From: Nostoc sp. FACHB-152
GTDB taxonomy: Bacteria > Cyanobacteriota > Cyanobacteriia > Cyanobacteriales > Nostocaceae
Length of the DNA stretch: 33,480 nt
Direction of reading: 5' to 3'
NCBI RefSeq assembly: GCF_014697475.1
Contig: NZ_JACJRV010000077.1
Location: 1-33,480, forward strand
Shown here: positions 1 through 33,480 of the stretch, in pieces
Layout of the letters: each line of letters opens with the position of its first letter
Numbering within the stretch: the stretch's first letter is position 1
The notes under the pieces: generated by a model
The model's input: the letters and a program-made list of their open reading frames with translations, nothing else
What the model was told of the DNA's origin: nothing
Database searches by the model: none
Translations under genes and position numbers: made by a program

Positions 1-57
1 TATTGACATTAAGTCCTAATAAGCGTCCTTTCTACCAACAAGGTCAAAGAGCTATGA

Positions 58-1074
58 GACTTATTCTGTCTGCATTCTAGCCCTTTTTGTAGCCCCTTAA
101 GATTTTTAGGATGTTCGCCCCGAACAGTAGCATATTGGTGTATGCACGGCGATCCAGACAATCTAGAAACTTTACATAATAAAAGAGAGTATGAACATTA
201 CAGAAAAGCTACGCCTGAATATATTGAACTATTATTAAAAACTGTTGATCAATAACCCTCAGATTTAGGTTACGACTTTGGTAAATGGACGGCAGAGAGA
301 TTAGCCACATATTTAAATCAGAAAACAGGGATTGATTTAAGTAGCTCTCAGGTGAGGAGAATATTAAAGCGAAAAAAGTATAGTTATATTTGGTATAAAT
401 ATGGTCTAGAAGATAAACAAAACCGAATTGAAAGAGCTAAGTTTAAAGAGAAGCTGGCTCAATATTTATCCATTGCAAGAGAACAGCCAGAACGTTTACA
501 GGTATGGTTTTGGGATGAGAGTGGGTTCAGTTTACGTGTGATTCGTCGCAAAGGTTGGGGGAAAAAAGGAAAACGCAACTCTGTTTCAGGACAAAGACGT
601 TGCGGTCGGGTAAATGTGATGGGAGCAATCAGAGAATTAGATCGAAAACGGGTATGCTTTTTTGTGAAAAAAGGGAATGCAGATATTTTTTACGAGCAAT
701 TACAACAATTAAATGAATTAATTAAACAAGAGTGGGTAAGTAAAGGAAACCACCCGGAAGATTTCTCCAACTATGGCCCTAAGATTATTTTAATTTTAGA
801 CAATGCTAGTTTTCATAAGTGCAAAGATATTATAGCTAAAATATCTGAAGAGTTTCCGAATTTTGTATTAGAATTTTTGCCGCATTACAGTCCTGACTAC
901 AACATTATTGAATTAGTTTGGCATTCATGTAAAGAATATATTGCTCATCGTTTATTTAAATCAGTAGACGAATTGAAATCTTTACTAGATAGGTTATTAA
1001 ATCAAGGTGAGTTAGTCATTAAGTGGCATCGGAGAATCAAAAACAAGGGCAATATGAACTATGTTGCAGCTTAA
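58..1074 (+). pseudogene. IS630 family transposase, broken by an in-frame stop
   Basis: DDE transposase of the IS630/Tc1 superfamily. The conserved reading starts around 112 (CSPRTVAYW, end of the N-terminal helix-turn-helix), meets an in-frame TAA at 253-255 and continues to 1074 with no further stop. Catalytic-domain signatures are present: WDESGFS (first Asp), ILILDNASFHK (second Asp) and HYSPDYNIIELVW (final Glu). The longest uninterrupted stretch starts at a GTG at 352 and lacks the DNA-binding half. Positions 3-80 contain a possible N-terminal piece in another frame (RPFYQQGQRAMRLIL), which would imply an extra frameshift near 80-110. The 5' end may lie outside the window. It is very probably inactive unless the stop is read through. 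The family assignment is firm; the specific IS name is not known. Confidence 0.85.
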
Positions 1075-1092
1075 ATGCTGATTAGCTTACCG

Positions 1093-1118
1093 AAGCTAGG
1101 AAGTCAACCTCCTGGCTT
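1093..1118. repeat. Hairpin just downstream of the IS630 remnant
   Basis: AAGCTAGGA at 1093-1101 pairs with TCCTGGCTT at 1110-1118 through a 9-bp stem with one G-U pair and an 8-nt loop. No T-tract follows, so it is not a clear intrinsic terminator. Subterminal imperfect palindromes of this kind occur at IS200/IS605 ends, so it could be a scrap of such an element. No gene is seen between here and 1383. Confidence 0.4.
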
Positions 1119-1382
1119 AGACATCCATCTAGTCAAAAGATTCCAAAATTGGAAAACCAATTTTCAGCTTTGACGTTGTGTGTATAAACTAATTTCTTTA
1201 TTCTTAAGAGTGTCAAATCAATATTTAGGAAACATTGAATTTCTCCGAAAGCTTTGACCTAAATTGTTTTTTTACCTTCGACTCTCACTATTTATTGTTT
1301 TCTTAACCTCTAAGGAATAACAACACAGTAATATACAGGCGAACTACCTCGCGTAAGTTTTATTTCTATTAGGAGATTAATC

Positions 1383-2272
1383 AATGAAGTTAAAACAATT
1401 AGCAATCCACCAAAACCGAAAAAATTAGATGAAAAACAAGAAGCATTTTTGATTGCGACTGCTTGTTCTAACCCACCAGAAGGAAGAGTACGTTGGACAA
1501 TGCAATTATTAGCAGATCACCTAATAAACCTTGGGGTAGTAGATTCAATTTCCGACGAAACAATACGCCAGACTCTAAAAAAAATGAAATCAAACCGTGG
1601 TTAAAAGAACAGTGGTGCATTCCCGAAGTAAATGCAGAATTTGTGTGCCGAATGGAAGATGTTTTGGATTTATATAATGAGCCATACAATCCGAAGAAAC
1701 CTGTACTTTGCTTGGACGAACGCCCATATTAATTAGTAGAAGAAGTTAGAAAACCAATACCCGCAGAACCAGGTCAGCCTGAACGTTATGACTATGAATA
1801 CAAACGTAATGGAGTCGTAAATTTATTCGCCTTTTTTGAACCTTTAGCCGGGTGGAGACATATTGAAGTCACACAGCGTCGTACTAAAATCGACTTTGCA
1901 AAACAATTAAAAGACTTGGTAGATGTTTATTACCCCAAAGCTAATGTGGTTCGTTTAGTTGTTGATAACCTAAATATTCATACCCCAAGTGTATTATACG
2001 AAGTTTTTTCTCCCCAAGAAGCACGCCGAATTATTCAAAAATTAGAGTTTCACTACACCCCTAAACACGCGTCTTGGTTAATTCAAGTAGAAATTGAATT
2101 ATCTGTTTTATCCCGCCAATGTCTAGAACGGCGTATTCCTGATGTAGAGACATTATCTTCTGAAATTGCCGCTTGGGAGGCACAACGTAATCAACAAAAA
2201 GCTAGTGTTTATTGGGGTTTTAAAACTAAGGATGCACGTCAAAAAATGCAGCGTTTATATCCGAGCATTTAA
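1383..2272 (+). pseudogene. Second IS630-type transposase, frameshifted and with a stop
   Basis: Three pieces read end to end as one IS630-type transposase. From 1383 to about 1577 one frame gives the linker region (NPPKPKKLDEKQEAFLIATA, then [14 protein letters not shown]). At the A8 run 1577-1584 the homology jumps by -1 into a second frame (KKNEIKPW, then [11 protein letters not shown] and CLDERPY). A TAA at 1730-1732 replaces what is probably a Gln codon. The same frame then resumes (LVEEVRKPIPAEPGQ) and runs to 2272. The three acidic residues are visible: DERPY, VVDNLNIH and VEIELS. The usual WLNMAEIE motif reads WLIQVEIE, a further sign of decay. A -1 slip on the A-run could be natural in some IS elements, but the later stop argues for a dead copy. 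This is a different subgroup from the element at 58-1074. Confidence 0.85.
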
Positions 2273-2442
2273 TTTAGCAAAGTTTTCTTGGCAGACTAGT
2301 AGTACGTGGATGGTTTGATACAGTCCTGTGTGGGCAATAGAAATTGTCAAAAAACAACCTTCCTTTTTTTTGCTAAAAATACTTGATTTGGCAAGATTAT
2401 AGATAGCAAATTGTAAAAGTTATTTCTTTACAGGCTCTTAGT

Positions 2443-2617
2443 TGTGCCTGCAATTGCCACCAGTAAAACCATACTTCATTTCGTGGATGGCATCAGCCAT
2501 CCACTGCAAGCATTACCCCCCTGCGATCGCCACCTGTAAAACCACACGCCTCAGTTCAAAAATGGCTTGCTGCAACCAGTGTGGGCATTAAGTGTGCCTG
2601 CGATCGCTGCCTGTAAG
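2443..2617. repeat. Degenerate ~75-bp tandem repeat with HIP1 sites
   Basis: The non-coding stretch 2273-2857 holds about 2.3 copies of an imperfect 74-76-bp unit. Each copy opens with a core like CTGCGATCGCCACCTGTAAA: 2449-2466 (GCAATTGC variant), 2521-2540 and 2599-2614. The second halves share GG(A/C)ATNAG and CTGCAA(C/G)CA-like words. The spacing is regular enough to suggest duplication. The stretch sits just upstream of a regulator gene and within 8 kb of a replication gene, so iteron-like or regulator-binding roles are possible but unproven. The rest of the gap shows no convincing gene. Confidence 0.5.
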
Positions 2618-2857
2618 TACCTTGCAGCAAATAACTTACATTACTCAGCCCTTCAGCATCAGCACGTTCTCTGTTACCCTAACGTGTTACCAAGTACTTC
2701 GCTTTAGTTAGCTAAATGTGAGTTTTAAAAATCAGCACAAATTTAGAGCGATCGCTTTTACGATTTAAGCTCTACGCTATTACTGCTTAGGTTTTACATA
2801 CTTCATAGAAGGAGTATACCACTATTTCCACAGCTTGTGTAAATATAGGAGTATGCA

Positions 2858-3196
2858 GTGAGAGAAATCGTAATGCAAGGAATACCTTTAGATTTGGTAT
2901 CCCGGATTGACTGGGGACAGGAATATGGTGAATTTTTATTTCAACAAAGAGAAGATAAAAAACTATCTAGGGAAGAAGTAGCACAAGCAATTACAAAGCT
3001 TGGAGAACCCTGCTCTCAACAGTTAATTCATAAAATAGAGAAATGGAAGGGTAAAGGAGATCGGTCTGTTTCTTTGTCTCTTATTTTGAAATATTGTCAA
3101 ATTTTAGGAATCGAACTGAGGGCGTTTTATCCTGTTGTATCACAAACCCTTAGTTACCCTTTGTTACAAAAAATTTCATCTGTAAGCGTTGAATAA
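2858..3196 (+). CDS. XRE-type helix-turn-helix regulator
   Basis: Protein of 112 residues from a GTG at 2858, or 107 from the ATG at 2873. AGGAG at about 2847-2851 favours the GTG. Residues about 28-85 look like a Cro/CI-type helix-turn-helix: LSREEVAQAITKLGE, then SQQLIHKIEKWKGKG as recognition helix, and a closing helix SLILKYCQILGIELRAFYP. This fold binds operator DNA as a dimer. It is the first gene of the long co-directional block ending with the replication protein, and it follows a repeat-rich intergenic region, so autoregulation or control of the block is a reasonable inference. No extra effector domain is visible. The XRE-like call is from pattern only. Confidence 0.6.
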   Translation: MREIVMQGIPLDLVSRIDWGQEYGEFLFQQREDKKLSREEVAQAITKLGEPCSQQLIHKIEKWKGKGDRSVSLSLILKYCQILGIELRAFYPVVSQTLSYPLLQKISSVSVE

Positions 3197-3301
3197 TTTC
3201 CATAAAATATGTAAAATGTGAGAGACAAAACAAAGGACAACCGACTTAGCCTGGAAAACTTCTGCGATTGCCCTTTGCCCTTATGTTTAAGGAATTCTAT
3301 T

Positions 3302-3898
3302 ATGCCTTATACTACCCCCGCCCAGCAACCGCTCGTCCGTAGCACCCTACCGCACCTCAAAAGAATTACTGCCACCGACGAACAAGCAATTGCTCAAGCC
3401 GAACTGAACAAGTACGTTGCGGAGCAAGCGCAAGCGGTAGCACCAACCACAGATCCGCTAACATCTCGTGACCGTCGCATCATTGGCGAGATCATCGAAG
3501 TAGATCCCGAATCGATCCGTACTCTCTGGATCGAAGGCGGAATCACTGTATGGGTGCAGCTAAAAGATGGTGGACGATTGCCATTCGAGCGGAACTGGTT
3601 CGCTGCAAGAGTACAAGAAGTTAAGGCAACCCTACCTGAAACCCCCAGAGAACGGAACGAACGCCTCAGCGAAGAATTAGAAACAGCTTGTCAGAAATAC
3701 GGGCTGACACATGGCGAGATTGACTGGCTTTCCTTCAGCACAACCTTATATGTGAACCGCCAGCGTTTGGGCTTCCTCGGCTGCAACCTTCAAGGTCAAT
3801 GGTATAGCCGAATAAGCCAGTTGGGGGGCAGTCGCACGGCTGTTGATATTGATGCTGCGATCGCCCAACTGGGAATTAGACAGGCTGTAGCGGCATAA
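3302..3898 (+). CDS. Conserved-type hypothetical protein, 198 aa
   Basis: I start it at the ATG at 3302, preceded by AAGGA at about 3289, rather than the GTG at 3218, which would add 28 residues of unlike composition. The protein is soluble, with no signal peptide or membrane segment. The N-terminal ~55 residues are Ala/Gln/Thr rich (NKYVAEQAQAVAPTTDP), followed by a beta-rich part (IIGEIIEVDPESIRTLWIEG, then VWVQLKDGGRLPFERNWF), an acidic helix (RERNERLSEELETACQKYGL), and a C-terminal alpha/beta end. I do not recognise a family. Base use is more GC-rich than the following small genes. It opens the row of unknown genes between the XRE regulator and the replication gene. Confidence 0.75.
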   Translation: MPYTTPAQQPLVRSTLPHLKRITATDEQAIAQAELNKYVAEQAQAVAPTTDPLTSRDRRIIGEIIEVDPESIRTLWIEGGITVWVQLKDGGRLPFERNWFAARVQEVKATLPETPRERNERLSEELETACQKYGLTHGEIDWLSFSTTLYVNRQRLGFLGCNLQGQWYSRISQLGGSRTAVDIDAAIAQLGIRQAVAA

Positions 3899-3906
3899 CA
3901 CCAATT

Positions 3907-3953
3907 CGCAATTCGCAATTCGCAACTCGCAGTTAGTTCAATTGCGAATTGCG
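3907..3953. repeat. Heptamer tandem repeat forming a 14-bp hairpin
   Basis: Heptamers of the type CGCAATT run from 3903, and the same motif returns inverted. CGCAATTCGCAATT at 3907-3920 is perfectly complementary to AATTGCGAATTGCG at 3940-3953, leaving a 19-nt loop. A GCGTTAGC-type dispersed repeat (3951-3985) and another AATTGCGAATTG (about 3990-4001) follow. Such short tandemly repeated sequences are typical of heterocystous cyanobacteria. The hairpin could end transcription of the gene just upstream, although no T-run follows. Confidence 0.8.
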
Positions 3954-4029
3954 TTAGCAAAGCGTTAGCGACGAAGGAGCGTAACTGGAAATTGCGAATT
4001 GTTATGGTTGGGGCGAATGCTGTGAACCA

Positions 4030-4296
4030 ATGCTTTTGCCACCTACAGACTCAAATGCAGAGGTAATCAAAATTGCTGATTACACCCTGATTTACTGTTC
4101 TGGTGCTTGTCCCAGGCTCTACCGAATTTACAAGGGTGAACAGATGCTGGGTTTGGTTTTTGAGCATTTAACGCATTGGTCAAACGAAATTGATAATCAG
4201 CAGTACGCCGAACCACTGAACGCAGTAGTGGCACTCGATGATTTTCTCCTAGCTGCAAGTCTGGACGACAAAACTGACGAAAACATTGCAGCGTGA
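4030..4296 (+). CDS. Small hypothetical protein, 88 aa
   Basis: Starts at ATG 4030 and has no strong ribosome site (GGGGCGAAT lies about 18 bases upstream). The product is acidic, with beta-strand-like stretches (EVIKIADYTLIYC, CPRLYRIYKGEQMLGLVF) and a helical C-terminus (LNAVVALDDFLLAASL). It has two cysteines in CSGAC and no membrane span. No family is recognised. It is one of a run of short plus-strand genes. A purine-rich repeat (GGGAAAAGGTTAAAGGGG-like at 4303-4330) with a pyrimidine-rich counterpart (4340-4375) fills the gap before the next gene. Confidence 0.6.
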   Translation: MLLPPTDSNAEVIKIADYTLIYCSGACPRLYRIYKGEQMLGLVFEHLTHWSNEIDNQQYAEPLNAVVALDDFLLAASLDDKTDENIAA

Positions 4297-4396
4297 CTCA
4301 GGGAAAAGGTTAAAGGGGAAAGGTTAAAGGACAGTTCTTATTCCCTTCCCCCTTGCCCTTTCCCCCTTCCCCAATCATTCATTCACCAATCCATCT

Positions 4397-4723
4397 ATGC
4401 AACCCACAATATCCATTCCCAAACACTGGGATTACCCCCGCTTTACCTTTGATCAACGCACACAGCAGGGAATCATCCTCGGACTCGAATACTACCCCGC
4501 CGATACTCAACTGGCTTACGAATATGGTCACGGCTGGCGATATATAGTAATGCCTCATAAATATTCTGATGAAGTTAAGCATTATTCTGACAAGGAACTT
4601 CAAACGCTTTCTGTTGCCCAGATACAGGCGCAAATACAAGTCGAGATTAAACAACATCAACAGCAAATCAAATCACTTCAACAGCAACTAGTGGCTATCA
4701 CAGGAGGTTCAAGCGATGGCTAA
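4397..4723 (+). CDS. Hypothetical protein with C-terminal coiled coil, 108 aa
   Basis: ATG at 4397. The first ~65 residues are aromatic-rich and likely beta-structured (HWDYPRFTFDQRT, IILGLEYYP, YEYGHGWRYIVMPHKY). The last ~45 form a Gln-rich heptad pattern (QIQAQIQVEIKQHQQQIKSL) typical of a coiled coil. Its last 8 bases overlap the start of the next gene, which points to translational coupling. Function unknown. A shadow frame exists on the opposite strand, but codon pattern and the coupled neighbour favour this one. Confidence 0.65.
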   Translation: MQPTISIPKHWDYPRFTFDQRTQQGIILGLEYYPADTQLAYEYGHGWRYIVMPHKYSDEVKHYSDKELQTLSVAQIQAQIQVEIKQHQQQIKSLQQQLVAITGGSSDG

Positions 4724-4913
4724 GGTTGTCGATTATTACGTTGAACGGACAGCCGCCAGATTACTACACTCACTCAAAGGTTCTGGTGGTACTATTCCTC
4801 TGCACCGAATTCAGTTTTCTAACACAATCATTCAGCATTTATTAGACAAGAAACAGGCACAAATCAAGAACACTGGACACGGCTTTTTGTTGGCAGTTGT
4901 TGAAAAATTTTAG
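4716..4913 (+). CDS. Small hypothetical protein, 65 aa
   Basis: ATG at 4716 inside the 3' end of the preceding gene, with a near-consensus ribosome site AGGAGG at about 4703-4708. The basic product contains a helix (ERTAARLLHSLKGSG), a turn and a second helix (NTIIQHLLDKKQAQIK), then a hydrophobic tail (GHGFLLAVVEKF). It could be a small DNA-binding or adaptor protein, but nothing proves this. The 8-base overlap with the upstream gene and short gap to the downstream one indicate an operon. Confidence 0.65.
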   Translation: MAKVVDYYVERTAARLLHSLKGSGGTIPLHRIQFSNTIIQHLLDKKQAQIKNTGHGFLLAVVEKF

Positions 4914-4934
4914 TTCCAGAAGGGAGAAACTCAA

Positions 4935-5132
4935 ATGGATTTACCTCCATTGCTACTATTAGTTGAATCGGCTCAATATTTGATATCTCAAATAGAAAAA
5001 CACCCCGATTACCAAGCACTTGATTATCAGCCAGATTTAACAATTGGGGATGCTCAAACGGCACTCTCGTATTTGAAATGCGAACTTGAAACCAATCAAC
5101 AGCCTGCAATTGTATCCCAGAGTGTTGATTAG
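4935..5132 (+). CDS. Small hypothetical protein, 65 aa
   Basis: ATG at 4935 preceded by AGGGAGA at about 4920, 21 bases after the previous stop. Acidic and mostly helical (LLLLVESAQYLISQIEKHPD and DAQTALSYLKCELE). The N-terminus is hydrophobic (PPLLLLV) but too short and too closely followed by charged residues for a convincing membrane anchor. Family unknown. It probably shares a transcript with the two genes upstream. Confidence 0.6.
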   Translation: MDLPPLLLLVESAQYLISQIEKHPDYQALDYQPDLTIGDAQTALSYLKCELETNQQPAIVSQSVD

Positions 5133-5135
5133 GAA

Positions 5136-5173
5136 ATAGCGTAGACGCAAAGCGGCTTGTCGTAGACATCGCT
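5136..5173. repeat. Nostoc-type small dispersed repeat
   Basis: The sequence around GCGTAGACGCAAAGCGGC and TTGTCGTAGACATCGC matches the common small dispersed repeat of Nostoc/Anabaena genomes (variants GCTTGCCGCAGGCATCGC). A related copy lies at about 18524-18543. A HIP1 octamer follows at 5196-5203. The repeat separates the small-gene cluster upstream from the gene at 5272. Confidence 0.6.
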
Positions 5174-5271
5174 TCAATGAGTGCTTATGTTGGGGCGATC
5201 GCTAGTGGCAGAAAATAGCGCATTGCTAGAGAAGCTTCATTATTACACATCAACGCTGAGGATTGAGAAAG

Positions 5272-5646
5272 ATGAAGTTTGAAATCAACCAAATTGTTGA
5301 AATTGTCGATGATAAGGCTGTTATTCTTTCTACGGAAATTAGAGTATTAACGCAATCTACTGATTTGTATTCTCTAGCCAAAGATTACATTGAAGAATAC
5401 GCGGATTACGAATTTGTTCAGCGTAATCAATACTCTGGTTACAGAATTAAGAGCAACAAACGCCGTCGATACATTATAGTTCTGATTCCGCAGCAAGACA
5501 GATTAATCATTTGCTCTCAACTACAGACTCAAACAATAAGTAAATTATTTCCTTACTTGTGGGAGACAGTTATCAACAGTATTGAAGAATTACGCTACTT
5601 TTTTGAGCTTTGGAACCATCAAGAACATGAAGAAGCAAAAGCCTGA
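5272..5646 (+). CDS. Hypothetical protein, 124 aa
   Basis: I choose the ATG at 5272; a TTG nine bases earlier is in frame but less likely. The protein is alpha/beta: strands (FEINQIVEIVDDKAVILSTE), a helix (DLYSLAKDYIEEYADYE), a basic hairpin (GYRIKSNKRRRYIIVLIPQQ), a strand (RLIICSQLQ) and a long C-terminal helix (LWETVINSIEELRYFFELW). The KSNKRRR patch might bind nucleic acid. No family recognised. It is separated by about 95 bases from the next gene. Confidence 0.65.
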   Translation: MKFEINQIVEIVDDKAVILSTEIRVLTQSTDLYSLAKDYIEEYADYEFVQRNQYSGYRIKSNKRRRYIIVLIPQQDRLIICSQLQTQTISKLFPYLWETVINSIEELRYFFELWNHQEHEEAKA

Positions 5647-5740
5647 ATAGGTTTCCAGACTTTTGCTAATTAAGGAATTTAAGGCAATTTTTCAAGGTGA
5701 ATTAAATTATTGCACACTCCATAAATGCAGAGGTTAAGAA

Positions 5741-6556
5741 ATGAGTAATGAAATCAAACTAGGTCTTTGTAATCCCCCAGAACCTATTTACCTATATGTC
5801 AAAAATGGGGAATCAAGCGGCGAATCTTTCTTGTGGTATCACTTCAACATTGATCAAGATAAGACCATCCCAGTACAACAACGTGGGTTAACTGGTTATT
5901 TATCAGAACTTCGAGTGACAGCCAAAGAATTCAAAGGCAAGGATAATATCAAGTTAGATATTGTTTTTGCATCTGATGAAGTCTACATTATCAGAACTGG
6001 CATAGAAACAAATTTTTCCAAGACATTTTTATTAGCTGCATCACTTGTACAAAACTTCACTAAACCCTTAACTATTGCTGTTACTAGTGGTGAAGAAAAT
6101 ACGGTGTTCTGTCGCTTATATGATGCGGCTACTAAAGTCAGAATCCGCCGTGAATGGAATCCTAATGCTGATTGGGCATCGCTCATTACTGAAATTCAAT
6201 CGCGGTTAACTGAGACATCTGCACCCCTTTCGTTAACACCAGAACAACCACCGCATCCTCAAGATATGCGGGTGAAACAGATTCGGACTTTGTTAAATTA
6301 TCCGCTTGATTTGGTACGGGAGTATTTGCAGTTTCAAGATGTGGATCGTCCGAGTTTATTACCTGCCAACAAGGTTGACTCTCTAGTAAAAACTATGTGT
6401 TTGGCATGGGCGGCGGATAAGTTTGAAAACCCGAATGATGCTGAATCTTCATATCCAAAGCAAGTGATTGATGCGATCGCAAGTGGGGCTGAAGAACTGG
6501 CAACAATACGCTCATGGATGCAGCAGTTAACTACAGCGAAAGCAGGGGCGGCTTAA
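5741..6556 (+). CDS. Hypothetical protein, possibly single-stranded-DNA-binding-like, 271 aa
   Basis: ATG at 5741. Two parts are visible. Residues 1-~150 are rich in beta strands with a pattern that resembles phage-type OB-fold single-strand DNA-binding proteins: a glycine-containing turn (QQRGLTGYLSELRV), KEFKGKDNIKLDIVFASDEV, then IIRTGIETNFSKTFLLAASL. After a Pro-rich linker (SLTPEQPPHPQD, about 163-175), a helical C-terminal part of about 100 residues follows (VKQIRTLLNYPLDLVREYL and EELATIRSWMQQL). The OB-like call is inference from strand pattern and from the position upstream of a replication gene. A structural accessory protein of another kind is equally possible. Complete, with no sign of damage. 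Confidence 0.7.
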   Translation: MSNEIKLGLCNPPEPIYLYVKNGESSGESFLWYHFNIDQDKTIPVQQRGLTGYLSELRVTAKEFKGKDNIKLDIVFASDEVYIIRTGIETNFSKTFLLAASLVQNFTKPLTIAVTSGEENTVFCRLYDAATKVRIRREWNPNADWASLITEIQSRLTETSAPLSLTPEQPPHPQDMRVKQIRTLLNYPLDLVREYLQFQDVDRPSLLPANKVDSLVKTMCLAWAADKFENPNDAESSYPKQVIDAIASGAEELATIRSWMQQLTTAKAGAA

Positions 6557-6663
6557 ACAGAGAGAAGAAGGTAGGGTTGGAGGTTCATTCTTAGATTCCA
6601 CACTCGACACCCTTACTACTTATTCTCACCCGATGAATTTGGATGAAAAGTTGGAGGTAGAAA

Positions 6664-7062
6664 ATGAGTGCTAAATGGTCTAAAGAAGAGATTGCAATCC
6701 TTGAACAAAAGGCTGATTTGTACACCAAAGAGCAAATCGCCAGGATGTTAAAAAGGCGAGGATATCATCGTTCAACTATGGCAATTAAGCTGAAATTAAA
6801 TCGTTTGGGCTACTCTACACGCCCCACACTTGATAACTATAGTTGCAAAGAAATTGCCAAAGTCCTGCGTTTGAGTTTCTCTACTATCTGTAGATGGGTG
6901 CGTCTTGGATGGCTCAAAGCTAGCAAGCGATCTGCAAGCTGTTACCAAGTTAGAACATGGCATCTCAAACAGTTTCTTGAAAATCCGCCACAGCCTATTA
7001 AAGAACGCATCGAATCACTTGACCCTGAAGCCATTAATTATCTTGTGGGGAACAAAGTATGA
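6664..7062 (+). CDS. Two-domain helix-turn-helix DNA-binding protein
   Basis: ATG at 6664 with GGAGGT nine bases upstream. Residues 1-50 look like a Myb/SANT-type or terminase-small-subunit-type helix-turn-helix (WSKEEIAILEQKAD, TKEQIARMLKRRGYH, TMAIKLKLNRLGY). Residues 57-132 form a second domain of the MerR/excisionase (HTH_17) kind: YSCKEIAKVLRLSFSTICRW with the wing-like VRLGWLKASKR, then LKQFLENPPQPIKERIESLD. The second domain is repeated in the next gene, and the two genes overlap by 4 bases (ATGA). Likely a sequence-specific DNA-binding protein of the element. Whether it is a regulator, excisionase or partner of replication cannot be told. Confidence 0.75.
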   Translation: MSAKWSKEEIAILEQKADLYTKEQIARMLKRRGYHRSTMAIKLKLNRLGYSTRPTLDNYSCKEIAKVLRLSFSTICRWVRLGWLKASKRSASCYQVRTWHLKQFLENPPQPIKERIESLDPEAINYLVGNKV

Positions 7063-7313
7063 CTAAAACTTTAACTAGCCCAGAAAATTATACCTGCCAT
7101 CAAATCGCCAGTATTCTCTCATTAAATTTATTAACCGTTCGCCATTGGATTCAAAGAGGCTGGCTCAAGGCAAATCAAAGTTGCCCCAAATACTATCAAG
7201 TCAAACCAGGCAATCTTAAACAGTTTCTAGAAAATCCACCTCATCAAATTAGAAAACGCATTGCTGCCATTGATACCCAAGCCATTAATTGTTTACTGGG
7301 GAAAAATGTATGA
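7059..7313 (+). CDS. Paralogous single-domain helix-turn-helix protein
   Basis: ATG at 7059 overlaps the stop of the upstream gene (ATGA). The 84 residues align along their whole length with the C-terminal 76 residues of that gene: ENYTCHQIASILSL against DNYSCKEIAKVLRL, RGWLKA against LGWLKA, NLKQFLENPP against HLKQFLENPP, and QAINCLLG against EAINYLVG. It is therefore a tandem duplicate that carries only the excisionase-like domain and lacks the Myb-like one. The pair is probably co-translated and might form heterodimers on DNA. Confidence 0.8.
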   Translation: MTKTLTSPENYTCHQIASILSLNLLTVRHWIQRGWLKANQSCPKYYQVKPGNLKQFLENPPHQIRKRIAAIDTQAINCLLGKNV

Positions 7314-7768
7314 CAGAACAAATCACAGATTTAGAAAGATGCTGGTTTCTCTCACCACCTTGGGGGCAAGCTATACCACCTGTTGAAGTCAACTTGTTTG
7401 AGAAAGTTTACATCAGAAGTTATCAGACATTCGGCTACTGCTGCGGGGTGCAGTGGTATCAAGAATCCTGGGATTATGCTGTGGATATCAAAAAAGACAT
7501 TATCTACACGACAAAACATCAGCTAATCGGCACTGGGCATATACAACCCAGCACTTTGACTAAACCTGCTTTCGTGTTGGGTGAGCGCGTCATGTTGCAA
7601 TTTTGCGCTCGCGGCACTAAGCAAAGGCTGATTCTGGGCATTGAACTAATCGAAAAATCCTGGTTCTATTTGGTCGAGTTGGCTTCACCTAGTTTTTCTC
7701 CACCATCGACTATGACCAATAGATTTTCACTGGTACGAGAAGAAGACTTAGTGCGGGTGAATGTCTAA
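7310..7768 (+). CDS. Likely DUF1392 protein, 152 aa
   Basis: ATG at 7310 overlaps the preceding stop (ATGA), which decides this start over an in-frame TTG at 7289. The protein is beta-rich with repeated aromatic motifs: CWFLSPPWGQAIPPVEVNLF near the start, FGYCCGVQWYQESWDYAVDI in the middle and WFYLVELASP near the end. This agrees with my memory of DUF1392, a family confined to Nostoc/Anabaena and relatives, but I could not check it. Function unknown. The overlap ties it to the two helix-turn-helix genes, giving a three-gene translationally coupled unit. Confidence 0.7.
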   Translation: MTEQITDLERCWFLSPPWGQAIPPVEVNLFEKVYIRSYQTFGYCCGVQWYQESWDYAVDIKKDIIYTTKHQLIGTGHIQPSTLTKPAFVLGERVMLQFCARGTKQRLILGIELIEKSWFYLVELASPSFSPPSTMTNRFSLVREEDLVRVNV

Positions 7769-7810
7769 GTCTACACACAACACTTTTTACTCATCACACC
7801 ACTAAAAACT

Positions 7811-8704
7811 ATGTCTCCTATTGAAATAGCCCAAATCATCGAACAGATTAAACAAGAAATAGAAGTTGACGCATCGGGTAAAGCTAAAGCCAGCATCAGA
7901 GCAACTGCAAGACTGGCAGGAGTTGATGAAAAAGCGATTCGCCATACGCTAGAGAACGCGGAACAAAAACCTTCCAAATTAGCCCTAATGCTTATACAGC
8001 ATGGTTTTCAATCTGCGGAACTAAAAGAGTGGAAAACAAATGGGATTCCCGACATAGCGATCGCAATCATCATAGAATACTACGCCTTTGAAGCTGGCAG
8101 GTATTGTAACCCACAAGCAAGATTGGTATGCCGTTCATTCAACACTATTGGTATCCGAGCCTGGATTCAAGAAAAGTTGGGCTGGACAAAGAAAGAGCAG
8201 CAACCCGAACAACCACCCACCCCTGCCCTGCCTCCAGTGGAACAACGTTTGCAGACTTTAGTGGAAGCGATGAAAACTTTAGCTGACCTCACCGGGGGCA
8301 AACTCAATCCATATATTGAACAGCATTTCAAAGACTTTGCCGCAAACCTTTTGTCTGAACATAACAGGCAAGCACTTTGTGGGACTTCTGAAAAATGGAT
8401 GGGCGTGGTGAACTTTGCAGAAATTGAGCTTGGCAAGAAAGTACCTCTGCACGGTTCGCACTATCGTGGGCATTTAGGTACTTGGGTTCGCACATTTTAC
8501 CCACACCTGGGAGATCGCCAAGAAAATCGTTTGGTCAACGGCACTCAACAGTCAGTCTACATCTACGCTTGTCATGACCCTGCGATCGCTTCGGGATTAA
8601 CTAAAGCAATTGAGGAGTTCTTTGCACATCCGAACCCAACAGCAGCACTAAGGCAGGCTGGGGCTTTCAGTAATAAGAAGGGGATGAGATTAGTCAAAAA
8701 GTAA
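7811..8704 (+). CDS. Antirepressor-like protein of cyanobacterial mobile DNA, 297 aa
   Basis: ATG at 7811 with no strong ribosome site. Residues about 20-125 resemble the conserved region of phage/plasmid antirepressor-type proteins common in cyanobacteria: SIRATARLAGVDEKAIRHTL (helix-turn-helix), GIPDIAIAIIIEYYAFEAG, then NTIGIRAWIQEKLGWTK. A Pro/Gln linker (about 130-145) leads to a second part with ELGKKVPLHGSHYRGHLGTW and TQQSVYIYACHDPAIASGL, which I do not recognise. The family link is from motif memory only. The last codons (VKK stop) form the first copy of a repeat that recurs twice downstream. Confidence 0.65.
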   Translation: MSPIEIAQIIEQIKQEIEVDASGKAKASIRATARLAGVDEKAIRHTLENAEQKPSKLALMLIQHGFQSAELKEWKTNGIPDIAIAIIIEYYAFEAGRYCNPQARLVCRSFNTIGIRAWIQEKLGWTKKEQQPEQPPTPALPPVEQRLQTLVEAMKTLADLTGGKLNPYIEQHFKDFAANLLSEHNRQALCGTSEKWMGVVNFAEIELGKKVPLHGSHYRGHLGTWVRTFYPHLGDRQENRLVNGTQQSVYIYACHDPAIASGLTKAIEEFFAHPNPTAALRQAGAFSNKKGMRLVKK

Positions 8705-9026
8705 AAAGCGATCGCACATTGATGGTACGTGCTTAAGCATTCATTCGTTAGTGTATCAGTTTTTCTTTTTACGGCTAAAAATCTTTTGAGATGACTGTAT
8801 GGCAACAGTCAAAAAGTAAAAAGCAACCGCACACCAAACAGCAGCGATTGCAAGAGGACATCTTGAATATTTAGTGATTCACCATTGCCACCCAAATTCC
8901 GCATTTTTCCAAGAACTAAAACAATCATCCAGATACACGATCACTACTCTTTCAAATTCAGGAGAACGATATGCCTAGCTTTGGGCAAATAATTAGCACT
9001 ACTCAAAAAGTAAAAAGCGACCGCAC
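8693..9026. repeat. Three copies of a 24-26-bp repeat after the antirepressor-like gene
   Basis: The core TCAAAAAGTAAAAAGCGACC or its HIP1 variant ending GCGATCGCAC occurs at 8693-8718, 8808-8833 and 9003-9026. The first copy includes the stop codon of the gene ending at 8704. After copies one and three a second shared block, TATCAGTTTTT, appears (about 8755 and 9083). GTAAAAAG at 8701-8708 is complementary to CTTTTTAC at 8765-8772. The region 8705-9158 contains no gene I can support and looks like repeated copies of a gene 3' end plus spacer. Confidence 0.75.
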
Positions 9027-9158
9027 TCCTATTTGAATGAGATCGCTGTCTGGTTGTAATTGTGCCGAATCTAATCTTAGGCTATCAGTTTTTGTTTTAA
9101 CTACTCAAGCACCGGATAACACTAACCCTTGACTCAAATCAAAGCAACCCAAATAAAT

Positions 9159-9755
9159 ATGCAACAACTCACATTATTTCCTGAATCCACACCAACCCTA
9201 CCCGTCACCTACTACCCAGAATTCTTGTCCATCCAAGAAGCAAACGAACTTTACCAGCATTGTTTACAACTGCAATGGCAACAGAATCACATCAGAATGC
9301 TGGGGAAGACAACAGATGTGCCTCGGTTGGAGTGCTTATACGGTGACAAGGGCTGCAATTACTACTATTCCAAAAGCGTACTGCTCAAACCCCTACCCTG
9401 GACTGATCAACTGGCCGAACTGCGAGACAGAATTATCGCATTCACAGGCTATAACTTCCGCATCGTTATCGGCAACCAATATCGTACAGGCTCAGATTCC
9501 ATCGCGTGGCATTCGGACAATGACTCATCAATGGGACTAGATCCGGCGATCGCGTCAATCAGTCTTGGTGCAACACGCAAATTCCAGATTAAACCGATAG
9601 GTGGCCGTCCCACTGACTTTTGGTTGGAACACGGCAGTCTGCTTTTGATGCACCCAGGATGTCAGTCTACTCATGTGCATCAGGTTCCGAAGACGACCAA
9701 AGTTGTTCGGACGAGGATCAATCTGACGTTCCGACCACACGTTGGAGGTAAATAA
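9159..9755 (+). CDS. AlkB-type Fe(II)/2-oxoglutarate dioxygenase
   Basis: 198 residues from the ATG at 9159; a TTG at 9129 would add ten residues of no family likeness. AlkB enzymes oxidatively remove alkyl groups from DNA or RNA bases. The metal site is present: H118 and D120 in IAWHSDND and a downstream His in HVHQVPKT (H174). The 2-oxoglutarate/substrate arginines are in RTRINLTFR (R186, R192). The typical ISLGATRKF strand and the N-terminal entry (LTLFPESTPTLPVTYYPEFL) also fit. Length is normal for a bacterial AlkB homologue. Here it is a stand-alone gene between unknown plasmid genes, so protection or modification of the element's nucleic acid is a plausible but unproven role. Confidence 0.9.
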   Translation: MQQLTLFPESTPTLPVTYYPEFLSIQEANELYQHCLQLQWQQNHIRMLGKTTDVPRLECLYGDKGCNYYYSKSVLLKPLPWTDQLAELRDRIIAFTGYNFRIVIGNQYRTGSDSIAWHSDNDSSMGLDPAIASISLGATRKFQIKPIGGRPTDFWLEHGSLLLMHPGCQSTHVHQVPKTTKVVRTRINLTFRPHVGGK

Positions 9756-9934
9756 TTATGATTCTCTCTCATCATGTATAATACCTTCGCTTAGTTCACT
9801 TGTACTACTAACAAGGAATCAGCAATCAGAATTTCATACAACCAAATAACACCAAAATACTGTGCCATCGCTTATCTAAACCTCTCGAATATAACAACTC
9901 AACTTGATTTATTTTTACCTTCAAGGAGTCCTAT

Positions 9935-10345
9935 ATGGTCAAAGTTAAACGTCGTCTATCAGAGCCGAACCCTATAGACCCCAATCTTACCTCTGCTCAA
10001 ACCGAGATGGAAAAATTGGAGGCGTGGATTAGAAATTTTGTCCTTTCATTTAGTCTAGGCAAGTTACGAACTGTTCTGTCAGGAGCTAAATTCTTACGGC
10101 AACCTGGTGGGGCATTGCAACTTAATCCATTCAAAGTCGTTTCTGGTTTGGCAATTATTATTACTTGTGATACTTGGAAGGATTACAAACTGCTTGTTGC
10201 AAAAAATAGACAACTCGCTTACAAAATCCGAAAGCTAGACCCAGAAGTTGACCTGTTAATGTTGCTGTCGCCTGACTTCTCCATCATGGAAGTCACAGTC
10301 ATAAAAACTATGGAAGAACTTGTAATCTTAGACTTTTTTAGGTAA
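9935..10345 (+). CDS. Hypothetical protein, 136 aa
   Basis: ATG at 9935 with AAGGAG nine bases upstream. The N-terminus is basic (VKVKRRLSEPNPIDPN), then a helix (TEMEKLEAWIRNFVLSFSLG), an alternating hydrophobic stretch (FKVVSGLAIIITCDTWKDYK), a basic helix (LLVAKNRQLAYKIRKLDPE) and a final strand pair (LLMLLSPDFSIMEVTVI). There is no confident membrane helix. It lies directly upstream of the replication gene, separated by a hairpin. Family unknown. Confidence 0.65.
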   Translation: MVKVKRRLSEPNPIDPNLTSAQTEMEKLEAWIRNFVLSFSLGKLRTVLSGAKFLRQPGGALQLNPFKVVSGLAIIITCDTWKDYKLLVAKNRQLAYKIRKLDPEVDLLMLLSPDFSIMEVTVIKTMEELVILDFFR

Positions 10346-10400
10346 TTGCTCAAGGGACAAAGATTGATCCTTAATACCTTTTCTTACAAAGTCAAAACAT

Positions 10401-10453
10401 TTGCTCCCGGACGCTCTTGTACACTGTTCTCTTCTGTTTTAAACCGGGAGCAA
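10401..10453. repeat. Perfect 10-bp inverted repeat between two genes, possible terminator or origin element
   Basis: TTGCTCCCGG at 10401-10410 pairs perfectly with CCGGGAGCAA at 10444-10453, leaving a 33-nt loop. TTCTGTTTTTTG follows immediately, so it could act as a terminator for the gene ending at 10345. Because it lies just upstream of the replication gene, a role in replication control is also possible. The intergenic region 10346-10538 is a natural candidate for origin sequences, but no iterons are visible in it. Confidence 0.6.
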
Positions 10454-10538
10454 TTCTGTTTTTTGTAATCAAACTAAATGACCATGTTGTTACACAACAA
10501 ACGATTCCTCTTCATTCACTTTCAACGGGTAAAAGGTT

Positions 10539-13500
10539 ATGGGAGAAGCTAAACGCCGCCGTCAATTAGACCCCAACTACGGCAAGGCTCAAATGTCCGA
10601 TATTTCTCAACCAACTACTGATAATCAGATCAACGAACAATCACAAAATCAGATTGCAAATATCATCAGTAATTACCAACAACTCACAAAACCTGATCTC
10701 AATTTACTGCCACTACCCAAGCCCAATAAAACTCATCACACAAACATTATCGATGCAGATCAATGCTCGAATCATCAACTATCACCAAGACATTGGCACG
10801 AATGGGTAGTCAATTCCGCAGTTGACCCCACAATCACCACTCTCAATGTCCGTTCTTTAGAAGGAGATGAAATTTACGAGTATCTAACGTATGCTCTACC
10901 CCCAACCGCTAGACGCAACGATGGGCGATTGCGAGATGGTGAATTGAGACGATACGCTCACATAAACAGCGCATGGTGGTCAAGTGGACTCGACCCTCAC
11001 AACAACTGGCTTCCGATGGAGTGGGGTCGTATGAAACCCGATACTCCTCGATTGGAATGGGATAAAAACACCAACGCGGAAATTCAAAAAGTAATTAAAT
11101 ACGAATCCCCAGCAAAAACTCCCAATCGCGTCACGTATTTTAGAGTTCCCCTGCATATCTGGCAAAAAATATCTCTTCGTTATGATGTTCCAATGCCCGA
11201 AAACATCGTCATCACACCAGAAGGGGAAGCCATCGGTTTTTGGGCTTGGGTAATGGCACATCCCCAAATTCCTCTATTTCTTACAGAAGGAGAAAAAAAG
11301 ACAGGTTGTATGCTGTCCTTGGGCTATGCGGCGATCGCACTGCCGGGGATTTGGAACGGTCGAGTGGGCAAAGAAGACTTCGAGCGACTGCATCCCGATT
11401 TAGTCCCAATGGCGCAAGACGGTAGAAAATTCGTCATCTTGTTTGACTACGAAACCAAGCCCAAAACCCAATGGCAAGTTTTTCAAGCCATACGTCGTAC
11501 TGGCAATACTATCATCGATTTGAATTGCGAATGCGTTGTTGCATTGTTACCAGGGCCAGAAAAAGGAATTGATGATTGGGTTGTCGCATTGAGCAGCAAA
11601 GCCGAAAAAGCCGTCGCCACCATGATTGCTGATGCCTTAACCCTAAGCGAATATTGCCAACGGTTTTTCTACAAGCAGCCCAGAGGTTTGAAGAAGTACA
11701 AACCCGATATTACTGTCAATACCCGCTACTTATCCCAAGCCATCCATACATTACCAAAATCAGGGGTAGTATGTTTGGCTTCTGATATGGGAACAGGGAA
11801 GACCGAACTCTTGGTCACTCTCAGGAAAGAAAACCCCGATCTCAGTTTTTTGAACAACGGGCATCGGGTAAGTCTGTTAAAAAACCTCAGCGATCGCCTA
11901 AAGACGGCAATGTATTCTGCTTTAGCATCTGGGGATTGGGCAAAGGCCAAAGCTCTCAGTATCACTGTAGACTCTTTGTACAAGATGGCGAATAATTTGC
12001 AAGCTTATGACGTTCTATTTATAGATGAAGCTTGTCAATATCTGGCTCACTTGCTCAAATCCAAAACCTGCAAAGAACACCGGGGAGCTATCTTAGAAGT
12101 ATTAGAATTCTTAGTCTACAATGCCAAATTGGTTGTTTTAGCAGATGCCCACTTAGATGATTTGACCATCGACTTTTTCATGCGGATGCGACCCCAAGGA
12201 GAACAACCATACATTATCAAAAACGAGTATCGCTCTGGTGGTCGTCAAGTGTACTGGTATGAAAGCCCCAACAGTAGTGCAATTGTTGCCGCATTCCACG
12301 CACAACTTTTGTTGGGCAAGAAAGTGATGCTGGTCAGCGATTCTAAACGTTTCATCAAAAAGTTGGAAAGAGCATTGAATGGGCTTGAGGCATTAAAAGG
12401 TGATGATACACCAGAGTCAGACGAAGATAAACAGTTGCGAATTTGGACAATTCATTCGGAAAATAGTGGCAGTGACGAGAATGTTTACTTCATTCGGGAG
12501 ATTAATACCGCCATCAAAGATATCGATGCTTTATTAGCTACCCCCAGTCTTGGTACGGGTGTTGATATTTCTGCTTATCATTTTGATGCTGTGTTTGGTG
12601 TATTTCATGCTGTTTCGCAATCAGCCACCGAATGCGCTCAACAGTTGTGGCGATATCGTCCTAACGTACCGATGCACGTTTGGGTTGCACCTCATCCTCC
12701 CTTTGGTTATGCCGAAACTAAAGCCCGTCATATTAAGGAGAAAATTCTCCAGAAGAATGAAATGACGGCTTTCTTAATCCGCATCGACAAAGAAACGGGC
12801 GCGCGTGGTGCAGAGAAAGATTGGGCATTGGATACTTCTTGTCAGATTGAAGCACAGCGAAACTGGTCTATCAACAATTTACGTGCCGACTTGCGATCGC
12901 TCCTGGTGGAAATGGGCAATACGATTGTGCCAGCCGGTGATACTCCTGATGAATGGGCGGCTCGTTGGATGAAAGCTGCGGGGAATGCTATTGATCAGGA
13001 GCATTATCAAAAAGTAGCCAATGCCAAGGATATTGATAGAAAAACGTACACATCTAGACAACACCAAGATTATCTCAAGCCAGAAGAGGCATTAGAATGC
13101 GAGAAGTTCCGCATTCAGGATACTTACGGGATGACTGTCACTCCTGAATTAGTCGAGAAAGATGATGGTGGGCGGTTGATTAAAAAGTTAACTGCACTCG
13201 AAGGAATTTTAGCTTCCCCAAGGGAGGTTATTACCGACGAACACGGGCGAGAAGTCCTTACGCCACCTGATGTGGTTGCACAACGAGATAAATCCGAGCG
13301 AGATCGCCTACCCATTTGTACCGACTGGGGCAATCACTCCACATCCTGGTTAATACGTCATCGTTTAGGACTACAGGCGATATTGATGGACTTGATGGCC
13401 GGGTTGGAGATTATCGGGAACGAACCTACTCTGGCAGCAATGGCAGATTTCTCCAAGCGCAATGTGCCACATATTAAGGGTATCCTCAATTTGACCATCC

Positions 13501-14033
13501 CACTTGATGAATCTCCCATATGGATTTTGAGCCAGTATCTTTCGCAACTTGGTTTGTCTACCATATCAAGACGACCTTATGAGAATGGCGTGCGGATTCG
13601 GTATTATCGACTCAACCAAGAAGATGTGGCTTTTGCGAAGCAGGTTTTAGAGTATCGGCAACGGCAGCGTGAGGAGAAAGAGCGAAGACGGCAGGAAGAA
13701 CAAGCACTTCAGGCAGCTTATGCAGCTAGAATGCAGACTATGTATGGCATCAATGCTCCGTCCAACCCCCCCGTTAATAAAAATGGAAGTAATAATTGGG
13801 GGGGTGTGGACGGACAAGAAAACCCCATATATTTATGGTGGAAGCAGGTTAAAACTTATACTGCAAGGTTCATGGAACGGTTAGGAATTGGGGTTGATGC
13901 AGTCAAAGAGTTTTTAAGTTCCCTAACTCCTGATGAGCGATGGGGTGTGATGGTGCAGATGGAAGAAAATGAACCCCAAATGTTTGGCCAATTGGTGGCA
14001 CAGGCTCCCGATTGGATGCTGTGGATGGGGTGA
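10539..14033 (+). CDS. Plasmid replication protein, CyRepA1-like
   Basis: 1164 residues, ATG preceded by AAAGG. CyRepA1 proteins replicate small and large cyanobacterial plasmids and combine a primase-like N-terminal half with a helicase-like half. Visible parts: basic start ([11 protein letters not shown]); a DUF3854/Toprim-like region with LTEGEKKTG (E250, E252) and a following FVILFDYE acidic motif; Walker A DMGTGKTE at 416-423; Walker B LFIDEACQ with D496-E497; further helicase-type motifs ([10 protein letters not shown] and [13 protein letters not shown]). A Gln/Glu/Arg-rich helix ([20 protein letters not shown]) precedes a variable linker and a C-terminal domain ending [12 protein letters not shown]. 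It appears intact. This gene is the main reason to read the window as plasmid-derived. The exact family label was not verified by search. Confidence 0.88.
13757..13814. repeat. Inverted repeat inside the replication gene linker
   Basis: TCCGTCCAACCCCCC at 13757-13771 is nearly complementary to GGGGGGTGTGGACGGA at 13799-13814. The stem falls in the low-complexity linker of the replication protein ([20 protein letters not shown]), where insertion of a small palindromic repeat would be tolerated in frame. Confidence 0.6.
13995..14015 (+). repeat. Left copy of a 21-bp direct repeat (replication gene tail)
   Basis: Twenty-one bases from GTGGCACAGG to CCGATTGG inside the last codons of the replication gene recur exactly at 17445-17465. 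The homology continues imperfectly through the stop codon. The two copies bracket the EamA/MocR cassette. Confidence 0.9.
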
Positions 14034-14047
14034 ATTTTTGAGTTGGG

Positions 14048-14179
14048 TTAAAGCTCTTGATCTAATTCACTAAGTACATTTGCTAAATCTCTTGCCCCAT
14101 GAAATACCCGCAGAATCTCAATCCTAGTCTCCTCAATCCGATAAAAAATCAAATAATCCTGAAAATCCTTGACAGTGAG
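14048..14179 (-). pseudogene. C-terminal fragment of a ParE/RelE-type toxin
   Basis: The minus-strand frame ending at TAA 14050-14048 reads VKDFQDYLIFYRI, then TRIEILRVFHGARDLANVL. This is the C-terminal half of ParE-type toxins, with the conserved YLIFYR strand and the VLHGARD-like end. The N-terminal half is missing; sequence upstream switches to an IlvE fragment. Only about 43 residues remain and no antitoxin gene is next to it. ParE toxins poison gyrase in plasmid maintenance, so this is probably a relic of an older stability module. Confidence 0.75.
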
Positions 14180-14396
14180 CGTCTAATCGGAACAGTAAAA
14201 TGCGATTAGGGTTATTTGATGCTGGCAATCCGCGAATTCCACCCAAAACAGCTGTCCCATAATGAAGTGCATGAGTAGCAATCGAAATTTGAGCTTGAGC
14301 GAAGGGGAGAAAACGTCCTTTCAAATATGCCTGCGGTAGAAAAGAGGACGCAGTTGCTTGGGTGTCGTTAGTTGCTTGAGTAATAATAGATTTCAT
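14168..14396 (-). pseudogene. N-terminal fragment of branched-chain aminotransferase (ilvE-like)
   Basis: An ORF from ATG 14396 reads FLPQAYLKGRFLPFAQAQIS, IATHALHYGTAVLGGIRG, then NRILLFRLDAHCQ. This is the highly conserved N-terminus of class IV branched-chain amino acid aminotransferases (about 300 residues when complete). After about 76 residues it runs out of frame into the ParE-like fragment, the two meeting at about 14168-14179. The PLP lysine and most of the enzyme are absent, so it cannot be active. A small ORF of 87 codons remains open to 14133. Confidence 0.85.
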
Positions 14397-14505
14397 CTCG
14401 TGATAGTCTACTTTTTCATAATTGGGCTTAACTCTCCCCAGTTTAGTTAGGGGATTCCCAGTAAATACTTTGCTCTAGGATGTTTGTTGTATAATTAATC
14501 ACTTG

Positions 14506-15426
14506 TTAAATCGCTCGTTTAATTAATGCTTTTTTTCCCAGAGCGATACTGGTAATTACGATACCAGAGGCTACCAGCATTGATAGTGTAATTTGTTCGT
14601 CTAGCAATAAATTAGAGAAGATAATAGTCAAAAACGGTTGTAGTAGCTGGAGTTGGCTAACCCTGGCAACACCAGAGATGCCCATACCGTGATACCAAGC
14701 AAAGAAGGCGAGGAACTGGCTGAAAATGCTGAGATAACTAAAACCTAGCCAAGCACTCCATGAAGCTACTAATGGGTGTTGAAAAACTGTGTAGCTCACA
14801 GGAATCAGCAAAATCGGCAATGCAATAACTAAAGCCCAACAAATTACTTGCCATCCGCCTAAAATCTGGGCTAAATGTCCTCCTTGGGCATAGCCAATCG
14901 CAGCTGCAACTACTGCACCTAACAAAATTAAATCTGCCATTTGGATTTGACCAGTACCAGAGGTAAAAGCAAACAAAACAACAGTCGTACTACCGAAAAC
15001 ACTAGCAAACCAAAACTGAGCCGAAGGACGCTCTCTACCTTTAATTGTGGCAGCAATAGCCGTTGCTAAAGGAATCAGCCCAATCACTACTGCACCATGA
15101 GTTGCGGGTAATTGTTGCATTGCCCAAGCTGATAGCAATGGAAAACCTAAAACTACCCCACCAGTCACTACCAGTAAGCTGCTCCAGTATTTACTGTGTG
15201 GTAAAGGTTGGCGAGTCACCCATAAAACAAGCACTGCCAAAATAGAAGCAACAACCGCACGTCCCAGACCGACAAAAGTTGGAGAGAGGTCAACAACAGC
15301 AACACGAGTTGCTGGTAAAGTCAGGCTAAATCCCAATACACCCAAAAAGCCATACCCTAGTCCTAGCGTTTCTGGATGAATGCGATAAATGTTGGTTTTT
15401 TGCACCAGTCCTGGCTTATTTAACAT
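14506..15426 (-). CDS. EamA family (DMT) membrane exporter
   Basis: I place the start at the ATG at 15426 (306 residues), which overlaps the end of the upstream gene by 11 bases; longer starts add an unlike N-terminus. About ten hydrophobic helices arranged as two halves match the drug/metabolite transporter superfamily: first half with LGRAVVASILAVLVLWVTRQ and AMQQLPATHGAVVIGLIPLA, second half with QFLAFFAWYHGMGISGVARV and LLLDEQITLSMLVASGIVI. Such proteins commonly export amino acids or metabolites. The divergent MocR-type regulator, with operator copies in between, probably controls this gene. Intact. Confidence 0.9.
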   Translation of the reverse strand: MLNKPGLVQKTNIYRIHPETLGLGYGFLGVLGFSLTLPATRVAVVDLSPTFVGLGRAVVASILAVLVLWVTRQPLPHSKYWSSLLVVTGGVVLGFPLLSAWAMQQLPATHGAVVIGLIPLATAIAATIKGRERPSAQFWFASVFGSTTVVLFAFTSGTGQIQMADLILLGAVVAAAIGYAQGGHLAQILGGWQVICWALVIALPILLIPVSYTVFQHPLVASWSAWLGFSYLSIFSQFLAFFAWYHGMGISGVARVSQLQLLQPFLTIIFSNLLLDEQITLSMLVASGIVITSIALGKKALIKRAI

Positions 15427-15643
15427 AATATTGTGTTTCAATCCAGATTCGCATTTCAGCTTCAGAACCAAAACAAGCACTACGTCCAGTCATCGGGTCA
15501 TAAGCGTGCCAAGAGCAATCCCCATTAGCAACTGGAGTTTGCCAAACTTGTAATTGAGAACTGGTTGTCATGAATCTAACTAAATTGTGCCAAGCTTGAG
15601 CAAGTTTTAATTCCAGTAGCGGCCATCTATCAAATATCTTCAT
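15416..15643 (-). CDS. Small hypothetical protein coupled to the EamA exporter, 75 aa
   Basis: ATG at 15643 preceded by AAAGGA; the stop lies at 15418-15416, so its last 11 bases overlap the start of the EamA gene. The sequence has a helix (LLELKLAQAWHNLVRFMTTS) and an aromatic/charged C-terminus with WHAYDPMTGRSACFGSEAEM. No family recognised for certain. It looks like a small soluble cyanobacterial protein. The overlap implies co-expression with the exporter, both read away from the MocR gene. Confidence 0.7.
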   Translation of the reverse strand: MKIFDRWPLLELKLAQAWHNLVRFMTTSSQLQVWQTPVANGDCSWHAYDPMTGRSACFGSEAEMRIWIETQYYVK

Positions 15644-15736
15644 CAGAATTATCCTTTTTGGCTGATTCGAGCATCCGATATTTTTTAGATTCGCTGATTA
15701 GCGTCTCTATGAGAAGGTACAGATTTATCCACTTTT

Positions 15737-15797
15737 AACTAGTACAGTCACAGGATTTTCAACTGTTCTAGTTAAAATCAACTCAACTGTACCAGTT
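15737..15797. promoter_or_regulatory. Three-copy 12-bp operator between MocR gene and exporter operon
   Basis: The motif ACTGT(A/T)C(T/C)AGTT occurs three times: inverted at 15737-15748 (AACTAGTACAGT), direct at 15762-15773 (ACTGTTCTAGTT) and direct at 15786-15797 (ACTGTACCAGTT). The two direct copies are 24 bases apart, about two helical turns. Arrays of direct and inverted sites in the divergent intergenic region are characteristic of MocR/PdxR-type regulators, so this is the likely binding site of the neighbouring regulator. Confidence 0.8.
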
Positions 15798-15863
15798 CAG
15801 GCGAAGAAAAATCTTTTATATTGCCTATAGCCCTGAGTTATCTTTTGAAAAAACAAACGCACT

Positions 15864-17372
15864 GTGAACATTCTCTTAGAGCGAAACTCACCAACGCCGA
15901 TATATATTCAGATTCGCAATTATCTGGCTCGTTTAATTCAATCTGAAAAAATAGTGAATGGACAAAAGCTGCCTTCTATTCGGGCGATGTCTACAAATAT
16001 AGGAGTTAACAAGTTGACTGTAATTGAAGCATATAGTCTGTTAGAAGCTGATGGATTAATTCATGCTCGTCCGGGTTCGGGATATTTTGTCAACCGAACA
16101 ATAACACCATGCCTAGAGCCGATCTCTCGTTCAACTTTTGCCCCATCTCAAGAAGTCATAATTTTACAAGGTGGAGGTTCATTTTTCGAGCAATATACAA
16201 ATTCAATTCAAGCTCGAAGACAAGGGGGCATGATTGAATTTAGTTCAGGTTTTCCTTCTACTACTATCTCAGATAATCTTCAACGGATTGCTAAACGAGC
16301 ATTAGTGAAAGCGGGAGATACCTTTTTAAGAGAAGACTTCCCTCAAGGACAACTGATATTACGACAACTGATTGCTCAGATGTTAATTGGGCAAGGATTA
16401 GATGTTTCGCCAGCAGAAGTAATTATTACCACTGGCTCACAGCAAGCCCTATCTTTAGCAATGCAATATTATTTGCAAAAAGATGATTGGGTGATTGTAG
16501 AAACACCGACCTATCATGGTGCATTAGGAATCCTCGAAAGTTTACAGGCGAAGGTCATCGGGATTCCCATGACTGCCGAGGGAATGAATCTGGAATTGCT
16601 GGAGCAGTATCTTAAAACTCATCGACCAAAATTAATTTACACTATTAGCACTTTACACAACCCAACTGGAATTACAACATCCCTTGCTCATCGGCAAACC
16701 TTACTAATGTTGGCACAACAGTATGAGTGTTTGATTTTGGAGGATAATGCTTACGAAGGATTAAAGTTTCAACCTGTTCCACCTCCCATCAAGGCACTGG
16801 ATCGTCATAATTTAGTTACTTACATCAGTACATTTTCAAAAACTCTTATGCCGGGATTACGGGTTGGGTACATGGTGGTCACAGGTGAACATCATCAACC
16901 TTTAGTGAAGCATAAGTTACTCAATGACTTGCATGTGTCTACAGTGTCTCAGGCAATTGTGAGTGAGTTTTTAGCAACAGGACATTACCGCCGCCACCTC
17001 AATCGTTTACGTGTCAGTAACTTGCAAAGTCGAAATGTGATGTTGCAAGCTCTAGAGAACTACTTTCCTGAAGCGATCTCCTGGACAGTTCCTCAAGGCG
17101 GTTTATTTCTGTGGACTCATCTGCCAAGTCATTTACCCATTGGGGAGATTTGCTCTCAGGCTTTATCTCACAATGTCCTGGTTGCTAGTGGTGCTGCATT
17201 TTTTTTAGGACAAGGTTATCCGGCGATGCGCTTGAACTTTTCTCAGACACCAGAAGATATTGAGCATGGAATTAAGATTCTTGGTCAACTGATCAAAAAA
17301 TACTCAACTGCCAATTTCACCAGTAAATGTGTACCATCTCAACGCTTACCTGTATCGTCTATTTTTTCTTAA
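15864..17372 (+). CDS. MocR-type GntR/aminotransferase regulator
   Basis: 502 residues from a GTG at 15864; no earlier start suits the family N-terminus (ERNSPTPIYIQIRNYLARLI). Residues 1-75 are a GntR winged helix-turn-helix (GQKLPSIRAMSTNIGVNKLT, then ADGLIHARPGSGYFV). Residues about 115-490 are a fold-type I aminotransferase domain: NPTGI in STLHNPTGITT, LILEDNAYEGLKF, and the PLP lysine K326 in TFSKTLMPGLRVGYM. MocR proteins use PLP or an amino-compound adduct as ligand and often control a divergent transporter or biosynthetic operon. Here the target is probably the EamA exporter pair. Intact and of normal length. Confidence 0.9.
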   Translation: MNILLERNSPTPIYIQIRNYLARLIQSEKIVNGQKLPSIRAMSTNIGVNKLTVIEAYSLLEADGLIHARPGSGYFVNRTITPCLEPISRSTFAPSQEVIILQGGGSFFEQYTNSIQARRQGGMIEFSSGFPSTTISDNLQRIAKRALVKAGDTFLREDFPQGQLILRQLIAQMLIGQGLDVSPAEVIITTGSQQALSLAMQYYLQKDDWVIVETPTYHGALGILESLQAKVIGIPMTAEGMNLELLEQYLKTHRPKLIYTISTLHNPTGITTSLAHRQTLLMLAQQYECLILEDNAYEGLKFQPVPPPIKALDRHNLVTYISTFSKTLMPGLRVGYMVVTGEHHQPLVKHKLLNDLHVSTVSQAIVSEFLATGHYRRHLNRLRVSNLQSRNVMLQALENYFPEAISWTVPQGGLFLWTHLPSHLPIGEICSQALSHNVLVASGAAFFLGQGYPAMRLNFSQTPEDIEHGIKILGQLIKKYSTANFTSKCVPSQRLPVSSIFS

Positions 17373-17444
17373 TTGTGTTTATTATACCGTCAGTTCTGCC
17401 TTCCAAATCCAAGTTACTATAATTGAATGTATACAAACATATCA

Positions 17445-17483
17445 GTGGCACAGGCTCCCGATTGGGTACAGTGGTTGGGATGA
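17445..17483 (+). pseudogene. Orphan 3' tail of a second replication gene copy
   Basis: These 39 bases read VAQAPDWVQWLG-stop, almost the same as the C-terminus of the replication protein ([16 protein letters not shown]). The first 21 bases are identical to 13995-14015; the following bases differ at several places, so it is a diverged copy, not a recent duplication. An ORF of 85 codons (17329-17586) runs over it in another frame, but I do not support that as a gene. Confidence 0.8.
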
Positions 17484-17636
17484 GTTGTGGGGTTTTGACG
17501 ATGATAAACTACTTGCAGACGGTTGTAAATTTGTGGTGTGTGAGGAAGGCGGTAGTTTAGTTTGCGTTGTTATGCTTATTCTCTAAAATTCAGCAACATA
17601 TCAAAATTACCAAACCTTTGGCAAATCAACTCCCTA

Positions 17637-18029
17637 TTAAGAGTTAAGCGTTAATAACTCTGTTGCTTCTTTTAATACTTGAGTAATTTCAGGTTTGTCA
17701 GAACTTATCACATCATCTGGTAAATGCTTGTGGTGGGGAAAAGTAGAAAGATTGGGAAAGTGAGGTGTATTATCATAACGAAAAACTAAGCAACTTCGTT
17801 CATCTTGAAAATGGTAACGATAGTCGAGAAATTCTAGCTGATTGCCTGTGATTAATAAAGCTTCATTTATTTCTAATAAATGTGTCTGATTGAAGCGCAG
17901 TCTAATTCTTAAATTTGCCCGTTGTGATGTTAAAATTTCTTCTTCATAACGTTCTACATAAACATTCTGACATTGAACAATTGCTTGTTCTACTTGATTG
18001 AGGTAATCAGATAGAATATTAGGCAGCAT
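17637..18029 (-). CDS. TumE-like toxin of a toxin-antitoxin pair
   Basis: 130 residues from ATG 18029. It has the hallmarks of the TumE family (DUF6516-like): RIRLRFNQTHLLEINEALLI, LEFLDYRYHFQD, LVFRYDNTPHFPNLSTFPHH, KHLPDDVI. The conserved His/Asp/Arg cluster around YRYHFQ and FPHHKHLPD suggests a nucleic-acid-acting toxin, although the mechanism in this family is not well known to me. Its start overlaps the stop of the upstream small gene by 11 bases, the usual toxin-antitoxin arrangement. Likely function is maintenance of the mobile element. Confidence 0.8.
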   Translation of the reverse strand: MLPNILSDYLNQVEQAIVQCQNVYVERYEEEILTSQRANLRIRLRFNQTHLLEINEALLITGNQLEFLDYRYHFQDERSCLVFRYDNTPHFPNLSTFPHHKHLPDDVISSDKPEITQVLKEATELLTLNS

Positions 18030-18249
18030 AGTTCAATCTTTGTTCTATTTCTTGCCGCAAAGCCAGGTAATGACGGTAATCATTTGCCCATTCTATAAAT
18101 AGGACATCATCTGATAATACTCCCTGAGTATATTGGTAAAAAAAATCTTCTGAGTCCATTTTTTGATGGTTCTCATACACACTAAGTCGCTTGGCAACAG
18201 CAAGCAGAGCATCTAACGATGATGTATATTGAATGGTTTGTTTACGCAT
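18019..18249 (-). CDS. Partner antitoxin of the TumE-like toxin (TumA-type)
   Basis: 76 residues from ATG 18249. Helical and partly acidic: YTSSLDALLAVAKRLSVYEN, SEDFFYQYTQGVLSDDVLFI, EWANDYRHYLALRQEIEQRL. It precedes and overlaps the toxin gene by 11 bases. Size, position and the (E/D)FF..Y..G...DD..FIEW pattern fit antitoxins that accompany TumE toxins. No DNA-binding motif is obvious. The upstream stretch has AT-rich promoter-like sequence around 18255-18300. Confidence 0.7.
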   Translation of the reverse strand: MRKQTIQYTSSLDALLAVAKRLSVYENHQKMDSEDFFYQYTQGVLSDDVLFIEWANDYRHYLALRQEIEQRLNYAA

Positions 18250-18339
18250 TTCTTTATTCTAAAATAATCATGTTCTGGTTATTAGTATAGTCCAGATATT
18301 AGTAGACATCTTAGACCCGGATTTCTCACCACACCTCGA

Positions 18340-18432
18340 ATGGAGGAGTAATGAGTAGTGAGTAAGGAGTAATGAGTAAAATTCTTAACTTATTACTCAT
18401 TACTTATTACTTATTACTTATTACTCATCATC
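18340..18432. repeat. Heptamer tandem repeats arranged as a long inverted repeat
   Basis: GAGTAAT/GAGTAGT-type heptamers at 18344-18380 are followed by their inverted counterpart TTACTCATTACTTATTAC and further ATTACTT units to about 18428. The two arms can form a long AT-rich hairpin. Such heptamer repeats are typical of Nostocales intergenic DNA. This is not a CRISPR array: units are 7 bases and there are no unique spacers. Confidence 0.85.
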
Positions 18433-18475
18433 AAACGCTTCATGAGCTTGTGAGAAATGCGGGTTAGAGGATGTT

Positions 18476-18757
18476 TTGTCAGTGACTATTTCAGAAAAAC
18501 TTACTTCTATGGCTTTCCCGCTTCAGCTTGCCGCAGGCATCGCACAGAAATTATTGGACAAAATTGACTTGCAGCTACCGTATGTTGGTCGGTTGGGGTC
18601 AAGGGGTAAGCGGGAGTGTGTTTACCAGTTTGTGGCTGCTGATGATGGGCGGGATGTGATTTTTGATTGCGCCACTGCTCGATTATGTCTTCGTTCACCC
18701 AGAAAGTTATACTGCCTCGTTGCTTTAGGCACACATCATCAGCGTTCTAATTCTTAA
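18476..18757 (+). CDS. Uncertain ORF, 93 codons, possible gene fragment
   Basis: A GTG-started ORF contains a plausible protein segment, LDKIDLQLPYVGRLGSRGKR followed by CVYQFVAADDGRDVIFDC, but I recognise no family. A Nostoc small dispersed repeat (GCTTGCCGCAGGCATCGC, about 18526-18543) lies inside its 5' part. The C-terminal 25 residues look non-coding. It is most likely the remains of a longer gene. From 18758 to 19072 I see no gene, only a 15-bp inverted match to 2287-2301. Confidence 0.3.
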   Translation: MSVTISEKLTSMAFPLQLAAGIAQKLLDKIDLQLPYVGRLGSRGKRECVYQFVAADDGRDVIFDCATARLCLRSPRKLYCLVALGTHHQRSNS

Positions 18758-18929
18758 CTTTGTACTGTGCTTTCGTCTTCATTGTTGGGCTAGGGGGCAA
18801 GACAACATAGGCGATAGGTCAAATTTACCATTTTGCCTATTCACGCAACAACGCCTCTTGCTTGACTAAATCCACAAAATATTCATCAATACTACTTTAT
18901 TAGTCATTGGCTATTGCCTCCATCCTGTC

Positions 18930-18944
18930 TACTAGTCTGCCAAG
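18930..18944. repeat. 15-bp inverted match to the end of the second IS630 remnant
   Basis: TACTAGTCTGCCAAG here is the exact reverse complement of CTTGGCAGACTAGTA at 2287-2301, which lies 15 bases after the second IS630 transposase gene. The match may mark a scrap of the same IS end. It could also be chance or a different shared repeat. Confidence 0.4.
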
Positions 18945-19072
18945 ACAACGAGCGCGTGGTGGACAAGCAGAGGGGCAGGGGAGAAAGTACCTTCATTCCC
19001 CCCGGCTCCCTTGCTAAGTCTACACAGCAATTCTGGGTTGGTAAACTACTACCTTTCTGACTCAGCATTCTG

Positions 19073-19588
19073 CTACTGCTTTCGCCAAGAGTCTACGGTC
19101 ATAAACTGATGCCACTGCCCATCATCGCCGAGTACATGAGATGTCATCACCCGATGATTATGACTCTTGAACTCTATTACATCTGTGTACTTTGTCATTT
19201 TCTCATCGCCCGTCATCGCAGGCCCGTCAGAATTGAGCGTTAGTATGTTTTTAGCCGCGTCCAATTCACCGTCGTACAACCATAAATAAGTCATCATTGA
19301 CCCAACCCAGGTGCCTACATAGCGTTGCTTTTGCGGGTCATATCCGAGCGTTATTATCATTGTTGCCGCACCACCACAGGGCATTTCTCCTTGTCCTTCA
19401 CCTATAACCCAGAGTCCACCGATTGAGCGCACGCTTTCTGTTCCTGTTGCTCTTTCAGGGGGATGATCTGGACTCATCATTGCCTCTGTTTCATAAGTCC
19501 ACTCACCGACGAGTTTCTGTAGCCATTGATGTTCCTTTTGTGGCTCAGTATTCATTGTTGGCTCCTGTCTTGTTTTGGCTGTCTCCAT
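19073..19588 (-). CDS. DUF1579 domain protein
   Basis: 171 residues from the ATG at 19588, chosen because AAGGAGA lies about nine bases upstream; the in-frame extension to 19672 is hydrophobic but lacks such a site. DUF1579 proteins are beta-barrel-like and of unknown function. Signature segments: EHQWLQKLVGEWTYETEAMM, GTESVRSIGGLWVIGEGQGE, TMIITLGYDPQKQRYVGTWV, then MMTYLWLYDGELD and VIEFKSHNHRVMTSHVLG. It appears complete (C-terminus FMTVDSWRKQ). It is alone on the minus strand beside IS debris. Confidence 0.85.
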   Translation of the reverse strand: METAKTRQEPTMNTEPQKEHQWLQKLVGEWTYETEAMMSPDHPPERATGTESVRSIGGLWVIGEGQGEMPCGGAATMIITLGYDPQKQRYVGTWVGSMMTYLWLYDGELDAAKNILTLNSDGPAMTGDEKMTKYTDVIEFKSHNHRVMTSHVLGDDGQWHQFMTVDSWRKQ

Positions 19589-19722
19589 TGCTTTATCTCC
19601 TTTTGATGAATCAATCATTGAGAAATTAAGGAATGCGATTAACGCGAATTGCCACACCGTCAGCAAAGCCACCTCAAGGGGCTAGAAACGGCGCAAAATG
19701 ATGGAAATTCTCGACTTTGTAG

Positions 19723-19920
19723 TACACAAATACTATCATAAATTGTCTAATCGAGGTTTATAACTGGCAGATTGACGAAAACGTTCTACTGTCGAATCAC
19801 GACACCGTTGGCATTGCTGATGGTGAGCTTTACTGGAACGCATATTTGAGGCAGTGGCAAGTATGGGTAAACTTGGCGGATGGTTGTCGGTCGGTACTGT
19901 ACCAATACGGTTCGGTTAAC
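19723..19920 (+). pseudogene. Possible coding remnant ending at the IS4-type element
   Basis: A plus-strand frame open from 19723 has no ATG but reads like real protein: NWQIDENVLLSNHDTVGIAD, then GELYWNAYLRQWQVWVNLAD and SVLYQYGSV. The aromatic-rich pattern is unlikely by chance. No family recognised. The start is missing and the right side meets the IS4-type transposase remnant, so it is probably an internal or 3' fragment. Confidence 0.4.
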
Positions 19921-19935
19921 AATACCTTAGCCAAT

Positions 19936-20742
19936 TTACGAGGGTTCAATACCTGTGGAAACGGTATGAATACGTCCCAGGGAAGTAAGCTTGGCAAAAA
20001 TTTGCGCTAAAAAAATAGGCTCAGGTTTTTGAGGAAGTATTTTTAACATTTCACGGACATATCGAAAACCACGGTAATAAGCTTTCAGAGCAATAATGCC
20101 AGAACCAGGATTATATTTACGGAAATCAGCGAGAAGATGATGGGATAAATTAACCATAAAGAATGCTAAATTAGCAGCATTAGTTACAGCAGTTTGACTC
20201 AGATTCATAAAATCTTCCAACCCCCAAAATTGTTTAGCATCCCGAAAATTAAACTCGATTTGGAAACGTAGTTTGTAATAATCGATGATTTTCTCAAATG
20301 TCAAGTCTAGGTTGCTGGAAAATAAAATTATATGACTATGAGCATGAGTTTTAAGATTGGTTTTTACCAAAATCACTACATTAATAGCCTGGGCAAATTC
20401 TTTGTGAAGGAGAGTGGCTTGATAAATATCAGTTTGAATCTCATCCTCAATAACACTTTTACATAAATATTTGTCAGGTAGATTACGATAGTCTAGCTTG
20501 TCGCCGTATTTACGACGAGAACGTTTACTGGAGTCAGGATTTTCATCAGGGACGTATAATGCTGAATCATGGCGCAACTTGGAAATTATATGCAAGTTAA
20601 CTTGTCGTGCCATTTGCAAAGCATTATTGTTACCAAAATGACCATCTACTACCAAGTACGTCAAAGGGATAAAGTTAGCTACTAGCTCGAATAGTGAGTT
20701 AATCATCTTTTTAATTAGTAATAGTTCAGATGTTAATATCAC
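19936..20742 (-). pseudogene. IS4-type DDE transposase, N-terminally truncated
   Basis: 268 residues of the C-terminal part of an IS4/IS701-type transposase. The second acidic motif is YLVVDGHFGNNNAL. The final Glu lies in YKLRFQIEFNFRDAK, an exact Y-(2)-R-(3)-E-(6)-K signature. The ORF begins at GTG 20742, within four bases of the end of a phytochelatin-synthase-like fragment, and lacks the first catalytic Asp and the N-terminal domain of a normal ~400-residue enzyme. Terminal inverted repeats were not found. Inactive by itself. A related scrap occurs at 25781-25809. Confidence 0.88.
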
Positions 20743-20837
20743 TTCATCGCTTCTTGAAAGATTTGTCGTCCATCAGGGGAAGCAAAAGAAATATTAGGAG
20801 GAGGTAAGGGACGACGATAAAATCCTTCAGTATCCAT
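20739..20837 (-). pseudogene. First 32 codons of a phytochelatin-synthase-like gene
   Basis: From ATG 20837 the minus strand reads MDTEGFYRRPLPPPNISFAS, then PDGRQIFQEAMK-stop. This closely follows the N-terminus of phytochelatin synthases, whose plant forms have LYRR.LP....F.S..G...F.EAL before the catalytic Cys. The fragment ends before the catalytic Cys-His-Asp and joins directly to the truncated IS4-type transposase. The gene was evidently cut by the IS or by a later deletion. The short length limits certainty. Confidence 0.65.
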
Positions 20838-20903
20838 GAACAAAGAAAATCTCAACTATGATGGATTGAATTATTGCAGATATTCAGATATATCATTGGT
20901 TAG

Positions 20904-21365
20904 TTATCTGTTGTTTTTAGCATCCAATTGTGTAAGTATAACTGCGGCTAATAAAAGCCCAGTTCCTAATAATCTGGGCGCACTGACGATATGACTCATA
21001 ACCCCAAATAAACCAAACTGGTCAATGATCAGTGACATCAGCATCTGTCCAAATGCTACAGCCATTGTTGTGTTTGTCAAACCTAATTTAGGAATGCTGA
21101 GAGTATTGAGCGTTACGTAAGTTGCTCCCAAAGCACCGCCAAAGAAAGCCCACCAAGGAGCTTGAGACAATTGGTTGAGGGATAGCGGGCCGATGACTCC
21201 CAGCACCATCAGTAGTGCTAAAGTTGTAAATCCAATAGTGAAATTAACAGTAGCAGCACCGATCGCAGAACGAATTACTTGCATTAATCGAACATTAGCA
21301 GCACTACCATAAGCAAGCAGTCCGCCAGCAGAACCAGCACCAGCGATCGCTAGCAAAATTTCCAT
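20904..21365 (-). CDS. YdcZ/DUF606 (DMT) small membrane protein, downstream partner
   Basis: 153 residues from ATG 21365, preceded by GGAG. Five predicted hydrophobic helices: LLAIAGAGSAGGLLAYGSAA, VNFTIGFTTLALLMVLGVIG, WWAFFGGALGATYVTLNTLS, TMAVAFGQMLMSLIIDQFGL, then LLGTGLLLAAVILTQL. The PWWAF.GG..GA.Y motif and the final Q...S.IID.FG motif are those of the DMT_YdcZ family. Such half-size proteins often come as pairs that act together. The gene upstream (24 bases away) is the partner. The substrate is unknown. Confidence 0.85.
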   Translation of the reverse strand: MEILLAIAGAGSAGGLLAYGSAANVRLMQVIRSAIGAATVNFTIGFTTLALLMVLGVIGPLSLNQLSQAPWWAFFGGALGATYVTLNTLSIPKLGLTNTTMAVAFGQMLMSLIIDQFGLFGVMSHIVSAPRLLGTGLLLAAVILTQLDAKNNR

Positions 21366-21389
21366 ACTAATACTCCAAACTAAAAATTG

Positions 21390-21905
21390 TTATTTCAAAG
21401 TGAGAAAAAAAACGGCTAAGAGTAATAATGCTCCAGCAATGCGTCGGTTAGGCGTGAGACGACGAGGCTGCACTGAGAGCCATCCAAAATGATCTACCAG
21501 CATACCCATGAAAGATTGACCACTGACAATCAACGCAATTGTGAGTGTAGTTCCCAAGTTAGTTGTCAAGTATGCACTTGAGGTTATGTACCAAGCACCC
21601 ACCAATCCGCCACAAAAAGCCCACCAAGGTGCTTTGGGTAACGCAGACCAACTTGGTCGTCCGAATTTGCCAGTTAATAGAAGACTTACGAGAACTATAG
21701 TGCCTACGAAGTAGGAAATATCTCCAGCTAGAGGGAAAGAACCTATTGACCGAGCTAACTGAGCATTAATTGCTGCTTGAATAGGCAGTACGGCTCCATT
21801 AAAGAAAGCAATTAACAGAGAAGGTGAAGGGGGACGAATTAAGGTTGAAACAGTGGGAGATTTTGAAACAGTGGTTTTTGTTGAGGGTAAATGGATGATG
21901 CTCAT
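21390..21905 (-). CDS. YdcZ/DUF606 (DMT) small membrane protein, upstream partner
   Basis: 171 residues from ATG 21905. After a ~28-residue polar leader, five hydrophobic helices follow with the same family landmarks as its neighbour: SLLIAFFNGAVLPIQAAINA, PWWAFCGGLVGAWYITSSAY, and SGQSFMGMLVDHFGWLSVQP. Both genes share the W-A-F-x-G-G and Q-S/M-x-x-x-x-D-x-F-G positions, so they are paralogues placed 24 bases apart and probably make a heterodimeric transporter. A MerR-like promoter remnant reading this way may lie at about 22050-22082. Confidence 0.85.
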   Translation of the reverse strand: MSIIHLPSTKTTVSKSPTVSTLIRPPSPSLLIAFFNGAVLPIQAAINAQLARSIGSFPLAGDISYFVGTIVLVSLLLTGKFGRPSWSALPKAPWWAFCGGLVGAWYITSSAYLTTNLGTTLTIALIVSGQSFMGMLVDHFGWLSVQPRRLTPNRRIAGALLLLAVFFLTLK

Positions 21906-22067
21906 AGCTGTTAGTCCAGTGAATTACAAGTCCGACGCTGAACTATGCCAGAACCTCTGAAATGGTATAACCATAGGCAAATTTTGCCAATAGCGCATTC
22001 CAAAAGCTTTCCGAACTTTAGATCAAGCTGGTTATTGTTTGCTGGAGTTTATCTTCAAATATCTAGT

Positions 22068-22140
22068 TCAGTGGAGAGTCAAGAGACTTGAACAGAAATT
22101 TTTCCCCAGTTCAGTTAATGTATAGGAAATAGCTGCAAAG
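22068..22140 (-). pseudogene. Possible C-terminal scrap of an HxlR-type regulator
   Basis: The minus strand reads AAISYTLTELGKNFCSSLLT before a stop at 22068. The SYTLTELGK segment resembles the strand-helix end of HxlR-family winged helix regulators (VEYSLTELG). The upstream part of the frame does not look like the family. Only about 20 residues support this. The rest of 21906-22191 shows no gene. Confidence 0.25.
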
Positions 22141-22191
22141 CTAGTTGAGAAAGGACTTTTTGCGTAGTTCCAATTTTTTTCTTCTACCCCC

Positions 22192-22223
22192 TTGACACTC
22201 CAGTTCACTGGAGCATTCAAGAT
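22192..22223 (+). promoter_or_regulatory. MerR-type promoter upstream of the metal/stress operon
   Basis: TTGACA at 22192-22197 is followed by a dyad CTCCAGT-TC-ACTGGAG (22198-22213) and a weak -10-like TTCAAGAT (22216-22223). The spacer is longer than normal with the dyad centred in it, which is how MerR-family activators (heavy metal or redox sensors) work. It lies 42 bases before the HMA-domain gene. No merR gene is present in the window. Confidence 0.75.
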
Positions 22224-22264
22224 GAAATCAGTCTTGAACACGACTTGATAATTGGAGCTTTGAA

Positions 22265-22573
22265 ATGGAGAATGCCACACTTAAACTACGCGGTATGAGT
22301 TGCGCTTCTTGCGCCAGAAGTATTGAAGATGCGATTAGTTCTGTCCCTGGTGTAAATGAATGTAGTGTGAATTTTGGGGCAGAACAGGCAAGAGTTGATT
22401 ATGACCCCAGAAAAACAGATTTACAAGCTATACAAGAGGCAGTAGATGCAGCAGGCTATTCTGCCTATCCCCTCCAAGAACAAAATCTGATGGCGGGAGA
22501 AGATGATGAAGAGAAAAGATATCGTCTGAAAGAATCCCGTGATTTACAACAAAAAGTAACAGTAGGGGGCTGA
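22265..22573 (+). pseudogene. N-terminal HMA domain of a copper-type P-ATPase, truncated
   Basis: 102 residues. Positions 5-70 are a heavy-metal-associated domain with the metal-binding GMSCASC (C13, C16), followed by SIEDAISSVPGVNECSVNFG and IQEAVDAAGYSAYPLQEQN. The tail (EKRYRLKESRDLQQKVTVGG) corresponds to the linker leading into the first membrane helix of CopA/CtpA-type ATPases, then a stop. The remaining ~650 residues of the pump are missing; next comes a VOC-protein tail. The fragment might still act as a small copper-binding protein like CopZ, so complete loss of function is not certain. Confidence 0.85.
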
Positions 22574-22577
22574 AGCA

Positions 22578-22748
22578 ATGGATGTTTTGTGTGATCAGGC
22601 TCGTCAAGCGGGGGTACTGGTTGACGAACCCAAAGATTCTGGGTATCCGGTCGGATATTGGGTATTCTTGCGAGATCCAGATGGTCACACGTTGGAATTG
22701 TCTTACGGCCAAGAGATTGGTATAACGGTGGAGCAGGGAAATACTTAG
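22578..22748 (+). pseudogene. C-terminal fragment of a VOC/glyoxalase-type protein
   Basis: 56 residues from ATG 22578: DQARQAGVLVDEPKDSGYPV, GYWVFLRDPDGHTLELSYGQ, E. The F.RDPDGH.LEL.YGQ motif, with the metal-ligand Glu, is the C-terminal module of vicinal oxygen chelate enzymes (glyoxalase/bleomycin resistance type, ~120-140 residues). The N-terminal module is lost where the HMA fragment ends four bases upstream. The join looks like a deletion that removed the ATPase body and the front of this gene together. Confidence 0.85.
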
Positions 22749-22780
22749 CACACATTTTTGAAAATAATAGGAGAATTTTT

Positions 22781-23236
22781 ATGAAAGGCGATCATCTGCG
22801 CTCGACTACCCAAGCCACAAATTTACAACCACAAAAACCATACAATACCGGACTTCATGCAACTCGCAATTATTTGCCATTGATTGCCCGCATTCTTTTA
22901 TCTAGCTTATTCTTGTGGTCAGGGTTCAATAAAATTCTTCACCCAGCTGATACACAAGCATATATGGCCGCCTATGGGATGCCTTTCACCTGGCTATTTT
23001 TACCAGTAGCGCTCGCCCTAGAAATTTCGGCTGGACTGTCTTTACTCCTGGGTTTCTATGCACGCTTAGGAGCTTCGGCTTTAGCTATATTCACCTTCAT
23101 CGCTACCTTTATTTTTCATAGCAACTTTACTAACCCAATTGAGCAGATCATGTTCATGAAAAATCTGTGCATCATCGGTGGGTTACTAATGGTCATTCAG
23201 TACGGTTCTGGCAATATTGCTTGGCGACCACGTTAA
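22781..23236 (+). CDS. DoxX family membrane protein
   Basis: 151 residues from ATG 22781, preceded by TAGGAGA (the in-frame start at 22658 lies inside the VOC fragment and is rejected). A polar ~30-residue leader is followed by four hydrophobic helices: LPLIARILLSSLFLWSGFNK, WLFLPVALALEISAGLSLLL, GASALAIFTFIATFIFHS and NLCIIGGLLMVIQYGSG. The R.LL...F...G..K...P motif and F.HNFW-like FIFHSNFTN fit DoxX proteins, small membrane proteins often found in redox or sulfur stress operons. It probably shares a transcript with the following epimerase gene under the MerR-type promoter. Confidence 0.9.
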   Translation: MKGDHLRSTTQATNLQPQKPYNTGLHATRNYLPLIARILLSSLFLWSGFNKILHPADTQAYMAAYGMPFTWLFLPVALALEISAGLSLLLGFYARLGASALAIFTFIATFIFHSNFTNPIEQIMFMKNLCIIGGLLMVIQYGSGNIAWRPR

Positions 23237-23384
23237 TGGGTTTAACTATCCGTCTTTATCTGCGCTCATCTGCGTCTATCTGCGGTTAATTATTCTTGAT
23301 ATCTTATTATCTACAACTTTAGATTAATTAGGTATCACAAATTAATTTTTCATCTCGTTTAATTCAACACATTCTAATTCAGAG

Positions 23385-24326
23385 ATGACTATGAAAGTAT
23401 TAATTGCTGGAGCTACCGGTGCGATCGGTCGTCCACTCGTCACACAATTAATTCAAGCTGAATATGATGTAACTGGCCTGACTCGTTCTCCCCAAAACGC
23501 CAATTTTCTTACTCAGCAGGGAGCAAAATCCGAAATCATTGATATCTTTGATGCTGATGCTGTTCATACTACCCTTAGCCGTATTCAGCCTGAAGTTGTC
23601 ATTGACCTACTCACTGCTTTACCCAAAAACTATGCTCCTGAGTCAATGAGTGCTGCAACTGCCCTAGACCATCGCACCCGCAGAGAAGGAGGAGCAAACC
23701 TGCAAATAGCGGCTCAAGCAGCAGGAGTCCGGCGTTACATTCTCCAGTCCAGTGCTTTCTGGTATGCTCCAGGTATAGGTTTAGCTGATGAAGAAACTCC
23801 TTTTGCTTTTGATAGTACCCCAGGCATAGCAGCAGGAACAAGGATGTATGCAGATATAGAACATCGCCTTTTGTCTGCAAATACCTTGGAAGGCATTGTC
23901 CTACGTTATGGTCTCTTCTACGGAACAGGAACTTGGTACGCCAGCGATGGGGATATGGCAAATATGGTACGAAAACAGCAATTTCCCATTGTCGGTGACG
24001 GACAGGGGGTGTGGTCTTGGATACACGTTGAAGATGCTGCTGCTGCCACTGTTGCAGCTATTGAACAAGGTAAACTCGGAATTTACAACATCGTTGATGA
24101 TCGCCCTTTAGAACTGCGAGTATGGCTATCTGCCTATGCTGATTGGTTGGGCGCAAAACCACCTGTGCAGGTATCCGTTGCAGATACACTCAAAACTCAA
24201 GGAGCAGATGCAGTTTACTATGCCACCCAACTACGAGGTGCATCTAATCTTAAAGCTAAACGGGAAATTAATTTTCAGCCGCGATCGCTCCAATGGCTGG
24301 ATAAAACTCTGGCTTTTAATTTGTAA
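23385..24326 (+). CDS. NAD(P)-binding epimerase/dehydratase family protein
   Basis: 313 residues; ATG at 23385 with another ATG two codons later. Extended short-chain dehydrogenase/reductase fold: the dinucleotide motif GATGAIG at residues 9-15, then DALDH-region residues, a substrate-side strand RRYILQSSAFWYAPG, the segment RYGLFYGTGTWYASDGD, and the typical WSWIHVEDAAAATVAAIEQ and YNIVDD motifs. The usual catalytic YxxxK is not in its classic form (MYADIEHR appears instead), as in atypical members that act as NAD(P)-dependent reductases or sensors. Likely the last gene of the DoxX operon. Intact. Confidence 0.88.
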   Translation: MTMKVLIAGATGAIGRPLVTQLIQAEYDVTGLTRSPQNANFLTQQGAKSEIIDIFDADAVHTTLSRIQPEVVIDLLTALPKNYAPESMSAATALDHRTRREGGANLQIAAQAAGVRRYILQSSAFWYAPGIGLADEETPFAFDSTPGIAAGTRMYADIEHRLLSANTLEGIVLRYGLFYGTGTWYASDGDMANMVRKQQFPIVGDGQGVWSWIHVEDAAAATVAAIEQGKLGIYNIVDDRPLELRVWLSAYADWLGAKPPVQVSVADTLKTQGADAVYYATQLRGASNLKAKREINFQPRSLQWLDKTLAFNL

Positions 24327-24386
24327 AAGCTAGAGAAGCCCAAATCATTAGGAGATCAGTTTTTTCAAAAATGATATTTTTCATGC

Positions 24387-24420
24387 TTGACTCTCCAGTT
24401 TACTGGAGAGTTTAGTATAA
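24387..24420 (+). promoter_or_regulatory. Second MerR-type promoter, now orphaned
   Basis: TTGACT at 24387-24392 overlaps a perfect dyad: arm ACTCTCCAGT at 24390-24399, two T, arm ACTGGAGAGT at 24402-24411. A -10-like TAGTAT (24413-24418) gives a spacer of about 20 bases. The core dyad is the same as at 22198-22213, so the same regulator should bind both. Downstream there is only IS630 debris on the opposite strand, so the gene once driven from here has been lost. Confidence 0.8.
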
Positions 24421-24469
24421 GATCAGTAATCATATCTCATTCGAGGTTTGGTAAGTATGTTATACCAAT

Positions 24470-24916
24470 TCACGAAAAATTTGATTCAAATAAAGCATCA
24501 AGAATAAAATCCCACCCTGTAATAGAAGCAACAGTTGATGTGTTTAATTTCTCCAAACGCTTCCAGATAAATTGTCTTAATTCATCCAACGTTCCAAAAC
24601 TTTCCCACGCCAAATATCTTTTAACTTCCTCCCACAATCGCTCAATTGGATTAACTTGCGGTGTATGTGGGGGTTGAAATAACAAAATTATATTTTCTGG
24701 TATCTGAAGATGTTGACTAAAATGAAAAGCACCATTGTCTAACTGAATAATATGTATATCTTGGGCATAATTAGCCGAGAATTTTTCTAGAAAAATCTGA
24801 AAACAAGCTGCATTTAAATGAGAGAATTCCCAAATAAAATTCTCACCAGTTAATGGTTCTACCAATCCATATAAATAAAAATTTTCTCGTTTCCATTGTA
24901 TGATGCCAATAGGCTT
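24470..24916 (-). pseudogene. IS630-type transposase fragment, 5' end cut by another IS
   Basis: The open minus-strand frame extends upstream to 24916 (IGIIQWKRENFYLYGLVEPL) and carries the second and third catalytic motifs: IHIIQLDNGAFHFSQ and PPHTPQVNPIERLWEEVKRY. It ends WDFILDALFESNFS. The first catalytic Asp and DNA-binding domain are missing. The 3' flank has TATACCAATT (24461-24470), the terminal sequence seen also in the neighbouring element. At 24917 the frame is interrupted by a small IS630 derivative. Inactive. Confidence 0.85.
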
Positions 24917-25258
24917 ATACCAATTTAAGATGAAGCGGCTATCTGTGCAATTAGGTAGCGATTACGCTATTTTACAGATTGACCAAGCACCTGCTCATAC
25001 CAGTTCAAAGATTCGTTGGCCGGAGAATATTATTCCATTATTTCAACCACCTTCGTCTCCTGAACTCAATCCCATCGAACGGCTTTGGCAGCTTCTCAAA
25101 AAACCACTTAAAAATCAACTTTTCTCTTCTTTACAAACTTTACGCGAGCGCATCCAAGAAATATTTGACCAACTTACATTTGAGCAGGTAATTTCTGTCT
25201 CTTCTTATAACTTTATCCTGGAAGCTCTATTCTATGCAGCTTCACATTAAATTGGTAT
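24917..25258 (+). mobile_element. Internally deleted IS630-type element with 12-bp inverted ends
   Basis: ATACCAATTTAA at 24917-24928 and TTAAATTGGTAT at 25247-25258 are perfect inverted repeats. The 342-bp interior encodes from ATG 24930 to 25250 only the C-terminal ~106 residues of an IS630-type transposase: AILQIDQAPAHTSS (second Asp), PPSSPELNPIERLWQLLKK (final Glu) and YNFILEALFYAASH. It sits within another IS630 transposase gene, a nested insertion. It could be mobilised by a full-length relative. Target duplication (TA) could not be defined clearly. Confidence 0.75.
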
Positions 25259-25476
25259 TAGTCAATTGGTGGCTGTGGCTCCCGATTCGTTGGTAATGCG
25301 TAGCTTGCCACTTTCAGTAATTTGCTTGTTTTTGGATGAGCTAAATAATTAATGACAACGCAACCAACCCCATATTTTTGGGACATCTGGCGGTAAAACT
25401 GCCCAATAGTTAATTGTTGAAATTGACTATCGAAATTATTCTGCTTGCGTTTTTTGACTGATTTAATTTTGGACAT
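25258..25476 (-). CDS. Hypothetical protein, probably cut at its C-terminus, 72 aa
   Basis: ATG at 25476. Basic N-terminus (SKIKSVKKRKQNNFDSQF), then a helix (QLTIGQFYRQMSQKYGVG) and a strand-like core (CVVINYLAHPKTSKLLKVAS). The stop codon lies within the terminal base of the small IS630 element, so the original gene may have been longer. No family recognised. From 25477 to 25762 I see AT-rich sequence without a gene. Confidence 0.45.
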   Translation of the reverse strand: MSKIKSVKKRKQNNFDSQFQQLTIGQFYRQMSQKYGVGCVVINYLAHPKTSKLLKVASYALPTNREPQPPID

Positions 25477-25762
25477 TGTTATAATGTCTTTTTCTTTAAG
25501 GGATTGATTCAGTAACTTCTTCTACTTCTATTCTAATCTTTAATTAAATCTGATATTCGCACTTGAAATTCAAGTAATTTGATTACTTTAATCTTGGACT
25601 TGTTGTTGATATATTTGCGGTGAAATAATCAGGGCAAACGCATCTAAAGTATAAGAATCCTTTAATAACAGGGGTTTCCGCGTTTTATGATTTATCCTCT
25701 TTTTTCGTCAATATCCTGACCTAGTAAGGGTTTCAGAAGTTAAGAAAATATAATCTCCAAAA

Positions 25763-27214
25763 TTAATAGCTGGCTTTTTGATGGCAAGACAAGTTAACTT
25801 GCATATAATCAAACTCCGCGATATTGTTGCTTGGTGAACCAAATAAGTTATCTGCACCAAGAGTTCCAGTCAGGTTGACAGAGGTGTTGCTACTAGCAAT
25901 ATTCGTTCCCCCAAACACTACATAGCTTTGCCCACTCTGATAACCGTTGGGGGAGGCACCTGCTGCCCCAATAATCAGGTCGTCAATGCCATCGTTGTTG
26001 ATGTCCCCCGCATTGCTGACTGAGGAGCCTGAGTAGTCATCTTTTGCTATGCCGTTAATGAAAAAGCCATTAGTGCCATTTAAATTAGAGAGGTTGAGGA
26101 TGCCGCCACTGTCCAGATTCGTCCCCCCAAACACTACATAGCTTTGCCCTGCATCAGAATTGCCGTTGGGGTCGGCAACAGGTGTCCCAATAATCAGGTC
26201 GTCAATGCCATCGTTGTTGATGTCCCCCGCATTGCTGACTGACCAGCCTGAGTAGTCATCTGCTGCAATGCCGTTAATGAAAAAGCCATTAGTGCCATTT
26301 AAATCAGAGAGGTTGAGGGTGCCGCCACTGCCCACATTCGTCCCCCCAAACACTACATAGCTTTGCCCTGCATTCTCTTTGCCGTTGGGAGAGGCACTTC
26401 GTACCCCAATAATCAGGTCGTCAATGCCATCATTATTGATGTCCCCCGCATTGCTGAGTGACCAGTCTGAGTCGTCATTTACTGCAATGCCGTTAATGAA
26501 AAAGCCATTAGTGCCATTCAAATCAGAGAGGTTGAGGGTGCCGCCACTGCCCACATTCGTCCCCCCAAACACTATATAGCTTTGCCCAACACCACGAGTG
26601 TTGCCGTTGGGGGAGGCACCTCGTGCCGCAATAATCAGGTCGTCAATGCCATCGTTGTTAATGTCCCCTGCATTGCTGACTGAGGAGCCTGAGTAGTCCT
26701 CTGCTGCAATGCCGTTAATTAAAAAGCCATTAGTGCCATTCAAATCAGAGAGGTTGAGAGTGCCGCCACTGCCCACATTCCTTCCCCCAAAGACCACATA
26801 ACTTTGCCCAGCCTGAGATTTGCCATTGGAGGAGGCATAATATTGTGCCGCAATAATCAGGTCGTCAATGCCATCGTTGTTAATGTCCCCCGCATTGCTG
26901 ACTGAGGAGCCTGAGCGGTCATTTCCTGCAATGCCGTTAATGAAAAAGCCATTAGTGCCATTCAAATCAGAGAGGTTGAGGATGCCGCCACTGCCCACAT
27001 TCCTTCCCCCAAAGACCACATAACTTTGCCCAGCCTGAGATTTGCCGTTGGGGGAGGCACCTTCTGCCCCAATAATCAGGTCGTCAATGCCATCGTTGTT
27101 GATGTCCCCCGCATTGCTGACTGAGGAGCCTGAAGAGGTAAGTGCTGCAATGCCGTTAATCAAAAAGCCATTGTTACCATTCAGGTCACTGAGATTGAAG
27201 AATGAATTAGTCAT
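25763..27214 (-). CDS. FG-GAP (integrin alpha type) repeat protein with a disrupted C-terminus
   Basis: 483 residues, ATG 27214 preceded by AGGAGAAAATC. Six near-identical repeats of about 73 residues, each with LNLSDLNGTNGFFINGIA, then SVSNAGDINNDGIDDLIIGA (Ca-binding DINNDGIDD loop) and GQSYVVFGGTNVGSGG. This builds a beta-propeller of the kind found in secreted adhesion or surface proteins, often exported by type I secretion. No N-terminal signal peptide is seen. After repeat six comes TSVNLTGTLGADNLFGSPSN, like the start of an RTX nonapeptide region, but the frame then enters a transposase scrap (DYMQVNLSCHQKASY) and stops. Secretion signals normally at the C-terminus are therefore probably lost. 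Confidence 0.85.
   Translation of the reverse strand: MTNSFFNLSDLNGNNGFLINGIAALTSSGSSVSNAGDINNDGIDDLIIGAEGASPNGKSQAGQSYVVFGGRNVGSGGILNLSDLNGTNGFFINGIAGNDRSGSSVSNAGDINNDGIDDLIIAAQYYASSNGKSQAGQSYVVFGGRNVGSGGTLNLSDLNGTNGFLINGIAAEDYSGSSVSNAGDINNDGIDDLIIAARGASPNGNTRGVGQSYIVFGGTNVGSGGTLNLSDLNGTNGFFINGIAVNDDSDWSLSNAGDINNDGIDDLIIGVRSASPNGKENAGQSYVVFGGTNVGSGGTLNLSDLNGTNGFFINGIAADDYSGWSVSNAGDINNDGIDDLIIGTPVADPNGNSDAGQSYVVFGGTNLDSGGILNLSNLNGTNGFFINGIAKDDYSGSSVSNAGDINNDGIDDLIIGAAGASPNGYQSGQSYVVFGGTNIASSNTSVNLTGTLGADNLFGSPSNNIAEFDYMQVNLSCHQKASY
25781..25809 (+). pseudogene. IS4-type transposase scrap at the FG-GAP gene end
   Basis: The plus strand reads MARQVNLHII then KLR from ATG 25781, matching MARQVNLHIISKLR of the IS4-type transposase (minus strand, 20585-20613) with one mismatch in 29 bases, followed by loss of one codon. 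It is a fragment of the same IS family, in opposite orientation to the FG-GAP gene whose last codons it supplies. Confidence 0.75.
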
Positions 27215-27372
27215 GATTTTCTCCTGGGTTTATTTGTTCTTAGTCAGCGAGTGGGCTTTAAGGTTCTGAGCTTCAAGTTCCATGTTCCAAGGAGGAGTAC
27301 ACAGATGTACATTGATGTCAATGAAGAGATAAGGAACAATTGGAGGGGGAGACAAAGAGATAGAGTTTCCCC

Positions 27373-27525
27373 TTATCCCCTTCGATAACTTGCACTATTT
27401 AAGAACTGCCAATTGACTGCTACTTCCCCAACCAGGTAGGCTTCGGGTTTGTAGAATAACCGCTCATTCAAAGTGTCGTAGATAATGCGATCACTATTGC
27501 TACCATCTAAAATTTGACTGCACAT
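27373..27525 (-). pseudogene. Possible small gene remnant upstream of the FG-GAP gene
   Basis: A 50-codon minus-strand frame from ATG 27525 reads CSQILDGSNSDRIIYDTLNE, then RLFYKPEAYLVGEVAVNWQF. The composition (SDRIIYD..N..LFY) recalls C-terminal segments of RTX-type calcium-binding proteins, but the similarity is weak. It lies upstream of and in the same direction as the FG-GAP gene and could be the tail of an earlier related gene. Confidence 0.3.
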
Positions 27526-27914
27526 AATAATTCATAATTAGTAATTAAAAAATTTAATTAGAAATTATCTTAGTAGCAGTCTTTGAGTATTCTCTTAGTG
27601 AAAGAATTTGACTTTTAAATCTTTAAAATACTTTGATATCTTTTAAAACACTTAGATATTCTGATGAAGATGTAAGTAATGTCAATAGGCTAAATGTAAT
27701 TATAGTAAAGTTATAGTTAACTTTATAACGTGCAAAGTAAAGTTTTTGTGTAAACGTAGCCTGTCGTAAATATCTATCTTTACAAAATTGTGTAGGCATC
27801 TATCTAAAGATATAAATATTGATGAAATATGAACATAACACGGAGATTTGACTCGTCGTTTTTGGATCTACAATCAATGGTCGTTTAAAAGTACTAGGTG
27901 CATTATTCAGTAAA
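27526..27914. other. AT-rich intergenic stretch without a gene
   Basis: About 390 bases of very AT-rich sequence. A quasi-palindrome AAAGTTATAGTTAACTTT lies at about 27706-27723 and several A/T runs are present. No ORF with protein-like composition was found on either strand. It may contain promoters, but no -35/-10 pair stands out. Confidence 0.5.
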
Positions 27915-27980
27915 ATGACATTTTTTTCTGCCGCACGGGTAAAGTCAACTATCAGGTATCAGGTAAAAACTGTATTTTTG

Positions 27981-28174
27981 GCAGCCCAACAACGGGGATA
28001 TTACTGCTACTTTGCTCCTGGTGACTTGAAAGCTGGCGTTCTGAGTTACCGTACTTTGCTGGACAAGTCATTTTTGCAGGAGAACATACGGCTGAGGTTG
28101 AATATTGTGGATATATGGAAGGAGCTATTCGTAGTGGACAGCGAGCCGCAGAACAAATTTTAGCTTTAAAGTAA
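27981..28174 (+). pseudogene. C-terminal remnant of a FAD-dependent amine oxidase, frameshifted
   Basis: The first frame gives QQRGYYCYFAPGDLKAGVLS. After a frameshift near 28045-28060 the sequence continues as AGQVIFAGEHTAEVEYCGYM, then EGAIRSGQRAAEQILALK-stop. FFAGEHT...GY.EGAI.SG..AA is the signature FAD-binding C-terminus of flavin monoamine oxidases. Less than 70 residues of a ~450-residue enzyme remain. An 82-codon ORF (27915-28163) partly overlaps but is only half in the right frame. Confidence 0.8.
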
Positions 28175-28253
28175 AAAATTGAATTTAAAGCTAGAGTTAT
28201 ATACTCAGAAACTTCGGCTCTACTCTAGAATTAATTCATATTTAAATTCTTCT

Positions 28254-28712
28254 TCAAACTTTTCCATTCAGGAGCTTTGTCATCAGAAAACGCTCATGTT
28301 TTTGATAACCAATTCGATGATAAAGGCGTTGGGCTTTTGGGTTTTCAAAATCTACCTCTAGATGAAGGGCTTGAACTCCTAGACTGTGGCAAATCTCCTC
28401 TGCAAACATCAAAGTTTGCGTACCAATACCTTGTCCGCGATACTTTGGACGAAGATAAAATTCATCTATAAAAGCATCTCTACCTTTATATTCTAGGCTG
28501 TACCCTAACGTCAAAACAATATAGCCAATAACTTCATCCGCTTGCATAATCAGCCATGTTTGGCCAAAAAAGTCATTACTCAAAAACTGTATAAGTACAT
28601 CGCGATCGCTATGTTGATCAAATGGTAAGCTTTCGGTTTTATGAAATTCCTCAACAAGTTCCAAAACAAGAGTTAAATCGCAGAGAGCGGCTTTTCGATA
28701 GTTAATATTCAC
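28254..28712 (-). CDS. GNAT family N-acetyltransferase
   Basis: 152 residues from ATG 28712. Typical GNAT layout: N-terminal strand and helices (NINYRKAALCDLTLVLELVE), strand TWLIMQADEVIGYIVLTLGY, the motif B-A region AFIDEFYLRPKYRGQGIGTQ with the acetyl-CoA loop RGQGIG, a helix TLMFAEEICHSLGVQALHLE, and the C-terminal NPKAQRLYHRIGYQKHERFL. The substrate cannot be told. It appears intact, single, with its end next to the amine oxidase remnant. Confidence 0.92.
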   Translation of the reverse strand: MNINYRKAALCDLTLVLELVEEFHKTESLPFDQHSDRDVLIQFLSNDFFGQTWLIMQADEVIGYIVLTLGYSLEYKGRDAFIDEFYLRPKYRGQGIGTQTLMFAEEICHSLGVQALHLEVDFENPKAQRLYHRIGYQKHERFLMTKLLNGKV

Positions 28713-29040
28713 AATACACCTCTAGATTCTTAAAATCGTAACGGCGAACTACACCAATTATGGGAGAAAAATAAAATTGCTGCGGGGTCGATAAGCACCC
28801 TAAAGGGCGAAAACACAACTATCTCCTCTGCCATGTTACATACTAGGCTAAACGCCGCTAAATACTACTGTGCTTTGTTCACTATCTACTCACAGTGTAT
28901 ATTGAGATAGTTTTTTTACAAGTTGTTTAGTTTCTTAAACTCCTATGCTCAAAATCTAATTAACTTTGGAAAATCAGATTAATCAAAGCAACATTTGATT
29001 TAATATACTGCATAGGGTGCTTGTAAAAAGTATTTAGTTT
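28713..29040. other. Intergenic stretch without a gene
   Basis: About 330 AT-rich bases between the divergent GNAT gene and the gene at 29041. I see promoter-like AT-rich stretches on both sides but no repeat, hairpin or ORF I would support. Confidence 0.5.
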
Positions 29041-29682
29041 ATGGCAGAAACACAACAACAAGAAATTAGGGCTTTACGGGCATTAAATTTAACACCCAAA
29101 CAAATAGCCCGAAAGTTAGGAATTAAAGTATCAGAAGTTAATGCAGCAATTCAAAATCAGCGAGCGCAAACTACATTAGATAGATTAGCTTCAGGGGAAT
29201 TAGACCCTGTATACAAGTGTTTAGCAAGTGAAAATCTGCTCCAGCTATTACCGAAAAGCTCACCAGACAATAGCATCAAAAATCTGTTGACCAAAATTAT
29301 ACCTGCAAAAAACAATGATGGAATTGAGCGCGGTTTAGGATTAGTAGTTATTAGCAGAGAATCTCGATACAATCAAATCACCGTTTGTAGTTATCTTTTG
29401 GATGTCTGGTGCTTAGGTATTAAAGATGCCACACCACCACGTACATTAGATAGGAGAGCATTCAAAGAATTTGTAGAATTACTATTTGAGCCATTTCCTC
29501 AAAAATGGCAAGAGATTGGGCTGGAAGTTGCAGCAGGAATGATATTTAGTGCTGGCGAATATGCCGAAAGTTTAGGATTTCAACCACACAAAGACTTTGA
29601 AAAAGCACGTTCTCACATCGGCAACTGGGATGGAAAAATTCGCCTTGAATGTGGTCGCAATGGAAAATTTGTTCAGTCCTAA
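29041..29682 (+). CDS. Helix-turn-helix containing protein of unknown function, 213 aa
   Basis: ATG at 29041. Residues 5-45 form a helix-turn-helix of the kind used to sense or bind DNA (QEIRALRALNLTPKQIARKL, GIKVSEVNAAIQ). The rest contains a conserved-looking core: GIERGLGLVVISRESRYNQI, TVCSYLLDVWCLGIKDATPP, then PQKWQEIGLEVAAGMIFSAG and AESLGFQPHKDFEKARSHIG. I recall similar bacterial proteins with DVYCLGVKD motifs but no function. The C-terminus (IRLECGRNGKFVQS) stops where relatives seem to continue (GRNGKPF-type), so a 3' truncation is possible. Confidence 0.7.
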   Translation: MAETQQQEIRALRALNLTPKQIARKLGIKVSEVNAAIQNQRAQTTLDRLASGELDPVYKCLASENLLQLLPKSSPDNSIKNLLTKIIPAKNNDGIERGLGLVVISRESRYNQITVCSYLLDVWCLGIKDATPPRTLDRRAFKEFVELLFEPFPQKWQEIGLEVAAGMIFSAGEYAESLGFQPHKDFEKARSHIGNWDGKIRLECGRNGKFVQS

Positions 29683-30300
29683 CTTTGCCAGTTTTACGAA
29701 CGTATCATTACGCTCAAAATATGGCTTGAAAATCCAGTTAATTAGCACTCCTGCGACGAAGGAAATTCTTGAGTTAAACTTGCCCTTTTTGTTTCTTTGG
29801 TCAAAATCTTACAGTTTATATCCTACCCGAAAGCAACTAGAATAAGCTGTTAATCACTGATTTGTCGCACTTTAGACCGCAGGGAGGTGCTAGGAACAGA
29901 GGAGAGAGTTTAAGTCATTTATTCACAATTTCAATAGTGCAGTTTGTAGGCGTAATAGCTGATCATTTCTTATCTAGTGGTTTATCGCATTAATTTTGAT
30001 AGATTGTAAAGACTTTGCAGACAACCAGAACTTATGTACTCAGATTTTTGGTAAGTGAAGGGTAATGAAGTTGTGACGGTGTTTGTCTAGCCGATTGCAT
30101 AATTAATAAAAGCACCCATATTTCTTGAAAGAGACATGGGTGCTATGAAAAATGCTACACAAGGATTATTTATCTGCCTTGATAGACCGAAGTAATTATT
30201 ACAATAGCAGCCATTACGTAAATAAACTGCAAGTAAAGTCACAAATATTTTGTTAATAATGTCACTTTTACTAATCGATTTTGGTTAATATAAGGCTTCC
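29683..30300. other. Long intergenic stretch with one hairpin
   Basis: Some 620 AT-rich bases. ORF-like frames exist to about 29845 but do not look like protein except possibly a frameshifted tail of the upstream gene. The only clear structure is the hairpin at 30111-30144. No RNA gene was recognised. Confidence 0.5.
30111..30144. terminator. 9-bp hairpin, possible bidirectional terminator
   Basis: AGCACCCAT at 30111-30119 pairs perfectly with ATGGGTGCT at 30136-30144 across a 16-nt loop. AT-rich sequence borders both sides (TAATTAATAAA on the left), but there is no long T-run. It lies beyond the end of the minus-strand Nudix gene, so it might end that transcript. Confidence 0.4.
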
Positions 30301-30816
30301 TTAGCTTTCCCATTGATAAAAAATTTGCACAAGTTTAAGCAAGTCACTTTTTGCAGGCTCACCATTGTTCAACCAAGTTATCAAATCATCAGGCTCTAAC
30401 CAAAAACTCTCAACAAAATCATTTTTATTGTAATCAGGATTATCATCTAATTTAATTTCATAAACTTTCATAAAAGCAGAGACCTGATGCTGATGTGGCA
30501 TTAAATATCCTAATAATCTAAAAACAACATTGTTTAACTCTAAATTCAATTCTTCCTTAAGTTCCCGTTGCAGAGCATCTTCATAACTTTCTCCGCTTTC
30601 AACATGACCTCCCATACTAACATCAAGGCAAAGAGGAAAAATTTGTTTTTTAGATGAACGACGAGGTATCCATAGCTGACCTAGTGAATTAATCACAAAA
30701 GCATTAACCACTCTAAAGCAACATAATCCTTGACTATAAATTTCCGAGCGTTTCTTTTGCCCAAGAACCTGATCATCTTCATTTACGATGTCGAGTATTT
30801 CATCCTGGTGTATCAT
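30301..30816 (-). CDS. Nudix hydrolase
   Basis: 171 residues from ATG 30816; the in-frame TTG at 30822 is less likely. Nudix enzymes cleave nucleoside diphosphates linked to another group. The Nudix box runs G70-x5-E76-x7-R84-E85-x2-E88-E89 (GHVESGE through RELKEEL), with Asn in place of the later Gly. The N-terminus (HQDEILDIVNEDDQVLGQKK) and the WIPRRSSKK strand resemble the isopentenyl-diphosphate-isomerase-like Nudix subgroup that acts on unknown substrates. It is divergent from the MOSC gene 36 bases away. Confidence 0.92.
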   Translation of the reverse strand: MIHQDEILDIVNEDDQVLGQKKRSEIYSQGLCCFRVVNAFVINSLGQLWIPRRSSKKQIFPLCLDVSMGGHVESGESYEDALQRELKEELNLELNNVVFRLLGYLMPHQHQVSAFMKVYEIKLDDNPDYNKNDFVESFWLEPDDLITWLNNGEPAKSDLLKLVQIFYQWES

Positions 30817-30851
30817 AAACAAAAAATTAATTACTTCACTTTTAATAGTAT

Positions 30852-31403
30852 ATGCTGAGTAAAAAAGGTTATGTTTTACACCTTTATATTAAACCAGAAC
30901 ATAGGTCAATAATGAAACAAGTTGAAGAATTCAGCTTAATAAAAGGTCATGGTATTGAAGGGGACATTAATGCTAACCCAATTAGTCCTAGACAAGTTTT
31001 AGTTGTTAGAGATGAAGATATTTCAGACTTGGGAATTCCACCTGGAGAACTACGAGAGAATATTTTGATAAGCGGGATACAACCTGAAAACTTCACTCCT
31101 GGTTCTCTCGTAAGTTTTGATAGTGGGGCTGCTATTCGTTTAACTTTCCATTGCGAACCATGCAAACGGATAGCGCATTTGGTTGATTCCTTAAAAATTC
31201 TTCAAGCTAAAAGAGGCATTTTAGGCGTAGTTATCAATTCAGGTACAATTTGGAGAGCGAAAAATTTCGGGGGAGATGAGGGACACAACACGATAAGATG
31301 GCTCAATGTTGGATTCTACGCAAAGAGTCATATATCAATTGAAAGTGGTGCTGTTGAGCATCAGCCCCATGATTTTGCGGCGTATAAAAGTCAGCAGCGA
31401 TAG
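30852..31403 (+). CDS. MOSC domain protein with a replaced C-terminus
   Basis: MOSC domains carry sulfur for molybdenum cofactor chemistry and use a conserved Cys. Family landmarks: FSLIKGHGIEGDINANP, PRQVLVVRDEDISDLGIPPG, ELRENILISGIQP, and the Cys-containing FHCEPCKRIAHL. The domain proper ends about residue 138 (ILGVVINSGTIWRAKNF). The last ~45 residues (from about 31265) have no MOSC likeness and overlap, in another frame, the start of the pRiA4b ORF-3 type gene at 31306. The original stop was probably lost at a junction with that gene. The core may still fold. Confidence 0.8.
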   Translation: MLSKKGYVLHLYIKPEHRSIMKQVEEFSLIKGHGIEGDINANPISPRQVLVVRDEDISDLGIPPGELRENILISGIQPENFTPGSLVSFDSGAAIRLTFHCEPCKRIAHLVDSLKILQAKRGILGVVINSGTIWRAKNFGGDEGHNTIRWLNVGFYAKSHISIESGAVEHQPHDFAAYKSQQR

Positions 31404-31963
31404 CACAATAGAAGATTTGCATTACACGATTCAGTTGGCAATGGGGTGGGAAAATATTCACCTCCATCATTTCATCATCCACGGTAAGCAGTACGGGATT
31501 CTCCAACCAGGGGGAACAGTATTTAGCGATCGCGCCTGTGAAGTAAAACTCTCGTCCCTTGGGTTGAGAGAGAGAGAAAGAAAAGTTTTTATACGAATAT
31601 GACTTCAGTATTTGCCCATTAATGGGTGCATGGCGTTATTGGTGGCGGCATCAAATTAGAGTAGAAGCAATACTTACTCCAGATTCAAACCAAACTTACC
31701 CAATCTGCACTGACGGTAAGGGAGTTTGTCCCCCAGAGAACTGTGGCGGCCCTTGGGGCTTCATGAAAGCAAGGGAAGAGTTTTTTCTTTGGGACGTATT
31801 AGAGCGTTTTGCTTTAATGTTGGAGAACAAGAAGATTGACATGGATAGAGAAGAAGCCAGCAAACTACTAACTTGGCTATTGGTTTATCAAAACCGCTTC
31901 GACCGTCAGAAAGTCAACCAAAATCTACTAAAATACGCTACCGGAGTCAGGGAGTTGATGTAA
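31306..31963 (+). pseudogene. Plasmid pRiA4b ORF-3 family gene, frameshifted
   Basis: The first frame from ATG 31306 gives VIYQLKVVLLSISPMILRRI, KVSSDSTIEDLHYTIQLAMG, WENIHLHHFII, the N-terminal signature of the PRiA4_ORF3 family. In the purine run GAGAGAGAGAAAGAAAAG (31567-31584) the frame shifts by +1; the continuation reads EKFLYEYDFS, then WRHQIRVEAILTPDSNQTYP, CPPENCGGPWGF, to the stop at 31963. The combined length is near normal (~215). Function of the family is unknown, though it is common on plasmids. The shift in a GA repeat could be a simple mutation or a reversible one. Confidence 0.85.
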
Positions 31964-31980
31964 TTGTTCAAGGTGATAGT

Positions 31981-32205
31981 GTGAAATTTAAAATCCAAGT
32001 AGTTGTTGAATCAGAATCAGGAGAAACCCAATTAATTCAAGAAATTTTACAAATTGAAAAGGGTAATCTACAGCCTGAAAACTTAGGACTAACGCTAGCT
32101 CAAGGCAAAGAATTATTGCTTCAGACACAACGCAGCATAGTTAATCAACAAATAGCTCTATATCTATGTCTTTGTGCTTACCAACTTTCGTGTCTAAGTT
32201 GGTAA
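31981..32205 (+). pseudogene. N-terminal fragment of an ISKra4 family transposase
   Basis: From GTG 31981 the frame reads KFKIQVVVESESGETQLIQE, ILQIEKGNLQPENLGLTLAQ, GKELLLQTQRSIVNQQIALY. This matches the N-terminal region of ISKra4-type transposases (Q-E-I...E...L.PE.LGL.L...K..L...Q). After about 60 residues it departs (LCLCAYQLSCLSW) and stops at the inverted repeat before the integrase gene. The rest of the ~450-residue transposase is absent. Confidence 0.7.
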
Positions 32206-32285
32206 AATCATCTCGTATACCCCAAGCTTTTTAGGAGTTTGGGTCATGGTCAAGCAGCTCCTCCAAGTACCGAAAGTTGGTAAAA
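32178..32285. repeat. Three copies of a TTACCAACTT motif around the integrase start
   Basis: TTACCAACTT (32178-32187) and AAGTTGGTAA (32196-32205) form a perfect 10-bp hairpin with an 8-nt loop. AAGTTGGTAAAA at 32196-32207 recurs exactly at 32274-32285, inside the first codons of the recombinase gene. Inverted and direct copies beside a tyrosine recombinase gene resemble core- or arm-type binding sites, and may also be an operator for its expression. Confidence 0.6.
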
Positions 32286-32878
32286 CTCAAAAAGGAGAGC
32301 GTCAGTCGCCTAACTCTCACAAATACTCAGAGGTTAGGACTAAGGAACATTTGTTACCAGAAGAAGTTGAGTTGATGCGGTCAGCTATCAAAAAATTTAA
32401 GGGTCGCCATGCTCATCGAGACTCAACCCTAATTTTGTTAATCTATCGTCACGGATTGCGAGTGGCAGAGGTGGCATCTCTGCGCTGGGAACAAATAGAT
32501 TGGAATGGTGGCACAATTTACGTGAAGCGGGTTAAAAAAGGTACTCCATCTACTCATCCTCTTTACTCTGAGGAAATTCGTTCTCTCCGCAAGCTTCAAA
32601 GAGATTATCCTGCTAGTCCCTACGTTTTCCAGTCCTCTCAACATGGCCCGTTGGCACATGATACGATCGCCGGCATTGTTGAACGGGCTGGTGAGTTAGC
32701 TGGTCTACCTTTCAGAGTCCATGCTCATATGCTAAGGCATAGTACGGGCTATTATTTGGCTAATCGAGGTATTGACACTCGGACAATTCAGAGTTACCTG
32801 GGACATAAAAATATACAGCACACAGTTCGTTACACCGAACTTGCATCTACTAAATTTCAAGGTCTTTGGAATGATTAA
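32246..32878 (+). CDS. Small tyrosine recombinase/integrase
   Basis: 210 residues from ATG 32246 (upstream TTAGGAG). It has the catalytic domain of phage-type integrases and little else, like FimB/FimE-size recombinases: R72 in YRHGLRVAEVASLRW, a hairpin Lys in VKRVKKGT (K97 or K98), H161-x-x-R164 in HAHMLRHSTGYY, H187 in YLGHKNIQHT and the nucleophile Y196 in VRYTEL. All key residues are present, so it could be active. Such enzymes integrate, excise or invert DNA. The motif repeats at its 5' end may be its sites. It follows an ISKra4 scrap and is the only intact recombinase gene seen. Confidence 0.92.
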   Translation: MVKQLLQVPKVGKTQKGERQSPNSHKYSEVRTKEHLLPEEVELMRSAIKKFKGRHAHRDSTLILLIYRHGLRVAEVASLRWEQIDWNGGTIYVKRVKKGTPSTHPLYSEEIRSLRKLQRDYPASPYVFQSSQHGPLAHDTIAGIVERAGELAGLPFRVHAHMLRHSTGYYLANRGIDTRTIQSYLGHKNIQHTVRYTELASTKFQGLWND

Positions 32879-33000
32879 TGCCCATCTCCCCCAAAATTTT
32901 TCGCTCTCGAAGCATTTGCCCATTTGTAACTTAACTCTAAATATTACCCTCGAACAGCTACTGCAAAAATCTGCAACAAGTTTCCGGATCTATTATAGTC

Positions 33001-33351
33001 CTACTCGCAGGGGAAACCGATTGAAAGAGAACCTACTTGTTTTACTTCTCCGTTCATGGTTAAAGTTTGGACAGTATCAAATGGGTCGTAATGTCCTCTT
33101 TCCCAGCCTCCATTTTGGAAAATAAAAGATAGATAAACCCATTCCTTATGAGCATCTTGGATGACAAGGTTATCGCCCTCTTGGGGTGTATAGTCAACAT
33201 CAAAGCAATTTCTGTAATTGAGATTGAGCAAAACCCAATCGTCCGTTAGTCCTTTGCCTATATCCGCCGCAGGAAGTTCGTATAGCCCTTCCATTAGCGG
33301 CTCGTCGTCGCTTTTATATCTTTTAAATGTAGATAAATACCATCGATACAC
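33001..33351 (-). CDS. Hypothetical protein, 116 aa
   Basis: Starts at a GTG at 33351; an AGGAG lies further upstream than usual and a stop is just beyond it, so this start is uncertain and the gene might be N-terminally cut. Soluble, acidic, aromatic-rich: RWYLSTFKRYKSDDEPLMEG, DDWVLLNLNYRNCFDVDYTP, KEWVYLSFIFQNGGWERGHY. No family recognised. It runs opposite to the integrase. The 120 bases between (32879-33000) show no gene. Confidence 0.6.
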   Translation of the reverse strand: MYRWYLSTFKRYKSDDEPLMEGLYELPAADIGKGLTDDWVLLNLNYRNCFDVDYTPQEGDNLVIQDAHKEWVYLSFIFQNGGWERGHYDPFDTVQTLTMNGEVKQVGSLSIGFPCE

Positions 33352-33434
33352 CTTGGGAGTCGTTGCTTGCTCCTGTTTGTAAGTAGGTGGGTGGAATTAA
33401 TTATAAGATAGAAAAACTGCTAAATTAGGTTGTT

Positions 33435-33480
33435 ATGCCTGCCCCATTACGCATCATTCTGACCCCAGAGGAAGACAGAA
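33435..33480 (+). CDS. Start of an IS630-type transposase, cut by the window edge
   Basis: ATG 33435 begins MPAPLRIILTPEEDR, the usual N-terminus of a group of cyanobacterial IS630-type transposases (PLRI.LT.EED). Only 15 codons are in the window, so integrity is unknown. It would be the fifth IS630-related sequence in this window. Confidence 0.65.
   Translation, partial: MPAPLRIILTPEEDR

Follow-up and report, generated by a model that had tools for sequence, protein, structure and literature searches.

A conserved gene module tied to the replication gene CyRepA1 in Nostocaceae

Comparison with related loci supports a conserved gene module tied to the replication gene CyRepA1 in Nostoc sp. 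FACHB-152. The module occupies positions 2858-14033 of the window, by which we mean the whole 33,480-nucleotide stretch analyzed here, and consists of 15 open reading frames, all on the plus strand, beginning with an XRE-type regulator (g01) and ending with CyRepA1 (g15). The window is one entire contig of a 190-contig draft assembly and is presumably a plasmid. We think it somewhat probable that the block is a replication and recombination module of Nostocaceae plasmids, organized along the lines of a temperate phage's early region, with interchangeable initiators and functions for handling single-stranded DNA (ssDNA). An earlier interpretation made from the letters alone, referred to below as the sequence-only reading, had described about fourteen co-directional genes, for which the open reading frame list gives 15, and had named a test of its own proposal, namely whether the small genes co-occur with CyRepA1 in other plasmids. 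We ran this test and found them there in conserved order.

The main set of relatives was retrieved using g08 (5741-6556) and comprises 80 loci from 27 strains. Where loci had enough DNA, the genes followed one common order. Because retrieval went through g08 and several strains contributed many loci, the following counts are not independent; their denominators vary because loci with insufficient DNA were left out for each gene. The diverse but core g02 (3218-3898), which matches no family, was found in 62 of 64 loci with room for it, g04 (4397-4723) in 52 of 64, and the two 65-residue genes g05 (4716-4913) and g06 (4935-5132) in 53 and 51 of 64. Further along, a helix-turn-helix (HTH) gene of the g09/g10 type was present in 54 of 56 loci, the DUF1392 gene g11 in 47 of 51, a g12-type gene in 37 of 44, the AlkB gene g13 in 35 of 38, and CyRepA1 in 30 of 31. 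Three genes are accessory: g03 (4030-4296; 1/64, with additional matches in L009, L051 and L084-L086), g07 (5263-5646; 5/64, with a weak DUF3788 match of 5.4e-4, below the cut-off), and g14 (9935-10345; 1/33), for which we found five matches overall (the window, L009, L014, L094 and L104). When 40 g08 loci were chosen for inspection, 28 were syntenic and 12 had other or partly similar surroundings.

Some genomes hold the module in several copies. Compared with the other copy that this genome carries, dN/dS was between 0.04 and 0.27 in nine of ten genes (0.16 for g04, 0.04 for g05 and 0.07 for g06), and most module genes are under purifying selection; for the tenth, g03, dS was 0.02 and the ratio is unusable. 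The g08 family occurs in 118 of 192 genomes of the window's family. Among 243 genomes sampled from the order, g05 occurs in 4, its own included, all of them in that family. A module copy at 90-94 kb of Trichormus variabilis plasmid A is broken.

Translational overlaps had been proposed for the block, and three are confirmed: g04 overlaps the start of g05 at 4716 by 8 nt, g09 (6664-7062) overlaps the start of g10 at 7059 by 4 nt, and g10 (7059-7313) overlaps the ATG of g11 at 7310 by 4 nt. In relatives, 58 of 62 g04-g05 pairs overlap, as do 46 of 59 pairs of HTH and DUF1392 genes. The 15 open reading frames may form an operon, although gaps of about 95-425 nt interrupt the block. The first gene, g01 (2858-3196), taken for an XRE regulator in the sequence-only reading, does match HTH_31 (4.8e-5) and HTH_3, but both matches are below the Pfam cut-offs. 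It lies on the plus strand in 10 of 64 loci with room, and the remaining loci have other HTH genes in its place, often on the minus strand.

A second view of the linkage comes from a survey of 24 genomes anchored on AlkB. The dioxygenase named in the sequence-only reading is well supported: g13 (9129-9755) carries the 2OG-Fe(II) oxygenase domain PF13532 (3.6e-30; 106 bits against a cut-off of 31.2). In the survey, 21 of 50 AlkB genes lay directly upstream of CyRepA1, where uniform chance would give about 0.07, and 29 did not adjoin it. Conversely, 94 of the 119 CyRepA1 genes were without the module, and 33 of the 52 g08 genes among the matches listed had no CyRepA1 within 9 kb. All these figures refer to the matches listed: each of the 119 CyRepA1 entries exceeded the cut-off alone, 50 of 51 AlkB rows were used (one 39-codon fragment was excluded), DUF1392 contributed 70 rows out of 77, and the 52 g08 rows are those whose E was under about 1e-70.

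The identity of the terminal gene as a CyRepA1-like replication gene holds. The product of g15 (10539-14033) matches NF042913 at residues 407-1009 (343 bits, cut-off 200), has an N-terminal DUF3854 domain (PF12965, 5e-39), and matches phrog_4913, annotated 'replication', at 1.7e-69. Two CyRepA1 subfamilies stand behind the same module, 21 of type A and 22 of type B. They are 30.7% identical to each other, while for AlkB and g08 similarity is equal within and between the Rep types. Plasmid A of Trichormus variabilis has DnaB and an initiator resembling phage O in the CyRepA1 slot, and the same pair follows AlkB in L191, L192, L194 and L201. By these comparisons, the initiator is exchangeable and the module has no fixed Rep partner.

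The protein encoded by g08 has two domains, an N-terminal domain shared with phages and a C-terminal domain (residues 173-261), an 89-residue tail held in common with Erf annealing proteins. Membership of g08 among the Erf-type annealing proteins is not supported: only the C-domain is shared, its N-terminal half lacks an ERF domain, and no g08 member has an ERF match. Erf itself occupies the g08 position on two plasmids, with no CyRepA1 within the 8 kb seen at those loci. Proteins like g08, sharing its N-domain, occur in four viral contigs (our searches gave two and four loci, two of them common). The suggestion of an ssDNA-binding protein found no family match by sequence, and a profile of g08 against PDB sequences reached a best E of 0.67; the modelled fold of the N-domain appears OB-like, although its matches stay below significance. 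The five models of g08 differ, with mean pLDDT from 85.7 to 43.3, and the top model is good. In a PDB fold search OB proteins head the list at a best E of 0.019 and TM-scores below 0.3, short of significance; phage ssDNA-binding proteins match at E 0.03-0.21. The full-length model is poor (pLDDT 65) and had no PDB fold match at E 0.001. On our reading g08 may bind ssDNA.

The duplicated helix-turn-helix proteins noted earlier are indeed tandem paralogues: g09 has an HTH_23 match (2e-6) and shares with g10 a 121-nt direct repeat at 74%, while the gene is single-copy in L009 and L014. The next gene, g11 (7310-7768), encodes a DUF1392 protein (PF07154, 4.1e-69), a family for which our literature search found no paper. 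The protein in the KilA-N-like or antirepressor slot, g12 (7811-8704), is antirepressor-like by PHROG matches only, phrog_66 (2.7e-13) and BstA; a Pfam scan gave no KilA-N match. Its residues 23-130 match the BstA profile phrog_6287 at 1.7e-6, and the match stops at profile position 151 of 304, short of the BstA C-domain; the C-terminal half is instead phrog_66-like. Half-matches to g12 occur on other plasmids, with domains exchanged, and relatives carry plain KilA-N/Ant-type regulators in or beside the same slots. Three copies of a 34-nt repeat lie at 8687-9029, and the window has small repeat families besides.

The CyRepA1 leader contains a terminator-like hairpin (10401-10453, plus strand) with a 10-bp stem, a 33-nt loop and a T-rich tail. 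Among 17 leaders, the stems of the window, L009, L123 and L152 were matched by none of 200 shuffles, for seven stems of 7 bp, 3-5 shuffles in 200 did as well, and the T-tail rule gave six leaders a score of zero (L099, L106, L164, L014 and both L052 entries); the L014 stem includes a G-T pair and was spotted by eye, not by the scan. Relatives keep the hairpin in a constant place with changed sequence. For the pair count across relatives the arms were registered by hand, and because they were chosen for pairing, support comes only from the constant position and the altered sequence. Neither promoters (18 found, 23.7 expected from shuffles) nor terminators (8 against 10.4) were in excess, and in the window no Rfam family reached its gathering score.

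The module could work as follows. The XRE, HTH and KilA-N regulators would switch the gene run on, for example when the plasmid has just entered a cell or when its copy number is low. Single strands would be bound or annealed by the 5741 protein, or by Erf where that stands instead, and AlkB would repair methyl damage in the intermediates that are single-stranded. CyRepA1, the primase-helicase at the end of the module, or else the O-like initiator with DnaB, would then drive replication, with the leader hairpin limiting CyRepA1 expression. If the initiator changes while the module stays the same, several module plasmids might coexist in one cell. More tentatively, and with slightly less than even confidence, we propose a widespread class of Nostocaceae plasmid replicon with a stable phage-derived core for recombination and ssDNA repair, AlkB as a dedicated replication partner, a new OB-like protein with an Erf tail, and an exchangeable initiator, in which the Rep would change so that plasmids stay compatible with the sister modules of one cell.

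The earlier suggestion of a phage-plasmid early module stands as to its likeness to phage early regions: Erf, O-like initiators, DnaB and phage-type DNA methyltransferases occur in or beside the same slots of relatives. A phage-plasmid in the strict sense is not supported by our scan of the module proteins, which turned up no virion or packaging gene; of 40 plasmid records matching g08, 18 are typed conjugative and 16 non-mobilizable. A virus search saw no complete module, only one 23-residue g05-like match besides the g08-like proteins. A decaying phage or phage-plasmid residue, carried along with the replication gene, would account for the phage-like parts and for broken copies such as that on T. 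variabilis plasmid A, but it is very improbable given the low dN/dS in nine of ten genes and an order kept over 27 strains. That unrelated genes are adjacent by chance is hardly credible: the accessory status of g03, g07 and g14 speaks for it, but synteny and an AlkB-Rep linkage far above uniform chance contradict it.

The conjugative records bear also on a different reading, an establishment or 'leading-region' module whose genes, expressed on entry, would guard conjugated ssDNA by means of ssDNA binding, AlkB and methyltransferases and would set regulation, the Rep being just the next gene. The ssDNA-type parts agree with it, as does a cluster of cytosine methyltransferase type seen in 13 of the 84 loci mapped; we nevertheless regard it as unlikely, given the non-mobilizable records and the linkage to a replication gene that is replaced in place by other replication genes. 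Rather improbable, too, is an exclusion or defence module in which the BstA/KilA-N-like protein would keep incoming phages or plasmids from replicating while the other genes tune this effect or protect the host plasmid from it. BstA is reported to stop phages from replicating their DNA (PMC8585504), and both the N-terminal half of g12 and the L014 KilA-N protein (1.6e-8) match it, but in g12 the match is limited to the KilA-N-like half, plain regulators stand at other loci, and 7 of 44 loci with room have no g12-type gene.

The reading of the block as a replication and recombination module bears on how such plasmids are studied. CyRepA1 is already known, and our literature search found no description of the module; CyRepA1 replicons have so far been studied as a Rep with a short control region, whereas here the Rep is the last gene and a replaceable one. 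With the module conserved and, in some genomes, present more than once, genes now labelled hypothetical may therefore underlie how large Nostoc plasmids control their copy number, remain compatible and are repaired. The results offer testable leads for DUF1392, the 5741 family and an AlkB linked with a replication gene; the cultured strain Trichormus variabilis ATCC 29413 carries related modules.

Among known systems, phage early replication regions with O-like, DnaB and Erf proteins (PHROG) have counterparts in the same slots of relatives, whereas in our block CyRepA1 takes the place of O/DnaB and g08 that of Erf. In the P1 lytic replicon kilA-repL, a KilA-N-type gene precedes the rep gene, as here, but our block has no RepL and has many extra genes before and between. 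BstA (PMC8585504) appears to resemble g12 in a KilA-N-like N-terminal half and two-part build, and differs in its C-terminal half. Synechocystis pSYSA offers a precedent, for which the published account (PMC9978351) describes CyRepA1 as the Rep with an RNA-level control region immediately upstream; there the upstream element is ssr7036/asRNA1, with a 64-residue product, while here it is a module of 8-11 kb and a terminator-like hairpin.

The sequence-only reading was right that a co-directional block runs from an XRE regulator to a CyRepA1 replication gene: 15 plus-strand ORFs occupy window positions 2858-14033, with three overlapping gene pairs and remaining gaps of up to about 425 nt. They encode the XRE regulator (g01), six unknown small or mid-size products (g02 to g07), a 271-aa protein (g08, at 5741), two tandem HTH proteins (g09 and g10), a DUF1392 protein (g11), an antirepressor-slot protein (g12), AlkB (g13), a 136-aa protein (g14) and CyRepA1 (g15, 1164 aa). 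The source genome is an 8.6 Mb draft in 190 contigs, and the window covers its contig (C166) in full. Immediately left of the module lie DDE_3 transposase genes or pieces (352-1074 and 1916-2272), a place where relatives often have minus-strand genes; such a cluster precedes the module in 54 of 84 mapped loci. Three copies of a 34-nt direct repeat (8687-9029) lie around the g12-g13 gap, and a tyrosine recombinase gene (32246-32878; PF00589, 9.5e-39) is found close to the contig's right end.

The same genome holds a second copy on contig C49. It runs from g03 to g15 in unchanged order, with identities of 71-95%, lacks g07 and has a single HTH gene. Between the two copies, dN/dS was 0.04-0.27 for nine of ten genes; g03 (window 4090-4293; 9510-9713 on the minus strand of the C49 locus) had almost no synonymous change and hence no usable value. 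Its pS was 0.02, versus 0.28-0.60 for the other compared genes, which could reflect either recombination or an assembly-edge effect. The order from g04 through CyRepA1 is also kept on plasmid NZ_CP151100 of Nostoc sp. UHCC 0302, where a different KilA-N gene takes the place of g12 and two minus-strand genes, both occurring twice in the region, separate AlkB from g14.

Matches to g08 were found in 118 of 192 Nostocaceae genomes, with a maximum of 13 per genome. Among 40 g08 regions chosen for spread and room, 28 contained the module and 12 had other or partly similar surroundings. Scanning contigs of public genomes yielded 199 pattern matches, of which 158 were confirmed and the best 80, from 27 strains by count of titles, were kept and searched with per-gene profiles. 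These loci are anchored on g08, biased to its close relatives and in some cases several per strain, so that the following counts, restricted to loci with enough DNA, are not independent: g02 62/64, g04 52/64, g05 53/64, g06 51/64, HTH 54/56, DUF1392 47/51, KilA-N slot 37/44, AlkB 35/38 and CyRepA1 30/31. Rarely kept were g03 (1/64), g07 (5/64) and g14 (1/33). Of 243 genomes from the order, four matched the g05 profile; all four, the own genome among them, belong to the window's family.

As a check free of g08, we used 24 genomes assembled in few contigs. CyRepA1 followed AlkB within 4.5 kb on the same strand in 21 of 50 cases, where uniform placement predicts about 0.07. The gene row is not a chance assembly. 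In these genomes 94 of 119 CyRepA1 genes have no module gene upstream (25 do), and of 52 g08 genes, 19 had a CyRepA1 gene in the 9 kb downstream and 33 had none there. CyRepA1 thus often occurs without the module, for instance next to ParM genes. Rows similar to a chromosomal g08 relative (about 233-258 aa, with another kind of tail; E about 1e-27 to 1e-29; five fetched loci, L172-L175 and L179) occurred in many of these genomes.

The initiator slot of the module is exchangeable. A Rep ORF of at least 400 aa was present on the module's strand in 43 of the 84 mapped loci, with 21 Reps of type A (72-85% identity to the window's) and 22 of type B (26-35%, one at 49%). Rep identity had a median of 85.2% among type-A pairs, 86.2% among type-B pairs and 30.7% across the types, whereas neither AlkB (A-A 84.7, A-B 86.4, B-B 87.7) nor g08 (77.2, 77.2 and 77.8) split by Rep type. 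On plasmid A of Trichormus variabilis ATCC 29413 (NC_007410), a row of g02, g04-like, g08, DUF1392, g12-like, methyltransferase and AlkB genes leads into genes for an O-like initiator of 502 aa (phrog_9773, 2.5e-27) and the helicase DnaB. AlkB is likewise followed by an O-like initiator and DnaB in L191, L192, L194 and L201, and by DnaB without the initiator in L193. Most regions in this set were fetched precisely because AlkB had no CyRepA1 after it; L191 to L193 lack g08. The T. variabilis plasmid (L189-L190) carries a further, broken module without Rep, with g08 split in two and TnpB genes beside it. A phage-type cytosine methyltransferase lies between the HTH and DUF1392 genes of locus L121 (11194-12204; phrog_363, 6.2e-63), and its cluster, c4, occurs in 13 of 84 loci, once on the opposite strand and distant.

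Each of the 24 Nostocaceae genomes also has one CyRepA1-like match whose open frame spans 1028-1069 aa; most of these lie on the main contig at megabase coordinates (in G048, on contig C6). Six that we fetched (L205-L210) have similar starts and lie amid housekeeping-looking genes. Because chromosome replication in Nostoc 7120 is reported, in the text available, to be DnaA-independent (PMC7198777), this chromosomal relative is a candidate initiator worth a test.

Residues 173-261 of g08 share 54% identity with the tail of an ERF-domain protein encoded on a Nostoc plasmid (PF04404, 1.9e-24; phrog_155, 1.3e-45). On plasmids p057_J and p057_H of Nostoc C057 this Erf protein occupies g08's place behind genes like g02 and g03, and the 8 kb covered there contain no CyRepA1. 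The N-domain occurs with another tail on four contigs of a viral collection, three with neighbours that, judged by eye, resemble terminase, tape-measure or tail genes. Its best model was good (pLDDT 85.7, pTM 0.80), though pLDDT across the five models dropped as low as 43.3. In a fold search four matches reached E 0.001 (1.3e-7 to 8.8e-4), each to an uncharacterised phage protein, and phage ssDNA-binding proteins came next (0.03-0.21); against the PDB, the OB-fold protein Stn1 came top (E 0.019, TM-scores below 0.3). Together with the Erf-type tail and the replacement of g08 by Erf, these hints from the fold suggest that g08 is probably an ssDNA-binding or annealing protein.

The g12 product is a patchwork, BstA-like in its N-half and phrog_66-like in its C-half, matched whole or by a single half in 27 plasmid records; true KilA-N domains fill the slot in L014 and L171. 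Upstream of the type-A Rep start, a hairpin (-138 to -86 in the window) precedes a T-rich stretch. The same stem recurs in the C49 copy; in L052 and L152 its place is taken by stems that differ in sequence, and L014 has a similar one, spotted by eye. In six hand-registered sequences, representing three stem sequences, six of eight pairs change on both sides yet still pair, with one mispair in 48 cells. For 9 of 15 type-B leaders examined (L087, L088, L103, L105, L108, L109, L119, L140 and L150), the top-ranked stem shows paired changes and takes the form of a dyad like GCGGCAT/ATGCCGC; it could be an operator, part of an origin or an RNA hairpin.

The module, its gene order, the selection on it and the exchange of its parts are established observations. 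Erf proteins anneal ssDNA, AlkB enzymes reverse methyl damage and prefer ssDNA, and O-like proteins recruit DnaB. We infer that the module may be an early gene run under repression, whose products would make and protect single-stranded intermediates and pass them to an interchangeable initiator. That it is a leading-region establishment module is a minority possibility; an exclusion or defence role is improbable, a phage residue slightly more so, and a chance neighbourhood of genes has almost no weight.

CyRepA1 itself is already known: in the available text of PMC9978351, pSYSA maintenance requires it (Slr7037), and it has predicted primase and helicase domains. In the accessible parts of the literature on CyRepA1, KilA-N or AlkB in cyanobacterial plasmid replication, DUF1392 and Nostoc phage-plasmids, the module is not described; nothing was found there on DUF1392, or on AlkB together with cyanobacterial plasmid replication proteins. 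We rate the finding as a known Rep terminating an undescribed phage-like module. The hairpins and dyads of its Rep leaders recall, by analogy and short of proof, the RNA control known upstream of CyRepA1 on pSYSA from that same text (PMC9978351).
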